A stretch of 49,323 bases of DNA, taken from positions 1 to 49,323 of IMG/VR virus record IMGVR_UViG_3300050821_004263; one strand, 5' to 3'. The position numbers were made by a program, and so were the translations under genes. The notes under the pieces were generated by a model. It had not been told where the DNA came from. It saw only the letters and a list, made by a program, of their open reading frames with translations, and did not search any database. Source of the stretch: a virus. Shown here in pieces: positions 1-49,323 of the stretch; position 1 is the stretch's first letter; each line of letters starts with the position of its first letter.

Positions 1-297
1 TCGCAACATCGCGACGCAAAAAGCGATGACGCGACGCGAACCGAGAAACGCCGTATTTCAATCATGGCTTCTTGCAGCGAACACAAGATTCCCGATCTCG
101 CTCGTTATGCGATAACGAGTGCGCTTTTCCCCGGCAAAAAATCGAGCAACGACCTAACCTACCACGAACTCCGCCTCCTGAGCGAAGAACTCGCGGACGG
201 CGTAAAGCGGAAGGTCAACTTTAACGAACCGAGCGAGGTGGAGCTGTTCTGCGAATGGCGCGCCGGGGTGCGGGCGGAAGAGGCGAACGCATCGTGA
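1..297 (+). CDS. RecT-like annealing protein, C-terminal part (continues from contig end)
   Basis: The frame is open from base 1 with no stop before 295-297, and it is the frame of the gene that runs off the right end at 49323. If the 11 shared end bases are merged, the two parts make one 333-residue protein, of which these 99 codons are the C-terminus. The tail (LTYHELRLLSEELADG) resembles the small helical C-terminal region of phage RecT-like proteins. The ATG at 64 is internal, not a start. The stop overlaps the GTG of the next gene (GTGA at 294-297), so the two are probably translationally coupled. The join rests on frame agreement. The family call is described at the 48608 entry. Confidence 0.8.
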   Translation, partial: SQHRDAKSDDATRTEKRRISIMASCSEHKIPDLARYAITSALFPGKKSSNDLTYHELRLLSEELADGVKRKVNFNEPSEVELFCEWRAGVRAEEANAS

Positions 298-434
298 GTA
301 AACAAGAAGAGCGCGCGGCAGAGGTTGCATTTTTTGACGACCCGTATATGCCGCTTTCCACGGGCCGGTCGGTACGCCGTTGTTACGAGTTGCTTTTTGG
401 AGGCATAGCAACAGGAAAAGGCAGCGGAGAATGA
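294..434 (+). CDS. Hypothetical 46-residue protein
   Basis: This short frame starts at GTG 294, overlaps the stop of the recombinase gene by GTGA, and ends in TGA at 432-434, overlapping the next ATG by ATGA. Both junctions match the coupled style of the whole early arm, which is the main reason to accept so small a gene. The product begins MSKQEERAAEVAFFDDPYMP and has a short basic stretch around GRSVRRC. No domain is recognised and no function is proposed. Confidence 0.6.
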   Translation: MSKQEERAAEVAFFDDPYMPLSTGRSVRRCYELLFGGIATGKGSGE

Positions 435-1195
435 AGCGCGTTCAAGCCTTTGGCGGAGGTGTTCAGTCGGTAACGCTCCTCCGTATGATTCTCGCGGGCG
501 AGGTTGACCAGGTGGACGCTGTTGTATTCGCGGATACGCAAGCTGAGCCACAGCACGTTTACGAGGTCGTAGAGCGGGAGAAAGCGCTGTGCGATGCGGC
601 CGGAATACCTTTTTATATAGTTACTCACGGCAACCTCGCAACAGACTGGCAAAAGCGGTCACCAACCCGCACTAAAGCAAGTTTTCATGTTCCACTTTTT
701 ACTAAACCTTTAGAGGGCGGAAGGGCTGGGATGCTTATGCGTAGCTGCACTGGGGTTTACAAAATTGACGTTATAGCGAAGCTGTTGCGGAATCTCGGGT
801 GGAAAAAAGAAGGCGTGGAACTCTTTATGGGGATTTCCACCGATGAAATCCGCCGCGTCAAGCCTTCGCTGAAGTCTTATATAACGAACCGGTATCCGCT
901 AATTGAAGCCGATATGCGGCGAGGTGACTGTCACGCTTATTTAGCGCGCCTGGGAATAAGTGCCGCTAAGTCAGCTTGTGTATTCTGCCCCTACCGCTCA
1001 GCAGCATCATGGCGAGCGGTTAAAGATAATCCATCAGATTGGACTGCCGCCGTAGAATACGACCGCGGAATTCGCGACGCGCGCCCAGGCTATCAGCTTT
1101 TTGTGCATGTTAGCTGTACGCCACTGGAAAGCGCCGTAATGGACGATGAGCCGTCATTATTCGATGACGAGTGCGCTGGAGTTTGCGGTGTATGA
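431..1195 (+). CDS. PP-loop ATPase, PAPS-reductase-like phage protein
   Basis: The 254-residue product has the N-terminal PP-loop signature FGGGVQS (residues 7-13), as in adenine nucleotide alpha-hydrolases and PAPS reductase-like enzymes. Other landmarks of the phage branch are RSCTGVYKIDVI, MGISTDEIRRVK and a late SACVFCPYRS with a CxxC pair. These are the usual positions for nucleotide pyrophosphate chemistry and for a metal or Fe-S site. Phage members are common, but the substrate is not established. Cysteine assimilation is unlikely without the rest of the pathway, and base or tRNA thio-modification is possible. The ATG at 431 overlaps the upstream stop, which favours it over the longer frame from 380. 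The next gene starts inside its stop codon. The adjacent DNA methyltransferase hints at a nucleic-acid modification module (inference). Confidence 0.85.
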   Translation: MKRVQAFGGGVQSVTLLRMILAGEVDQVDAVVFADTQAEPQHVYEVVEREKALCDAAGIPFYIVTHGNLATDWQKRSPTRTKASFHVPLFTKPLEGGRAGMLMRSCTGVYKIDVIAKLLRNLGWKKEGVELFMGISTDEIRRVKPSLKSYITNRYPLIEADMRRGDCHAYLARLGISAAKSACVFCPYRSAASWRAVKDNPSDWTAAVEYDRGIRDARPGYQLFVHVSCTPLESAVMDDEPSLFDDECAGVCGV

Positions 1196-1410
1196 GCGCG
1201 CCAATCGTCGGCTTCATCATGGAGACGGGGATCGCAGCGTGTCGTTCGTGCCTTCGCCAGCCGCGAGGCGCGCGCATCGACCGCATCCTCCCGGCAACCA
1301 TAGCCGCAGAATTCGTCTGTGCGTACTGCGGTGAACCGCTCGTTCCCGCGCAGGTGGGGCTGCTCGCATCGCAGCGAAACAAACGCGAGAAGCAGAAGAT
1401 CGAGTTATGA
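1192..1410 (+). CDS. Small zinc-ribbon protein
   Basis: This 72-residue product has two CxxC knuckles, CRSC near residue 17 and CAYC near residue 43, followed by a charged tail. That is a plausible treble-clef or ribbon Zn site. The ATG at 1192 forms an ATGA overlap with the PP-loop gene's stop, so I prefer it to the GTG 21 bases upstream. It lies between the PP-loop protein and the methyltransferase. The zinc site is read from the cysteine spacing. DNA or protein binding would be a guess. Confidence 0.65.
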   Translation: MSAPIVGFIMETGIAACRSCLRQPRGARIDRILPATIAAEFVCAYCGEPLVPAQVGLLASQRNKREKQKIEL

Positions 1411-1427
1411 GTGGGGGGATGCGCTGA

Positions 1428-2060
1428 ATGAGCGGCAACGTGCGCGGCTTAGCTGAGCGGCGGCCGCGTCAGCATTGGTTCGGCCCATCGTCTTCGTCAT
1501 CGAAGGGGTCGGGTCATCCGGTGATGTTTGGGCTGCCACAACCTGCGCTTGACTACGGGCCGTTCCCCGACGGCGGCGGATACCCGCATGAGTTTTTGAA
1601 GTGGGCATACCGCACGATGAGTCGCGTGAGTGGCCGCAAATGCGACCCTGACAACGTGCTGCATCTGTGCTCAGGTTCCGTGCAGCGAGGCATCACCGTT
1701 GACGTGCGAGCTGAGATGAAGCCGACCGTCGTAGCCGATTGTCGCGACACCGGACTCAAAGACGAGAGTTTCGACTTCATCATGGCCGACCCGCCGTACA
1801 GCGTGGAGTACGCAAAGAACCTGTACGGCACCGAAAAGAAGTACCCGAAGCCTTCGCAGATCGTTGCGGAGGCGTGTCGTTTGCTGCGTCCCGGCGGATG
1901 CTTCGGCTTACTGCATTTCACCGTGCCGGTATTCAAGCGGCCGATGCGGCTCGTCAACGTGTACGGCATTTCAACGGGCTGCGGCTACAACATTCGCGCA
2001 TGGACGCTACTGCAAAAAGACGGCTTCGGTCCAATGCTTTTTGACGGTGCAGAGGGGTGA
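1428..2060 (+). CDS. DNA methyltransferase (class I, DPPY motif)
   Basis: The 210-residue protein carries a motif I-like HLCSGS (79-84) for S-adenosylmethionine binding and a catalytic ADPPYS (120-125). Motif I before a DPPY motif IV fits an amino (N6-adenine or N4-cytosine) DNA methyltransferase. The LLRPGG segment near 155 is typical of the Rossmann-fold methyltransferase core. No separate target-recognition domain is visible and no cognate restriction nuclease is nearby, so it is probably an orphan enzyme for masking phage DNA or for regulation (inference). The first 40 residues are Ser/Gly/Pro-rich and less convincing, so the true start could be slightly downstream. The stop overlaps the HNH gene's ATG. 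Confidence 0.85.
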   Translation: MSGNVRGLAERRPRQHWFGPSSSSSKGSGHPVMFGLPQPALDYGPFPDGGGYPHEFLKWAYRTMSRVSGRKCDPDNVLHLCSGSVQRGITVDVRAEMKPTVVADCRDTGLKDESFDFIMADPPYSVEYAKNLYGTEKKYPKPSQIVAEACRLLRPGGCFGLLHFTVPVFKRPMRLVNVYGISTGCGYNIRAWTLLQKDGFGPMLFDGAEG

Positions 2061-2449
2061 GTGGGGAGATGGACACCTTGAAGAAGCCGCGCATCACGGT
2101 GGCGTTTTGCCCGCCAGGAATTCCGGCCGATTGCCCCGTGTTGCCGCTGCTGCGCGAGCACATCCGTGGCCTCTGTGACCGTTGCGGCGCAAAGCTGCCT
2201 AGGCGTCGCAAGCGGTGGTGCTCGGACGAGTGCTCGCGTTGGGCATACCTAGAGTTCTCGAAGCATCACGATTGGAACGCAGCGCGAGCCGCGGCTCTAG
2301 AACGGGACGGCTACAAGTGCGTTAAGTGTGAACGGCCACAGCGGCGGTTTGATGGCCCGTTAGTTGTTAGACTTTCGGTGAATCATATCGTACCGCGCAA
2401 CGGCCAAGGCTACGGACGCGGCTGCCACCACCAATCTCAGCAATCTTGA
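2057..2449 (+). CDS. HNH endonuclease, interrupted by a frameshift
   Basis: The first 125 residues contain a treble-clef CDRCGAKL...CSDEC pair, then W..AR..AL.RDGYKCVKC and VNHIVPRNGQGYGRGCHH, the beta-strand half of an HNH nuclease. The frame then stops (TGA 2447-2449). The missing half (NLSNLETLCHSCHVAVTNAQ) is intact one frame over from 2433. A one-base indel near 2424-2433, in the CCACCACCAAT run, therefore separates the metal-binding His from the rest of the fold. After the shift the frame stays open through 2582 into the next gene. It is either a recent null mutation, a sequence error, or frameshifting. As read, the product lacks the second CxxC and should be inactive. Confidence 0.75.
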   Translation: MSGEMDTLKKPRITVAFCPPGIPADCPVLPLLREHIRGLCDRCGAKLPRRRKRWCSDECSRWAYLEFSKHHDWNAARAAALERDGYKCVKCERPQRRFDGPLVVRLSVNHIVPRNGQGYGRGCHHQSQQS

Positions 2450-2582
2450 AACGCTGTGTCATTCGTGCCATGTCGCAGTTACTAATGCGCAACGTAAAGA
2501 GCGAGCCGGAATTTCAGCCAGGCCGCCCTCAAAAAGCGTGCAGCCTAGTGAGTTACCACCTGGTGGGAGGGAGCGAAACCAA

Positions 2583-3104
2583 ATGAGTAGCCAGCCAGCA
2601 TCCCCTACCGAACTCGTCGCGAGGTCTCGGAACGACATCATTCCGCTGCATCAAACGTGGGAAAGCGACAACGGGGAACCTTCGTATGAGCGCTCGTGCT
2701 TATGGTGCGGATTGAAGCAGGCTTTTTGGCGGCTCAACGAGCGATGCCATGGTCATGTGCCCGGCGACCCATTGCCAGCCGTCGCAAGCGGGTGTGCCGA
2801 CCGCGTTGACGATGGAATAGCGAGCCGCTTGCGCGCAGGCGAATCCACCGTCAGCGTTATGGGAGATTATGGCGTCACGTACAGCGGCCTTCTTAATGCC
2901 GTGATTCGTTCGAGCAAAGCCGACCGCGCCGCAATCGAACGCCTCGCAAAAGAGAACGAACGGCTGCGGGCGATTGAACAACGAGCGAAAACGGTGAGCG
3001 GTTCGATTGCGAAGCAACTCCTGTTGCCGACCGGGAAAGGCGTTCCGACTGTTGCCGATGCTTGTCGTTACATTCTTGGCGAAGGTGAGGAGCAACGTGG
3101 ATAG
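2583..3104 (+). CDS. Hypothetical protein with CxxC and coiled coil
   Basis: The 173-residue product starts at ATG 2583 behind the strong Shine-Dalgarno GGGAGGGAG (2566-2574). The same frame is open upstream through the displaced half of the HNH gene, but the ribosome site argues for an independent start. It contains a CLWC pair near residue 52, a helical segment around DDGIASRLRAGESTVSV and a predicted coiled coil (KADRAAIERLAKENERLRAIEQRAK). The acidic, early-type product matches no family I know. Confidence 0.65.
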   Translation: MSSQPASPTELVARSRNDIIPLHQTWESDNGEPSYERSCLWCGLKQAFWRLNERCHGHVPGDPLPAVASGCADRVDDGIASRLRAGESTVSVMGDYGVTYSGLLNAVIRSSKADRAAIERLAKENERLRAIEQRAKTVSGSIAKQLLLPTGKGVPTVADACRYILGEGEEQRG

Positions 3105-3339
3105 AGAGCCGCGCCTGAAAGTTGGAGATCGCGTTCGCGTGCGGATGCTTGGCGAATACATCGACAGCGTTATTCACGCCACACGATTGGGGGCGTGCAA
3201 ACACATGGAGTATCAAATAGAAATCCCGGCCTACATGGAGCACGGCTTCGATGAGGACCCGAACTACGCACCCTACGTTCGCCGCAATCGCGAATCGGGC
3301 GGCTTTTGGTATTACGCTTCACAGGTGCGGCCGATATGA
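3097..3339 (+). CDS. Hypothetical 80-residue protein with KOW-like start
   Basis: I chose GTG 3097, behind GTGAGG (3084-3089) and overlapping the previous stop by 8 bases, because the longer frame from 3007 only shadows the upstream gene. The N-terminus LKVGDRVRVRMLGEYIDSVI looks like a small SH3/KOW-type barrel strand pattern. The rest is rich in Tyr and charged residues. The fold suggestion is weak. The stop overlaps the next ATG (ATGA 3336-3339). Confidence 0.6.
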   Translation: MDREPRLKVGDRVRVRMLGEYIDSVIHATRLGACKHMEYQIEIPAYMEHGFDEDPNYAPYVRRNRESGGFWYYASQVRPI

Positions 3340-3776
3340 CTGATGACGAGAAGCGCCTTCACGAGATTCGCGAGCGCGCATCGAAAGCAACGCCGGGACC
3401 GTGGCGCTACGACAGTTACAACTCTATTGTCGAAGTCGGAAAGCGCGACAAGGCAAAGATAATCGCGACCATTCTTGACCATCCGCAAGATGACGGGCCT
3501 TTCACGTCAGAGCAAGCCGAGGAACGCGGCGCATGGTATCGGGAGTCAACGCGCAACGCCGACTTCATTGCAAACTCTCGCGCTGACGTTGAGTGGCTTG
3601 TATCCCTCGTAGGGCGGCTGATGGAGCAACGGAAGGCGGCGGTTGAAGCACTCGGCCCGCCATACAAGGTTGGTGGCAATCCCAACCCAATCGCGCTAAC
3701 AACGACTTACGCACTGCGAATAGCAAGAGCCCTCGACATACTCAGCAGCGACACGACCGAAGGAGAAGCGACGTGA
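3336..3776 (+). CDS. Early phage protein with ATPGPW motif (Ea22-like tail)
   Basis: The 146-residue product shows RASKATPGPWRYDS near residue 20 and NADFIANSRADVEWLVSLVGRL in the middle. The pair, ATPGPW plus FIA-x-AR-x-DV-x-x-L, is very widespread in small accessory phage proteins, including the Ea22-like group. The function of that group is unknown. The gene is coupled on both sides (ATGA with the previous gene, GTGA with the next). Confidence 0.7.
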   Translation: MTDDEKRLHEIRERASKATPGPWRYDSYNSIVEVGKRDKAKIIATILDHPQDDGPFTSEQAEERGAWYRESTRNADFIANSRADVEWLVSLVGRLMEQRKAAVEALGPPYKVGGNPNPIALTTTYALRIARALDILSSDTTEGEAT

Positions 3777-3964
3777 CACTAACCCTCTATCGCGACGACA
3801 GCACGGCTCAGGTCGTATACGAAAACTGCAAGACGTTCTTTTGGACGGCGAACAACACGGTGCTGACGATCTCGCAATACGTTGACGATACAAAGACGGC
3901 GCACCGCTACATTCATTGGCCGCGCGAGCGATTCTGCTGGTTCAAAGACGATGGTAAGCGATAA
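3773..3964 (+). CDS. Hypothetical 63-residue protein
   Basis: It starts at GTG 3773 overlapping the previous TGA, with AAGGAG at 3760-3765 in good position. The product is rich in aromatic residues (FFWTANN, YIHWPRERFCWF) and reads like a compact beta-rich domain. No family is recognised. The stop overlaps the next start as TAATG. Confidence 0.6.
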   Translation: MTLTLYRDDSTAQVVYENCKTFFWTANNTVLTISQYVDDTKTAHRYIHWPRERFCWFKDDGKR

Positions 3965-4236
3965 TGCCTGACTTTGCCGCGCTTGCGAAACAGCAGCGCG
4001 ACCCGACTTTGGGGCGCGACCATTGCGGCGATTGCGCTGAAAGATTCGACGTAGCCGACGCTCTTGATGCTGCTGCGACGATGGAACGCGAGTTGCGAGA
4101 GACTTGTCGCGACCCGAAGCGTTGGGTGCAGTATTACTTAAACTCCGCCGACGGGGACGCCGATGCGATTCCCGTTAATGACGTACTCCGCATCATAGAC
4201 CGAGCAGCCGCTAAGAGCGGCAGAGGAGATAAATGA
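3964..4236 (+). CDS. Hypothetical 90-residue protein
   Basis: It starts at ATG 3964 in a TAATG junction and ends in an ATGA overlap at 4233-4236. A CGDC pair lies near residue 21 and the middle is helical (ALDAAATMERELRETC). No domain was identified. It directly precedes a predicted lipoprotein. Confidence 0.6.
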   Translation: MPDFAALAKQQRDPTLGRDHCGDCAERFDVADALDAAATMERELRETCRDPKRWVQYYLNSADGDADAIPVNDVLRIIDRAAAKSGRGDK

Positions 4237-4574
4237 GACGAGCGATTCTGTTGGTCGCGATTTTGGCTGGATGCCTTGGGGCCTACGACAACAGTAACCT
4301 TAATCTTGATATGCCGACGAACTCCGCCGGAAACGCTACGCGACGTTTATCTCTCAGCGAGCGTCCGTTTCCGATTAAGGATTGGCTGTGCGCCGTTTTC
4401 GACCCCCGACTACACGGTGACGCCAGCGACGTATATCAACTCTGGAAAGACGGTAGCATGGAGGGTGACGATGCGCGACACCCAGCGCGGTGTTGGTTCG
4501 ATGGCAAGACAGTCTATTTGCACGGGCACCCCAACCTCGATTATAGCGTCATGCTTATACTTTATGCCTACTAA
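4233..4574 (+). CDS. Predicted phage lipoprotein
   Basis: The N-terminus MRRAILLVAILAGCLG has two Arg, a hydrophobic core and a lipobox (LAGC, Cys at residue 14), so the product should be exported and lipid-anchored. The mature part of about 100 residues has two more Cys and no known domain. Early phage lipoproteins are known to block receptors or DNA entry of competing phages (the T5 Llp type), and that role is possible here but is inference. The start is set by the ATGA overlap with the preceding gene. Confidence 0.65.
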   Translation: MRRAILLVAILAGCLGAYDNSNLNLDMPTNSAGNATRRLSLSERPFPIKDWLCAVFDPRLHGDASDVYQLWKDGSMEGDDARHPARCWFDGKTVYLHGHPNLDYSVMLILYAY

Positions 4575-4770
4575 GGACACCGCAGCACCGCCCAAGCCGC
4601 TGACCGATAGATTCCCCGCAAAAAGTTTTTGTATTTACTGCGGCACGAATCGTCGCTCACACAGTACGATGCGCGGTTATTGCCCCAGACAAGGCGGCCG
4701 CAACTCCACGACCGACCCTGGAATCAAAACAAGATGGACCCCTGCCGATACGAAGGACGGAAAGCAATGA
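4564..4770 (+). CDS. Hypothetical Zn-binding 68-residue protein
   Basis: ATG 4564 lies 11 bases inside the end of the lipoprotein gene. The same frame extends upstream, but only as an antiparallel-looking shadow of the lipoprotein, so I cut it here. A CIYC pair (near residue 23) and a later CPR suggest a zinc knuckle, followed by a Gly/Thr/Asp-rich tail. The stop overlaps the next ATG (ATGA 4767-4770). Confidence 0.5.
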   Translation: MPTKDTAAPPKPLTDRFPAKSFCIYCGTNRRSHSTMRGYCPRQGGRNSTTDPGIKTRWTPADTKDGKQ

Positions 4771-4994
4771 TTGATGAGGAAACGGAAGAACGTCGCATTA
4801 AACAAGAAACGTACGATGCCGCGGTGGAATGTATTGCCAGGGGCTACAGTGATCCACTTATCTGTTTCGAGTTAGGCGCGATATGGCAAAGAAATCGACA
4901 CAGCCCACCATGCAAGTGCGGCGAAACTACGCCCGGGCCTTGCATCGCTGCTTATCCAACGGGGCACAGTGAAGCGAAATGCGAGGCCACGTAA
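4767..4994 (+). CDS. Hypothetical 75-residue cysteine-rich protein
   Basis: ATG 4767 overlaps the previous TGA. The N-terminal half is helical and acidic (IDEETEERRIKQETYDAAVE). The second half has Cys in CIARG, ICFEL, CKCGE and PGPC, which may bind metal. The stop and next start form TAATG at 4992-4996. No family recognised. Confidence 0.55.
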   Translation: MIDEETEERRIKQETYDAAVECIARGYSDPLICFELGAIWQRNRHSPPCKCGETTPGPCIAAYPTGHSEAKCEAT

Positions 4995-6022
4995 TGAACG
5001 ACGCACGACGCGAGGCGGTACGCGGGACCCTTGCTGCATTCGGTGTCGAGTTATCCGACCAGAAGGTAGACGACGTTATATTCTCGGCCCACGCTGCGGG
5101 CGCACGACGCGAGGCGGCTACCGATACTCGTCCACTCGATGCGCGGTTAGAGCATGAACTGGAACAGTACCGGCGGACGCCTAACGGCGTAGTAGGCGGG
5201 GAGATGCTGTTCGAGTTTTGCCGCGACAACTTACTCCCCGCATTGAGAGCAGCCGCACACGCTGCCGACGCGCCCAAGGTTGACGGGCCGCACTACTACC
5301 AAAGCGCCGACCAACTTATCGCCGACCTTGAACCGAAGGATGAGTTTCTAACGTGGTGTGTCGGTGAACTGCGCCGCTACGACGACCTCTCTAAGCAAAG
5401 TCTGTCGCGCAACGACACGCGCAACTATGAGATTCAGCGCGCAAAATGGAACGTGTTTGAACGAGCAGTCGGTGAATACAAAGGAGCGAAATCCTGGAAC
5501 GCTGTCCACGTACCCGCGCACCACTTTGAGTTCACCGATGCTTGCGCGTTAACGTTAGCCTCGTCATCGAAGCCAGGGTACAAAACGCTTTCCATCTTCG
5601 AAGACGAAACGACGCTAAAGATTAGGCTAACACCCGTCGCGAAATCCGCGCTCGCAAGGACAATCGAGGACGCACCCGCGCACGACGATGCGCTGGCTGA
5701 CCAACTCGATGAACTTGCGTCTGACCTAGAAGGCTCAATCGAAGCGCACCGTAAGCAGTTTGGTGACTACATTGACGGCAATCGCTCCACCATCATTGTA
5801 GAGCATCAACTAAATAAGCGCGACCTTGGAGAAGAGCCGCGCCTGCTACGCAACGCCGCAGCCGCTCTCCGTCGTAGAGCGCATCCCGAGCGCGTGAGCG
5901 AGAAGATGGTGGAAGCGGCGACGGTTGCATGGACAACGCCTGGCTTGTCATCGCACTTGCCGGAACGGATGGAAGCCGCAATCGAAGCAGCCCTCAAAGC
6001 GAGCGCGGAGGACGCGGGCTAA
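4994..6022 (+). CDS. Hypothetical early protein, 342 residues
   Basis: ATG 4994 follows the upstream stop as TAATG, which I favour over the ATG five codons earlier. The protein is long, helical and rich in Ala, Arg, Asp and Glu. It looks modular: an N-terminal helical part (residues 1-60), a central part with DEFLTWCVGELRRYDDLSK, and a C-terminal helical part ending SAEDAG. A 16-base direct repeat (5003-5018, 5102-5117) codes for the repeated ARREA. Its last bases recur at the end of the next gene. I recognise no catalytic motif. Confidence 0.7.
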   Translation: MNDARREAVRGTLAAFGVELSDQKVDDVIFSAHAAGARREAATDTRPLDARLEHELEQYRRTPNGVVGGEMLFEFCRDNLLPALRAAAHAADAPKVDGPHYYQSADQLIADLEPKDEFLTWCVGELRRYDDLSKQSLSRNDTRNYEIQRAKWNVFERAVGEYKGAKSWNAVHVPAHHFEFTDACALTLASSSKPGYKTLSIFEDETTLKIRLTPVAKSALARTIEDAPAHDDALADQLDELASDLEGSIEAHRKQFGDYIDGNRSTIIVEHQLNKRDLGEEPRLLRNAAAALRRRAHPERVSEKMVEAATVAWTTPGLSSHLPERMEAAIEAALKASAEDAG

Positions 6023-6352
6023 CGTGACCGCGCTCTACGATAGCGAACAGTATTATATGCTCGGCCCGAGCAAATGGTATGTTACGTCGTATGCGCAGGA
6101 CGGAAAGGTTGTAAACTCCGGGCCGGAAGGCAAGTTCCGCGACGGCGTGCTCGAAGTCATTGCACGCTTTCGAGAGCACTCTGATTTACACGGCGTCGAG
6201 TACGCCGAGTTTTCCGACGACTACACCGACGCGGTTATTCGATGGTATCCGCAGCAGCGTAAACTAACGTGGGATTATGAGAACTGGGGCAACGGTTGGG
6301 CGAGGGAAGGGTTCCGTGTATCCGGGGAACTGAGCGAGGACGCGGGCTAACG
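6008..6352 (+). repeat. 17-bp direct repeat at two consecutive gene ends
   Basis: GAGGACGCGGGCTAACG occurs at 6008-6024 and again at 6336-6352. Each copy codes for the C-terminal EDAG plus the stop codon of one gene, and the first copy also supplies the first base of the next GTG. This could be a trace of gene insertion or duplication by short homology. Confidence 0.75.
6024..6350 (+). CDS. Hypothetical 108-residue protein
   Basis: I take GTG 6024, immediately after the previous stop, because residues coded upstream only mirror the preceding gene. The product (ALYDSEQYYMLGPSKWYVTS...) is rich in Tyr and Trp with alternating hydrophobics, which suggests a small beta domain. It ends SEDAG like the preceding protein. 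It is the last gene before the structured leader of the ATPase gene. No family is recognised. Confidence 0.6.
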   Translation: MTALYDSEQYYMLGPSKWYVTSYAQDGKVVNSGPEGKFRDGVLEVIARFREHSDLHGVEYAEFSDDYTDAVIRWYPQQRKLTWDYENWGNGWAREGFRVSGELSEDAG

Positions 6353-6552
6353 GTGCCGCCTCTTGCGTTCGAGGCAATCGAGCGCTAAAATAACGTAAGC
6401 GAGCGCCTCCCGCCGGGTTGATCTCCGATGGTAGCGCGAGTGGAACTGCCGGGACCGAACCGGCGATTGGTCCCGAACGTCCGCAAGCCGGCGATCGCGC
6501 CTTTCGCACGACCCTCCCGACGATAATTTACCTAATCGGGAGGGTTTTGCTT
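6351..6552 (+). ncRNA. Structured untranslated leader upstream of the ATPase gene
   Basis: About 200 bases without a credible gene, the only such gap in an otherwise tightly overlapped operon. It can form GCGCGA/TCGCGC (6434-6439 with 6495-6500) enclosing CGGGACC/GGTCCCG (6450-6456 with 6469-6475). An alternative hairpin GCCGG/CCGGC (6448-6452 with 6460-6464, loop of 7) would exclude the inner stem. A final hairpin at 6512-6544 covers the ribosome-binding site. Mutually exclusive stems before a blocked ribosome site look like a riboregulator or attenuator. The pairing is visible in the sequence. The regulation is inference. Confidence 0.5.
6512..6548 (+). promoter_or_regulatory. Hairpin hiding the ATPase Shine-Dalgarno (possible attenuator)
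   Basis: CCCTCCCGA (6512-6520) pairs perfectly with TCGGGAGGG (6536-6544) over a 15-base AT-rich loop, and TTTT follows. The 3' arm contains GGGAGG, the only Shine-Dalgarno for the TTG start at 6553. The stem would therefore block translation, or act as an intrinsic terminator, depending on upstream folding or coupling. Confidence 0.6.
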
Positions 6553-7638
6553 TTGCCAAACGCCGACGACCCCTATGATTTTAGCGGCATTATCGACGTC
6601 GATAATCTCGCCTTGCAGGAACCTAAATCATTCAATAGTCTGCTAGACAGCTATCATCTTCTACTTGGTACTCCAGCAGGCACGACGCTACGGACGAAAC
6701 GCCTATCCAGCTATGAGCCGCAACCAGTACGGTGGCTTTGGCGCAATCGTATCCCGTTCGGGAAAGTAACGGTACTCGCCGGAGACGGCGGGGATGGTAA
6801 GTCATTTACGACGTGCGGAATAGCCGCTGCCGTCACGACCGGACGCGCCATGCCGGATTGTTTCCCGAAGGTAGCTCGTGATGTTGTGATATGGAACGGT
6901 GAGGACGGTATCGAGGACACGATCTACGGGCGGTGCAAGGCTGCTGGCGCGGACCTCGACAGAATCGAAATAATCGAAGAAACTAACGAGAACGGGAAAG
7001 TACGCGGGTTTTCGCTTGCCGACATTCCACTACTTATTCAAAAGTTAAAAGAAAACGTCCACGTTGGACTTATCGTTATTGACCCGATAACCTCGTTACT
7101 TCAATCCGTTGACTCGTTCCGGGATGCAGAAGTTCGCTCGGCCCTCCAGCCTCTTACATGGCTTGCGACAGTCACAGGCGCAGCAGTTCTCATGGTGATG
7201 CACCTCAAAAAGGGCGAGGAAACGAGTATGCTCCATCGACTTTCGGGGTCTGTAGCTTTCGGTGCGCTCGCACGTTCGGCGATCCTTCTAAGTCGTCATC
7301 CTGACGGGCGGCGTTCGCTAGATACAATTAAGCACAACCTCGCGAAGAGTGAGCCATCCCCGGTCGAGTTCCGCATTAACGACCAAGGTGGATTTGAATG
7401 GGTCGGACTTTCACCAGACCTCAGTGCCAACGCGATACGGCGGGCAAAGATAGACTACGCTCGCCGCGGGCCAGCGCAAGAAGCAGCCGACGAAGAAGCA
7501 TTAGCCCAGGTCAGTTACAATCGGCAGCGCATTGAAAAAAGTGATAACGTCGTGCCATTTAAGGCTGAAAAACAAGCGGCACCCTCCGAGGAGAGCGCCG
7601 ATGATTTACTTGGATACGCTCAGGACCTTGGCCTATGA
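6553..7638 (+). CDS. RepA-like / AAA_25 hexameric ATPase (replicative helicase-type)
   Basis: From TTG 6553 the product has 361 residues. It has a Walker A GDGGDGKS (77-84), preceded by the typical WLWRNRIPFGKVTVLAG, and a Walker B LIVID (173-177). A later MVMHLKK and SGSVAFGALARSAILL complete the RecA-fold core of the RepA/AAA_25 group. Such proteins are DnaB-type or RSF1010 RepA-type helicase ATPases in phage replication modules. The tail after residue 300 is charged and probably disordered. No ATG or GTG is available upstream of the core. TTG 6553 has GGGAGG nine bases upstream, while the open frame back to 6418 translates the hairpins and is not credible. The stop codon overlaps the converging minus-strand gene. 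Confidence 0.85.
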   Translation: MPNADDPYDFSGIIDVDNLALQEPKSFNSLLDSYHLLLGTPAGTTLRTKRLSSYEPQPVRWLWRNRIPFGKVTVLAGDGGDGKSFTTCGIAAAVTTGRAMPDCFPKVARDVVIWNGEDGIEDTIYGRCKAAGADLDRIEIIEETNENGKVRGFSLADIPLLIQKLKENVHVGLIVIDPITSLLQSVDSFRDAEVRSALQPLTWLATVTGAAVLMVMHLKKGEETSMLHRLSGSVAFGALARSAILLSRHPDGRRSLDTIKHNLAKSEPSPVEFRINDQGGFEWVGLSPDLSANAIRRAKIDYARRGPAQEAADEEALAQVSYNRQRIEKSDNVVPFKAEKQAAPSEESADDLLGYAQDLGL

Positions 7639-8370
7639 TTTCTTTTTCTTGAGCATGGCGTTCTCGCGAGCAAGGCGCAAAATCTCCTTGCAGGCCGGGA
7701 ACCAATCGCGACCGACTTTATCCCAGACCGTGCAAATCATTTCGTAGTCCGGGTCAGAACGCATGGCGGCCTCACGTTGATTCGCCTCTCTGAGGCGATC
7801 TTGCTGTTTTTGCCAGGCGGCGTACTTCATTGCTTGAGTACGCGGGTCGCCTTCTTTAATATACTGCGAAAGGACGTGCAGACCGATCTCTATTTCGCTT
7901 TGACTAAAATAGCGGAAATGGTCCTCCATTTGCTCTTCGGATTGGCCTGCGTACAGTCGAGCGTGCGTACAGGAGGCTGCGCTAATCCCGGTCAGTTCCG
8001 AAGCCTGACCCGGCCGAACGTCGGGGTACTCCTCTTGCAGAGCAAGTCCAAACAACCGCAAGCACAGCAGCGAGGACTCCGTTATCTTCCGCTTCGTTTC
8101 ATCGCTGATTTTATAAGCATTGACGAAGTAGGTCATCGCTCGCATATCTTCAACAACGCGCGCCCGACCGCAAGCCTCCTGGGTTTCCTTAGCACCGGCC
8201 AGAGCCTGATCGAAGGCCGCGATAAGCCGATGTTCCTTTTCGGCCTGAGAAAGCGCCGAGTCGCGCATCGCAAGAGCGTTCATTACCGCATGATACGCTT
8301 CGCCTTGTATTGCGTCAACCCTTACGGTATACTCGGTTCCAATGAAGTGCGAGCTGTGCGGGACCCGCAT
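7633..8370 (-). CDS. Hypothetical protein on the opposite strand of the early arm
   Basis: This is the only minus-strand gene inside the early arm. It converges on the ATPase gene with a 6-base overlap of the two ends. From ATG 8370 it codes for 245 residues, helical and charged, with a HTH-like segment (ASELTGISAASCTHARLYAG), a coiled-coil stretch (AAWQKQQDRLREANQREAAM) and a Lys-rich C-terminus. Its placement and divergent start against a winged-helix gene recall repressor/early-gene switches, but no repressor family is recognised. The start is uncertain (ATG 8283 or a longer frame from 8490 are alternatives), as no good ribosome site is seen. The opposite plus-strand frame 7777-8391 reads as a shadow. 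Confidence 0.6.
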   Translation of the reverse strand: MRVPHSSHFIGTEYTVRVDAIQGEAYHAVMNALAMRDSALSQAEKEHRLIAAFDQALAGAKETQEACGRARVVEDMRAMTYFVNAYKISDETKRKITESSLLCLRLFGLALQEEYPDVRPGQASELTGISAASCTHARLYAGQSEEQMEDHFRYFSQSEIEIGLHVLSQYIKEGDPRTQAMKYAAWQKQQDRLREANQREAAMRSDPDYEMICTVWDKVGRDWFPACKEILRLARENAMLKKKKS

Positions 8371-8481
8371 ACCAGCGAAGCGTCGGCATAACGCCGAATC
8401 AAGAGGCCAGCGCCCGCGGTATTGCTCAGACTCTTGCGGCAATGCAGCCGCGGCGCGCCGACACCGGAAGAAAGGTAAGTA
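8371..8481. promoter_or_regulatory. Divergent intergenic region
   Basis: This 111-base gap separates the minus-strand gene from the winged-helix gene, so it should hold promoters for both. I see no convincing -35/-10 pair. GAAAGG (8471-8476) is the ribosome site for ATG 8482. Short GC-rich inverted motifs (CTTGCGGCAATGCAGCCGCGG) could be operator material. Confidence 0.35.
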
Positions 8482-8796
8482 ATGCAGCAAATGGGGCTTC
8501 CTGGATTCCCTAAGCGCCGTCGCAAGCTAGAGCCGCCACCGGCACCATCGCTAGACGCCTTGGCCTCCATAGACCGTTCGGTGGGACAGAAAGCGGCGTT
8601 TGTCGCGTTCATTAAGGCGCGGCACGAAGGGTTGACTGGAGATGAGTTGGATCGTCGCCACGGTAGCGGACACCAGCGCCTCTCGGAATTGCGCCGCGCT
8701 GGCCTCATCGTCAAAACCGGAGTTCGACGCAAAACGCGCAGCGGTCGAACGGCGGAAGTCTATATCGCCACGGAGTTTAAGCCTAACAATGGATAA
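8482..8796 (+). CDS. Winged-helix DNA-binding protein
   Basis: The 104-residue product has a basic, Pro-rich N-terminus and then a compact winged-helix pattern. A helix around VAFIKARHEGLTGDELDRRHG is followed by a recognition helix GHQRLSELRRAGLIV and a wing with KTGVRRKTRSGRTAEVYIA. This layout is common in small phage proteins next to replication genes. It may act as a regulator or a replication-initiation helper. The ATG is preceded by GAAAGG. It stands divergently from the lone minus-strand gene, which suits a regulator. Confidence 0.7.
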   Translation: MQQMGLPGFPKRRRKLEPPPAPSLDALASIDRSVGQKAAFVAFIKARHEGLTGDELDRRHGSGHQRLSELRRAGLIVKTGVRRKTRSGRTAEVYIATEFKPNNG

Positions 8797-8971
8797 ATGC
8801 GGCGACCGCTTTTCCTCTGAGCAACCAGAGGTAATTTGCGAAAAACCTAAAGGCCACCCTGAGGGCCATAAGTGGAAATCGTCTGTGTGGACCGAGCCGG
8901 GAGCAATGTACTACGTCAAAGCCAAAGTTGGCATACGCAAACCTCTGACTGAAGGAGAAGATGCTCCCTGA
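8789..8971 (+). CDS. Small zinc-binding protein (C..C..GH..GH type)
   Basis: The 60-residue product starts at ATG 8789, overlapping the previous stop by 8 bases. Residues CGDRFSSEQPEVICEKPKGH and a further GH just after give a Cys-Cys-His-His arrangement seen in many tiny phage proteins, probably a zinc site. A Tyr/Lys-rich C-terminus follows. The function is unknown. Confidence 0.6.
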   Translation: MDKCGDRFSSEQPEVICEKPKGHPEGHKWKSSVWTEPGAMYYVKAKVGIRKPLTEGEDAP

Positions 8972-9302
8972 GATTCAGGACCCGGACGGATATTGGGTTA
9001 CGCTCCGTTGGCCCAACGGTGTGGCTTGCCCTCTCGATTGCGGCTCCGTCAACGTGGACTATATGCCCAAGCAGTTCCGCTGGTACTGCCGCGATTGCCA
9101 AGGACAGTTTACCGCCAAGGTTGGAACGATCTTTGAGGGTTCAAAACTAGAAATCTCAGTTGTGATTCCAATGTTATGGATGCTAATGAGCGGAATTCCT
9201 ACAACTCGGATAGCGCGAACTCTCGGCGTGACCCAAAAGACGGTTTGGCTAACCGGATATAAAGTTCGCCTAGCTCTCTCCCTTGCGGGGCAGGCGGAAT
9301 GA
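8961..9302 (+). CDS. Stand-alone IS1595/ISXO2-type zinc ribbon plus HTH protein
   Basis: In order, the 113-residue product has a zinc ribbon (Cys23, Cys27, Cys43, Cys46), the signature FTAKVGTIFEGSKLEI (50-65), a hydrophobic helix, and GIPTTRIARTLGVTQKTVW (78-96) as a helix-turn-helix. That is the exact order of the N-terminal region of IS1595/ISXO2 transposases. The DDE catalytic domain is absent, the stop is followed at once by rusA, and no terminal repeats are seen, so it is not an insertion sequence here. The first knuckle is CPLDC rather than CPxC. AAGGAG at 8951-8956 supports ATG 8961. It probably serves as a DNA-binding regulator or recombination accessory (inference). Confidence 0.75.
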   Translation: MLPEIQDPDGYWVTLRWPNGVACPLDCGSVNVDYMPKQFRWYCRDCQGQFTAKVGTIFEGSKLEISVVIPMLWMLMSGIPTTRIARTLGVTQKTVWLTGYKVRLALSLAGQAE

Positions 9303-9748
9303 GACTCGTGGTCCTCGGGCTCCCGGTGCCGCAGGGCTCGAAGTCGGCGCACCCGTTCCGCCGGAAGGACGGGTCGCTCGGCGTGGCGGTCCACGAAGGC
9401 GGTAAGGCCGCGCGACTCAAGGATTGGCGCAGGGCGATCGCCGATGCCGCTCGCGCGTGGATGGCGGAAAACGGGCTAGAATCTCCCGCTGACGGGCCTC
9501 TAGCGCTTGTCGCAACATTCTACCTGCCGCGACCCTCTAGCGCCCCTAAACGCCTCGTTTACCCAGCCAAGAAGCCCGACTGCTCGAAGCTGATTCGCGC
9601 GGTCGAGGATGCGATGACCGGAATCGTTTATACCGACGACGCGCGCATCGTTGACCTGCGCGTTTACAAGCGTTTCGCGGTGGACTCTCCGCCGCGGGTT
9701 GAAATTCACTTATCACCACCAAACGAAAGGGAACCGTATGCCTGCTAG
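9299..9748 (+). CDS. rusA: RusA-family Holliday junction resolvase
   Basis: The 149-residue protein matches the RusA family along its length: an early PVPQGSKSA (10-17), a central FYLPRPSSAPKR, and the catalytic segment KPDCSKLIRAVEDAMTGIVY (92-111) followed by TDDARIV. The Asp residues of KPD, VED and DD are the expected metal ligands. It resolves four-way junctions or branched replication intermediates in the cytoplasm. The ATG overlaps the preceding stop. With the exonuclease/annealing pair it forms the phage's recombination set. Confidence 0.92.
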   Translation: MRLVVLGLPVPQGSKSAHPFRRKDGSLGVAVHEGGKAARLKDWRRAIADAARAWMAENGLESPADGPLALVATFYLPRPSSAPKRLVYPAKKPDCSKLIRAVEDAMTGIVYTDDARIVDLRVYKRFAVDSPPRVEIHLSPPNEREPYAC

Positions 9749-10043
9749 CACGAAAAAACTGCACGGGCTCTCAGCCGTTGAGCCGCAAGAGCGCCGCAAA
9801 AGCGAAAAGGAAATCGAGATCGAGCGGTTGGCATCGCTCGGCCTACAGGACCTCAGCGACGAGGATATGCGTCGGCTTCAGCGGATTCGCGATTGCCGCG
9901 CGTCGCTTCAGGAGGCCGAGAACGAGAAGGAAGAGTTGAAGGAGCGTCTCAAGGCGCGGAAGGCGTCACTGGAGATGGCGATTGCCGACGCTTGCAACCA
10001 CTTCGAGAACCGGCAGTTGGCGCTGAACTTTGGTAGCGCATGA
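9738..10043 (+). CDS. Coiled-coil hypothetical protein
   Basis: ATG 9738 lies in the last codons of rusA behind GAAAGGGAA. The 101-residue product is almost wholly helical and charged, with a long heptad-rich coiled coil from about residue 25 to 90 (ERLASLGLQDLSDEDMRRLQ, then EAENEKEELKERLKARKASL). No family is assigned. It couples to the next gene by ATGA. Confidence 0.65.
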   Translation: MPASTKKLHGLSAVEPQERRKSEKEIEIERLASLGLQDLSDEDMRRLQRIRDCRASLQEAENEKEELKERLKARKASLEMAIADACNHFENRQLALNFGSA

Positions 10044-10228
10044 ATTGCCTCTGCGGAAAAACCGCGCACCGCGTGAAGCCTGGCGAGGAGGAGGACTGGT
10101 TCCGCTGCATGGCGTGCAACGAGAAGTTCGCGAGCGATGAGATGGTGCTGGTGGAGAGTACACACCCGGAACTTGGCGCGTGCAGCGTCGGGATGTGCGG
10201 GCCGTGCGCTAAGAAGGCCGCCGCATGA
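10040..10228 (+). CDS. Small zinc-ribbon protein
   Basis: The 62-residue product contains CLC, CMAC, C and CGPC pairs, giving five to seven Cys placed as a zinc ribbon (CLCGK...FRCMACNEKF...MCGPCAKK). The start overlaps the previous stop by ATGA. This is the first of two consecutive tiny zinc proteins that end the plus-strand operon. The function is unknown. Confidence 0.65.
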   Translation: MNCLCGKTAHRVKPGEEEDWFRCMACNEKFASDEMVLVESTHPELGACSVGMCGPCAKKAAA

Positions 10229-10392
10229 CAACCTGTTCCAATTGCGGACACGACACGACGCTTGATAGCGGCTTCGCTTATTGCCGAAACTGCTCGCAAA
10301 TCGCGAAAGGCGATTGGATTGTTAGGCCTGGCTACGTGGTGACTTTTAACGCTTGGTTCGTGCGCGCGTCCTCTTCCGACCTCGCTTCGTAG
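10225..10392 (+). CDS. Small zinc-ribbon protein, last gene of the early operon
   Basis: This 55-residue frame starts at ATG 10225 (ATGA overlap) and begins MTTCSNCGHDTTLDSGFAYC, then RNC. The CxxC...CxxC ribbon is complete in the first 25 residues. It ends in TAG at 10390-10392 and overlaps by 47 bases the end of a converging minus-strand gene. Confidence 0.6.
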   Translation: MTTCSNCGHDTTLDSGFAYCRNCSQIAKGDWIVRPGYVVTFNAWFVRASSSDLAS

Positions 10393-10603
10393 CGCGCTTT
10401 ACTGAACGCCGGAGGGTGCGCGCGTGGGCGGTCTGCCGCTTGCGTGCGCGCTTCTTCTTTCGCTTGGCGTGACCCGTTCGGTCAACGTCTTTGCGCGTGC
10501 CCTCGCGGGCTCGCCGACGCGCCTCCGCTTCGCTAATCTCACCGCGCGCGGCTTGGGCGAAAAACAGCCTTCGCTGGGCAGGAGTCCACGGAATTTTAGT
10601 TAC
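10346..10603 (-). CDS. Basic Lys/Arg-rich protein lacking a normal start codon
   Basis: The frame codes for up to 85 residues: an IPWTPAQRRLFFAQAARGEI segment of a kind seen in small phage proteins, a helix, then about 40 residues dominated by Lys and Arg. No ATG, GTG or TTG lies before the conserved part. The frame is continuous with the upstream gene except for one TAG (10604-10606). Candidate starts are GTA 10603 (five bases after AGGAG), ATT 10594, or amber readthrough from the upstream gene. A nucleic-acid-binding role is suggested by composition only. Confidence 0.5.
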   Translation of the reverse strand, partial: VTKIPWTPAQRRLFFAQAARGEISEAEARRRAREGTRKDVDRTGHAKRKKKRARKRQTAHARTLRRSVKRATKRGRKRTRARTKR

Positions 10604-10619
10604 CTACTCTCCTGGTAAC
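10599..10619 (-). promoter_or_regulatory. Hairpin with Shine-Dalgarno in its loop
   Basis: GTTACC (10599-10604) pairs with GGTAAC (10614-10619) around a 9-base loop. On the minus strand the loop holds AGGAG, and the TAG that separates two in-frame genes spans the loop and the 3' stem arm. It may control initiation or readthrough of the basic protein gene. Confidence 0.45.
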
Positions 10620-10771
10620 GACCATCGCTCGTTTATCAAATGTTCTTGAAGCTTTGGATTATCGCAGAAGCAAGAAATACACCATACCGTGCTGTCGTGT
10701 TGCGCGTAGACGACGCCCGTCGCCCCGCGACGGTGAACAATCTCAAACGGCTCATCGTTGGAACGCCTCAT
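10604..10771 (-). CDS. Hypothetical 55-residue protein
   Basis: ATG 10771 lies three bases after the stop of the small membrane protein gene, with GGAG about 12 bases upstream. The product is compact, with WCISCFC near residue 32 (Cys at 32, 35 and 37), and ends SLPGE before TAG. The next frame continues in phase after the TAG. No family is recognised. Confidence 0.5.
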   Translation of the reverse strand: MRRSNDEPFEIVHRRGATGVVYAQHDSTVWCISCFCDNPKLQEHLINERWSLPGE

Positions 10772-10774
10772 CGC

Positions 10775-10924
10775 CTACGCTCCGCCAACTTCATCGTCGC
10801 CGCCCGGATACGGATGCGTGTATCCGCCGACCGTGCGGCCGAGTTTAACGTAGGCCTTCCCACCGAGGGCGGTTAGCAGCGCAGCCGCTATCCCGCCCAA
10901 AAACCACCAAGCGCCAGGAGGCAC
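10775..10924 (-). CDS. Small membrane protein (49 residues)
   Basis: GTG 10924 follows the preceding TAA by one base. A single transmembrane helix (AWWFLGGIAAALLTALGGKA) covers residues 7-26, followed by a Gly/Tyr-rich acidic tail. It lies at the distal end of the lysis region, so a holin-related or spanin-like role is possible, but nothing in the sequence proves it. Confidence 0.55.
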   Translation of the reverse strand: MPPGAWWFLGGIAAALLTALGGKAYVKLGRTVGGYTHPYPGGDDEVGGA

Positions 10925-10925
10925 G

Positions 10926-11306
10926 TTAGCCCTGCCAGGACCCGACCGTGAACGCGATCGTGTCGGTTCCGCCGCCACCGCTCACGCTGCCCGAGATGCC
11001 CTCGCTGCCAATGCGAACGGGGCCAAAGGTCCCACCGCCAGCCGCGAGTTCCGCGCCGAGTTGCGTTACGAACGCCTGCGCGGGAGCCAGCCACTTGAAC
11101 CAGCCGAACACGAACCCGATTCCGGCAATCCACTGGCCCACCTGAGCCGCGTTGCCGACCTTGACCGAGAACGATGTAGAGCCGCTTTTGAGATTGCTGC
11201 CCAGCGTCTCAAAGAGAGTCGAGAGCGCGACCATTTCGGTCGTATGGAAGAACCCCAGCACGAAGCCGAGATCGAAAAGATAGCCGCCTAACTGTTGGAT
11301 TGTCAT
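10926..11306 (-). CDS. Hypothetical hydrophobic Gly-rich protein
   Basis: The 126-residue product has two hydrophobic stretches (LFDLGFVLGFF near 10-20 and WIAGIGFVFGWFKWLAPAQA near 60-78) and a Gly/Ser-rich C-terminus. It could insert in membranes or be a small virion protein. The ATGA overlap with the upstream holin-like gene places it in the same late operon. Confidence 0.6.
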   Translation of the reverse strand: MTIQQLGGYLFDLGFVLGFFHTTEMVALSTLFETLGSNLKSGSTSFSVKVGNAAQVGQWIAGIGFVFGWFKWLAPAQAFVTQLGAELAAGGGTFGPVRIGSEGISGSVSGGGGTDTIAFTVGSWQG

Positions 11307-11638
11307 ACGAGCCCTTTCAAAGACTGTGCGGGGTTTTCAATGGGAGCCTGCGGTGCCATTATCGGGGCTGTGGACGTGGTAGAGACGTTGGTTCCGACGA
11401 CGGCACCAGTCTGCGGATTAACCACCGTTGCGTCCTGTGCGATGACGTGCTCCGGCGTGCCGTTCGTTTTCTTCGTGAGCGCGTTGATAACGACGCCAGC
11501 CGCTAAAGCCGCGAGCGAAATCACGCCCATAAGGTAAGTGCCGTGCCCCGGCCAGACTGCATCGAGGGCCGGGGCTGACACGACTGCTGCGAACGACACA
11601 ACCGCCGACAGAATCGTTACGATTGTGGAGGACTGCAT
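11303..11638 (-). CDS. Putative holin-like membrane protein
   Basis: The 111-residue product has two predicted transmembrane helices (IVTILSAVVSFAAVVSA near 6-22 and YLMGVISLAALAAGVVINAL near 35-54). A short turn with WPGHG joins them, and a polar Thr/Pro-rich C-terminal tail follows. Two helices with a charged start and soluble tail, close to a lytic transglycosylase gene, fit a class II holin. The assignment is from topology and context only. Confidence 0.5.
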   Translation of the reverse strand: MQSSTIVTILSAVVSFAAVVSAPALDAVWPGHGTYLMGVISLAALAAGVVINALTKKTNGTPEHVIAQDATVVNPQTGAVVGTNVSTTSTAPIMAPQAPIENPAQSLKGLV

Positions 11639-11644
11639 TGACGA

Positions 11645-12187
11645 CTACAGGCCGGGGTTGGGCCCTGACGGTGGAACCGGGCCGCCTGTGCCTAAAGGCT
11701 TCGCCTGACCCTGGACTTGGCCCGAGGGGACGTTTACCGCGTCGGCCACGTCGAGGAAGATGCTCGAAGGCGGCCCGGCAACCACGTCGCAAACCTGCGT
11801 CGCAGCGGTGAGGCCGTCTTGGTCCGTGACGGTGATGGTGACGTTGGTCGCTTCCGTTCCGCCGGCCGCGAGAACGGCGCAAACCTGCCCCGCGAGGGAA
11901 CCGGACGGCATGGTGCCGACCGAAGCGGTGATCGACGGGTCGCTCGACGCGACGGAAAACGTGTCGCCAGCGGGAGGCGCAACGACGTCGCCGTTGGCAT
12001 CCTTGGTCTGAATCGGAACGTACTCTGTGGTGTTTAGGCTGATCTCAAGATTCGGAATGGGGATACCCTCCTTAGCGGTGATGGGGACTGTAAGAATGAT
12101 TGTAACAGGTCGCCTTTTGGGGCGGCAGAATTCGCTCGCCGCGAAGCCGAGAATGAGCCCTACGCTTGCGGCGAGAGCGATAGTCAT
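11645..12187 (-). CDS. Membrane-anchored protein with Ig-like domain
   Basis: The N-terminus TIALAASVGLILGFAASEFC is a signal anchor or signal peptide. The next 150 residues are rich in Thr, Val, Pro and Gly in beta-strand pattern (IIVTVPITAK-type start, FSVASSDPSITASVGTMPSG, NVTITVTDQDG) and look like a bacterial Ig-like domain. The C-terminal 25 residues are Pro/Gly repeats. It sits between two small membrane proteins of the lysis cassette. Surface adhesion is the usual role of such domains. Its job here is unknown. Confidence 0.6.
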   Translation of the reverse strand: MTIALAASVGLILGFAASEFCRPKRRPVTIILTVPITAKEGIPIPNLEISLNTTEYVPIQTKDANGDVVAPPAGDTFSVASSDPSITASVGTMPSGSLAGQVCAVLAAGGTEATNVTITVTDQDGLTAATQVCDVVAGPPSSIFLDVADAVNVPSGQVQGQAKPLGTGGPVPPSGPNPGL

Positions 12188-12381
12188 AGGCTGCTATGCA
12201 GTAGAACCGGGAGCGTGCGCTCGACGAAGTAGAAAATGACGATGAGCGTGGCGAGTAGATAGATGGCCTGCGGAAGCCACGCTGGAGCCCCCGTCGTTCC
12301 CGCCAGGATAGTGACGAGAAACCTGGCGATAATATACGTCACCACCGCGACGACGAGCAACATAACGAGTGCAAGTATCAT
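12184..12381 (-). CDS. Small two-helix membrane protein
   Basis: The 65-residue product is almost entirely hydrophobic: ILALVMLLVVAVVTYIIARF and then WLPQAIYLLATLIVIFYFVE, with a short turn. Proteins of this shape next to phage lysins are often holins, though some belong to a small conserved phage membrane protein family of unknown role. It overlaps both neighbours by ATGA junctions. Confidence 0.6.
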   Translation of the reverse strand: MILALVMLLVVAVVTYIIARFLVTILAGTTGAPAWLPQAIYLLATLIVIFYFVERTLPVLLHSSL

Positions 12382-12845
12382 TCCGGGATACCTCCTTCAG
12401 TAAGAGTGTGATACGCCTCGAAGCATCGCGAGGCGTAATTATTGGTCGTGTTGAGGTCGAAATTCCCCTCAGCATGTCCGGCCTCCGCGCCGCCCAAACC
12501 GGAATTATACGTCGCCGCAATTCCGCGAACGAGATCGCCGCCCTGAACGTAGTTCCGCCAGTAGTTCCACGCGGGGATAATATACTGCTCGATCGCGTAG
12601 CGAATGTTGGCGGTCGGGTCTTGCCAATCTTCCGGCCACGAGCTCGTGAGCTGGAGTAACCCATGCCCGCCATCGAAGCTGATTACTTGTTCGGATTCTG
12701 GCCCATGACCTAATCCAGTCTCGTTAAACTTCAACGCAGCGACCAAACACGGCGACACGTTGAACTCCACGGCGAGCGTGTTGATTATGTCGGCATACGG
12801 AAATGCGCTCGGGCAAGGGGCACCAGAAACACCATCGCGGGCCAT
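12378..12845 (-). CDS. Lytic transglycosylase (endolysin)
   Basis: From ATG 12845, behind AAGGAG (12852-12857), the protein has 155 residues with the lysozyme-like transglycosylase pattern. The catalytic Glu is in LKFNETGLG, followed by GGHGLLQLTSSW and IAATYNSGLGG. It should cleave the glycan strand of peptidoglycan during lysis or entry. There is no signal peptide, so a holin or another route is needed for export. The longer frame to 12890 is less likely. Flanking membrane protein genes make this the lysis cassette. Confidence 0.8.
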   Translation of the reverse strand: MARDGVSGAPCPSAFPYADIINTLAVEFNVSPCLVAALKFNETGLGHGPESEQVISFDGGHGLLQLTSSWPEDWQDPTANIRYAIEQYIIPAWNYWRNYVQGGDLVRGIAATYNSGLGGAEAGHAEGNFDLNTTNNYASRCFEAYHTLTEGGIPE

Positions 12846-12855
12846 AAAATTCTCC

Positions 12856-13317
12856 TTAATGCGGATGCAGAATAACGCGTGCCGAGCCAAACCACCCGGC
12901 TTCGGTATTCAGTAGGAGCACTATCAACGATATAACGCCGGTCCAGACGCCGATGGTAAGCAGCCCGAACTTTTTATCCGCACGCTCGACGATTCTGCGA
13001 GCCTCCTGTACGTCTTTCGTAATCGCGGCCACTTCTTGCTCGTTCTTTTCACGAACACTTTCCACCGTATTGCTTGTTTGCGCTCGCACTTCGTCTACTT
13101 TTTCACCAACACGGTCAACCTTTTCTCCAAGACCTTCAATACGCGTTCCAGTGAGTTCGTCGATACCTCCGACGATAGCGCGCCGCGTTGCTCGAATAAG
13201 TTTACGATCCTCAGCAGTAACCTCTATGAGAGTATCAACTTTCGTAGTTAACCCCACCCATAGAGGTCCATCTTCGTAGATAACCCTCCGGCCGATTGTG
13301 CTTTTAGATTGCGTCAT
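12856..13317 (-). CDS. Coiled-coil protein with C-terminal membrane anchor (spanin- or holin-like)
   Basis: Of the 153 residues, about 40-115 form a heptad-rich helix (EGLGEKVDRVGEKVDEVRAQ onward). A transmembrane segment GVWTGVISLIVLLLN lies near the C-terminus. This is one long coiled coil with one membrane anchor directly upstream of the lysin gene. Rz-type spanins have the anchor at the N-terminus, so the orientation differs. Hemolysin-XhlA-like lysis accessory proteins do have a C-terminal anchor. AGGATGAGGG lies just before the ATG. Confidence 0.6.
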   Translation of the reverse strand: MTQSKSTIGRRVIYEDGPLWVGLTTKVDTLIEVTAEDRKLIRATRRAIVGGIDELTGTRIEGLGEKVDRVGEKVDEVRAQTSNTVESVREKNEQEVAAITKDVQEARRIVERADKKFGLLTIGVWTGVISLIVLLLNTEAGWFGSARVILHPH

Positions 13318-13326
13318 ACCCTCATC

Positions 13327-14118
13327 CTAGCGATACAATACGGTAACGGAAGATGTTGAAACCCCAGCGAGCGTTACTTTAATGCTGGTGGTAAATTGGA
13401 TGCCGTTAGCAAACCCAATAGAAAACGGGGCAGTTGCGAGTGTACTTCCCAAAAGGCTGGAGGGCAAAACTGTGGTTGCCCCATCGAGAACCGTTACGCT
13501 GCCGAGGAGACTCGTCCCGTTAAGATATATACCATATAGCACTCCAGGCGTGCTCTTAACCGTAGTTGTTCCAGCGGCTGCGGGGATAATGGCGTAACTC
13601 GAAGGAGCTACGCCGGAACCAGAGCCCGCGGCGATTGTGACGGAACCGATATTGTTTGTCCCGGAATCGAGGCTAACGTGTGAACCTGAAGCTAACGCAA
13701 CCGTCGCACCCGAGGTTAGGCCGACCGTTGTGCCGGAAGGTAACGACACTTTGACATTCCCGCTGCCATCGAGCGGCCCAACTATTTCTGCGTTGATAAG
13801 ATTGGCTAGGGTTAAATCAGAAACCGAAGTCGTGATGGTTGTCGAGCCGCTGACATAGGTTGCACACCTTACGCGGAAGTAAATAGCCCCAGCAGTCTGC
13901 ATGTAATATATGCCGTCTGCCGTAATCTGTGAAACAGGGAGCCCGTTTTTGTCGACGAGCCCTACTTTAATGTAATTTACGCTATCTTGACTAATCTCAG
14001 AAACAAATATATTACTCCCAACATTGGTAAGCTGTATGCAGGAGGTCCCCTGACTCACAAACGGAGTTACATTTGTTGTTTGGTTAACGGCTGTTATTAC
14101 TGTTTGATCGTATGTCAT
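13327..14118 (-). CDS. Putative virion appendage protein, Ser/Thr/Gly-rich
   Basis: The 263-residue product is a low-charge, beta-rich protein with many Ser, Thr, Gly and Val residues (for example GTTVGLTSGATVALASGSHV), typical of fibre, decoration or tail-surface proteins. No enzymatic motif is seen. It sits between the secreted protein genes and the lysis cassette, and an AT-rich spacer separates it from the upstream gene, so it may have its own promoter. Confidence 0.6.
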   Translation of the reverse strand: MTYDQTVITAVNQTTNVTPFVSQGTSCIQLTNVGSNIFVSEISQDSVNYIKVGLVDKNGLPVSQITADGIYYMQTAGAIYFRVRCATYVSGSTTITTSVSDLTLANLINAEIVGPLDGSGNVKVSLPSGTTVGLTSGATVALASGSHVSLDSGTNNIGSVTIAAGSGSGVAPSSYAIIPAAAGTTTVKSTPGVLYGIYLNGTSLLGSVTVLDGATTVLPSSLLGSTLATAPFSIGFANGIQFTTSIKVTLAGVSTSSVTVLYR

Positions 14119-14191
14119 CGTGTCGTCTTTCAGTTTTTATTAAGCAATATATTGACTTGAAAGATATCTGATTAAAGCAGAAATATAAACT
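14119..14191 (-). promoter_or_regulatory. AT-rich spacer with two palindromes
   Basis: This 73-base gap is far richer in A and T than its surroundings. It contains the perfect palindromes CAATATATTG (14145-14154) and AGATATCT (14162-14169). It probably holds a promoter or operator for the 13327-14118 gene. No firm -35/-10 pair can be assigned. Confidence 0.4.
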
Positions 14192-16039
14192 CTACGCACC
14201 TTTATTCAGAAGAATGATGCCACTCTGCCCCGCGAGGTTACCAGGCGATACGGGATTAAACGACGCGACGTTGTTTGCCAATGAAGGGCTACCGGTACAG
14301 TTCACCGTGTACGAACTCAGCAACGCAATCGTCCCGCCTGTAGCCGCACCGTAGTTCACGCTTTGCAATGAGCCGGGGCTTGCCGCGAGATTGAGCGAGT
14401 AGTTGTACGTCGTAATCGCGTCGGTTGTAAACCAAGACGAGAGAATCGGTTCGCTCGTCGTGCTCGTGTTGACGCAGGCGGCCGCGGGACCTTTAGAAAC
14501 CCCGTTGATAAAGAGGTTGCGGTACTGTTGGCAGTAGATGCCCGCGGTGCCGACGCACTGTACGAGCAGGTCCGACGCGCCGTGCATATCGCCGCTGACG
14601 CTATCGCATCCGCCGCCGACCGTTTGCTTTGTCCCGTTCCACACGAACGGCTGCACCGTTTTTATCGGTGAGTATGGGACGAGCGTTTCTTCAAAGAAGT
14701 AGTTACCGTCGTACTGCCCGGTCACGCACGGATTATTGCTAATAAGACGAAGGGGTGCGCTCGGTGCGGGGTTTTGACTCACGGTGCTGTTGCACGTAAT
14801 GCCGAGGTACTCGTAGAGTACCCGGTCGGGGATTTGCGTCGCCGGGTCGGGTACGAGCCAATGCATCGCGGCAACGAGTGTTCGCACGGCGGCGCTTCCA
14901 CTGAGGTCTCCAGGCCCTCCAGTTCCGTAGCCGTACTCGAAGTCCACGATGTTCATGCCGTTGCACGCAGGGTCGTTCTGGACGTTCGCCATCGAGTTGA
15001 TAAGTTCAATGAGCGAGCCGGAACCGGCCAACGGCCACACGCCGCCGTTGACCTTGTGCATGATGACGTTTTCCCACAGCAGGTATTTGAGGTTGCCGTT
15101 TGCCCTTGCACACGCATTGTGGTACGCCCACGCATCGTCAATGAGGTCGGCGTAGTACGGGTCGTGACAGTGACCGCTCGCAATGACGCTACAACCGCTG
15201 GGGTCGCCACAGCATGATGCGGTGCCGTTCATCCACACCGGATAGTTGATGCGCGCCGCCCACACGCCAAGCGCACTTAGATGGTCGATGCCAACATTGA
15301 AGGAGCTGCCAGTGGCAATCTGGTTGCAGATTTGCGTTATGCCGCCGTGGTAGCCAATGCCGTATTCGGTCGTGGTCGTCTGCCCAGATGACCCGCACGC
15401 AAATTGCCCAGTCATCTGCGTCGTATCCTCGAATAGGCCCCAGCCTGCGGGAATAGGCGCGGCGGCAAGCACGGTGTTGATTTCTGTCGCGAAGCCTGCG
15501 TCGTTGGGGTTCCAATAGCCGCCGGTTTGCGTAGAAGACCCTGAAGGGCACGGTGTAGCCGTTGGCGCGCTTGGATTGGGCAGGCGATTAGCCGAAGTTA
15601 TGCCACCCGGATACTCGTGCGAGAACGAGGTTTCATCGTTTGCGTTCTGCCACGTCCACACGGTGTTTTCGACGCTGCCGGTACACGAGTTGAGCGCGAA
15701 GTCCTGATACCAATAATACTTGCAGTTCGCAGGAGCGGCACCATTGCATGCACCGCTTGCGTCACCAGTTGACGTTTGTTCGTTGTAGTCCACGGCAGAG
15801 AAGAGATACTGAAACGGGGTTGTTCCTGGCTCAGGCACAGCGGACGCCTGCGGTTGCACGATTGCCGCTGCCGGGATAACCGTTGGGATACCTGCAGGCG
15901 CAGCCGTTGCGCACGACACGCCGCATCCTGTAAAAGGCCATGTTCCATATGCGCTAACTGGCCGTCCAAGTATGACTACCAGGGACGCACAAGTAAATAC
16001 TATCAGAACTGCAGCCCGAGTGTTTTTAATGCTGGGCAT
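14192..16039 (-). CDS. Large secreted Cys-rich protein (unknown, possibly glycosidase-like)
   Basis: From ATG 16039 the N-terminus is a Sec signal peptide: KNTRAA, then VLIVFTCASLVVILG, with likely cleavage after VSA. The mature part of about 580 residues carries many Cys (several in CGDPSGC, HCHDP, GGGCDS, CVGTAGIYC) that could form disulfides after export. A central segment (YLLWENVIMH... MNIVDFEYGYG) resembles the acidic beta-strand ends of TIM-barrel glycosidases, but this is a weak match. Signal peptides are unusual on phage late proteins. The start overlaps the end of another secreted protein gene. ATG 16054 is an alternative start. Confidence 0.6.
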   Translation of the reverse strand: MPSIKNTRAAVLIVFTCASLVVILGRPVSAYGTWPFTGCGVSCATAAPAGIPTVIPAAAIVQPQASAVPEPGTTPFQYLFSAVDYNEQTSTGDASGACNGAAPANCKYYWYQDFALNSCTGSVENTVWTWQNANDETSFSHEYPGGITSANRLPNPSAPTATPCPSGSSTQTGGYWNPNDAGFATEINTVLAAAPIPAGWGLFEDTTQMTGQFACGSSGQTTTTEYGIGYHGGITQICNQIATGSSFNVGIDHLSALGVWAARINYPVWMNGTASCCGDPSGCSVIASGHCHDPYYADLIDDAWAYHNACARANGNLKYLLWENVIMHKVNGGVWPLAGSGSLIELINSMANVQNDPACNGMNIVDFEYGYGTGGPGDLSGSAAVRTLVAAMHWLVPDPATQIPDRVLYEYLGITCNSTVSQNPAPSAPLRLISNNPCVTGQYDGNYFFEETLVPYSPIKTVQPFVWNGTKQTVGGGCDSVSGDMHGASDLLVQCVGTAGIYCQQYRNLFINGVSKGPAAACVNTSTTSEPILSSWFTTDAITTYNYSLNLAASPGSLQSVNYGAATGGTIALLSSYTVNCTGSPSLANNVASFNPVSPGNLAGQSGIILLNKGA

Positions 16040-17159
16040 AAAAAGAAATTCCATAACCGTTGATGGTTGTGCCTGCCGTAACTATGCAAACGCCATCACC
16101 GGCCGGAATCGGATAAACCACGGAGGCTGGACCTGGCATACCGCTTGCCGATGATAACGGAGCCAGCGAACTCGACCATGCCGGGAGCCACTCGCCCGCC
16201 GCCGTTCCAACCTGTAAGGCTGCGGGGAAAAAAGTCCCAGTTCCCGTTCCGCACGTTGCTCCAGAACCATACTCAAACTGCGCCGTTGCCGCAGCGTTTG
16301 TTCCGCCACTCAGCCACGTAAGAAGCGAGATATAGATAGACTCACCAGCTACTGGAGCAATTATTTGCGTTGTGGTTGCTGTCGTAATGTTAGCGGTTGT
16401 GGCCTTGGAATCTGCGAGCGTGTCGAGATATATTGTCGGTGGATTTCCAGAACCCAACAATAAGCGTTGTACCTCAGCCCCGCCGCCCGGTGAGGCTGTC
16501 GGAATAGGCGTCGGCGTGTTGGCAACATGGACGCAGATGGCAAGGTCTGGGGTACACGTTGCCGCAGGTGCAGGCGTCGTTACCGGCTGCGTATAGAGCG
16601 GCGATGGTTGAACTGGCGCACTGTCGTGAACGCTGCACGGGTTCTGCCCCGGAGGCGCGCACGATACTGGGTACACGCCACCGGCAGGCGTTGGAATCGG
16701 GGTTGCCCCGCCCCCACCGCTCCCCGCAATCGTGCTCGAAGCGCCGGAAACGTAGGCCGTCACCGTTACCGTCTGCCCGCTCCACGTCGGGTCTGGCGCA
16801 ATCCGAACGCACACCCCATTTATCGGGCCGAACTGGTACGTCACGCCGGAGGTTGGCGAAAGGGGCTGCGCTTGTGCCGTTCCGGCCAGCGTGCTAATCG
16901 TTGTGTTCGTGTAGGTGTACGTGTCGTTGGACACCTGAACGTCGATGGGGCCGCTCCCGGTCGCCTGAAACGTCCCCGAGTTTTGCCCGGTGAGGTTGCA
17001 AAAGATAATGGGCGGACTCCCCGAGGTAGTGAAAACCTGCGTTACAGGGCGGATATAAGGCACCTGAGCGTGCGAAGGCCACGGGGGCCATGTAGCGACC
17101 ACCAAAGCGGAGAGCATCGCCAGCGCGGCAATAGAGCGGGTCGTAACGGTACGTTTCAA
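16026..17159 (-). CDS. Secreted beta-rich protein with TTG start
   Basis: I start it at TTG 17159, behind GGAGG (17166-17170), because this gives a proper signal peptide (LKRTVTTRSIAALAMLSALV, cleavage after SHA) and avoids a 170-base overlap with the next gene. The 377-residue product has a beta-rich N-terminal domain, a Pro/Thr-rich linker (PIPTPAGG, TPTPIPTASPGG) and a C-terminal domain of about 130 residues ending GYGISFYAQH. Cys pairs fit an oxidising compartment. It forms a pair with the downstream secreted protein. The function is unknown. Confidence 0.65.
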   Translation of the reverse strand: MKRTVTTRSIAALAMLSALVVATWPPWPSHAQVPYIRPVTQVFTTSGSPPIIFCNLTGQNSGTFQATGSGPIDVQVSNDTYTYTNTTISTLAGTAQAQPLSPTSGVTYQFGPINGVCVRIAPDPTWSGQTVTVTAYVSGASSTIAGSGGGGATPIPTPAGGVYPVSCAPPGQNPCSVHDSAPVQPSPLYTQPVTTPAPAATCTPDLAICVHVANTPTPIPTASPGGGAEVQRLLLGSGNPPTIYLDTLADSKATTANITTATTTQIIAPVAGESIYISLLTWLSGGTNAAATAQFEYGSGATCGTGTGTFFPAALQVGTAAGEWLPAWSSSLAPLSSASGMPGPASVVYPIPAGDGVCIVTAGTTINGYGISFYAQH

Positions 17160-17187
17160 CGGGAACCTCCTGATGTAAGTATAGCCG

Positions 17188-19419
17188 CTAAGGCCCGAGC
17201 AACGGGTTAGCCGACGTTGGGGAAGTGGTTGCCTCATTAGGCGTCGGCGGTAAAAGGGGGTTGATATTCGGGGGAGCGACGGTTGCCTTCGCCTTATGCG
17301 GCAGCGAAATGCCCGTTGACGAAAAGAGGGCCTGGTTCGCAATTGGGTCTGGAGCGTAGCCACGCAGTGTCTTTCCGTGAACCGCTGGAATCATGTCGAT
17401 AACATCGCGCAAGTAGGGCACCGGGCTCGTCCCGATATCGAGGGCCGTGCCGGCCGGAGTGCGACCCGAGAGAAGCCACTTAGAGAGCTGCTTGCCACCA
17501 GGAAGCGATTGCGCACCGAGCGCCACAGGTAGTTTTACGAGGTCGCTCGTCTTAGAGCGCAAATACGTCGGCAAACCGCGCCCCACGTTTGCAGTCGGCT
17601 GATACAGTGTCGTATCCGTCTTGGGATTACCGCCGCCAAGGAATCGACCACCGAGAAGGCGGTTTTCTAACTCCACAAGCGCTGGCTGTTTTGCCGTTGC
17701 ACCGAGGACCGCCTTAGCGCCCCCTTCTGCAAACGTCGCAAATGGCATAAACCATTGCAGCATCCCGTTGAGCGGCGAGTGGTTGGCGTAGTTAACAAGT
17801 TCGTTTGATGCCCTGACACCTGCTTCGAGCGGATGCATCCCAGACTTAACGTACTTATCTGAGAGCGCCGTCTTAGCCGCGGTGTCCCAATCCCAGGTCC
17901 AACGATTCATTACTCTCGTAGGGGCTAACTTCCCGAGAATTCCAGGTGCCTTCTCATGCGTTGCAATATCAACGCCACGCTCGATTGCCGGGAGCATCGC
18001 TTCAAAGCGTTTTACCTCGTCGCCGCCTGCACGAACGATGCGCGCAAAATGTAACGCCGCGAGTGGAACCTGCTCCGGTGCGCGCGCTAGCAGCAACGAG
18101 AGAATGTTAAACATATGGATTGGCGTCGTGCCAACGATACCAAGTTTCGGTAAGTTGACGAGTCCTCTGATAGACTCTGCGGCCTTTTGCCCCACGGTGC
18201 GCTCGGTACCAGTGGCCGGCGAAGTAACCGTGAAAATGTCGCGAATTGACGGTGGTATGTTCTGCACACCACCATAAACCTTGCCGAGTTCGTCTATTGC
18301 CTTGTTCGCTGTAATGGCTCGGGCCGACGTTTTAAGCATCCCGTCAAACGCCTTCTCAAACTCGTCCACTTTACTGCTGCTGATTTTGAACGGCGTCTGC
18401 TCAAGAATATGCGGGTTGCGCGGTTCGAGCATATTGAACTCGCGCGCAGGCCGATTGGGGTCAACGACCTTCTCGTAGTTGTGACCAGGGAAATACTTTG
18501 CGCGGTAGTTGGCCGAGGTAAACTCTCCGGGGCGTCCTGCGAATTCTTGCAACTCACGCGGTAGCGGATGCGAACCAACAATGTCCTCTAAGCCGCTTCC
18601 CGGTGAGGCTTGCATCCTAACAAGCGCGTCGGTAAGGTTCTTGCGGGACTTTGCTGCCATCGCAATCTTTTGGTCTTGCAGGACGCGCTCCTCAAGTTCT
18701 GGCGGGAGTTGCCCGTGCAGCACCTTTTGCACCGCGCTTGTTTGCGCTTTGGTTAGGCCTGCCATCGCGGCGGAATCCATTGCGGACAAGCGGCGGTAGA
18801 GTTCGCGCTGCTCTGCACGCTGACGATTCAGCATTCCGACCGCCTGCATCCACCGTCCGCGTCCGACTTGGTTTATTGCTTCGCCGCCAAAGTTAAGTAG
18901 CCGCGTTGCAGCGTGCGAAATGTCCGTAATGATTCCAGGACCCCATACCGGGAGATGCGCCTTATCCACTGCGCTCAGAACCTTGGAGCCGTACGTGCCG
19001 ACGTACTTTGTCAAGGGACCAGTATCGGCCGTTTCCAGCGTGAGCGGGTCGGTCCCCGTATCGAGTACCGCATCGTACACGCCTTGCAATGCGTGTGGCA
19101 TTTGCGCGTAATGGTCGGCCCCGTATTTTAGGAACTCGGTTAACGGCGCATTGAGGAGGTACCCCGGAACCATGTCCTGGCGCGGTAGCGATGAAATAAC
19201 CTTACGCAACGCCGCGCGATTAGCGTCTGACGTTCCGCCGTGGAATATGGCTTCGTGCAAAGCCGCTCGTTGGAAGTCGAGCAGGTCGCCGAGGTTGTGA
19301 ATCGGCGGTGCGTGGAAGCGACTCGACGTTTGCGGTGGCGCTACAGGTAGCGCAGCAGGCGGCGTTCCAAGCGACGGTTGCGCGGGAGGCGAGGATGAAT
19401 CGAGTAACGGGTTATCCAC
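17188..19419 (-). CDS. Large internal virion / ejection-type protein
   Basis: This 743-residue, largely helical protein starts at GTG 19419. It has low-complexity Pro-rich ends and a region NELVNYANHSPLNGMLQWFM followed by PFATFAEGGAKAV. That pattern recalls the LPD38-type region of large polyvalent phage proteins and podovirus ejection proteins. Its place downstream of tail and small internal protein genes, with three genes in the order small, medium, large, matches the P22/T7-type ejection protein set. I infer delivery into the host with the DNA. No lytic motif is seen. Confidence 0.6.
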   Translation of the reverse strand: MDNPLLDSSSPPAQPSLGTPPAALPVAPPQTSSRFHAPPIHNLGDLLDFQRAALHEAIFHGGTSDANRAALRKVISSLPRQDMVPGYLLNAPLTEFLKYGADHYAQMPHALQGVYDAVLDTGTDPLTLETADTGPLTKYVGTYGSKVLSAVDKAHLPVWGPGIITDISHAATRLLNFGGEAINQVGRGRWMQAVGMLNRQRAEQRELYRRLSAMDSAAMAGLTKAQTSAVQKVLHGQLPPELEERVLQDQKIAMAAKSRKNLTDALVRMQASPGSGLEDIVGSHPLPRELQEFAGRPGEFTSANYRAKYFPGHNYEKVVDPNRPAREFNMLEPRNPHILEQTPFKISSSKVDEFEKAFDGMLKTSARAITANKAIDELGKVYGGVQNIPPSIRDIFTVTSPATGTERTVGQKAAESIRGLVNLPKLGIVGTTPIHMFNILSLLLARAPEQVPLAALHFARIVRAGGDEVKRFEAMLPAIERGVDIATHEKAPGILGKLAPTRVMNRWTWDWDTAAKTALSDKYVKSGMHPLEAGVRASNELVNYANHSPLNGMLQWFMPFATFAEGGAKAVLGATAKQPALVELENRLLGGRFLGGGNPKTDTTLYQPTANVGRGLPTYLRSKTSDLVKLPVALGAQSLPGGKQLSKWLLSGRTPAGTALDIGTSPVPYLRDVIDMIPAVHGKTLRGYAPDPIANQALFSSTGISLPHKAKATVAPPNINPLLPPTPNEATTSPTSANPLLGP

Positions 19420-19420
19420 G

Positions 19421-20506
19421 TCACCGTGGTCCTAATCCGTAGTGCTTCAAAATCTCGGCTGCCTCGGAGTTCGTGTAACGACCTGCCATTACTGCATCGA
19501 AAACAAAGCCTTGAATCTTGGCTTTAGGAACCTTAGAGAGTTTAGTGATTGCCTCGTTTACCTTTGGGTCGCCGCTTTCTCGTCCAATCGGCGGCGGCGG
19601 AAGGCGCGGAGGAGCAGACGCAAAGGGAGTTCCAGGCGTACCACCGCCAACCGGAGGCGGCGGACCTTGAAATGCACCTCGGTCTGGAGGCAAGGTAATG
19701 TTGATAGGAACGTTAACCGGAGGAACTGGCTGCACCGCTCCACTGGGAGCTTTTGGATATGATGAAGAGCCAGCGCGAGCAGCGTCGTTATACTCGGTAT
19801 CGAACTCGCGTCCTTGAACCTGAGCGTTCCCGAGCTGCACCCGAATCTGTCCCTCGTAATCCGCTATCGCAGCGCGCGCCGCATTGTTCTCGTCGTATCC
19901 TTGAAGGCGGTACGCGCCAGCAAGTTGCGCTAGGTTCCACCGCGCACCGTAGTTGTACCGTGCAAGCGCCTGCGAGTTAGCCATTTGCATCGAAGCGCGC
20001 TGCAAGGTGGCCGCATCGTGACCCGCGGCAATCTCTCGCGCGCGAGCAGGTAGGTCATTCATCGCCTTAGTTTGCGCCTCGGCTAGCGCCGTTTTAGGGC
20101 CGGCGGTGAACTGCGCGTTTGTTACCTCGCCGTATCCGCGCGGAATAGTCGCCGCGGCTTTCCCCCAATACTCAATACCCTGCGGGTCGTTCTGCTCGAT
20201 AGCCTGCGCGTAGTTGCGCGCGGTTATCGTCGCTATATCATCGTAGGTCGCATTCTGCGGAATCTTGGCGTACTTGCCCGTAAGCGGCAGCGGTTTGAGC
20301 GTGTTCGGGTCGTAACCTTGCTCCGTTGCGTTGAGCGCCGTCGTCTTTTGCTCCGCCGCCGTACGCGCCTTTTCTTGTTCAATCTCGGCGTTCTGGTAGG
20401 CCGTTTCGGACGCAGTGCGCTGCTGCTCTTGCTGGTTTTGCAAGCGCTGCTGGCGACCTTGGCCGTAGCCTGCGTATCCCGTGAGGAGCGCGGTGAGGAG
20501 CGCCAT
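19421..20506 (-). CDS. Putative internal virion protein
   Basis: The 361-residue product has a Gly/Ala N-terminus (ALLTALLTGYAGYGQGRQQR), then a long Gln/Ala/Glu helical region, a Pro-rich linker (PPPPVGGGTPGTP) and a small helical C-terminal domain. Composition and position between two other Ala/Gln-rich genes fit an ejection protein. The stop leaves one base before the next start. No known domain. Confidence 0.55.
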   Translation of the reverse strand: MALLTALLTGYAGYGQGRQQRLQNQQEQQRTASETAYQNAEIEQEKARTAAEQKTTALNATEQGYDPNTLKPLPLTGKYAKIPQNATYDDIATITARNYAQAIEQNDPQGIEYWGKAAATIPRGYGEVTNAQFTAGPKTALAEAQTKAMNDLPARAREIAAGHDAATLQRASMQMANSQALARYNYGARWNLAQLAGAYRLQGYDENNAARAAIADYEGQIRVQLGNAQVQGREFDTEYNDAARAGSSSYPKAPSGAVQPVPPVNVPINITLPPDRGAFQGPPPPVGGGTPGTPFASAPPRLPPPPIGRESGDPKVNEAITKLSKVPKAKIQGFVFDAVMAGRYTNSEAAEILKHYGLGPR

Positions 20507-21051
20507 TAGTAGGGTGAACTTTGCTGCTCAGTCGAGCCGTAGTAGCCGCCATTGTCATACGACGACGCATTAGCAGGGTTCGCCGCATAACTTCCGCCGT
20601 TATTCGGCGCACTACCAAAGTTCGGCGGGACGCCACCGATGGCTTGACCTGCACCGGAAAGCGCCTGGTAAAACTGCTGAATCGCATCGTTGTATGATTG
20701 CACCTGCGCGCCTGGCATTTGCGCGTTGATGTTGTTGTAGCCTTGCAGCGCCTCTTGGTAGAGCGGTGCCGTTACGCCCGCGAGTGTTGACGCTTGCCCT
20801 GAAGCGACGTTGCCACTGAGTGAGCGACCCTGGCCGCTACCGACGAGGCCCGTTGCCGCGGCTTGTGACGCTACCTGTTGGTCCTGCTGCGCGAACTCCG
20901 GTCGAAGTTGCGCGGCCTGCAATCGCGCGAAGTCTGCGGCTGCCGGCGAACCCGCTGCGTTAATTTCATTGTTGAGAGCGTTCTGATAATAGCCCCCTGT
21001 CGTATTCGCGGCGCTTCCCGCTCCGGCGAGCCCGGCAATAAGGTTGCTCAT
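20506..21051 (-). CDS. Small Ala/Gln-rich internal virion protein
   Basis: The 181-residue product starts SNLIAGLAGAGSAANTTGGY and is rich in Ala, Gln, Asn and Gly, a composition typical of the smallest ejection protein in short-tailed phages. The C-terminus is Asn/Ser/Tyr-rich and disordered. Its stop overlaps the next start, and its start overlaps the GNAT-like gene's end. The role is inferred from context. Confidence 0.55.
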   Translation of the reverse strand: MSNLIAGLAGAGSAANTTGGYYQNALNNEINAAGSPAAADFARLQAAQLRPEFAQQDQQVASQAAATGLVGSGQGRSLSGNVASGQASTLAGVTAPLYQEALQGYNNINAQMPGAQVQSYNDAIQQFYQALSGAGQAIGGVPPNFGSAPNNGGSYAANPANASSYDNGGYYGSTEQQSSPY

Positions 21052-21566
21052 TCCTGATACTCCAAAAACGCCCGCGTGACGACACCGCCAAGCCGCTCCA
21101 TCGTTTTGATAAGCGCTTTATCGCCAACTGCAGGAGCGCCGCAAAAACGTCGGCCATCGCGTTTCGCCTCAGCAATAAGCCACCGCGTGAGTTCGACCAC
21201 CGCACGATGCGAGCCGCGAATACTGAGCAACTCGCGAACGTTCTGCGAACCGTGCCAGTCGTAGCGGTCGGTGAAAGCAGCCAGCCCAGCTACTTGTCGA
21301 AAGCCATCTTGGTCAACTCTCGAACTTTCCCAGTAGGCGAGCCAGCTTACGCTTTGCATATCATTGAGGGTGGGGCGTCGGAACGCAAATCCTTCCTCGG
21401 TGGGCTCGTTGGGAATCGGCGGCAATTTGCCGCAGTCGTGCAATAGTGAAACCAAGAGCGCCGGAACGACCTCAATAGCCCGCGTGCTGGTCCTCGGCGC
21501 GGAGAGCATAGGGCCATTTTCCCGAGCGAGAGGGGCCTGTTCGGCCCCCAAAAAGGGGGTTTGCAT
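21048..21566 (-). CDS. GNAT-like protein in the ejection gene cluster
   Basis: The frame codes for 172 residues. The region after about residue 60 (RRPTLNDMQSVSWLAYWESS, then HRAVVELTRWLIAEAKRDG and MERLGGVVTRAFLEY) has the helix-strand order of a degenerate GNAT acetyltransferase fold, as found in small proteins beside podovirus tail genes. The acetyl-CoA loop is not clear, so it may be structural. The first 19 residues run through the CCCCCTTTTTGGGGG palindrome right after the upstream stop, so the true start may lie downstream of 21566. Confidence 0.5.
   Translation of the reverse strand: MQTPFLGAEQAPLARENGPMLSAPRTSTRAIEVVPALLVSLLHDCGKLPPIPNEPTEEGFAFRRPTLNDMQSVSWLAYWESSRVDQDGFRQVAGLAAFTDRYDWHGSQNVRELLSIRGSHRAVVELTRWLIAEAKRDGRRFCGAPAVGDKALIKTMERLGGVVTRAFLEYQE
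21545..21559. repeat. CCCCCAAAAAGGGGG palindrome, copy 1
   Basis: This perfect 15-base element is the first of three identical copies (also 33830-33844 and 37038-37052). It begins six bases after the stop codon of the 21566-21982 gene in the direction of late transcription. It would fold as a 5-bp G-C hairpin with a 5-base U loop on late mRNA. Confidence 0.75.
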
Positions 21567-21982
21567 TATGGCGTCTGCACCGCCTGAAAATGGACAAGCC
21601 GCACGTCAGCGGGGTCCGACGACTGCACGACCGCCCCCGTGGTCGTTACCTGTATGACGCTCAACTCTTGTGGAGCCGTGGGATTGGCTTGCTGTGCCGT
21701 CGCTGTGACCGCCGGCGGCTTCGTAAACTGTGTCGAGAACTTCCATACCGCGAGCGCCCCGTTCGTGTGCGGGATGAGTGTGAGTATTTTGCTGTCGGTC
21801 GGCGTGGTGTTCGGCGCGTTGGTGGCCGTAGCAGCGGTGTTGCGATTGCCCGTCTGCCCTCGCGTTGAGCCAGGCGGCGGGAGGACAGATGCAGGCGCAA
21901 AGTAACGCCGCATTTTATTCGCCTCTTGGTGCGTGGTCGCCATGAGCGCGCGCGCCTTCTTCTCAGCCAACGACCGAATCAC
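21566..21982 (-). CDS. Hypothetical tail-associated protein
   Basis: GTG 21982 overlaps the stop of the tail stabilisation protein (GTGA), and I prefer it to the longer frame from 22018. The 138-residue product has a basic helical start (IRSLAEKKARALMATTHQEA), a Thr/Asn-rich linker and a beta-rich C-terminal half (VWKFSTQFTKPPAV..., VRLVHFQAVQTP). The C-terminal part looks like a small virion surface domain. Unknown function. Confidence 0.6.
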   Translation of the reverse strand: MIRSLAEKKARALMATTHQEANKMRRYFAPASVLPPPGSTRGQTGNRNTAATATNAPNTTPTDSKILTLIPHTNGALAVWKFSTQFTKPPAVTATAQQANPTAPQELSVIQVTTTGAVVQSSDPADVRLVHFQAVQTP

Positions 21983-24207
21983 TGAAATGCTTCCTCTGGA
22001 TGCAGGTCGGTGCCCCATGAGAGCATTTCAAGGCCAGCAAATGAGGTGCCATCCTCGGTGAACTGGACGAGCACCGAATCGGCCTGTATCGGCTGCGCTC
22101 CCGGTAGGTTCGGGTTGAAAATCATTTGCTCCAGCGTGTTGAGCGCCTCGGCATTGGCCGGCGCGATCGTCGGGTTGAACGCGATAGTTTGCGGCTTGGT
22201 GCCATACGGTAGAATCTGGTTTGGCTGCGGTGGGATAATCCGACCTGGGACAATCGTCGCCATGAGATTCGCTCCCGCCGTGGCCTCCACGTTGAGAAAC
22301 AGCCGTGTTGCGTTCTTGAGTAACTCCGGGGTCGCAAACGTGACAAACCCTGTTTGCGCCATCCACGGAATCGGATTGCCCGCATCGGACGTTGCGTTTC
22401 CGCCAACGCGATAAAGAAACTGTCCTTGCGGGTCGATGTAGTACAGGTAGGGATTATCAACGTCGGTCCCGCCAGGATTAGGCCCCGAGCCCTGCATAAT
22501 CCACGCGCCCACGTTCCAACCGCTCCAGTTTGTCCAAGCGTATTGCCCGAGCGTGTTGCTCGCCTCGTCGTCATACACCGCAATGGTGTTGGCAGCAGCA
22601 GAACCACGGTCGAACGCAAAGAGCGCCATAGACCGATAAATAATGGACGTGCCCGCGAACGGCGCATAGATACCATACTGATTGTTGAGGGCGACCTCTA
22701 CCTGAAAGTCCCCGGCAATCACTTTCATTAGTTGCTGATTGCCGTTGGAGATGTAGCCTTCGGTAAAGGGAATCGGCGCGCCGATATGCTCTAGCTCATA
22801 CGAACCTACGGCGAGGCGCATCATACTGCGGCCATCCCAAAAGATGAGTTCATTTTCGAGAGCATCAACGCAATCGGGCGAAGGTATGCCGTGGTCCATT
22901 ATTTGCGGCGTGACGGAGAACGAATACTCGCCAGCCTGGAAGTCATAGCCCTCGAACATATAGATGCTCGCGGTTTTAAGGACGTAGAGTGCGTTGCCGA
23001 CTGGAACGCACGCCTGCACGTTTGGGTCGCCGTCGCCTTCACCGATAGCGTAGCCACCGTTATTTGGGCTCGTCATCTTGCCGACGCCTGGCCCGGTCGA
23101 GGGGCCGTTCTCAATCATATATGTAAAGCACTCAGGTTGTAGAATGTCGCTGGCGAAAACTGTGTCGGGGTTGTTCGGGTCGCCCCAAAACCATACGTGG
23201 TCGTGCCAGGTCACACATCCGCTAAACGCATTGGGAGCCATGAACGAGAGCCCCTCGACGATGCCATCCTGCTCGTTGAAGCGCGCTGGTCCGCTCCACG
23301 GTTGCCCGCCGCCGCTAAACGTATCGTTGAGCGTTCCACTTGCAACAGGTCCTTGGTTCTGCGTTGCAATCATTAGCGGAGTCCCGTTGCCACCAGACGT
23401 TCCACTCAGCGTGACGCTATAGGTATAGCCGTTGCCCGCGTTGCCACCGCGTCGCGCGCCGAGGAATATCGTTGCTGTTGGAACGGCGCATCCGCTCTGC
23501 CCCTGCCCGCTACTGTCGAGATTGCCAACAGGCGGCGTCGAGCCAACCGAATACGCCTCGCCGATGAACGGCGGGTACGGCGGTGTCGCGTCAGGGGCAA
23601 GAAACGCTGCTGTTTCGTTGATGAGGATACACAACTGCGCGGCGATCGAAGCAGGGTCATCCGTGCCAAGGATATAGTATTTTGGGGTCGTGACGCTGTT
23701 TGTTCCATTGCTCACCGTCACCGTGATATAGACGTTGCCTGGTTGAATGCTTGGAAGGCCGGTAATCGTAATGTCGCCGGTTGCAAAACTACCGTTCGGC
23801 AAAACGAGCCCCGTAATAATCAAAACGTCGGCACCTGCGCTTCCAGCCTGTGGGTCACGCGCCGAGCAGAAGTCTGGTGGCTGCGTTCCTGAAAGAGCGA
23901 ACGGCCCAATCGGGGAGAGCGTAGAGGGCGTATTGCCCATTGAAAGTTTGCCCTGAGCGTACACAACCAACTGCGTCAGTGGCGACGGCCACGCGCGATA
24001 CCAACGGAACCCCGACACGGGAGTCTGCGTTGGCCCATTTGGCAGTTGGAATCGCGTTGTTCCGGTGCGCTTACCCCACGACCCATTGCGATGGTAGATG
24101 AGGTTCTGCGTAGCGGTTAGTCCCGAGCCGCCAACCTGCGACGGAGTTTGCGCCTCGTTCAGTACCCCGCTGCACGGAAAAGAAACGAACCTGTTACGCG
24201 GCGGCAT
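21979..24207 (-). CDS. Tail stabilisation / nozzle protein with an inserted domain
   Basis: The 742-residue protein begins with a segment typical of phage stabilisation proteins (SGVLNEAQTPSQ... NLIYHRNGSWGKRTGT). It continues with propeller-like blades (VWFWGDPNNPDTVFASDI, ALYVLKTASIYMFEGYDF, ENELIFWDGRSMMRLAVG). That is the pattern of P22 gp10-like or T7 gp12-like nozzle proteins at the tip of short tails. Residues of about 145-300 interrupt the pattern with a Thr/Val/Gly-rich domain that resembles inserts in two other virion proteins. Placed between adaptor and ejection protein genes, as expected for a podovirus. Confidence 0.7.
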   Translation of the reverse strand: MPPRNRFVSFPCSGVLNEAQTPSQVGGSGLTATQNLIYHRNGSWGKRTGTTRFQLPNGPTQTPVSGFRWYRAWPSPLTQLVVYAQGKLSMGNTPSTLSPIGPFALSGTQPPDFCSARDPQAGSAGADVLIITGLVLPNGSFATGDITITGLPSIQPGNVYITVTVSNGTNSVTTPKYYILGTDDPASIAAQLCILINETAAFLAPDATPPYPPFIGEAYSVGSTPPVGNLDSSGQGQSGCAVPTATIFLGARRGGNAGNGYTYSVTLSGTSGGNGTPLMIATQNQGPVASGTLNDTFSGGGQPWSGPARFNEQDGIVEGLSFMAPNAFSGCVTWHDHVWFWGDPNNPDTVFASDILQPECFTYMIENGPSTGPGVGKMTSPNNGGYAIGEGDGDPNVQACVPVGNALYVLKTASIYMFEGYDFQAGEYSFSVTPQIMDHGIPSPDCVDALENELIFWDGRSMMRLAVGSYELEHIGAPIPFTEGYISNGNQQLMKVIAGDFQVEVALNNQYGIYAPFAGTSIIYRSMALFAFDRGSAAANTIAVYDDEASNTLGQYAWTNWSGWNVGAWIMQGSGPNPGGTDVDNPYLYYIDPQGQFLYRVGGNATSDAGNPIPWMAQTGFVTFATPELLKNATRLFLNVEATAGANLMATIVPGRIIPPQPNQILPYGTKPQTIAFNPTIAPANAEALNTLEQMIFNPNLPGAQPIQADSVLVQFTEDGTSFAGLEMLSWGTDLHPEEAFQ

Positions 24208-25395
24208 TTATAGCCACGTTCCGCTATCGAGGTCCGAATCGTAGAACGCGCCGCTCGTTGGATTAACGTCACGTTTGGAATCCCACTCCAACTGCTTCGC
24301 CTGCTTTACGCACTCAGCAAACCGGATAGCGAACACCTTCGCCAATCCATCGGGGTCCTGCTTCCGCAGCCAGTAGTCCGCTAGCACTCCGTACACCAGT
24401 GCGATATGGAACTGCGGCGGAATCCCTGGCGTATCGGATGGATGCGCCATCGTTGACCCGGTGGAAGAGTAGTAAAAGTTCATCGTGTCGCCATTGGGCG
24501 ATAAGTTCACGATGCCGTTGGGAGTTACAACCAGCGTTGCGCCGGTATTGAGTGTAACATCATATGTGATATTCGTTCCTGGTGCGTTGGCCGCAGTGAG
24601 TTGAATCTGGTTGTCAGCCGTCTGCGTTGCCGCAAGGAATGGAGCGGGGCCAATAACCGCGTTCGAATTGTTGATGAGCGTCGAAACGGCGTTGGCGATA
24701 CTCGACGGCGAGTCGCCCGCCTGCACAACGTACGTCGGAACAACCACGGGTGCCGCAGGAACGTTCGTGAGCGTCACTTGTACCGTGTTGCCTGCGGTGA
24801 TAACTCCGGTAAACGTAATCGTTCCGATACCAGGCCCCTCCTGATTGCCTGGTCCTGGTTGCGGAAACAGCCGAATGTACCCGGCCCACAGTTCGCGGTA
24901 GCAGTACGGCTGCCCCATAGCCTGCGTGACATTTTGCCAATAAGCGTCAAACTCTGAAAACGACTTCCCGAGCAGCGTATAGGTCTGTTGCCCCGCAGGT
25001 GTGTATTCGACGCGCGTTAACGACTGCAAGTCAGGCGGCACGGGATAGTCAAGAACCGCGTACACCGGGACCGTCACCATCCGATCGGACAGCATCGGTG
25101 CAAGCCCGGTTGCCGAAACGAACTGTCCCAACATGATGTTGAGGTCGCGCTGCACAACCTGTTGCGGGAAGTCGCCCGTTACCGGCGGCGGGAATCCGGT
25201 ATCAGGGCCGGGCTCGCGCAGCAGGTGCCAAATCTTCGCTTGCATCGTTTGGAAGTCGATGGCTCCCGCAGTCGGTACGGAACCACGCGTTGCGGGGTTG
25301 AGCAGCATGACGCCACCCTGAACGTCATCCCAAATTATCTTGCCTTGGTTGCCGCCCCAGGACCAGGCGTTATAGTTTCCAGGCGCGCTCGGCAT
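24208..25395 (-). CDS. Head-tail adaptor protein with an inserted domain
   Basis: The 395-residue protein has an N-terminal helical part (FQTMQAKIWHLLREPG, QVVQRDLNIMLGQFV), a middle with LDYPVPPDLQSLTRVEYTP, and a C-terminal helical part (HIALVYGVLADYWLRKQD and RFAECVKQAKQLEWDSKRDV). This layout is typical of the adaptor / gp4-like proteins that join portal and tail in short-tailed phages. Residues of about 188-303 are a separate beta domain (GTITFTGVITAGNTVQVTLT...), inserted between two adaptor strands and alike to an insert in the tail stabilisation protein. It ends directly before that gene. Confidence 0.65.
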   Translation of the reverse strand: MPSAPGNYNAWSWGGNQGKIIWDDVQGGVMLLNPATRGSVPTAGAIDFQTMQAKIWHLLREPGPDTGFPPPVTGDFPQQVVQRDLNIMLGQFVSATGLAPMLSDRMVTVPVYAVLDYPVPPDLQSLTRVEYTPAGQQTYTLLGKSFSEFDAYWQNVTQAMGQPYCYRELWAGYIRLFPQPGPGNQEGPGIGTITFTGVITAGNTVQVTLTNVPAAPVVVPTYVVQAGDSPSSIANAVSTLINNSNAVIGPAPFLAATQTADNQIQLTAANAPGTNITYDVTLNTGATLVVTPNGIVNLSPNGDTMNFYYSSTGSTMAHPSDTPGIPPQFHIALVYGVLADYWLRKQDPDGLAKVFAIRFAECVKQAKQLEWDSKRDVNPTSGAFYDSDLDSGTWL

Positions 25396-25409
25396 GGTTG
25401 CCTACGCGG

Positions 25410-27341
25410 CTATTTGCCAATCCATTGAAACGCCGCGGGGGCGTGCGTGAAAAACTCGATAGAATCGTAGGGAGAGGTGAGCGTTAAGCACACAACCTGG
25501 TTCGCAAGGAGAGTTTGCTGCGCTCCGGCGTTGACTGCAAACGTGCCGCCACTCGCATTGGCCGTAAACATAACAAACGAAGGCCCGTAGTAACTCTTCC
25601 CTCCATTTGCACTCTGTGTGTAGGCTTGATATGCGGTCGATACGGTAATATTTGCCAGGGTGTTAATGGTAGTGTTTTGGTCGTTATACCCGAGGCAATT
25701 GCGAACGTATAATCCGCCAACCGTAACCGTACCAGTGACGCCTATAGGATTCGTGAATCCCTGCATCGAGCAGCCGTCAAACGTTATTAGGCCGCCCAAG
25801 GCGGTGCTGCTCCAGAGAACGGCATACTGCGTTGCCCCGTTCCCAGTTGACCCACCTCCAGCATTTGGATAGGTAGCATCAAGATGAACATTACAGAAGG
25901 AAACCTTATTGCAACCACCGCTAATGCACACGTTGGCCGAGCCGTCCGCTCCGAGGTTCGCATTATTGCCGAAGTTCCCAATGCCGCCGCCGGTAAACCG
26001 GACGTTCTGTGCGACATTGATTTGTACGCCGTACTGGTTGTTTGATGCTACGCCGTAGTTCGTGTTGCCACCAGACGTTCCACTCGTGATGTTGCCGTAA
26101 ATATTGCAGGCAACGAAATCTATTTCCGCCACATTAGTGCTGACGCCGCCGTTGGTATCAATGTAGACCAGCGGGTGGCCGTCAGTAGAGTTCTGCGACT
26201 TGTTCATCGTACAGTTCGATATAGCAACACTGTTGATTTGCCCGGTTGAGCCAGCAGGTTGGATAAACAGCGACGTAATGAAATTCTGCATTTGGCAGTT
26301 CGTTATTTGAACCTCATGGCTACCGCTGTTGATGCCTGAGGTTGAGAACGATGCGCCCCACCCTTGCGAGGTGTTGAAGCATACGCCGTACGACCATTCT
26401 GATAGATGCAGGTCTCGAACCACAAGATGCTCGCCGTTAGACTGGCCGCCACAGACCATGACAGCCGCGCAGTTCGTTGGCCCGTTACCGCTGCTAGGAT
26501 TCACCCCGTCCTGCGAGATGATGCCGCCAGGACCTACGCAGAACGATTGCGGCTGTTGGAGGATAACCGCCACGGAGTTGTTCGGGCTTCCCGCCTTATA
26601 CTGAATCGTCGGTGATTCTAAACCTGAACCCAAACCAGCAGAGTTGAACGCGGTCGGGCAGTTATAGAAGTTGCAGTGGACCGCGCGCACATTCCAACCG
26701 GATTGCACGTAAATGCACGTATCAAGGTTGCTTGTCGAGTTGGCCCAATTGAAGCCGAGGTTGTGCAAGTAGATGCCGCCGCTGCTATGCTGGCCGCTGG
26801 CGTTAAAGAGCACGAGCCCGCCGGTGCCGTTGATAATGAACTGAATAGAGTTGATGTTATTGCGGCCACCAGAACCAAGCCCCTGAATAACCGACGAGTC
26901 GGGCAATTGTATGCCAGTATTGGAGGCGTTTATTTGGTACCCGTACTGTGGAATCCACGCGAATCCGCCCACAAGTCCCGGACTTGGTAGGGCCATAGCA
27001 GCGAACATATTTGTGAGCGCGGTGGTGTTCGCTCCGGCGCTGCCGCTCGAAGTTCCGGTATAACTGCCGTAGTTGTAAAGCGTGAGACCAGCGCCGCTAA
27101 ACGCGGTGTTATAGGCGATTGTCGTTGAACCGCCGCCACCGATAAGTTCACCCAGCGTCACGAGTGGCAACTGATACCCAATACCATCGGCGGTGTGGTA
27201 CACCGGAATGGTATCGGTAAGTTGCGGAATAGCTAAAACCGGCGCTTGGGCTATCGTTTGGTCGCAGCGCGGCTGACGCGCAGCAAGTTGCTTGGCGTAG
27301 TCGAGCGCGAATGCGTCGAGTTGGCTCAGGTCGCGAAGCAC
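25410..27341 (-). CDS. Tail spike with right-handed beta-helix
   Basis: From GTG 27341 the 643-residue product has a short N-terminal helical head-binding part (DLSQLDAFALDYAKQLAARQ), a hinge, then repeated short strands rich in Asn, Gly and Ser (SGGIYLHNLGFNW..., VQITNCQMQNF, VAISNCTMNKSQ, VRFTGGGIGNFG). This is the pattern of a pectate-lyase-like beta-helix. A small beta domain ends it (FNWIGK-like tail). Such proteins bind and often cut host surface polysaccharide. Active-site acidic residues cannot be picked by eye. The start avoids overlap with the 71-residue gene upstream. Confidence 0.75.
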   Translation of the reverse strand: MLRDLSQLDAFALDYAKQLAARQPRCDQTIAQAPVLAIPQLTDTIPVYHTADGIGYQLPLVTLGELIGGGGSTTIAYNTAFSGAGLTLYNYGSYTGTSSGSAGANTTALTNMFAAMALPSPGLVGGFAWIPQYGYQINASNTGIQLPDSSVIQGLGSGGRNNINSIQFIINGTGGLVLFNASGQHSSGGIYLHNLGFNWANSTSNLDTCIYVQSGWNVRAVHCNFYNCPTAFNSAGLGSGLESPTIQYKAGSPNNSVAVILQQPQSFCVGPGGIISQDGVNPSSGNGPTNCAAVMVCGGQSNGEHLVVRDLHLSEWSYGVCFNTSQGWGASFSTSGINSGSHEVQITNCQMQNFITSLFIQPAGSTGQINSVAISNCTMNKSQNSTDGHPLVYIDTNGGVSTNVAEIDFVACNIYGNITSGTSGGNTNYGVASNNQYGVQINVAQNVRFTGGGIGNFGNNANLGADGSANVCISGGCNKVSFCNVHLDATYPNAGGGSTGNGATQYAVLWSSTALGGLITFDGCSMQGFTNPIGVTGTVTVGGLYVRNCLGYNDQNTTINTLANITVSTAYQAYTQSANGGKSYYGPSFVMFTANASGGTFAVNAGAQQTLLANQVVCLTLTSPYDSIEFFTHAPAAFQWIGK

Positions 27342-27342
27342 G

Positions 27343-27558
27343 CTAGTCGTCGATGCTCGGCTTGTTGCGAAGGTGAACGAAGCGCCCCGTTTCTCGCGCG
27401 GTTCTTTTGAGCATCCCACTTTGAATATCACCGCGCACCGGGTCTACCGATGCGTCGCCACCACCCTCGTCAGGGTTATAGACTATCGGGTACTTCATGC
27501 GCGGGAATTCTTCGGCGTCCTTATAAGTAGGGCCGTCTGATTTTTTGCCTCGCGCCAT
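27343..27558 (-). CDS. Hypothetical 71-residue virion-operon protein
   Basis: It starts in a TAATG junction at 27558. The short basic and acidic product (ARGKKSDGPTYKDAEEFPRM at the start) has no recognised domain. Its place just upstream of the tail spike and the tight junctions on both sides support a real gene. Confidence 0.65.
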   Translation of the reverse strand: MARGKKSDGPTYKDAEEFPRMKYPIVYNPDEGGGDASVDPVRGDIQSGMLKRTARETGRFVHLRNKPSIDD

Positions 27559-27989
27559 TATTTCGTTCCCTCTGCGCTCGTAGAACCCGTGTCGGTAGCA
27601 AACTCCGCCGCGTTACTGACGCTGCCAGTATTGTCGTGATACTTGTTCGTTAGTTCCGGGTCGTGCTTGCCCATGTCAATCGACGGAGGGAGGTTCTGAG
27701 GCGACGTATCGAGATTCTCCGCAGCCTTAGCGTCCTTCTGTTCGAGGTCCTTACGCAACCGCTGGTTCTCCTCGGACTTTTCGTGTAGGTCAAGCGCACG
27801 ATGCAATGCCTCATTTTCGGCAACAATCGGATGCACGAAGCGCGGATTCTTTATCTCGACGGTTGAGGCGATGCCAGCCAACGCGCAGCGCGAGCACGAA
27901 CCAACTAGCACTTCGTCCGTGAACGAACCAGGGCAGGTAACGAGCGTTCCGCACTGAGGACACGCTCTGTCCAGCGCAATGTCAGCCAC
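27558..27989 (-). CDS. Zinc-ribbon protein with coiled coil
   Basis: The 143-residue product starts at GTG 27989. Cys pairs CPQC (near 10) and CSRC (near 32) make a zinc ribbon. A charged coiled coil (ALHRALDLHEKSEENQRLRK) and a Ser/Thr/Asp-rich disordered tail follow. Such proteins recur in late operons of environmental phages. The role is unknown. Confidence 0.65.
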   Translation of the reverse strand: MADIALDRACPQCGTLVTCPGSFTDEVLVGSCSRCALAGIASTVEIKNPRFVHPIVAENEALHRALDLHEKSEENQRLRKDLEQKDAKAAENLDTSPQNLPPSIDMGKHDPELTNKYHDNTGSVSNAAEFATDTGSTSAEGTK

Positions 27990-28134
27990 GTTTCTTCTGC
28001 TCCTTGCTTTCGATAACGCGGCGGGCGGCGTGTTGCGACGCCACCCTATCCGCTGCTGCTTTGTCGTCTGTACGAAACACGACCTGTTGGTTCTGGTAGC
28101 CCTGCTCGACGACGACGTACTTCTCGCCGGCCAT
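27982..28134 (-). CDS. Hypothetical 50-residue protein
   Basis: ATG 28134 to TGA 27982-27984, overlapping the next gene's GTG by 8 bases. The product (AGEKYVVVEQGYQNQQVVFR, then a helical basic half ending KEQKKRG) has a beta-hairpin-then-helix look. Coding is supported by the fit between neighbouring genes. Confidence 0.6.
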   Translation of the reverse strand: MAGEKYVVVEQGYQNQQVVFRTDDKAAADRVASQHAARRVIESKEQKKRG

Positions 28135-28137
28135 CGG

Positions 28138-28830
28138 CTACACTAACGCCGGGTCGGCGTTCTTCGTTGTAGCCTTTGCGCGAGTTGCCGTAAGCGTAGC
28201 GACCGAACCGGCCACCGCACCGTCGAACTTCCCTTCGAGTCGCGCCAGGCGTTCGTTCATCGCGCGACGCTCGGCTTCGAGTTCCGCATCCTTGGCGCGT
28301 AACTGCGCTTCGTACTTGTCGGTCAGTTCCTCGACAGTCGGTTTGTGGTCAAACTGATAGTCGTCGAACTCGCCCAGGCCGTACATTTCGTACAAGCGCA
28401 CGGGCTTCTCGTTGCGACCGTCAGCCCCGATAATCGAGATAGTTACGTCAGGGGAGCGGTGGGGGCCAATCGGCTGCCCCTCGCGACTGCGAGGGTAGTC
28501 GTAACGGTTAACGTACCGCGCCTTCTCCGTCGATATGATGTCGCGCAACTCTTTGATTTTCTTTTCGTCCGTCGTTTTCTCGTACTCGTCCTCAAGGTCG
28601 AAAGGACCGAAGTACGCGCGCGTCCGATTGAGCGGCCACACGATGGACTTGCCAGGTTCGAGGACGTAGAGAATCGTTTTCTTCCCGAGTCCCTCGCACC
28701 ACGGAATATCGAGATGGCTAGGCGCGTCTGCCGCAAGTTCAATGCGGCAGAGTTGCTCAATCATCTTCGGTTCGCGCGACTGACTCAGCGACCGTTCGCG
28801 GTCAATCTTATCAAAGAAGGTTTTACCCAT
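28138..28830 (-). CDS. Hypothetical virion-operon protein, 230 residues
   Basis: ATG 28830 lies behind AAAGGG. The N-terminal 150 residues are mixed alpha/beta (CRIELAADAPSHLDIPWCEG, ILYVLEPGKSIVWPLNRTRA). The last 80 are a charged coiled coil (KYEAQLRAKDAELEAERRAM) with an Ala/Thr-rich end. It is similar in style to structural-cluster proteins of unknown role, and no family is named. The plus-strand frame over it (28345-29229) is a shadow. Confidence 0.65.
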   Translation of the reverse strand: MGKTFFDKIDRERSLSQSREPKMIEQLCRIELAADAPSHLDIPWCEGLGKKTILYVLEPGKSIVWPLNRTRAYFGPFDLEDEYEKTTDEKKIKELRDIISTEKARYVNRYDYPRSREGQPIGPHRSPDVTISIIGADGRNEKPVRLYEMYGLGEFDDYQFDHKPTVEELTDKYEAQLRAKDAELEAERRAMNERLARLEGKFDGAVAGSVATLTATRAKATTKNADPALV

Positions 28831-28856
28831 GCTTTCCCTTTGCTGCTAGCGTGCGC

Positions 28857-29249
28857 TTACGAACGATTCGGCGGAACGATCGGACCGGCGGTGGTACCCG
28901 TTAACGTCGTGCCAGGTTGTCCGCTCGGATTGGTAACGCTCGTCGTCGCAGATGGGTTGGTGTTGAACGCTGGAGGTTGCGGCGAAGGAGCGGGTGCGTT
29001 CGGCGAAGTCTCGTTCGGTCCCGGAACGCCAGGGATTCCGCTGGTCGGTTTCACCGGCTCCGGCGTGTTCTTCTTTTGCGCGGCGGCAATCTCGTCGGCT
29101 GACGGGCGATACGTCGGCTTCACTTCTGGCATTTTCGCCAGGCCGTTATCGTCCGTATCAACCTCCATCGGTTGGCCGGTGTTCGGGTCGCTAACAAGAG
29201 TTTTGCCCGCGCCGGGTTTGTGTTCGTAACTCGAAAGGTCTGCACTCAT
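28857..29249 (-). CDS. Proline-rich hypothetical protein
   Basis: Of the 130 residues the last 75 are Pro/Thr/Asn-rich and disordered (NAPAPSPQPPAFNTNPSATT). The first 55 are acidic with DDNGLAKMPEV. It lies between the probable decoration protein and the 230-residue gene. It could be a scaffold-like or linker protein. No evidence decides. Confidence 0.6.
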   Translation of the reverse strand: MSADLSSYEHKPGAGKTLVSDPNTGQPMEVDTDDNGLAKMPEVKPTYRPSADEIAAAQKKNTPEPVKPTSGIPGVPGPNETSPNAPAPSPQPPAFNTNPSATTSVTNPSGQPGTTLTGTTAGPIVPPNRS

Positions 29250-29251
29250 GT

Positions 29252-30310
29252 TTAGTACGCTCCGTAGATGAGAGTTGGCACTTTGCCCTTGTACCCGGTT
29301 CCACCGCTGAACGTCGCGCCACCAGCGGTGAGCGTCGAGCCTGCGCCCGCACTAACCGAAGCGGTGGTCGTAAGCGTGTTGGCGACCATGCCTGAGATGA
29401 AGGTGTAGAACTGCCACTGTTCGAGCGCATTGCCTGCAAGCGACGTAGTACCGCCAGTTACGAGGAACGGATTGGCAAGGCCGTTGATAGTCACTGTAAC
29501 GACAGCCGAAGATGACGTTGCCGTGAAGTACGGATACGGGCTACCGACACCGTGAACGGTGTTCGCTGCGAAATATTGGTCGGCGTTGAGCGCCGCGGCA
29601 AGTGCGGTCGCTGCCGTCGTCGTCGAGGCTGCCGTCGTCGCGTTGAGCGGAACGCTAATCGGGTGCGTCTGCACGGTTCCAGGTTGGCCCGTGGTGTACG
29701 GAACTTGGAGCGTTACGGTGAGCACGTCGCCAGAGGCAGGCGTACCACCAACCGTAAACGTCTGCGTCGCCTGAGCGAGGGCAGCGGCGGTCAGCGACGA
29801 GCCGATACCCGAAGCGGGAAGCACGACGCCGCCAATGAGCGAGCCGCGCGCCGTCGCCGTCGCGAGAGCAACGCCCTGGCCGTAACCAGCCGTGTTCCGT
29901 GAGGAAACGAGTTGAATGCCGTTCGTCAGCGTTACCGCTCCCGTACCGGACTGGTCAACCCACACGTAGTTGATGCCCTTAACTTTGGCGAGAACATACG
30001 GCGGGCCGCCCGAAATGTTGACCTGCGACGTTGGCGAGGTAAACGAGGCGTTGAGCGAGCCTGCGTTATCGAATCCCGTCCAACCATCGCGCACGACGCC
30101 AACCACGCCCGGCGTGGTCGTTCCGGCGGCCAGCGGCTGCACCGTCTGGAAGTCCGGTAAAATCTGCGAGTCAATCGCGGTCATCCCGAGCACGATGCCC
30201 GACAAGTACACGTTTGAAGCGTTGCTGACGCGGTAGCCCTGAGTACCCGCTCCACCGGAGTTCGGCAGATTCTCAAGCGTCAAATCCGCGACGTTAGTCC
30301 AACCTGGCAT
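29252..30310 (-). CDS. Probable capsid decoration or head-associated protein
   Basis: The 352-residue, low-charge beta protein lies three positions after the major capsid gene, a common site for decoration or head-fibre proteins. Residues 183-292 look like a separate Thr/Val-rich domain related in style to inserts in the adaptor and tail stabilisation proteins (GGTPASGDVLTVTLQVPY, then an Ala-rich helix). No decoration family motif is definite. A 6-bp hairpin with a GGGGAG ribosome site lies just upstream. Confidence 0.55.
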   Translation of the reverse strand: MPGWTNVADLTLENLPNSGGAGTQGYRVSNASNVYLSGIVLGMTAIDSQILPDFQTVQPLAAGTTTPGVVGVVRDGWTGFDNAGSLNASFTSPTSQVNISGGPPYVLAKVKGINYVWVDQSGTGAVTLTNGIQLVSSRNTAGYGQGVALATATARGSLIGGVVLPASGIGSSLTAAALAQATQTFTVGGTPASGDVLTVTLQVPYTTGQPGTVQTHPISVPLNATTAASTTTAATALAAALNADQYFAANTVHGVGSPYPYFTATSSSAVVTVTINGLANPFLVTGGTTSLAGNALEQWQFYTFISGMVANTLTTTASVSAGAGSTLTAGGATFSGGTGYKGKVPTLIYGAY

Positions 30311-30325
30311 TACTTATTTCTCCCC

Positions 30326-30347
30326 GCCCGGTTCCTTATGGCCGGGC
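30326..30347 (-). promoter_or_regulatory. Hairpin upstream of the decoration gene
   Basis: GCCCGG (30326-30331) pairs with CCGGGC (30342-30347) around a 10-base loop, between the stop of the 63-codon frame and ATG 30310. No U tract follows. On late mRNA it is followed directly by GGGGAG and the start codon, so it may protect the downstream message or set expression. Confidence 0.5.
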
Positions 30348-30369
30348 AAACTGTGAGGTGATGAAAGTG

Positions 30370-30552
30370 CTATCGCTTCCCGCGAACGTGATTCGTCTGG
30401 TCCATGTAAATGCCGATGCGCTTGGCCGGGTAACCCTCGATGTAACTCTCCGCATCCATCGTTGACCGAGCCGCCGTGACAATCTTGCCAGGCAGTTCGA
30501 CGTTGGAGGAAGGCGTTTCGCTCCCGTCGTTTTCGCGCTCTCTCTTAGCCAT
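30370..30552 (-). CDS. Hypothetical 60-residue protein
   Basis: ATG 30552 lies behind AAGGAG (30563-30568). The short hydrophilic product (AKRERENDGSETPSSNVELP; a later RIGIYMDQTNHV) has no recognised domain. It follows the HNH gene and may originally have followed the capsid gene directly. Confidence 0.55.
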   Translation of the reverse strand: MAKRERENDGSETPSSNVELPGKIVTAARSTMDAESYIEGYPAKRIGIYMDQTNHVRGKR

Positions 30553-30566
30553 GCTATTCAAACTCC

Positions 30567-31223
30567 TTAAACCGTTATTAGTTCAGATGGTATCTTAGCA
30601 CCCTTCCGAGCATTACAGCCACGGCAGAGTGCTTGTGTGTTATTCCGCGTCAAGTACCCACCAGCCGAAAGCGGAATTATGTGGTCGCGTGTTGGCACAA
30701 ACTTAGAGGTGAAAAGGCGCTGGCAGTGGGCACAAGCCCCCTTTTGTTCACGGATAATGGCCCTCCACTCTTCGCCCGTGAGCGTATCCATGGAGGGGTC
30801 GTACTCGCGACGTTTTCCGTTTGCTCTCAGGATTAAACGATGAGCGTTTTTTTTGTAGTACGTTTGCCATTTAGCTGCGATTTTATCGCGGTTTCCTTCG
30901 CGGTAGACTTTTTGTCTCATTAGAACTTTACCGCGGTTTTCGCGAGCATACAATTTGGCGTGGAGTGAAGAACACGGCTTACACATTGTGTGCAGCCCGT
31001 CACTTCTGGAAGCGTTGGACCCAAAGTTCTTGGGAGTCTGCCACTGCTTGCAGCAAGAACAATGCCTCAAACCTTGAGAGCGCATTTCCTCGATGCGTTC
31101 AGATTTTACGGCATCACGGAGTCGGCAGCTTTTGCATTGCGGGAACAGGCCATCCCGACGCAGGCGGTCTTTGCCGAACGCGCTTAGGGGCCTCTCAGCC
31201 TTGCATTTGCTGCAAATCTTCAT
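30567..31223 (-). CDS. HNH homing-type endonuclease with zinc-knuckle repeats
   Basis: From ATG 31223 the 218-residue product has two N-terminal repeats of the form C-x-x-C...F...D-G-L...C-x-x-C (CSKCKAERPLSAFGKDRLRR onward, then CSCCKQWQTPKNFGS onward). These are followed by a basic helix and an HNH core with CAHC, RDHIIPLSAGG and CRGCNARKG. This architecture is common among free-standing homing nucleases of phages. It sits between the capsid gene and the next small gene, a typical invasion site beside a conserved target. The upstream frame to 31247 is open but has no better start. Confidence 0.85.
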   Translation of the reverse strand: MKICSKCKAERPLSAFGKDRLRRDGLFPQCKSCRLRDAVKSERIEEMRSQGLRHCSCCKQWQTPKNFGSNASRSDGLHTMCKPCSSLHAKLYARENRGKVLMRQKVYREGNRDKIAAKWQTYYKKNAHRLILRANGKRREYDPSMDTLTGEEWRAIIREQKGACAHCQRLFTSKFVPTRDHIIPLSAGGYLTRNNTQALCRGCNARKGAKIPSELITV

Positions 31224-31263
31224 ACTATTTAATCCGCAAACCGTCAACTAGAATAACCCAAAA

Positions 31264-32226
31264 TCAGGCGTTTGAGATATTCGCGTAGAGTCCGCAACTG
31301 GACGGCTTATCGCACTCGTAATTCCCGAGCGCAAAAACTTGCCCAACTTCCACGTCTTGGTTCCACACTTTGACAAGGCCCTCGAAGACGAAATCGCGGT
31401 TCTTGTGGAGGAACAGTTTGACGTGGTCGATGTTGAGGAAGTACATGGTGCCGGCGGGGCAACCGGAATCCATGATGAGCGCGGAACCCTTGAACGCGAG
31501 GTTCGTGAAGCCGAGGTTGCCCACGGCGTCGTCGAGGAACCGCTCGTTCGGGGTGAGCAACGCTTCGTAGGAAGCGTAGCCCGTCGAAGTCGTTACGATG
31601 AGTTGCGGACGTTCCTCGTCAACCTGGCACGAAACGTAGAGTGTGCCCATCGTTGCGAGCGACATTGCGGTCGGCGTTCCGGGGTTGGATACTTGCGACT
31701 GCCACCACGGGTTCGCTACGCGGTCGATGCCGTTGTAGACTTGGAACCCGGCAGCGTTGTTCACGCCTGCGCCGAGGCCATCCCAATCTTTGCCGCTGTT
31801 GCCGTTGCCGTTGCCGAACGCGAACGAACCGACCTTATCGAAGCAGGCCATGAAGGCCGATTCTGATTTCGCTTCCACGAAATCGAGCGCGGCTTCTCGC
31901 CCGGTGCAGCGGAGTTTGTCCGTACCGACGATGGTTACCGAACCATACGCACCGCACCAGCGGATTTGCACGTTGGTAAACTCCTCCTGCGCGTCGGCGT
32001 TGAGAATGTCCGCGCCGAAGTAGGATGCCGCAGTCTGGTTCATCTGCGCGAGAATCGGCTGGGCGATAATGGAACCGCCGTCGATTTTTTTCACGCGGCC
32101 TTTGGAGTTGAGCACGCCCAGCAACGCGCGAGATTTGTACCTCTGGTCGATGATGTTACCGCGAATGTAGCGGTTCGCGAAGGTGTTAACTTCGGTCGTA
32201 CTGAGATACGGAATGCCGTTAGCCAC
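31264..32226 (-). CDS. Major capsid protein (HK97-fold type)
   Basis: The 320-residue protein starts at GTG 32226 behind GAGGAG. It shows an N-arm (NTFANRYIRGNIIDQRYKSR), a region EEFTNVQIRWCGAYGSVTI, the spine-helix-like segment AALDFVEAKSESAFMACFDK, a Gly/Asn loop, and later strands ALIMDSGCPAGTMYFLN. Size, position after a scaffold gene and composition identify it as the coat protein. The exact capsid family is not certain. It assembles the head shell with the scaffold and portal. Confidence 0.8.
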   Translation of the reverse strand: MANGIPYLSTTEVNTFANRYIRGNIIDQRYKSRALLGVLNSKGRVKKIDGGSIIAQPILAQMNQTAASYFGADILNADAQEEFTNVQIRWCGAYGSVTIVGTDKLRCTGREAALDFVEAKSESAFMACFDKVGSFAFGNGNGNSGKDWDGLGAGVNNAAGFQVYNGIDRVANPWWQSQVSNPGTPTAMSLATMGTLYVSCQVDEERPQLIVTTSTGYASYEALLTPNERFLDDAVGNLGFTNLAFKGSALIMDSGCPAGTMYFLNIDHVKLFLHKNRDFVFEGLVKVWNQDVEVGQVFALGNYECDKPSSCGLYANISNA

Positions 32227-32240
32227 GAATGCTCCTCACT

Positions 32241-33518
32241 TTACTCTGGATAGTCATGTAAGAATGCCGCCTTCGCGTTCTCTGGCGGCCCGGTGTATTC
32301 TCGGGGTGGCGCTTGGCGCGTCGTCCCGAGCGCGCCGGGTCCCGTACCTGGAAGTAGCGCCGCTGCACCAACTCCTGGCTTGGGTTCGATAGCAGCAGGG
32401 TGCGCGGTCGCGGCTTGCCGCGATGCTATCCCCATCGTATCGAGGAAAACTTGTTCCGCTCGAACCGCGTCGAGAAGTCCCCGACGCTCGTTGAGCGGTT
32501 TGCCGGCCGCTTCGTCCGCGGCGTACATCTCCGTTGCGCGAGCAAATATTGCCTGACGCGCCTTCTCGTTGTGCTGCAGGAAGGGATACTGCATATAAAC
32601 CTGCGCCTTTTCGTTGTTCGCGCGCATCACGGCAAGTTGGCCTTCCATCTGCCGCGCGATAGACTCAGCGCGAGCGATGCGCGGGTCATCGGCGAGTTGA
32701 GCGACCTGCGCTGGTTGCCCAGGCGTTGACGCTCCGGTGGCCGGAATCTCCGTGCGGTAGAACTCGACGCTGCGCTGCAGGTAGTCGAGTAGTCCAGGGT
32801 CATCGGTCGCAAGCAGGTTCTCTAAAAGTTGGGTGCGCTGCGGGTTGGCAGCAAGGCGTTCGAGGACCGGCTTCCATCGCGTTTCCGCGTCGGCATAATC
32901 GCCGCCAAGGAGCGAACGGAACTGCTCTGCCTCTTTGGCCTTCGGCTCTAGTTCGGTGAACGACTGTTGCAAGCGCGCGACGATTTGCTCGCGCGTCCAC
33001 GGTTCACTACCGGGGACCAGGGCTATCTTTTCGTCCGGTGCGTAACTCGGTTCGGTTGGCGCAGCGGCTTGCGGCTTCGCAGCCTCAGCGGGCGCAGCGG
33101 GAGTCTCAGCAGGTTTTACTTCCGCAGTCGGTGCGGTGGCTTGCGGCGTTTCCGTCGCAGGCGTTTCGCCCTCAACTACCGGAGCGGCACCTTCGGCCGG
33201 AGGTGCCTCCACCGTTGGAGCGGTTTCGCCCCCGGTGGCAATCGGCGTGCCGTCGTAATCAACCGTCGCTGCTGGCGCGGCGGGAACGTCGGCGTGAGCG
33301 ACCGGCTCGGCTGGCGTCGCCGGGTGGTCTTGCTCGAATAGTGTTTGCGGTGCGTTGGCTTCCGGGAACGACGGCGCAACTTCTGGCCGCTGCTCAACCG
33401 GGTCCGCGAGTTTCCCCGGAGGGTTCTCGCGCATAAACTTTTTCGCCAAGTCAGGACCGCCGTCGCCCGAAGGCGTCGGTCTTTTGGGAACCGTTGGTTT
33501 TGCTCTGTTATCCGCCAT
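32241..33518 (-). CDS. Scaffolding protein
   Basis: The 425-residue acidic protein has a long Pro/Ala/Glu-rich disordered first half (residues 1-165) and a helical second half (EPWTREQIVARLQQSFTELE, RIARAESIARQMEGQLAVMR). It lies immediately upstream of the coat gene, where scaffold genes normally sit, and its length and charge pattern fit. Assignment is by context and composition. Confidence 0.75.
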   Translation of the reverse strand: MADNRAKPTVPKRPTPSGDGGPDLAKKFMRENPPGKLADPVEQRPEVAPSFPEANAPQTLFEQDHPATPAEPVAHADVPAAPAATVDYDGTPIATGGETAPTVEAPPAEGAAPVVEGETPATETPQATAPTAEVKPAETPAAPAEAAKPQAAAPTEPSYAPDEKIALVPGSEPWTREQIVARLQQSFTELEPKAKEAEQFRSLLGGDYADAETRWKPVLERLAANPQRTQLLENLLATDDPGLLDYLQRSVEFYRTEIPATGASTPGQPAQVAQLADDPRIARAESIARQMEGQLAVMRANNEKAQVYMQYPFLQHNEKARQAIFARATEMYAADEAAGKPLNERRGLLDAVRAEQVFLDTMGIASRQAATAHPAAIEPKPGVGAAALLPGTGPGALGTTRQAPPREYTGPPENAKAAFLHDYPE

Positions 33519-33533
33519 TGCTTCTTTCGTAAA

Positions 33534-33574
33534 GATTCGGAGGGTCTAAGCCAAAATAGCCGACCCTCTGAATC
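33534..33574 (-). terminator. Strong 13-bp hairpin between basic protein and scaffold genes
   Basis: GATTCGGAGGGTC (33534-33546) pairs with GACCCTCTGAATC (33562-33574) over 13 positions with one G-T wobble and a 15-base loop. On the late strand only TTT follows, so termination would be partial. It could lower or stabilise the scaffold/coat message instead. Confidence 0.55.
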
Positions 33575-33583
33575 GAGTGCCGA

Positions 33584-33760
33584 CTACTTGCGCTTGCGCG
33601 AACGGCTGGCTTTGCGCTTCTTGCTGCGCTTGTGTCCGCGTTTGACGACTTTCTTCACGCCAAACATTTCGTGCATTCTTGAATGACGACCACGCTTGGC
33701 GCCCTTTCGGGCTGCGGATTTACGCTTGGAGCGCTTCTCGTGAGAGCCTCTCTTTGCCAC
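33584..33760 (-). CDS. Very basic 58-residue protein (protamine-like)
   Basis: GTG 33760 is preceded by AAGGAGGG, one of the best ribosome sites in the window. The product has about half Lys, Arg and His (KRGSHEKRSKRKSAARKGAK at the start; GHKRSKKRKASRSRKRK at the end) with almost no acidic residues. Composition points to DNA or RNA binding. Its position just upstream of scaffold and coat genes suggests DNA condensation or a head-internal role (inference). Confidence 0.7.
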   Translation of the reverse strand: MAKRGSHEKRSKRKSAARKGAKRGRHSRMHEMFGVKKVVKRGHKRSKKRKASRSRKRK

Positions 33761-33796
33761 TATGTAGTCCCTCCTTCCCTCCGAAGTTTTCTGAGG

Positions 33797-33844
33797 GACA
33801 CGCTACGCCGCGTGTCACGAAGGAACGCACCCCCAAAAAGGGGG
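33797..33844 (-). repeat. CCCCCAAAAAGGGGG palindrome (copy 2) plus adjacent hairpin
   Basis: The 15-base element lies at 33830-33844, six bases after the stop codon of the 33851-34225 gene. A second hairpin follows on late mRNA: GACACGC (33797-33803) with GCGTGTC (33810-33816), loop of six. Neither has a U tract. The gap of 90 bases otherwise holds only the ribosome site of the basic protein gene. Confidence 0.7.
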
Positions 33845-33850
33845 TCAGGC

Positions 33851-34225
33851 TTACATCGGCCCTGGAGAACCGCTATCTAACGTCTGGCTGCTGTCCATTT
33901 GCGCGCTGCCTGGCGTTCCAGGCTGCCCAATCGCGGGACCGTTCGCCTGCGCGTCGCCGCGCGTTACGTCTTTGATTTGCGCGATCATCGAGGTTATGTC
34001 CGCGCTCATATTCGGCGCAAAACCCATAAAGTTGCGGAGCGCCGCGATGGCTTCGCCTGCCGCGGTGAGTCGCGTTCCTCCCGCTCCTCCGGTCGGCATT
34101 GCGCCTTTCCCGGTTGGCGGCGGGGGAAGTGAGGGGAGATTAGGAGGTTGCCCCATTCCTAAACTGTTTGCTTGTGGTGGAGCGGTAGGGCCGCCACCTA
34201 GTGCCGCGACGTAATCTGAACTCAT
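33851..34225 (-). CDS. Hypothetical 124-residue head-operon protein
   Basis: ATG 34225 lies behind AAGGGG. The product is rich in Gly, Pro, Ala and Met. It has a disordered start (Pro-rich, LPSLPPPPTGKGAMP), a helix (AAGEAIAALRNFMGFAPNMS, DITSMIAQIKDV) and a disordered end. It sits between portal and scaffold genes. Possibly a small head-assembly factor. No family. Confidence 0.6.
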   Translation of the reverse strand: MSSDYVAALGGGPTAPPQANSLGMGQPPNLPSLPPPPTGKGAMPTGGAGGTRLTAAGEAIAALRNFMGFAPNMSADITSMIAQIKDVTRGDAQANGPAIGQPGTPGSAQMDSSQTLDSGSPGPM

Positions 34226-34234
34226 AAATCCCCT

Positions 34235-36304
34235 TTAGCGTACCGCCGCATTTTGGGCGGAACTTGGTGGTGCTGACGATGACGGTCGCCGCGATTGCGC
34301 CGCCGACTTGGCTGAATTGCCGCCGACCTTCGATGCCTTCTTCGCTGCTGCGTCCTGAGCGAGCGCAAGTTGCTGCTGCGCTATCATGCGAGGCACCTCT
34401 GTCTTATAACCTTCGAGTTTTTGAACTTTGTGCCACCACAAAAGGTCAACGAGTCCCAGTTCTTTCAGTTTCATCCAGCGGTTCCATGTTCCAGCCGGAC
34501 TGACAGAGAGCGACGATATAGGCACGATGCCGAACTCGACCTGTCCCTGCAAATCTTGATTCGTGTATTGGCGGAACTGCACAGCAACATCAGCAGAAGG
34601 TTGGGCTACGTCGCCAGGATAATCCGGGCTCAAACGCAGCGGCCTATCGCCCTGGTCATACTGCTGAATCAGTTGAATCCGCAACTTGCCGTAGCGCTGC
34701 AATCCTGATTCAAAGTTGCGAACCTTCAAACGAATAGGCGCGCTCGACGATTCCTGTAGCTGGTCAACGGTCGCAAACGATTGGTTCGCGGTGTTCATCG
34801 TTCCCGTTACCGACTCGTTGACGCCGGAAACCTCTGCCATACCTTTCGTGATAATCTCGAACAGCGTAAAGAACTCGCCAGGCACGTTCGGCTTGTCGAG
34901 AGGTACCATTCCCTTTTCGGTATCTTCCATCGGAACAAGTTGTCCCGGCTCTCCAGTAATTGCTTGCGTGTTGACTCCCGCGCCTTTTTTTATTTTCCAA
35001 CCAGGGTTGCCGGTCTTGCGAAGAATGTCGTACACCTGCGAAGCGATTTTGTTAACCGCTGTCGCGCACGACCGCAGTTGCAGAGGTTCTCCCTGAGCGT
35101 ACACGCACCCGTCGTCGTAGTCTTTCCAAACAGCAAACGGAAAGCCATCAGTTTGATATGGATTCGGAATGTCGCGCAGCAGTACGCGGCCTCCAGCAAT
35201 AACAACCAGACGTCCGTTCGGATACTTCAAACGCCACGCCGTTTCCATCTTGGGCGTCATCTTCACTTCGCGTTGCGGAATAGTAATCGGTTGTCCGTCA
35301 ATCTCGTTAATAATAGTGCGGGTACCAACTATTTCCATGACAGGCTCACCGCCACGCATCATTGGCACCATTTCTATTTTCCCGCCTTTAACCACTGGAC
35401 GTTGATACGCTTCGAGCGAATCGTCCCGCAGCCAAAACTCGGCTACCTCTACAGTGTCTTGGTCATCGTCGAAGTAGCGCGGCTGCGATAGCGGTCCGCT
35501 CGGCATAACGATATTCCGGTCAACTTGCATCGCGGACACGATGCGTGGCGTGCGCGCGTCACCTTCGCGAACATAGTCGCGGTTCATTATGTCCTGGTCG
35601 TTACCGATGCTGTTGACTCCTCGCAATCCTTTACACAACTCCGCTTCGCGCGGGAAGTTCCGGCGAATCCACCCCATCGTCATCCGGTCAACGTGGATAA
35701 TGTATTCCGCGTCCTCGACGCCTTTTGCCGTTGGGTTGACGTAGATTTTGTACGGCGGGATAACATCGGTGCAGTGTTTGCCTCTTCCGCCGTTACCAAA
35801 CGGGTCGTAATACACTTTGAGGAAAGACGAACCGAAAATAAGTCCCCACCCAACCCATAACGACGAAGTTAGTTGCATCTGGTTCTCGTCCCAGTCGCGG
35901 TCGCTCAACTTACGCAACAGGTCGGCGGCATCCTCAGAACCGGGTATGAGCGGTTCGACCGACACGCGGGGTTTATTGTCGGTCATAATTGCGCGTATGA
36001 ACGTAATAAAGGCGCGGATTTTGTTGATGGTGATTGCAGCGCGCCACGGTGCCCGGCGCGGGTTCCACATATCACCGGAATACAGTGCCCACGCTTCGCC
36101 AAATGTTTCGTGCGGTTTACGCGCGCGCTTTGCCGCGTCAAGCGTCCGCATCGCATAGCGAACGGTGGCGCAGCGCTCGGCCTCTTGCGGTGTGAGCGCC
36201 TGCTTTTCGTTTGAACCGCGACGCTGCTCGCGCGCCTTTTCGGCGGTTCGCGAATCGGCAACCGCTTTAAGGGTGCGGCCTGCGTTGACCTCGGCTAAAG
36301 CCAA
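34235..36304 (-). CDS. Portal protein
   Basis: The 689-residue product has the long mixed fold of podovirus portals: WALYSGDMWNPRRAPWRAAI near residue 80, INKIRAFITFIRAIMTDNKP, then WVGWGLIFGSSFLKVYYDPF and a Pro-rich strand VIPPYKIYVNPTAKGVEDAE. The C-terminal part has the tail helix (GTMNTANQSFATVDQLQESS... KVRNFESGLQRYGKLRIQLI). The dodecamer forms the DNA entry vertex and docks terminase. TTG 36304 is the first usable start after the preceding stop. The last 40 residues are Ser/Ala-rich and disordered. Confidence 0.85.
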   Translation of the reverse strand: MALAEVNAGRTLKAVADSRTAEKAREQRRGSNEKQALTPQEAERCATVRYAMRTLDAAKRARKPHETFGEAWALYSGDMWNPRRAPWRAAITINKIRAFITFIRAIMTDNKPRVSVEPLIPGSEDAADLLRKLSDRDWDENQMQLTSSLWVGWGLIFGSSFLKVYYDPFGNGGRGKHCTDVIPPYKIYVNPTAKGVEDAEYIIHVDRMTMGWIRRNFPREAELCKGLRGVNSIGNDQDIMNRDYVREGDARTPRIVSAMQVDRNIVMPSGPLSQPRYFDDDQDTVEVAEFWLRDDSLEAYQRPVVKGGKIEMVPMMRGGEPVMEIVGTRTIINEIDGQPITIPQREVKMTPKMETAWRLKYPNGRLVVIAGGRVLLRDIPNPYQTDGFPFAVWKDYDDGCVYAQGEPLQLRSCATAVNKIASQVYDILRKTGNPGWKIKKGAGVNTQAITGEPGQLVPMEDTEKGMVPLDKPNVPGEFFTLFEIITKGMAEVSGVNESVTGTMNTANQSFATVDQLQESSSAPIRLKVRNFESGLQRYGKLRIQLIQQYDQGDRPLRLSPDYPGDVAQPSADVAVQFRQYTNQDLQGQVEFGIVPISSLSVSPAGTWNRWMKLKELGLVDLLWWHKVQKLEGYKTEVPRMIAQQQLALAQDAAAKKASKVGGNSAKSAAQSRRPSSSAPPSSAQNAAVR

Positions 36305-36307
36305 GAG

Positions 36308-36604
36308 TTAGGAACCCTGAGGAGGCTGGGCAGCGGTGACCGGAGGCGCTGCAGCCTGCCCTTTCCCAAGACGGTTGAGCAGCATTTGTCGCTCTTCGGG
36401 AGAGGCAGCGTTCAAAAAATTTCGGAGCTCGTGGTCGTTCGGGTCAACGATACCTTTCCACGCAGGGTCTTGCGCTACGTCATAGGGGGCGGGCTCGATA
36501 TGCGGCTGCGCTGCTGGAATAGCCGGCGGCGTACCAATTGCGCGCCCAGCGGCTGGCGGAGAACCTAACGGCGTCGCGGATGCGGCGAGTGCGCGTTGGT
36601 ACAT
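36308..36604 (-). CDS. Hypothetical 98-residue Ala/Pro-rich protein
   Basis: It overlaps the preceding gene's end at 36604 and stops three bases before the portal start. The product is Ala/Pro-rich at both ends with one helical core (DPAWKGIVDPNDHELRNFLN... EERQMLLNRLGKG). It may assist head assembly by position. No domain recognised. Confidence 0.6.
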   Translation of the reverse strand: MYQRALAASATPLGSPPAAGRAIGTPPAIPAAQPHIEPAPYDVAQDPAWKGIVDPNDHELRNFLNAASPEERQMLLNRLGKGQAAAPPVTAAQPPQGS

Positions 36605-37002
36605 TACTTGCCTCCTACTGCGCGTTTCGGCGCTTCGAGCGGGGTGAGGCCGGCACGCTTCGCCATCTCGCGCAACTTCCGACCAGACGTAATCTCGTTA
36701 TTGTGAACCGGGCGCATCTTCCGCCGCGTCATCCCGTAAACATCCGTACCGATGACCTCGCCTGGAACGCCAGGTAGGCCCATGTTATATTCGGCGCTTC
36801 CGTCAGCAATGCGCGCCGGATCGGTTGAGTTGTACGCCGCATCCTCAACGCTTAGTCGGATATTCTTGGCGGCAAACTCGTTGCGCGCGTGCGTACAGTC
36901 GAAGCAACTCGGCTTCTCGACGTGCGGATAATCAAGGCACCCTCCGCCGCAATCGACGCAGGTGCGCGGAACAAAGCCCACCGCAGCGGTCAGCGTACTC
37001 AC
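36604..37002 (-). CDS. Cys-rich hypothetical protein between terminase and portal
   Basis: GTG 37002 is preceded by AGGAT. The longer frame from 37212 shadows the terminase gene. The 132-residue product has CVDCGGGC...CFDC near residues 15-35, a likely zinc site, then an acidic strand-rich part and a basic C-terminus (GRKLREMAKRAGLTPLEAPK) with a helix. Small zinc proteins are often found beside terminase, but no family is identified. Confidence 0.6.
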   Translation of the reverse strand: MSTLTAAVGFVPRTCVDCGGGCLDYPHVEKPSCFDCTHARNEFAAKNIRLSVEDAAYNSTDPARIADGSAEYNMGLPGVPGEVIGTDVYGMTRRKMRPVHNNEITSGRKLREMAKRAGLTPLEAPKRAVGGK

Positions 37003-37037
37003 GGTTCTATCCTGTGAACTGCGCGCGGGGATACCAA

Positions 37038-37052
37038 CCCCCAAAAAGGGGG
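37038..37052. repeat. CCCCCAAAAAGGGGG palindrome, copy 3
   Basis: Identical to the copies at 21545 and 33830. It starts five bases after the TAG of the terminase gene in the late transcription direction and lies in the gap before the Cys-rich gene. Confidence 0.75.
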
Positions 37053-37057
37053 CCGTT

Positions 37058-38920
37058 CTAATCCCATCCGCCCATCTCGTCAAACGGCTCGTCGCGGTAG
37101 CCGCTCTCGCCTTGTACCTGCGGGCCATACGCCGCGCCGTCGAACTCATCGAACGGTTCGGAAAAGGTGTTGCCGTCAATGTCGCCGCGCGGCGCGTTGA
37201 GGTCCACCACACCTACGTCCTCGTTCTCTCCAGGTTGCAACGCGGCCTCAAACCGGCTTATCGCATAGGCAATCTGGAACGACGAAACGAGGTCATCGTG
37301 GGTACCGACGCTGCCGAACGATGCGTCGTCAGCCATCGCGCCATGCTGCTTGTAGCTCGCCATTTCCAGCGCCAGCTCCTTGCTCGGAATATCCACGAGT
37401 TCCGACTCGACGGCCTTCACCATCGCCGCGACGGCAAACGGCTTTGTCTTGGCGTTGCTCTCCCACCCAACGTGTTTGCTCGCCGGGAACCCTGCGATAC
37501 CGGGTACACGGTAGTTCCAGAGCGGATAGAGTTTGCGCTCGTCGATATAGGTGCAGGTCGCCGTTCCCGGTCCCGTCCATTCCGGCGCGAGTTTCGGCGC
37601 GACCGTATCGTCCCCGACGTTGTAGCGGATGCCCCATGCCAGCGCCGCGCAAACGTCGCCAAAGTCGATGACGTTGATTCGACCGCGCCAGGTCATTATT
37701 AACTCGTCTTTTTCTAACTCGTTGACAACTAGAACGCAGATAGTGGAGTAGTCCCCGTCCTCGCTCTGCGGGTTGCCGCGACCAATATCGGCACCGATGA
37801 TAACGCGGTCGCCTGTGCGCGGCCAGCGCCACACTTTCAGGTTATCGTATGTTCTAGCGGTTGTATGCGGTGCGCGGCCTTCGCTTTGCGCCTTCCCCGG
37901 CGAGAGGAACGACGGACGCCGAACGAGGTTGTACGGCGAGTCAAAGCGATTCTTCTCTTCGCTCTCGCCCCAATATACGTCGCCAACCCATTCGGGTCTC
38001 CGCGTGTTGAGCATCACCTTCTGCAACGCCGCGCGCGAGAATACGAGCGACCCGCTGGTGAGAAAACATGTAACTAAATCCGTGGCATATTCTTGTAAGA
38101 ATTTTTCTTCGTCTTTATTGTACGAGGCGAGTTTAATTCTACGCCAATTGAGTTGCTCTAATGAAACGTCGTACTGCTTGATGAGGTCCTTTTCGTATGA
38201 GTTGAGCGACCGCTCGAAGCGGGCGCGGTTCTCCATCGAATCGAATGTCTTTGAAAAAGACAGCGGCATTTGGTGCCACGGAATAAAGACAAGCATCGAC
38301 TCGCCGTACTCCGGGTTACGCTCGCGCAACTCAGCCGACACGCATTGCTCATAGAACCATTCTCCTTTTCCGCCCATACCGTTCGGCGTTGACTCATAGT
38401 AAATTGCGGTGTTCGGGTCGTCGGGAACCGTAGCCGTCAACGCGGCGAACAGGTCGTTTGCATTGTCGTAGTGCGCGACTTCCGTTGCGTGGATATTTTG
38501 GAACGCAAACGAACGATACGCTTCGACCGATTTAGCGGAGGCAATAAATATGCGCGACGAGAGTGGGGGAGCGAACTCCAACTTGTCGCTCGGGAGATTA
38601 CCCTGGTATTTACTATGCAGTGGCGGGCGAACTTGGTACGTGTAGTCGCCGTCAGGCGTTGGAAACTTAATCGCCTTGGGCATATGCTCCCAAAAGGTTT
38701 TGCACATACCGAGGACGTTTTCCGAAGGGTTCATCTGATGGCTGACGATGAGCGAGTCGGTGCGTGGTGTTGACATCGCGTCGTCAAAGATGAGCGCCTC
38801 AACGCCGGTCGATAGTCCCGCGCGCCGCGCCTTGCAAATAATAATACGCACCGGCATCCGATGGTCGCGAAACCATTTGTGCGCCTCGTACAGCTTCATT
38901 TGCGCCTCGTTAAAGCGCAA
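37058..38920 (-). CDS. terL: Large terminase subunit (TerL), N-terminus disrupted
   Basis: The ATPase part begins with RFNEAQMKLYEAHKWFRDHR. It has a Walker A-like KARRAGLST (30-38), a likely Walker B/catalytic ATEVAHY, then the nuclease domain with GADIGRG and a late HDDLVSSFQIAYA. It packages DNA by ATP hydrolysis and cuts it at the portal. TTG 38920 is only the first near-start codon. The same frame is open to 39040 and codes for recognisable TerL N-terminal sequence (APTDWKEQIQRLQTDQLYRI...), but without ATG, GTG or TTG. An ATG at 39048, overlapping the upstream stop, would restore the whole N-terminus if one base were added at the CCC run (39033-39035). Either a frameshift mutation or a sequence error is likely. 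Confidence 0.88.
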   Translation of the reverse strand: MRFNEAQMKLYEAHKWFRDHRMPVRIIICKARRAGLSTGVEALIFDDAMSTPRTDSLIVSHQMNPSENVLGMCKTFWEHMPKAIKFPTPDGDYTYQVRPPLHSKYQGNLPSDKLEFAPPLSSRIFIASAKSVEAYRSFAFQNIHATEVAHYDNANDLFAALTATVPDDPNTAIYYESTPNGMGGKGEWFYEQCVSAELRERNPEYGESMLVFIPWHQMPLSFSKTFDSMENRARFERSLNSYEKDLIKQYDVSLEQLNWRRIKLASYNKDEEKFLQEYATDLVTCFLTSGSLVFSRAALQKVMLNTRRPEWVGDVYWGESEEKNRFDSPYNLVRRPSFLSPGKAQSEGRAPHTTARTYDNLKVWRWPRTGDRVIIGADIGRGNPQSEDGDYSTICVLVVNELEKDELIMTWRGRINVIDFGDVCAALAWGIRYNVGDDTVAPKLAPEWTGPGTATCTYIDERKLYPLWNYRVPGIAGFPASKHVGWESNAKTKPFAVAAMVKAVESELVDIPSKELALEMASYKQHGAMADDASFGSVGTHDDLVSSFQIAYAISRFEAALQPGENEDVGVVDLNAPRGDIDGNTFSEPFDEFDGAAYGPQVQGESGYRDEPFDEMGGWD

Positions 38921-39040
38921 GCGAATTGTTTTACGGGTCTGCGTCCGAATGTAGTAAAGCCGCTGAATCCGATAGAGTTGGTCGGTTTGCAGCCGCTGGA
39001 TTTGCTCCTTCCAGTCGGTCGGAGCTAGCTTCGGGCGATA

Positions 39041-39220
39041 CTAGTCATCCGAATCCTCAGAGAAGCACGCGACGGCATCGACGACATGCGCGTAGGCATC
39101 CACGCGCTCAGGATTGCAGGCTTTGTTTTGCAACTCCTCGCGCAGCAGTTCCATTGCTTCGGCTGCTAACAGGCGCGACAACTCCCCGAGTTCTCCGGGG
39201 CTTACCATGCGGTCGGGCAT
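39041..39220 (-). CDS. Hypothetical 59-residue protein before terL
   Basis: ATG 39220 has AAAGGA seven bases upstream. The product (MPDRMVSPGELGELSRLLAA... ACFSEDSDD) is helical and acidic. It overlaps the HTH gene's tail by 113 bases in another frame, and its TAG would overlap a terL ATG at 39048. No family recognised. Confidence 0.6.
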   Translation of the reverse strand: MPDRMVSPGELGELSRLLAAEAMELLREELQNKACNPERVDAYAHVVDAVACFSEDSDD

Positions 39221-39596
39221 CGTGGGTCCTTTCCGTGACTTCCGGCACGAATTCATTGGGTGATAAAACGCCGACCGCTATCGCGATCGCAATGAGGTGG
39301 TTCGACGAGTTTGCATCGAACAACCGAAACAAGAGGCGTTCGTATTCCTTGACCATCCACTTCGTTAGATTTAGGTCCGAGCTAATCTCGCGCCCGGTGA
39401 AGCCTTGCGCCTTCAAACGTAACACTTCCATTGCGCGCTTGGGCATCTTGAGGCGAGCGAGGTCGGCGTCGAAGTGGTAACAATCGCACAATTCGCAGTA
39501 GCGAACCTTAACAGGAATGTTGTGCGTCCGTTTGAGCGAGCGACGCGCATCATTCGCTGTTGCCTTATCCTCGTATGACGCCGCGGTACAATTCAT
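39108..39596 (-). CDS. HTH protein between small and large terminase genes
   Basis: From ATG 39596 (ATGA overlap with the terS-like gene) the 162-residue product has a CELCDCYHF metal-site candidate and a LuxR/sigma-type helix-turn-helix (AMEVLRLKAQGFTGREISSD, LNLTKWMVKEYERLL). It ends with a basic, disordered tail that overlaps the next gene. It may regulate late genes or take part in terminase action. The first 75 residues of the longer frame only mirror the upstream gene. Confidence 0.6.
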   Translation of the reverse strand: MNCTAASYEDKATANDARRSLKRTHNIPVKVRYCELCDCYHFDADLARLKMPKRAMEVLRLKAQGFTGREISSDLNLTKWMVKEYERLLFRLFDANSSNHLIAIAIAVGVLSPNEFVPEVTERTHDARPHGKPRRTRGVVAPVSSRSNGTAARGVAKQSLQS

Positions 39597-40282
39597 GAAT
39601 GAAGCGCCTTGCGCTTTTCTATCGAGTCGTCCACCACAGCAACGCCGTCCGCTGCGTCTATCGCAAAGAACGCTTCCGCGTCTATCACGTCGTCCCCACC
39701 GGGCGGAAGCGCCTGCTGTTCGCCAGAACCGTTGTGCGTCGCGCCGCTTGCGCCGCCGGCAAGTTGCATCAAAAAGTTTACCGCCATTTGCGGCGTCTTG
39801 TTTCTCTCGCCGTCGTTCCACCCTTCAATCATGCGACCCAGTTGCTGCGCCGCGCTCACCTTGGACTGCGGCGGTGCCATCGGGTCCATAATGACGTTGT
39901 AAAGCGCAACGCGAACACTATCGAGGTTGCCTTCAAACTTCGCGCAATCGCGGGCGAGAATCGCCTTGACGCCTGGCGTGGTAAAGATACGCCGCGCTCG
40001 GTCGTGCCAATCCTTGCCGATAGGCGGAGGCGGTAAGTCGAAACCTAATCGTTTGAGCGCCTTAAACTGGTTAAGCCCTTCGGCGATAAGGGCCGAGGCG
40101 GCGAACTGGTCGCGTACTTCTTGCGGAGCGGATTCACCCCATGTTTCCTCGTTGTACCCGCCGTCAATGTCAAGCGCCGCGCGAAGCGCTTCGACTTCTT
40201 GCAGCAGCATCTGGTTGCGTTCTTTTTTCGATAACTTCCGACTGGCAGCGTTTATTTCTCCGGGGAGGAACGCTTCACTCAC
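39593..40282 (-). CDS. Probable small terminase subunit
   Basis: The 229-residue, mostly helical product starts at GTG 40282. The middle (KDWHDRARRIFTTPGVKAIL, FEGNLDSVRVALYNVIMDPM, SKVSAAQQLGRMIEGWN) resembles helical DNA-recognition and oligomerisation parts of small terminases. The acidic C-terminus is a typical contact region for TerL. It is the first sizable gene upstream of terL. No exact family match can be confirmed, so the call is mainly by position and fold pattern. Confidence 0.5.
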   Translation of the reverse strand: MSEAFLPGEINAASRKLSKKERNQMLLQEVEALRAALDIDGGYNEETWGESAPQEVRDQFAASALIAEGLNQFKALKRLGFDLPPPPIGKDWHDRARRIFTTPGVKAILARDCAKFEGNLDSVRVALYNVIMDPMAPPQSKVSAAQQLGRMIEGWNDGERNKTPQMAVNFLMQLAGGASGATHNGSGEQQALPPGGDDVIDAEAFFAIDAADGVAVVDDSIEKRKALHS

Positions 40283-40731
40283 AGATTGGCCCCCGGAGCA
40301 AAGAGGTGGTCGGGGTCTATCTCGCCCGCTTCACCGTTACTCGAAGCGCCGCGCATCATCGCGTTGTCGTCGGTCGTGCGGTACTCCTCGTTTGGTACGC
40401 TTGGCTCACCAACGTACGGAGGTTCCTCGCCCCCATACTCCGGGTGCGATTGCGCTCGCGCCCATGCCAAGAGTTCTTCCTCGCTCGGCACCGTGGGAGG
40501 CTCCTCGCCTCGCCGTGCTGCATGGCCGCGCAACTCATCAACGGCTTCCTCGGCATCTTTGAGCGTGGTGGCCTGCGCGTCAACGCGCATCCGTAGCGAG
40601 CGGTGCTGCTCCGTTTCGACCAGAGCTTTCATCCACGTTCGCGCCGCGACACCCAAAAGGCAAACCCCGGCGATAAAGAGTACCGCCAGGGCGACGATGG
40701 CGAATGCGTCGGCGAACCGCGCTATATCCAC
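40279..40731 (-). CDS. Membrane-anchored hypothetical protein
   Basis: A single N-terminal transmembrane helix (ADAFAIVALAVLFIAGVCLL) is followed by a coiled-coil stretch (EEAVDELRGHAARRG) and a long acidic Pro/Glu-rich tail. The 150-residue product starts at GTG 40731 and couples to the terS-like gene. This is a Rz-like topology (anchor first, then a coil), but it is far from the lysis cassette. No function is proposed. Confidence 0.6.
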   Translation of the reverse strand: MDIARFADAFAIVALAVLFIAGVCLLGVAARTWMKALVETEQHRSLRMRVDAQATTLKDAEEAVDELRGHAARRGEEPPTVPSEEELLAWARAQSHPEYGGEEPPYVGEPSVPNEEYRTTDDNAMMRGASSNGEAGEIDPDHLFAPGANL

Positions 40732-40740
40732 GCTGCGCCT

Positions 40741-41091
40741 TTACTCTCCGGTGGCAGGTTCTCCCTCTACCTGCGTTTCCTGCTCGTCAGCGTCGTCCGC
40801 TTCCGGCGGCGCGCTCAGTTCCGGTAGCGCCTTGTCGAAGTAGCCTTCTAGGTAGTCGCGAGTTTGCCCGATGAGTTTCTTGCTCGTCTCGAACGCTGGG
40901 TTCATCTGCAACAGAATGTTCGCGGCGATACTGGCGCGTTGCAGTTCGGTTTGGTTGCGCGACTGCTCGCGTTGCGCTCGCTGCGCTCGACGTTGTTCAC
41001 GTTCGCTCTCAAGCTGCCGTATCGCGTCGATCTCCGACTTGGTAGGCATTTTAAAGTTCTCTTTCCGAGCGGCGCGGGCTTCTGCGGACAA
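40741..41091 (-). CDS. Hypothetical charged helical protein
   Basis: The 116-residue product is helical and very charged (IRQLESEREQRRAQRAQREQ), then IAANILLQMNPAFETSKKLI and an acidic tail. The start is uncertain. TTG 41091 has AAAGGA eight bases upstream, and ATG 41049 with a weaker site would remove 14 residues. No family recognised. Confidence 0.6.
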   Translation of the reverse strand: MSAEARAARKENFKMPTKSEIDAIRQLESEREQRRAQRAQREQSRNQTELQRASIAANILLQMNPAFETSKKLIGQTRDYLEGYFDKALPELSAPPEADDADEQETQVEGEPATGE

Positions 41092-41093
41092 TG

Positions 41094-41414
41094 TTAATCC
41101 TTTCGTTGGGTTTCTAGTATGTCGTAGTCTCGGAATCGCATGGTGTTGGGGTTCGTTGGCTGTAGCCCCTCAAGGACTCCGGTTAACTCTTGCGCGGCCT
41201 CTTCATCGCACGCCAAGTAACTGAGTCCCGGACGATTGAGTTCGGAAAGTCCGAGAAGCTGCGCCGTTGCGAGATGCTTGCGGTGCGCGAACGGAAAAGC
41301 GTTGAACACAAAGTAGCGGCGCACTTTCACGGCCTGGTTCGGCATCCACGTCCACGGTGTCATCGTGATGAACGGCGGAATCAACGCTGAATCACCGTAA
41401 TGCAGCGCGAGCAA
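41094..41414 (-). CDS. Hypothetical 106-residue protein
   Basis: The product contains WTWMPNQAVKVRRYFVFNAF and QELTGVLEGLQPTNPNTMRF and ends basic. The long frame overlaps the previous gene by 34 bases. A shorter start at TTG 41384, forming TTGA with the previous stop, is possible. No domain recognised. Confidence 0.55.
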   Translation of the reverse strand: MLALHYGDSALIPPFITMTPWTWMPNQAVKVRRYFVFNAFPFAHRKHLATAQLLGLSELNRPGLSYLACDEEAAQELTGVLEGLQPTNPNTMRFRDYDILETQRKD

Positions 41415-41650
41415 AACGCCTCGCTAGACGAGCCAAACCGCTCCAAACTCCCAATGTGCGCGCGGTGCCCGACTATCGCGCAGACCGCACGGCGGCAAGC
41501 AGACGACGCTCGCTCGACAAGTGGTAGCCACACGGGGGTCTCGCGGCGGTGGTACGGGTAAGCCCACGGGTCGCCACAGCGACGACACGCTCCGGCAATA
41601 GGGCTGTGAACGTGAACGTGGCCCGACCACCAGCAGCGTAAGCGCGCCAT
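41381..41650 (-). CDS. Small zinc-ribbon protein
   Basis: ATG 41650 follows the RHH gene as TGATG. The 89-residue product has CRRC (near 22) and CSRC (near 80), a His-rich start (SGHVHVHS) and Trp/Pro-rich middle. Metal binding is likely from the Cys pairs. The function is unknown. It is cotranscribed with the RHH gene. Confidence 0.55.
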   Translation of the reverse strand: MARLRCWWSGHVHVHSPIAGACRRCGDPWAYPYHRRETPVWLPLVERASSACRRAVCAIVGHRAHIGSLERFGSSSEAFCSRCITVIQR

Positions 41651-41823
41651 CACTGGTCTATCCCCTCCCGCTCATTCTCATCGCGTTGCGCGCGCTCCAG
41701 AGCCGCTAGCCGAACATATCCCGCAAACGTCTCCCCAGCAGCGTCCGCCGCCGCTTCAACCTGCGACTTCTCGCCAGGCGTCCACCGCACCATCCCAACC
41801 ACGCTTCGCGTCGTGCGTCCCAT
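41650..41823 (-). CDS. Ribbon-helix-helix (MobC/Arc-like) protein
   Basis: The 57-residue frame ATG 41823 to TGA 41650-41652 codes for a short strand (TTRSVVGMVRWTPGEKSQVE) followed by two helices (AAADAAGETFAGYVRLAALERA). This is the ribbon-helix-helix layout of small dimeric DNA-binding proteins, close to plasmid MobC-type accessory proteins. The ATG has no Shine-Dalgarno, and an inverted repeat begins three bases upstream, so the mRNA may be leaderless and self-regulated. It lies near the start of the terminase-side part of the late arm, a suitable place for a late-gene switch. Confidence 0.6.
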   Translation of the reverse strand: MGRTTRSVVGMVRWTPGEKSQVEAAADAAGETFAGYVRLAALERAQRDENEREGIDQ

Positions 41824-41825
41824 TC

Positions 41826-41854
41826 GTAACTCAAACGTAACGCAAATGAGTCAC
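41826..41854 (-). promoter_or_regulatory. Probable operator of the RHH gene
   Basis: GTAACTCA (41826-41833) and TGAGTCAC (41847-41854) form an inverted repeat with one mismatch and a 13-base centre that holds a further GTAAC. It abuts the RHH start codon, in the spot for a -10/operator of a leaderless gene. The adjoining 41855-41978 is GC-rich with no gene I accept. Confidence 0.5.
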
Positions 41855-41978
41855 GGCGTCAATGAGGGAGGGTTAGTTCAGGCTGTGACCGCTCGGCGAG
41901 AGCAGTTCGACGAAGGTCACGCCAGGGAACAGGGTGGCCTCCCCACGCGTCCGGTCGCATCGCGCCACTCTGCTTTAC

Positions 41979-42194
41979 TCACGCTGCCACCTTCCCGCAG
42001 TCGTGCGGTTCAATCAGCGCATCTTTGTGCGCTCGGTTCCATTCGCCCACCGCAGCCGTTACCTCGAACATTTCCGTGGCCGCTCGATCGAACGCGATAA
42101 ACTCCGTCCCACGGCGCGGCACCAACTCCGCATACCGCTTGGCCGCACACCGATAGCGCGCGATGAGTTCGGCTCGCGCTCCTGTCGGCGTCAT
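41979..42194 (-). CDS. Hypothetical 71-residue protein
   Basis: ATG 42194 overlaps the preceding stop (ATGA). The product is a single helical domain (AELIARYRCAAKRYAELVPR, FDRAATEMFEVTAAVGEWNR). No family recognised. It is the last gene before the 124-base gap containing the RHH operator. Confidence 0.6.
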   Translation of the reverse strand: MTPTGARAELIARYRCAAKRYAELVPRRGTEFIAFDRAATEMFEVTAAVGEWNRAHKDALIEPHDCGKVAA

Positions 42195-42655
42195 TCCGTC
42201 CCCTTTATTTTGGCGTGACGGTCCTCGGAATAGTCGATTGAAAAAAGCCGTGTCTCCAAGCGAATAAAATCAAACTCAGATTCTAAACGGTCGGCGACCC
42301 TCTCGGCCGGGTATGCCGGAAGCGGATTGTCGTGACGCCAGGTGCGAAGCCATTTGTGCCACTCCTCCTGTTGTTCGGCTGTCATCTCGCATAAGTCGGC
42401 TTTAGGAAAGGCATCGTCTTCCGCCTGCTCCCGCTTTTCCCGGTCAGACCATTTTTGGAATCCTTTACGAAAACGAACAACCTCGTCCTCGATCAGTGTT
42501 TCCATTTTCGAGAAATTGGCAGGTCCAAGGAGCAACACTTGACCTTCGTAGTCCGTCCCTCCATCCGAACTTTCTAGCGCCAGAGCATACAAGGCTATTG
42601 GCGTTTCTTTCCAGCGGCCAGCAAACCAACGCGAATTAAATGTTTCACGCATCAT
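42191..42655 (-). CDS. Hypothetical 154-residue protein
   Basis: ATG 42655 overlaps the previous TGA. The N-terminal half is beta-rich (LYALALESSDGG, YEGQVLLLGPANFSKMETLI). The rest is charged and helical (WSDREKREQAEDDAFPKADL, EWHKWLRTWRHDN). It couples to both neighbours. No known family. Confidence 0.6.
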   Translation of the reverse strand: MMRETFNSRWFAGRWKETPIALYALALESSDGGTDYEGQVLLLGPANFSKMETLIEDEVVRFRKGFQKWSDREKREQAEDDAFPKADLCEMTAEQQEEWHKWLRTWRHDNPLPAYPAERVADRLESEFDFIRLETRLFSIDYSEDRHAKIKGTE

Positions 42656-42999
42656 TCGCCACCAGGCGTTTCCGCAGGAAGCACCTGGCTATTCCAATCC
42701 TCGTCGATGACGTAGCGCAGCGCCTGGAAAGCCATCTCAAACCGCGGCCCGAGAAGGTCCAATATCGTACCTTCGCCCGAAATACGGCGCAGGTCAAAGC
42801 CGCTTATATCGACCGGAACCTGCCACATCTTCGGCGCAAACTCATCGCACAGTATCCGCGTGTAATACGCATCCCGGTCGAATGCGCGCATAAACTGTGG
42901 CACGTCATGGCGCTGCGGAAGGTACTTGTTCCCAAGCCGAACCAGCATCTCGTGAAAACCGTAAGGGTCCATCTGCTCTGGATTTTTCACCATTTCCAC
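42652..42999 (-). CDS. Hypothetical 115-residue protein
   Basis: It starts at GTG 42999 (ATG 42993 is also possible; neither has a strong ribosome site). The product (MDPYGFHEMLVRLGNKYLPQ, then AFDRDAYYTRILCDEFAPKM) is acidic and mixed alpha/beta. No domain is recognised. The stop overlaps the next gene by ATGA. Confidence 0.6.
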   Translation of the reverse strand: MEMVKNPEQMDPYGFHEMLVRLGNKYLPQRHDVPQFMRAFDRDAYYTRILCDEFAPKMWQVPVDISGFDLRRISGEGTILDLLGPRFEMAFQALRYVIDEDWNSQVLPAETPGGE

Positions 43000-43003
43000 A
43001 ACT

Positions 43004-43093
43004 TTAAGCCCTGAAAATATACCGCCAGCTACTGACTACCGCATAGAATGCGACGCAACAGCCACTAACAAGGAGCCAATCCAAGTAACTCAT
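43004..43093 (-). CDS. Tiny membrane peptide (29 residues)
   Basis: ATG 43093 to TAA 43004-43006. The peptide MSYLDWLLVSGCCVAFYAVV plus SSWRYIFRA is one transmembrane helix with a basic end. It follows the previous stop by seven bases and lies five bases before the next start. The tight spacing and clear helix support it, but it is very short. Confidence 0.4.
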   Translation of the reverse strand: MSYLDWLLVSGCCVAFYAVVSSWRYIFRA

Positions 43094-43100
43094 TTCAGCG

Positions 43101-43340
43101 TCATTCCGTACCAGCGAGGGCTGCGCTAACTCGTTCTGCCAACGGGGCTTCACAGAGGGGGCAACGGGTCATTTTTGGCAGCCATCGTAACTCATTCTCG
43201 CAGAAAAGATATACGAACGCAAGCGGTAGTGTGCTGGCGGAGTCCGACGAGCCGCTGACGTCCGCCTCGCCTGCATGACCCGAAATACGGGGGCCCTCGT
43301 CGGCGCTGCGTATATCACCATACGCCAAACCAACCCTCAC
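43101..43340 (-). CDS. Hypothetical protein, first gene of the late arm
   Basis: I take GTG 43340, though the open frame goes to 43394. The 79-residue product has a Gly/Asp/Ser-rich start (YGDIRSADEGPRISGHAGEA), a hydrophobic stretch (TLPLAFVYLFCENELRW) and a CPLCEAPL zinc-knuckle candidate near the end. Coding is moderately convincing. Upstream lies the long gene-free control region. Confidence 0.45.
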   Translation of the reverse strand: MRVGLAYGDIRSADEGPRISGHAGEADVSGSSDSASTLPLAFVYLFCENELRWLPKMTRCPLCEAPLAERVSAALAGTE

Positions 43341-44121
43341 GCGCAATAGCGAGCACCACCCCCTCCAAGCCAGCGTGAGGAATACCACAAGCACGGCGAA
43401 GCAACCAACGTTAAACGTGAAACTTTTTTATTTTTTGAGTCGGGGTCGAACCTACAAAGAGTGAGTCCCAAGGCAGCGCCACTGAGGGGGAAAGCCTCGC
43501 GCGCCCAGCGTGAGGAACGAGGGACTGGGAGAACCTCCCCCTCCCGCTCCGGCACCGGCTCCTGACGGGCCGGGCCTCCGCTGCGATCGTGCCGCTGGTC
43601 GCGCGCACGCCGACCGAGGTGGGGTCCGGGCGGAGGTGAGTGATTCTCGCCGAGTGTGAGTGGTTTACGCTAGCGGATATTTCGTGTCGCTTCGCCCTGT
43701 CGGCTGAGGTTGGTATGCGTCCCCGTTCGTGGCGTTAACCTGCCTCACGGCCTCCCGTACCGGTGAGCCTCGCTCCGCTCGGGTCGTCCATCGCTCGCTT
43801 CGGCTCGCTTTTGGACAAAGGAATATCTAGAGGAGTAGGCGCGGTCGGCTTTTTTCGCGCGTACTCCATTGGCAGGGAGGCTTTCCTTTGCGCCGGTTGC
43901 GAGCCTAGACGCCTCCACCGTGCAGCGCCGTTGCCGCACGTTCCCCGACGATGCCGGTCCTCTCGGGGCTGCACTCGAAAGCCAGCCTTGCCTTTCACCG
44001 GTCCCCCATCGGGAGCTGCCTGCCGAATCCATTTCCCTCGCAATGAGGGGCCTCGTTCGACGGCCAGCGGATCGCAAACGTGCGGGACCGCTCGCCAGGG
44101 CGTTCGATTGCCCGAGGCTTT
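43341..44121 (+). ncRNA. Gene-free structured control region; candidate non-coding RNA
   Basis: About 780 bases hold no convincing gene on either strand. It lies exactly where early and late arms diverge. Features seen: T-rich TTTTTTATTTTTT (43426-43438), a T-loop-like GGTTCGACCCCGACTC on the minus strand, three GAGTG motifs in 43637-43661, and a large hairpin. In the hairpin GGAGTAGGCGCG (43832-43843) pairs with CGCGCGTACTCC (43856-43867) in 11 of 12 positions around a U-rich loop. A plus-strand terminator closes it at 44094-44123. I propose a plus-strand structured RNA and/or replication origin. No promoter could be assigned with confidence. Confidence 0.4.
43371..43517 (+). repeat. 12-bp direct repeats flanking a T-loop-like segment
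   Basis: CAGCGTGAGGAA occurs at 43371-43382 and 43506-43517. Between the copies lie the T-rich tract and a minus-strand segment with a tRNA T-arm look (GTAGG, TTCGACC loop, CCGAC). The matching acceptor and anticodon arms could not be found. It may be an attachment or recombination site. Confidence 0.35.
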
Positions 44122-44123
44122 TT
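44094..44123 (+). terminator. Intrinsic terminator, plus strand
   Basis: GCC-A-GGGC (44094-44101) pairs with GCCC-GA-GGC (44110-44118) around an 8-base loop, followed at once by TTTTT (44119-44123). It faces plus-strand transcription, yet no plus-strand gene precedes it, so it implies a non-coding transcript from the 43.4-44.1 kb region. It also overlaps the 3' end of the converging 44122-44445 gene. Confidence 0.6.
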
Positions 44124-44445
44124 AGATCGTGAGGCCGTTCGCCTCACAAAAAGCACGAAGCCGCGCTTCATCGCACGGCCGGATAATGGAACAATGCGCC
44201 CACACTAACCGATCGCCAACCAGGCGCAGTTCCATGCGTTTGCGGTACGGCTTCTGGAATACGTTCCGCGGTGCTCGAAAGCACGCCTGGCAGGTCGGTC
44301 GGTTCGTCGTCTTGAGTAGCGCGACAATCTTCGGGACCAAGGCGATGCGGTTCGCTGGCACTCCCTGTGGCGTCGGCGAAGGCGTTGAGAAACGGGCCCG
44401 TGCTATTCGGGCTCGGTCATCGTCGGTTAGGGGTCTTGCTTTCAT
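44122..44445 (-). CDS. Hypothetical protein with CxxC, own promoter
   Basis: ATG 44445 has AAAGGTG upstream, and the longer frame to 44724 crosses the promoter region. The 107-residue product has a helical start (KARPLTDDDRARIARARFST), a NRPTCQACFRAPRNVFQKPY segment with one Cys pair, and RLVWAHCSIIRPC. A zinc site of four Cys or Cys/His is plausible. A good promoter lies 28 bases upstream of the ATG. Being the single minus-strand gene facing the early promoter, it may be a regulator (inference). Confidence 0.6.
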   Translation of the reverse strand: MKARPLTDDDRARIARARFSTPSPTPQGVPANRIALVPKIVALLKTTNRPTCQACFRAPRNVFQKPYRKRMELRLVGDRLVWAHCSIIRPCDEARLRAFCEANGLTI

Positions 44446-44472
44446 GGGAGCACCTTTCAGAACGTGTCCGGG

Positions 44473-44502
44473 AGCATACCGTACCGGGGCCGTAAACGTC
44501 AA
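44473..44502 (-). promoter_or_regulatory. Sigma70-like promoter for the 44122-44445 gene
   Basis: On the minus strand, TTGACG (44502-44497), an 18-base spacer and TATGCT (44478-44473) form a good -35/-10 pair, 28 bases before the start codon. A second TTGACA lies further upstream (at about 44535) and two copies of GGTACGGT (near 44480 and 44565) may be operator half-sites. The rest of 44503-44756 holds a stem AGAGCC/GGCTCT and no gene I accept. Confidence 0.6.
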
Positions 44503-44732
44503 GAGCCCCCGGCTGGCACCGAAGGCTCTCGTGTCAAACGTTCTGATGGCTCGACCAATGCGGACCGTACCATAACATGAGAAGCCCGTCAACTGTAGGA
44601 GCCGTTTTGTCGCGGCGGGATGACCTAGGTATCGCGGGGCCATAACACAGAGGCCTTGTAGGACCAGGAAACGTCGCCGAAAACACACGAACGGGGCGAA
44701 CACCAGATTAAACCGCCTATTCACGCACGTTT

Positions 44733-44772
44733 CATACTATACCGTCGCGGCCTCGTATGTTATACTTTTGTT
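44733..44772 (+). promoter_or_regulatory. Leaderless early promoter
   Basis: An extended -10 TGTTATACT (44758-44766) ends six bases before ATG 44773, so transcription should begin at or within a base or two of the start codon. No Shine-Dalgarno exists. CATAC (44733-44737) and GTATG (44755-44759) form an inverted repeat across the promoter, a candidate operator. This is the likely main early promoter. Confidence 0.6.
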
Positions 44773-45063
44773 ATGCCAGAGGTACGCAAACCGCTCTCCG
44801 TTGCCTTCGCCGCGTCAGAACGCGGGATGCTGGAAGCGGCTGCTGCGATCGAAGGGAAGCGCCTGACCGAGTTTATCCGGGCCGCGTCGGTGCAAGCCGC
44901 GCGTCGGATATGCGGACGGCACGCAACCCCGAAACCACTGGCACGACCTGAACCGACCGAGATTATCGTGGCGACCGCTGCTGAAGCGCCAATGAGCGCC
45001 GAGGTTGCGGGCCCGCTGCCAGAAGGTTGGTCGGCAGGTCTACTGGAAACCACCGAACACTAG
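44773..45063 (+). CDS. Ribbon-helix-helix regulator (DUF1778-like N-terminus)
   Basis: The first 50 of 96 residues match the ribbon-helix-helix pattern of TacA/DUF1778-type DNA-binding proteins: a strand (KPLSVAFAASERGMLEAAAA) and helices with TEFIRAASVQAARR. The C-terminal half is Pro/Ala-rich and disordered. As the first gene behind a leaderless promoter with an inverted repeat, it is probably an autoregulator of the early operon. No toxin partner of the TacT type follows, so it is not a visible toxin-antitoxin pair. Confidence 0.65.
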   Translation: MPEVRKPLSVAFAASERGMLEAAAAIEGKRLTEFIRAASVQAARRICGRHATPKPLARPEPTEIIVATAAEAPMSAEVAGPLPEGWSAGLLETTEH

Positions 45064-45090
45064 GCCAGAATCGGCCGAAGGGAAACCAGA

Positions 45091-45498
45091 ATGACGAACA
45101 TAGAGCCCCGCGAGACGAACGATTCTCTCGCCAAAGCCATTTCCTACCTCAACGCACAAGAGGTTGCGCCGGGACGGTATGCGATACCGTCGAAATCCGG
45201 CAAAGCCTGGTTCACCACAAACACCGATGGCGTTATCGCCGCAGCGGATGAATCGGACGTTAGGCTTAGTGTCCACCGCTATCAAAAGATGCCCGCCTGG
45301 TGGACGCCGGAGCAAACCTTCGCCTACCGCCTCAACAGCTACGGCGAATCCAGCTACGGCCCTTGGACCGATGCAGCGAAGGCGAAACGCGGCGCAACGA
45401 TAGACGACCTAGCCTCGCAGCTAAAGGCGTTTATCGACGCGAAGAACTGCGACCGCATCACCGCAGACCTCAACACGGGCGAGGAGATACCGGCGTGA
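45091..45498 (+). CDS. Hypothetical early protein, 135 residues
   Basis: ATG 45091 follows the regulator by 27 bases, behind AAGGGAAACCAGA. The product has a strand-rich middle (GRYAIPSKSGKAWFTTNTDG, VRLSVHRYQKMPAWWTPEQT) and an Ala-rich helical part (DAAKAKRGATIDDLASQLKA). No family recognised. It couples to the next gene by GTGA. Confidence 0.65.
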   Translation: MTNIEPRETNDSLAKAISYLNAQEVAPGRYAIPSKSGKAWFTTNTDGVIAAADESDVRLSVHRYQKMPAWWTPEQTFAYRLNSYGESSYGPWTDAAKAKRGATIDDLASQLKAFIDAKNCDRITADLNTGEEIPA

Positions 45499-45647
45499 TC
45501 GCCCACTGTCCGCTCGTCATCGCGCTCGCTGCGGTTGCAGGCGCAATCGCTGGAGCCACGCTTTTCGGCTGGTACACCGCTCGGCACGAGGCGCGGTTGT
45601 ACGCGACGTACCTTGCTGCGCGGGCCGAACAGGAGACGCGGCGATAA
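45495..45647 (+). CDS. Small membrane protein (50 residues)
   Basis: GTG 45495 overlaps the preceding TGA. One transmembrane helix (CPLVIALAAVAGAIAGATLF) is followed by a basic helix (ARHEARLYATYLAARAEQET). It ends in TAATG with the next gene. Early single-span proteins often act on host envelope functions. No proof here. Confidence 0.55.
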   Translation: MIAHCPLVIALAAVAGAIAGATLFGWYTARHEARLYATYLAARAEQETRR

Positions 45648-45946
45648 TGGGGCACACCTTTAATGAGCAAGACGTTCGCGCGGCGGTCGCAAAATATCGC
45701 GCGGTTACCGGGGACCTAGAGGCCGACTACGTGCGGGACGGCAACCACTACCGCCTCGAAGGCCCTTCGACCGAGATTCACGCCTTTGGCGCGTATTCGA
45801 TGGTAAAGGCGATCGAAGGCTACTGTACGGGGTACGCTGACGGCGCGGAGGACGTACTGGCCGACGAATCGGCGACGGAAGCGATGGACGGATTCGCGCG
45901 AGGGGAGAGAATCTTCCCAACGCTAACGCGGGAGGGCGCGCGATGA
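45647..45946 (+). CDS. Hypothetical 99-residue protein
   Basis: TAATG junction start. The acidic product (FNEQDVRAAVAKYRAVTGDL, YSMVKAIEGYCTGYADGAED) has no recognised domain. It lies between two genes for envelope-type proteins and ends in an ATGA overlap with the lipoprotein gene. Confidence 0.6.
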   Translation: MGHTFNEQDVRAAVAKYRAVTGDLEADYVRDGNHYRLEGPSTEIHAFGAYSMVKAIEGYCTGYADGAEDVLADESATEAMDGFARGERIFPTLTREGAR

Positions 45947-46401
45947 ATCGCCTGCCGAGCGCGATGCTTCTCGCCACCCTAGCGGCCTGCGCCGCGCCCT
46001 CTTCGCCAAGCCCAGCGCTCCCCGCGCACCAAGCGGAAGCCGCCGTCCCCTTCACCGTCGTCAACGCCTCCGACCGGAACATCAACGGCACGGAGTTTTC
46101 GAGTTGCAAGCCGGTGCCGTTCTTCCCACAAGGCGCGCTGCTCGCTCCGGGCGCGCGGTGGGCCGCCAACTCGAAAGACGCTTCGTGCCTGAGCGACCCG
46201 AATCAAACGACGCGTATCCAGGTCGGGTTCCGCTTGTCAATCGCAAGCACGGACTGCGCGTTCACCGTGAGCAACGCGACTGGCGTGCCGGTGTATACGC
46301 TGGTGTACGAGGGCGTGGTGGCGTCGTGCAGCCTTAGCGGCTCGACGCTGACGTACGTGCTCAAAGGGAACGCGCGGAGGAGTAAACGCTTCCCGGCCTA
46401 G
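45943..46401 (+). CDS. Predicted phage lipoprotein / exported protein
   Basis: The N-terminus MNRLPSAMLLATLAACAAPS contains a lipobox (LAAC, Cys 16). The mature 135 residues are a beta-rich domain with four Cys (SSCKP, ASCLS, TDCAF, ASCSL), likely two disulfides, so the protein should sit in the envelope. It is the last gene before a terminator in the first early operon. Immunity to other phages is a possible role (inference). Confidence 0.65.
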   Translation: MNRLPSAMLLATLAACAAPSSPSPALPAHQAEAAVPFTVVNASDRNINGTEFSSCKPVPFFPQGALLAPGARWAANSKDASCLSDPNQTTRIQVGFRLSIASTDCAFTVSNATGVPVYTLVYEGVVASCSLSGSTLTYVLKGNARRSKRFPA

Positions 46402-46428
46402 TCGCAGTCGTAAGGACCGGAGGATCGG

Positions 46429-46471
46429 GCCGCTGCTGGGAACTAGGAAGCCTGGCGGCGGCTTTTCTTTT
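46429..46471 (+). terminator. Intrinsic terminator after the first early operon
   Basis: GCCGCTGCT (46429-46437) pairs with GGCGGCGGC (46454-46462), nine positions with two G-U pairs and a 16-base loop. TTTTCTTTT (46463-46471) follows. It closes the 44.77-46.40 kb operon ahead of the next leaderless promoter. Confidence 0.75.
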
Positions 46472-46480
46472 GCCCGACCG

Positions 46481-46517
46481 TTGCGTACGGTAGTTACTAC
46501 GTGGTAAACTTTACTAC
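46481..46517 (+). promoter_or_regulatory. Leaderless promoter with two palindromic operators
   Basis: TTGCGT (46481-46486), an 18-base spacer and TAAACT (46505-46510) precede ATG 46518 by seven bases, so the mRNA should be leaderless. GTAGTTACTAC (46490-46500) is a perfect palindrome. The adjoining GTGGTAAACTTTACTAC (46501-46517) is a 17-base palindrome with one mismatch, lying over the -10 and touching the ATG. This is a strong candidate for repression by the RHH protein it controls. Confidence 0.7.
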
Positions 46518-46787
46518 ATGAAGAACGAGGCCGTCGTTTCTGTACGCTGTACCAAAGCAGAGCGCCAAGCGTTTCGCCGGGCCGCCAAGCGCGGCGACCG
46601 AACGCTTTCGGCGTTTATGGTTTGGGCCGCTCGTAAAGCGGTGAACGACGAGCATCTCGCTTCATTGAGGACGAGCAACGGCGGCTCCAACGCCGATACT
46701 GAGGCCGCTAAGGCGGCAAACGCGAGAGGCGGCGAAGCGATTGCCTCGCCCGCCGCCTCCGATTCCACGACCCTTGCTTCTGAATGA
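46518..46787 (+). CDS. Ribbon-helix-helix regulator
   Basis: The 89-residue protein begins with a strand and two helices of ribbon-helix-helix type (EAVVSVRCTKAERQAFRRAA, GDRTLSAFMVWAARKAV). The remainder is Ala/Ser/Glu-rich and disordered. It is encoded directly behind two palindromes and has no Shine-Dalgarno. It probably represses its own promoter and so the downstream recombination operon (inference from layout). Confidence 0.65.
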   Translation: MKNEAVVSVRCTKAERQAFRRAAKRGDRTLSAFMVWAARKAVNDEHLASLRTSNGGSNADTEAAKAANARGGEAIASPAASDSTTLASE

Positions 46788-46799
46788 ATGGAGCTCGAA

Positions 46800-47018
46800 A
46801 TGAACGTAACACCTGCCCCCCTGTCGGCGCAAGGCCCGCTGACGTTCCACGGTGAGGTTGTGGGCGTCACGGCGATGACTTTGAGAAACCCACCAACCTA
46901 CCGCCACGAGATCGCGGCGAAGGACGCCACCCTCTACGTCACGCTGCCCGAGGCGCTCGCGCTGTGGACGCCTGTCGATATAGCGGTGACGGTCGCGCCC
47001 GAGGAGGCCGCAACGTGA
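46800..47018 (+). CDS. Hypothetical 72-residue protein
   Basis: ATG 46800 has GGAG about eight bases upstream, and ATG 46788 in the same frame is an alternative. The product is a small beta-rich domain (LTFHGEVVGVTAMTLRNPPT, KDATLYVTLPEALALWTPVD). The acidic end overlaps the next region. No family recognised. Confidence 0.6.
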   Translation: MNVTPAPLSAQGPLTFHGEVVGVTAMTLRNPPTYRHEIAAKDATLYVTLPEALALWTPVDIAVTVAPEEAAT

Positions 47019-47032
47019 AGGGACAGTTAAAT

Positions 47033-47188
47033 ATGACTGATTCGCGCGTTGCCGCATGGTACGACGCCGTAGCGGAACACAGCGAGAATGGACGATGCAC
47101 AAACGAGCGCGATTGTCCCGGCTGCGCGAAACTCTTGCGTCGCCGCGATGCGTTGCGCGCTATTCCCGGTCTTTTGGTGACAAAGTGA
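47033..47188 (+). CDS. Hypothetical 51-residue protein with CxxC
   Basis: AAGGGA (47018-47023) lies nine bases before ATG 47033, which I prefer to GTG 47015 in the same frame. The product (DSRVAAWYDAVAEHSENGRC, then RDCPGCAKLLRRRDALRAI) has a Cys trio that may bind zinc, and a basic helix. Stop and next start overlap as GTGA. Confidence 0.55.
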   Translation: MTDSRVAAWYDAVAEHSENGRCTNERDCPGCAKLLRRRDALRAIPGLLVTK

Positions 47189-47307
47189 AGCGCCGCTACC
47201 GCCTTCGGACGTTGGCCTGCGACCTCAGCGCGCTTCTCATCCTCGCCGCAATGGCGTGTGCCTCGACCTCGACCCTTTACTGCACGCCGTTCGCGTGGTG
47301 CCGCTGA
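47185..47307 (+). CDS. Tiny exported or membrane protein (40 residues)
   Basis: GTG 47185 overlaps the preceding TGA. A basic start (KRRYRLR) is followed by a hydrophobic helix (ACDLSALLILAAMACAST) and a short Cys-containing tail. It could be a lipoprotein (a poor lipobox AMAC) or a single-span peptide. It resembles Rz1-type proteins only in size. Confidence 0.5.
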   Translation: MKRRYRLRTLACDLSALLILAAMACASTSTLYCTPFAWCR

Positions 47308-47678
47308 TGGATACTTGGGAGATTCAGGCAGAGCGCAAGCGCAACGCGCGCGAGCCGAGAGACTGGCCGACGGTGCGCGACGCAATCCTCGCCGCCCGCG
47401 GAGCCAAGGAAGGCGTTGTAGAATCGCCGCTTGCGTTCGAGTTTTTTACGAACGGGCGCGAACTCTTCGCGGAACCACTACCCGATGGCGTAGCGTGGGC
47501 GGTTGTTCAGCCCAGACGCCGGAACGAGCCGCTCGAAGAGTGGGCGAAACGCTGCGCAGTGGCGCTCGAATCCAAAGCAGACGTAATGATTGAAGCGGGT
47601 CGCGAAAAGGTAGAGCGTACGCTCGTTGACGCCCTCTACGACGAGAAGCACGGCTTGAGAGAGGAAGACTACAGATGA
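47307..47678 (+). CDS. Hypothetical 123-residue protein
   Basis: ATG 47307 is in a TGATG junction. The mixed alpha/beta product (TWEIQAERKRNAREPRDWPT, ALESKADVMIEAGREKVERT) has no recognised domain. It lies in the run of small genes before the exonuclease and couples to the next zinc-ribbon gene by ATGA. Confidence 0.6.
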   Translation: MDTWEIQAERKRNAREPRDWPTVRDAILAARGAKEGVVESPLAFEFFTNGRELFAEPLPDGVAWAVVQPRRRNEPLEEWAKRCAVALESKADVMIEAGREKVERTLVDALYDEKHGLREEDYR

Positions 47679-47845
47679 CGTGCAGCACTTGCGGCAACCC
47701 CGAAGCCGTCGCGCTGTGGGAGCAGAACGGCCGCACCGCCTGTGACGTTTGCGCGAACACCATCTCCGACAACGGGCACCCCGAGGTAACGCCTGCCATT
47801 GCCCGATTCATCGCCACGCAAAGCGCGCTAGAGGGGTGGATATGA
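47675..47845 (+). CDS. Small zinc-ribbon protein
   Basis: This 56-residue frame starts at ATG 47675 (ATGA overlap) and has a complete ribbon, CSTCGNPEAVALWEQNGRTA then CDVC. The C-terminal helix (ARFIATQSALEGWI) follows. It ends in an ATGA overlap with the exonuclease gene, so it could be a small partner, but there is no direct evidence. Confidence 0.6.
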   Translation: MTCSTCGNPEAVALWEQNGRTACDVCANTISDNGHPEVTPAIARFIATQSALEGWI

Positions 47846-48627
47846 TTAGCGTTATCGACCGCATCCGCGCAGCCGCAACCGACGAAAAACCCCGCGCTGA
47901 CGCCTCCGAGATATGGCGGCGCGTCTCGCCGACCCTGTTCGATCCTCACGACGAGCGCGACGGGCTTCGCATCTCCGACGCCGGCCAATGCGTGCGGAAA
48001 CTGTTCCACCTTATCAACGGCGCGAAAGAATCATTCGAGCCGGAGGTGCAACTGTTCAACCTTGACGATGGAACGCTCGGTGGCGCGTGGTGGGCGTGTT
48101 TGCTCGCGGCCTCGCTCGAAGCGGATGGCTACACGGTCGAACTCGAAGCGACGGTTGAGCACGACGGAACACCGGGGCACATAGACCTTTACTTCCAACC
48201 TCAAGCGCAACTCACACGAGCGAAGTTAGGTTTGCCATCCGAATCCGGCGTCGTAGAATTTAAACGCACGAACTGGTCCGGTACGCTCGATTCGCCGGAA
48301 CACAAAAAGCGTTACCAAGTTTTGCAAGCCGCGAAATACGCCGCCGCGAAGGGCTGCGACGATTTCGCCGTGGTCACTATCGGCCCAGCAGCACGCGGCG
48401 ACAAAATACGCGAGGATTGGTTCAAACTCGGCGATTGGCAGCACGCCTTAATCGGCGAATGGATGCGCCTATCTCTTGCGCTCGGCCCACACGAACCGCA
48501 AGGCGATCCCGACAACGCTTGGCGCTGCCGCGGCTGTTTCGTCACGACCTGCGAGAAGAATCCCGCGTTTGTTGCGGATGGTTTACTCGAAAAGATGGAG
48601 GCAAGTTATGCAGCACGGAACGGTTGA
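47842..48627 (+). CDS. Cas4/RecB-type PD-(D/E)XK exonuclease with Fe-S site
   Basis: The 261-residue protein has the RecB-family nuclease core: GHIDLY (113-118, metal-binding Asp115), VVEFKRTNW (137-145, Glu139 and Lys141), and YQVLQAAKYAAA with Gln162 and Tyr166. Four cysteines, Cys50 in GQCVRKLFH and Cys229, Cys232 and Cys237 near the C-terminus, match the Cas4/AddB arrangement for a 4Fe-4S cluster. It is expected to resect double-stranded DNA ends for the annealing protein encoded next, a RecE/RecT-like division of work. The start at ATG 47842 overlaps the upstream stop. The frame open to 47749 is only a shadow. Confidence 0.85.
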   Translation: MISVIDRIRAAATDEKPRADASEIWRRVSPTLFDPHDERDGLRISDAGQCVRKLFHLINGAKESFEPEVQLFNLDDGTLGGAWWACLLAASLEADGYTVELEATVEHDGTPGHIDLYFQPQAQLTRAKLGLPSESGVVEFKRTNWSGTLDSPEHKKRYQVLQAAKYAAAKGCDDFAVVTIGPAARGDKIREDWFKLGDWQHALIGEWMRLSLALGPHEPQGDPDNAWRCRGCFVTTCEKNPAFVADGLLEKMEASYAARNG

Positions 48628-49323
48628 TACAGAAGAGAGAGCCGCCTTAGCGGTTCGTGAAACGACCGCAAACCTCGCTAGTCAAACGCCAATCGGTGAG
48701 CACAAGCCGCTCAAATACTCTCTTTCTGAGCTTAAGCAAATCGGCGAGATTATGTTCGCAAGCGGAATGTTCCGCGATCTCAAGTCTATTCCGCAAGCGA
48801 TGGTAAAGCTACTCGCTGGAGCGGAACTCGGGTACGGTCCATTTCAATCGCTGCGTGCGTTCCATGTCATTGAAGGGAAGCCCGTCGAAACGAGCGGCGA
48901 GATAACCGCGCGCATCAAACGTAGCGGCAAGTACCGCCTCGAATCGTACTTCATCGACGCCGCCGGCAAGCACCTCGACCCAATCAAAACGAAGGCGAGC
49001 GAAACGAACGGATGCGTCGTGCAGATATTCGAACGCCTCGACGGGGGGTGGCATGAACTCGAACCGACCGTCTTTACGAAAGAGGACGCCGCGACTGCGG
49101 GTCTTCTCAGTAAAGACGTTTGGAAGAAGTACCTGCGCGATATGTTGTTCGCGCGTGCGCTAACCGCCGCTGCCCGTCGCCATTGCGCTGATATTTTCGG
49201 TGGCCCGATCTACGGCCCGGAAGAGTTAGGCGCAGAGGTAACAGTCGACAGCAGCGGCGAGCCAACAATCGTGGGGCAAGCCCAAGTTACGCTACCGCCA
49301 GCGGTAGAACCGTCGCAACATCG
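48608..49323 (+). CDS. RecT-like single-strand annealing protein, N-terminal part (runs off contig end)
   Basis: ATG 48608 lies behind GGAGG (48594-48598) and overlaps the exonuclease gene by 20 bases. The 238 codons present include a segment (KQIGEIMFASGMFRDLKSIP, KLLAGAELGYGPFQSLRAFH) and a SGEITARIKRSGKYRL stretch, followed by KKYLRDMLFARALTAAARRH and IFGGPIYGPEELGAEV. This set is the signature of the widespread phage RecT-like recombinase. It anneals complementary DNA in recombination and end repair. The frame is open at the right end and continues at base 1, giving a 333-residue protein. Confidence 0.85.
   Translation, partial: MQHGTVDTEERAALAVRETTANLASQTPIGEHKPLKYSLSELKQIGEIMFASGMFRDLKSIPQAMVKLLAGAELGYGPFQSLRAFHVIEGKPVETSGEITARIKRSGKYRLESYFIDAAGKHLDPIKTKASETNGCVVQIFERLDGGWHELEPTVFTKEDAATAGLLSKDVWKKYLRDMLFARALTAAARRHCADIFGGPIYGPEELGAEVTVDSSGEPTIVGQAQVTLPPAVEPSQH
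49313..49323 (+). repeat. 11-bp terminal overlap with the window start
   Basis: TCGCAACATCG at 49313-49323 is identical to bases 1-11. Merging them keeps the recombinase frame open (1002 bases, 334 codons). This supports a circular or terminally redundant molecule cut arbitrarily inside a gene. Confidence 0.8.

Follow-up and report, generated by a model that had tools for sequence, protein, structure and literature searches.

What is carried by the gene-free interval that lies where the late and early arms of an uncultured virus of bacteria diverge? The sequence analysed (hereafter the window) is an IMG/VR virus record of 49,323 bases. Its minus strand carries the late genes, with a P22-like portal protein at 34235-36304 and the terminase large subunit at 37058-38920, and its plus strand carries the early genes, from 44773 on. 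A DNA-level search of deposited phages retrieved none similar to the window, and the best matches of its terminase are ~25% identical. The 11-mer TCGCAACATCG is common to positions 1-11 and 49313-49323, a hint that the genome may be circular or circularly permuted. The product of the first early gene (44773-45063) is a TacA1-like protein of antitoxin type (Pfam E 1.9e-5), and the gene is preceded by an AT-rich stretch with inverted symmetry, a possible operator.

The first-pass annotation of this DNA had seen no credible gene at 43341-44121 and had proposed a large structured RNA or an origin there. The absence of a credible ORF was borne out on both strands: a codon-usage gene caller made no calls in 42993-44773, and two small minus-strand ORFs recognised by eye (43101-43340 and 44122-44445) bracket the interval exactly. 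ARAGORN detected no tRNA in the whole window. The single-sequence folding energy of the whole interval is only weakly unusual (z -2.08 on the plus strand, +0.04 on the minus strand), and the case for an RNA is made by comparison rather than by single-sequence folding. Comparison with relatives shows the conservation, the minus-strand orientation and the non-coding nature of the element, as well as the predicted structure of its 5' domain. The features of the locus, all on the minus strand, are as follows.

44473..44502, minus strand: putative sigma-70-like promoter, TTGACG-18-TATGCT, ahead of both the ORF and the RNA; a consensus match only
44122..44445, minus strand: small basic ORF (107 aa, pI 11.0); the last base of its stop codon immediately precedes the RNA
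43395..44121, minus strand: predicted large structured non-coding RNA, ~720 nt, with an uncertain 3' end that may reach ~43330
43815..44121, minus strand: 5' (A) domain, for which RNAalifold with L181 gives 73 pairs, 16 of them with compensatory double changes
44098..44113, minus strand: first hairpin of the RNA, GGGCAAUCGAACGCCC, which in L181 reads UGGCGAUCGAAAGCCA, with a compensatory change from a G-C to a U-A pair
43832..43867, minus strand: 12-position hairpin with the conserved loop GAAAAAAGCCGACC, whose stem changes are compensated in L181
43689..43703, minus strand: conserved motif 1, CCGACAGGGCGAAGC, 5' arm of a proposed long-range helix
43424..43436, minus strand: A-rich tract AAAAAATAAAAAA, immediately preceding motif 2
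43395..43411, minus strand: conserved motif 2, containing GUUGGUUGCUUCGCC, 3' arm of the proposed long-range helix
42652..42999, minus strand: downstream gene, conserved near the RNA, 59% identical to L078:5246-5572

The assignment of the RNA is based on homology with contigs L181 and L201, on motifs kept in L078, L006 and L013, and on covariation in the minus-strand orientation. The terminase relatives in IMG/VR yielded contigs with the same gene order; several of these show a gene-poor gap in the corresponding position, where the late operon and the divergence point are separated. The motif GGCGAAGCAACCAAC (plus orientation of the window), seen in two relatives, was scanned exhaustively across IMG/VR, and the other matches inspected were unrelated sequence. 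Genomic context and profile search together identified L006, L013, L078, L181 and L201 as homologues. The profile searches connected window positions 43808-44120 with L181/L201 (E 4e-27 to 2e-29), L181 with L078 (E 5e-98), L078 with L013 (E 1e-34) and L013 with L006 (E 1e-79). L181, L201 and L078 belong to a lineage with a terminase only barely similar to the window's (E ~4e-4); RNA homologues occur in these two phage lineages, in each of which they precede the late operon at an equivalent position. L181 has its 5' domain in common with the window and its 3' domain in common with L078, a case of domain swapping, and the terminases of L181 and L078 are practically identical. Since L201 nearly duplicates L181, the 5' domain is represented by two independent sequences. 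A pattern scan of genome contigs gave 34 matches, none of which was backed as homologous by profile search, and a DNA search of deposited phages and plasmids with the window, L013, L078 and L181 as queries gave no meaningful match.

Some observations on the relatives concern other parts of their genomes. The terminase large subunit of L141, L140 and L008 matches as two halves ~1 kb apart, both of which lie in L141 inside one 1009-aa open frame; this looks like an intein. ARAGORN found no tRNA in the relatives except a doubtful tRNA-Pyl (CUA anticodon) near the contig start of L007 (919-992), possibly a false positive.

Another gene-poor, RNA-like element occupies the same syntenic slot in L247 (6253-6860), a relative of L181 by its terminase (88%), and in L248 (5340-6050). 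The two elements are homologous over their first 190 nt (64.6%, E 9.5e-12), no homology of the element to the window was detectable, and in L247 a promoter-like site directly precedes it. RNAalifold on the 5' part of the L247/L248 pair gave z -3.0 in the sense orientation, with a covariation count (3 double changes vs 5.5) that is not decisive.

Evidence for structure comes from the alignment of the window with L181 over the 5' domain. The minus-strand consensus fold has an energy of -100.8 kcal/mol, compared with -60.4 +/- 6.0 in column-shuffled alignments, corresponding to z -6.7 (-7.8 with local shuffling), and 0 of 300 shuffles reached its energy. The 16 double-changed pairs compare with 6.7 +/- 2.2 in the shuffles. 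On the plus strand, the same alignment gave -71.3 kcal/mol and z ~ -2.2. As controls, 14 coding alignments of the window with L004, equal in length and comparable in divergence, were folded on both strands (n=28) and gave z -0.06 +/- 0.90, the lowest value being -1.66. About 11 pairs involve G.U on the minus strand, where the plus strand would give A.C mismatches. Since both covariation and G.U pairs favour the minus strand, we place the RNA there, whereas the first-pass annotation had proposed a plus-strand transcript ending at 44123. Gaps of 1-2 nt occur throughout the alignment, indicating that a protein frame is not kept between the window and L181, and a protein-coding gene was ruled out on this ground. 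The expectation of a large structured RNA thus found its support in homologues with compensatory changes.

The consensus structure of the 5' domain contains the hairpin GGGCaaucgaacGCCC and a branched element with a closing stem GGCAG/CUGCC. Three arms leave this element: the first is a 9-bp helix with a longer stem on top, the second is the CGUGCGGC hairpin, where four double changes follow one another, and the third is a GGAGGC/GCCUCC helix with four double changes. The hairpin at 43832-43867, singled out in the first-pass annotation, is real, with GGAGTAGGCGCG and CGCGCGTACTCC pairing at 11 of 12 positions, and in L181 compensatory stem changes surround the same loop. The annotation had also called an intrinsic plus-strand terminator at 44094-44123. 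A terminator-like site does exist at 44098-44113, but its T-run is absent in L181, and the 2-kb region holds 5 terminator-like sites against 2.3 +/- 1.5 expected; judged from the alignment, the supposed terminator is hairpin 1 of the minus-strand RNA. Single-sequence folding of the minus strand was no better than shuffles, and the window's own minus-strand MFE fold contains the core of the alignment-derived 5' domain. Projecting single-sequence folds between the window and L181 favoured the minus strand only slightly, because the high identity retains most pairs anyway. A model built from the core at 43850-44022 (R1) matched only the window, L181 and L201; run on the other relatives, it did not find the 5'-domain core.

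The 3' half is not alignable end to end among the window, L181/L078 and L006/L013, and the window shares only motifs with them. The 17-mer GTTGGTTGCTTCGCCGT is common to the window, L181, L078, L006 and L013, and in each comparison 0 of 500 shuffles reached a length of 17. Upstream of it, CCGAYAGGGCGAAGC (motif 1) is kept in the window, L181, L078 and L006. Within these motifs, GGCGAAGC and GCUUCGCC are perfect complements in the same four sequences, separated by about 286-318 nt, and overall the spacing of the complementary motifs is about 250-320 nt; in L013 and L002 the first motif reads GGCGGAGC and still pairs via G.U, which holds for the minus-strand RNA only. The same helix was proposed independently by RNAalifold on L181/L078. 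A long-range helix GGCGAAGC/GCUUCGCC closing the 3' domain is a supported prediction, on evidence thinner than that for the 5' domain. In close relatives, the pairwise test of the 3' domain gave a weak signal for L078/L181 (minus strand, z -2.4) and a strand-ambiguous one for L006/L013 (plus -2.05, minus -0.65). A-runs like that before motif 2 of the window occur at the corresponding place in L181, L006, L013 and L002. A U-tract follows the RNA in L181, L013, L006, L078 and L002, where folding gave no consistently strong hairpin, and the window has neither a U-tract after the RNA nor a terminator. In L078 (7936-8045), motif 2 is present twice, 84 bases apart, and the outer copy resembles the window's own 3' end.

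The surroundings of the RNA are also shared. The start of the RNA falls no more than ~10 nt from the stop codon of a small ORF, mostly a basic one, in six phages: in the window, L078, L013, L006 and L002 the gene-free element directly follows the stop of a basic ORF (pI 10-11.5), and in L181 the homology begins ~10 nt past a small ORF with a pI of 7-9.4, depending on the start chosen. Among these small upstream proteins, homology was recognisable only between L013 and L078, and a homology search with the upstream ORF of the window gave no match. The counterpart of the downstream gene, L078:5246-5572, sits in the late arm of a phage whose terminase is barely similar to that of the window. A long inverted repeat, GAGAGCC...GGGCTCT, lies at 44493-44540, just before the promoter-like site, and L013, L006 and L078 have similar hairpins at the corresponding place.

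In order to relate the RNA to described families, Rfam was searched with cmscan, using the gathering threshold for the whole window and a permissive limit (E up to 10) for the element together with two homologues. Neither setting gave a match in the window or the relatives, the covariance models of GOLLD, ROOL and OLE included, in line with the first-pass annotation, which could connect the region to no named family. A search of open-licence papers found no description of this RNA. Expression of GOLLD is raised during lysis, and its tRNA-gene neighbourhood is frequent, not universal. GOLLD is phage-encoded, with many members >800 nt, extensive secondary structure and an unsolved function, and, like ROOL, it is found in phage and prophage genomes, frequently close to tRNA islands, and forms nanocages (Nature 2025, PMC12286853). 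The RNA of the window resembles GOLLD in being phage-encoded, large, modular and extensively structured by prediction, but it differs in having no covariance-model match and no tRNA genes nearby and in its position at the head of the late operon. With ROOL, which forms a homo-oligomeric cage, it shares the character of a large ornate RNA of phages and prophages, and it differs in lying outside any tRNA island. OLE is a large structured RNA of ~600 nt that works as an RNP (PMC9723947). The likeness to OLE lies in the large structured RNA, with a basic ORF directly upstream in the window whose product might bind it; OLE differs in coming from Gram-positive extremophilic or anaerobic bacteria. 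The RNA thus appears to share kind, size and modularity with GOLLD and ROOL, while no sequence-based test places it in either family. In our interpretation it represents a new family of large non-coding RNA in phages, GOLLD/ROOL-like in size and modularity and apparently unrelated in sequence.

We consider it rather probable that the locus is a gene for a modular minus-strand late-arm non-coding RNA of ~720-860 nt, with a branched 5' domain and a helix-closed 3' domain, which acts in trans. Its transcription would begin at the putative promoter near 44480, heading the late arm, with the RNA lying behind the short basic ORF, and would end at a presumed 3' terminus. The product would fold into the branched 5' domain and the 3' domain closed by the long-range helix and, as proposed for GOLLD and ROOL, could act as a stable RNA at the late stage, possibly as a scaffold or as an RNP whose presumed partner is the basic protein of the preceding ORF. 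The main rival holds that the same RNA is a long structured cis-acting leader of the late transcript that regulates the late operon, either by making RNA polymerase pause or terminate until a phage antiterminator acts, as at lambda pR' / 6S RNA / tR', or by protecting or timing the late mRNA. The position of the RNA, immediately ahead of the late genes and on their strand, the U-tracts of the relatives and the basic protein encoded just before it, which might act on it, all agree with such a leader. The lambda arrangement resembles the locus in having a transcript where the late operon starts, followed in relatives by a possible terminator; of a late promoter, a short leader and an intrinsic terminator before the late genes, the window shows the promoter-like site 44502-44473, while the U-tracts of the relatives come with no consistently strong hairpin. 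Lambda 6S RNA, of ~194 nt, does not have the architecture seen here, and the size and multi-domain architecture of the RNA are far beyond known antitermination leaders; the window itself lacks a terminator, and L181 and L078 differ by the exchange of an entire 5' domain. Because of the size, the architecture and this exchange despite practically identical terminases, we favour the trans-acting RNA and regard the leader as somewhat unlikely.

The remaining explanations fare worse against the same data. A DNA element, such as a replication origin or a packaging or recombination site with its inverted repeats acting as DNA hairpins, would suit the divergence of the two arms and the many GCGAAGC-type mini-hairpins; the strand asymmetry of covariation and G.U pairs, together with the lack of iterons and of a sharp skew switch at the site, makes it improbable and leaves the origin suggested earlier without support. 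A plus-strand non-coding transcript ending at 44094-44123 could draw on the single-sequence fold and the terminator-like site, but the alignment z of ~ -2 against ~ -7 on the minus strand and the unconserved T-run render it very improbable. Hardly more credible is untranslated or decayed intergenic DNA without function, its similarity due to recent common ancestry only: the homologues are few and the 3' half diverges rapidly, yet the compensatory changes go well beyond shuffles and controls, and the 17-mer and its complementary motif are kept in otherwise unalignable elements.

Beyond the trans-acting RNA itself, it is possible, as a more tentative proposal, that an undescribed family of large ornate RNAs swaps whole domains and forms a defined late-stage particle, alone or with the basic protein, from a dedicated slot. 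Since L247 and L248 have another RNA-like element at this position, the slot itself would be a site reserved for large RNAs. Few large structured RNAs of phages have been described, and their roles are still unsolved. The RNA described here would add a family that has no detectable similarity to GOLLD, ROOL or OLE and occupies a fixed position where the late arm begins, in most cases preceded by a small ORF; with its strand, its borders, testable helices and a candidate partner protein, it may offer a genetic handle on the role of such RNAs.
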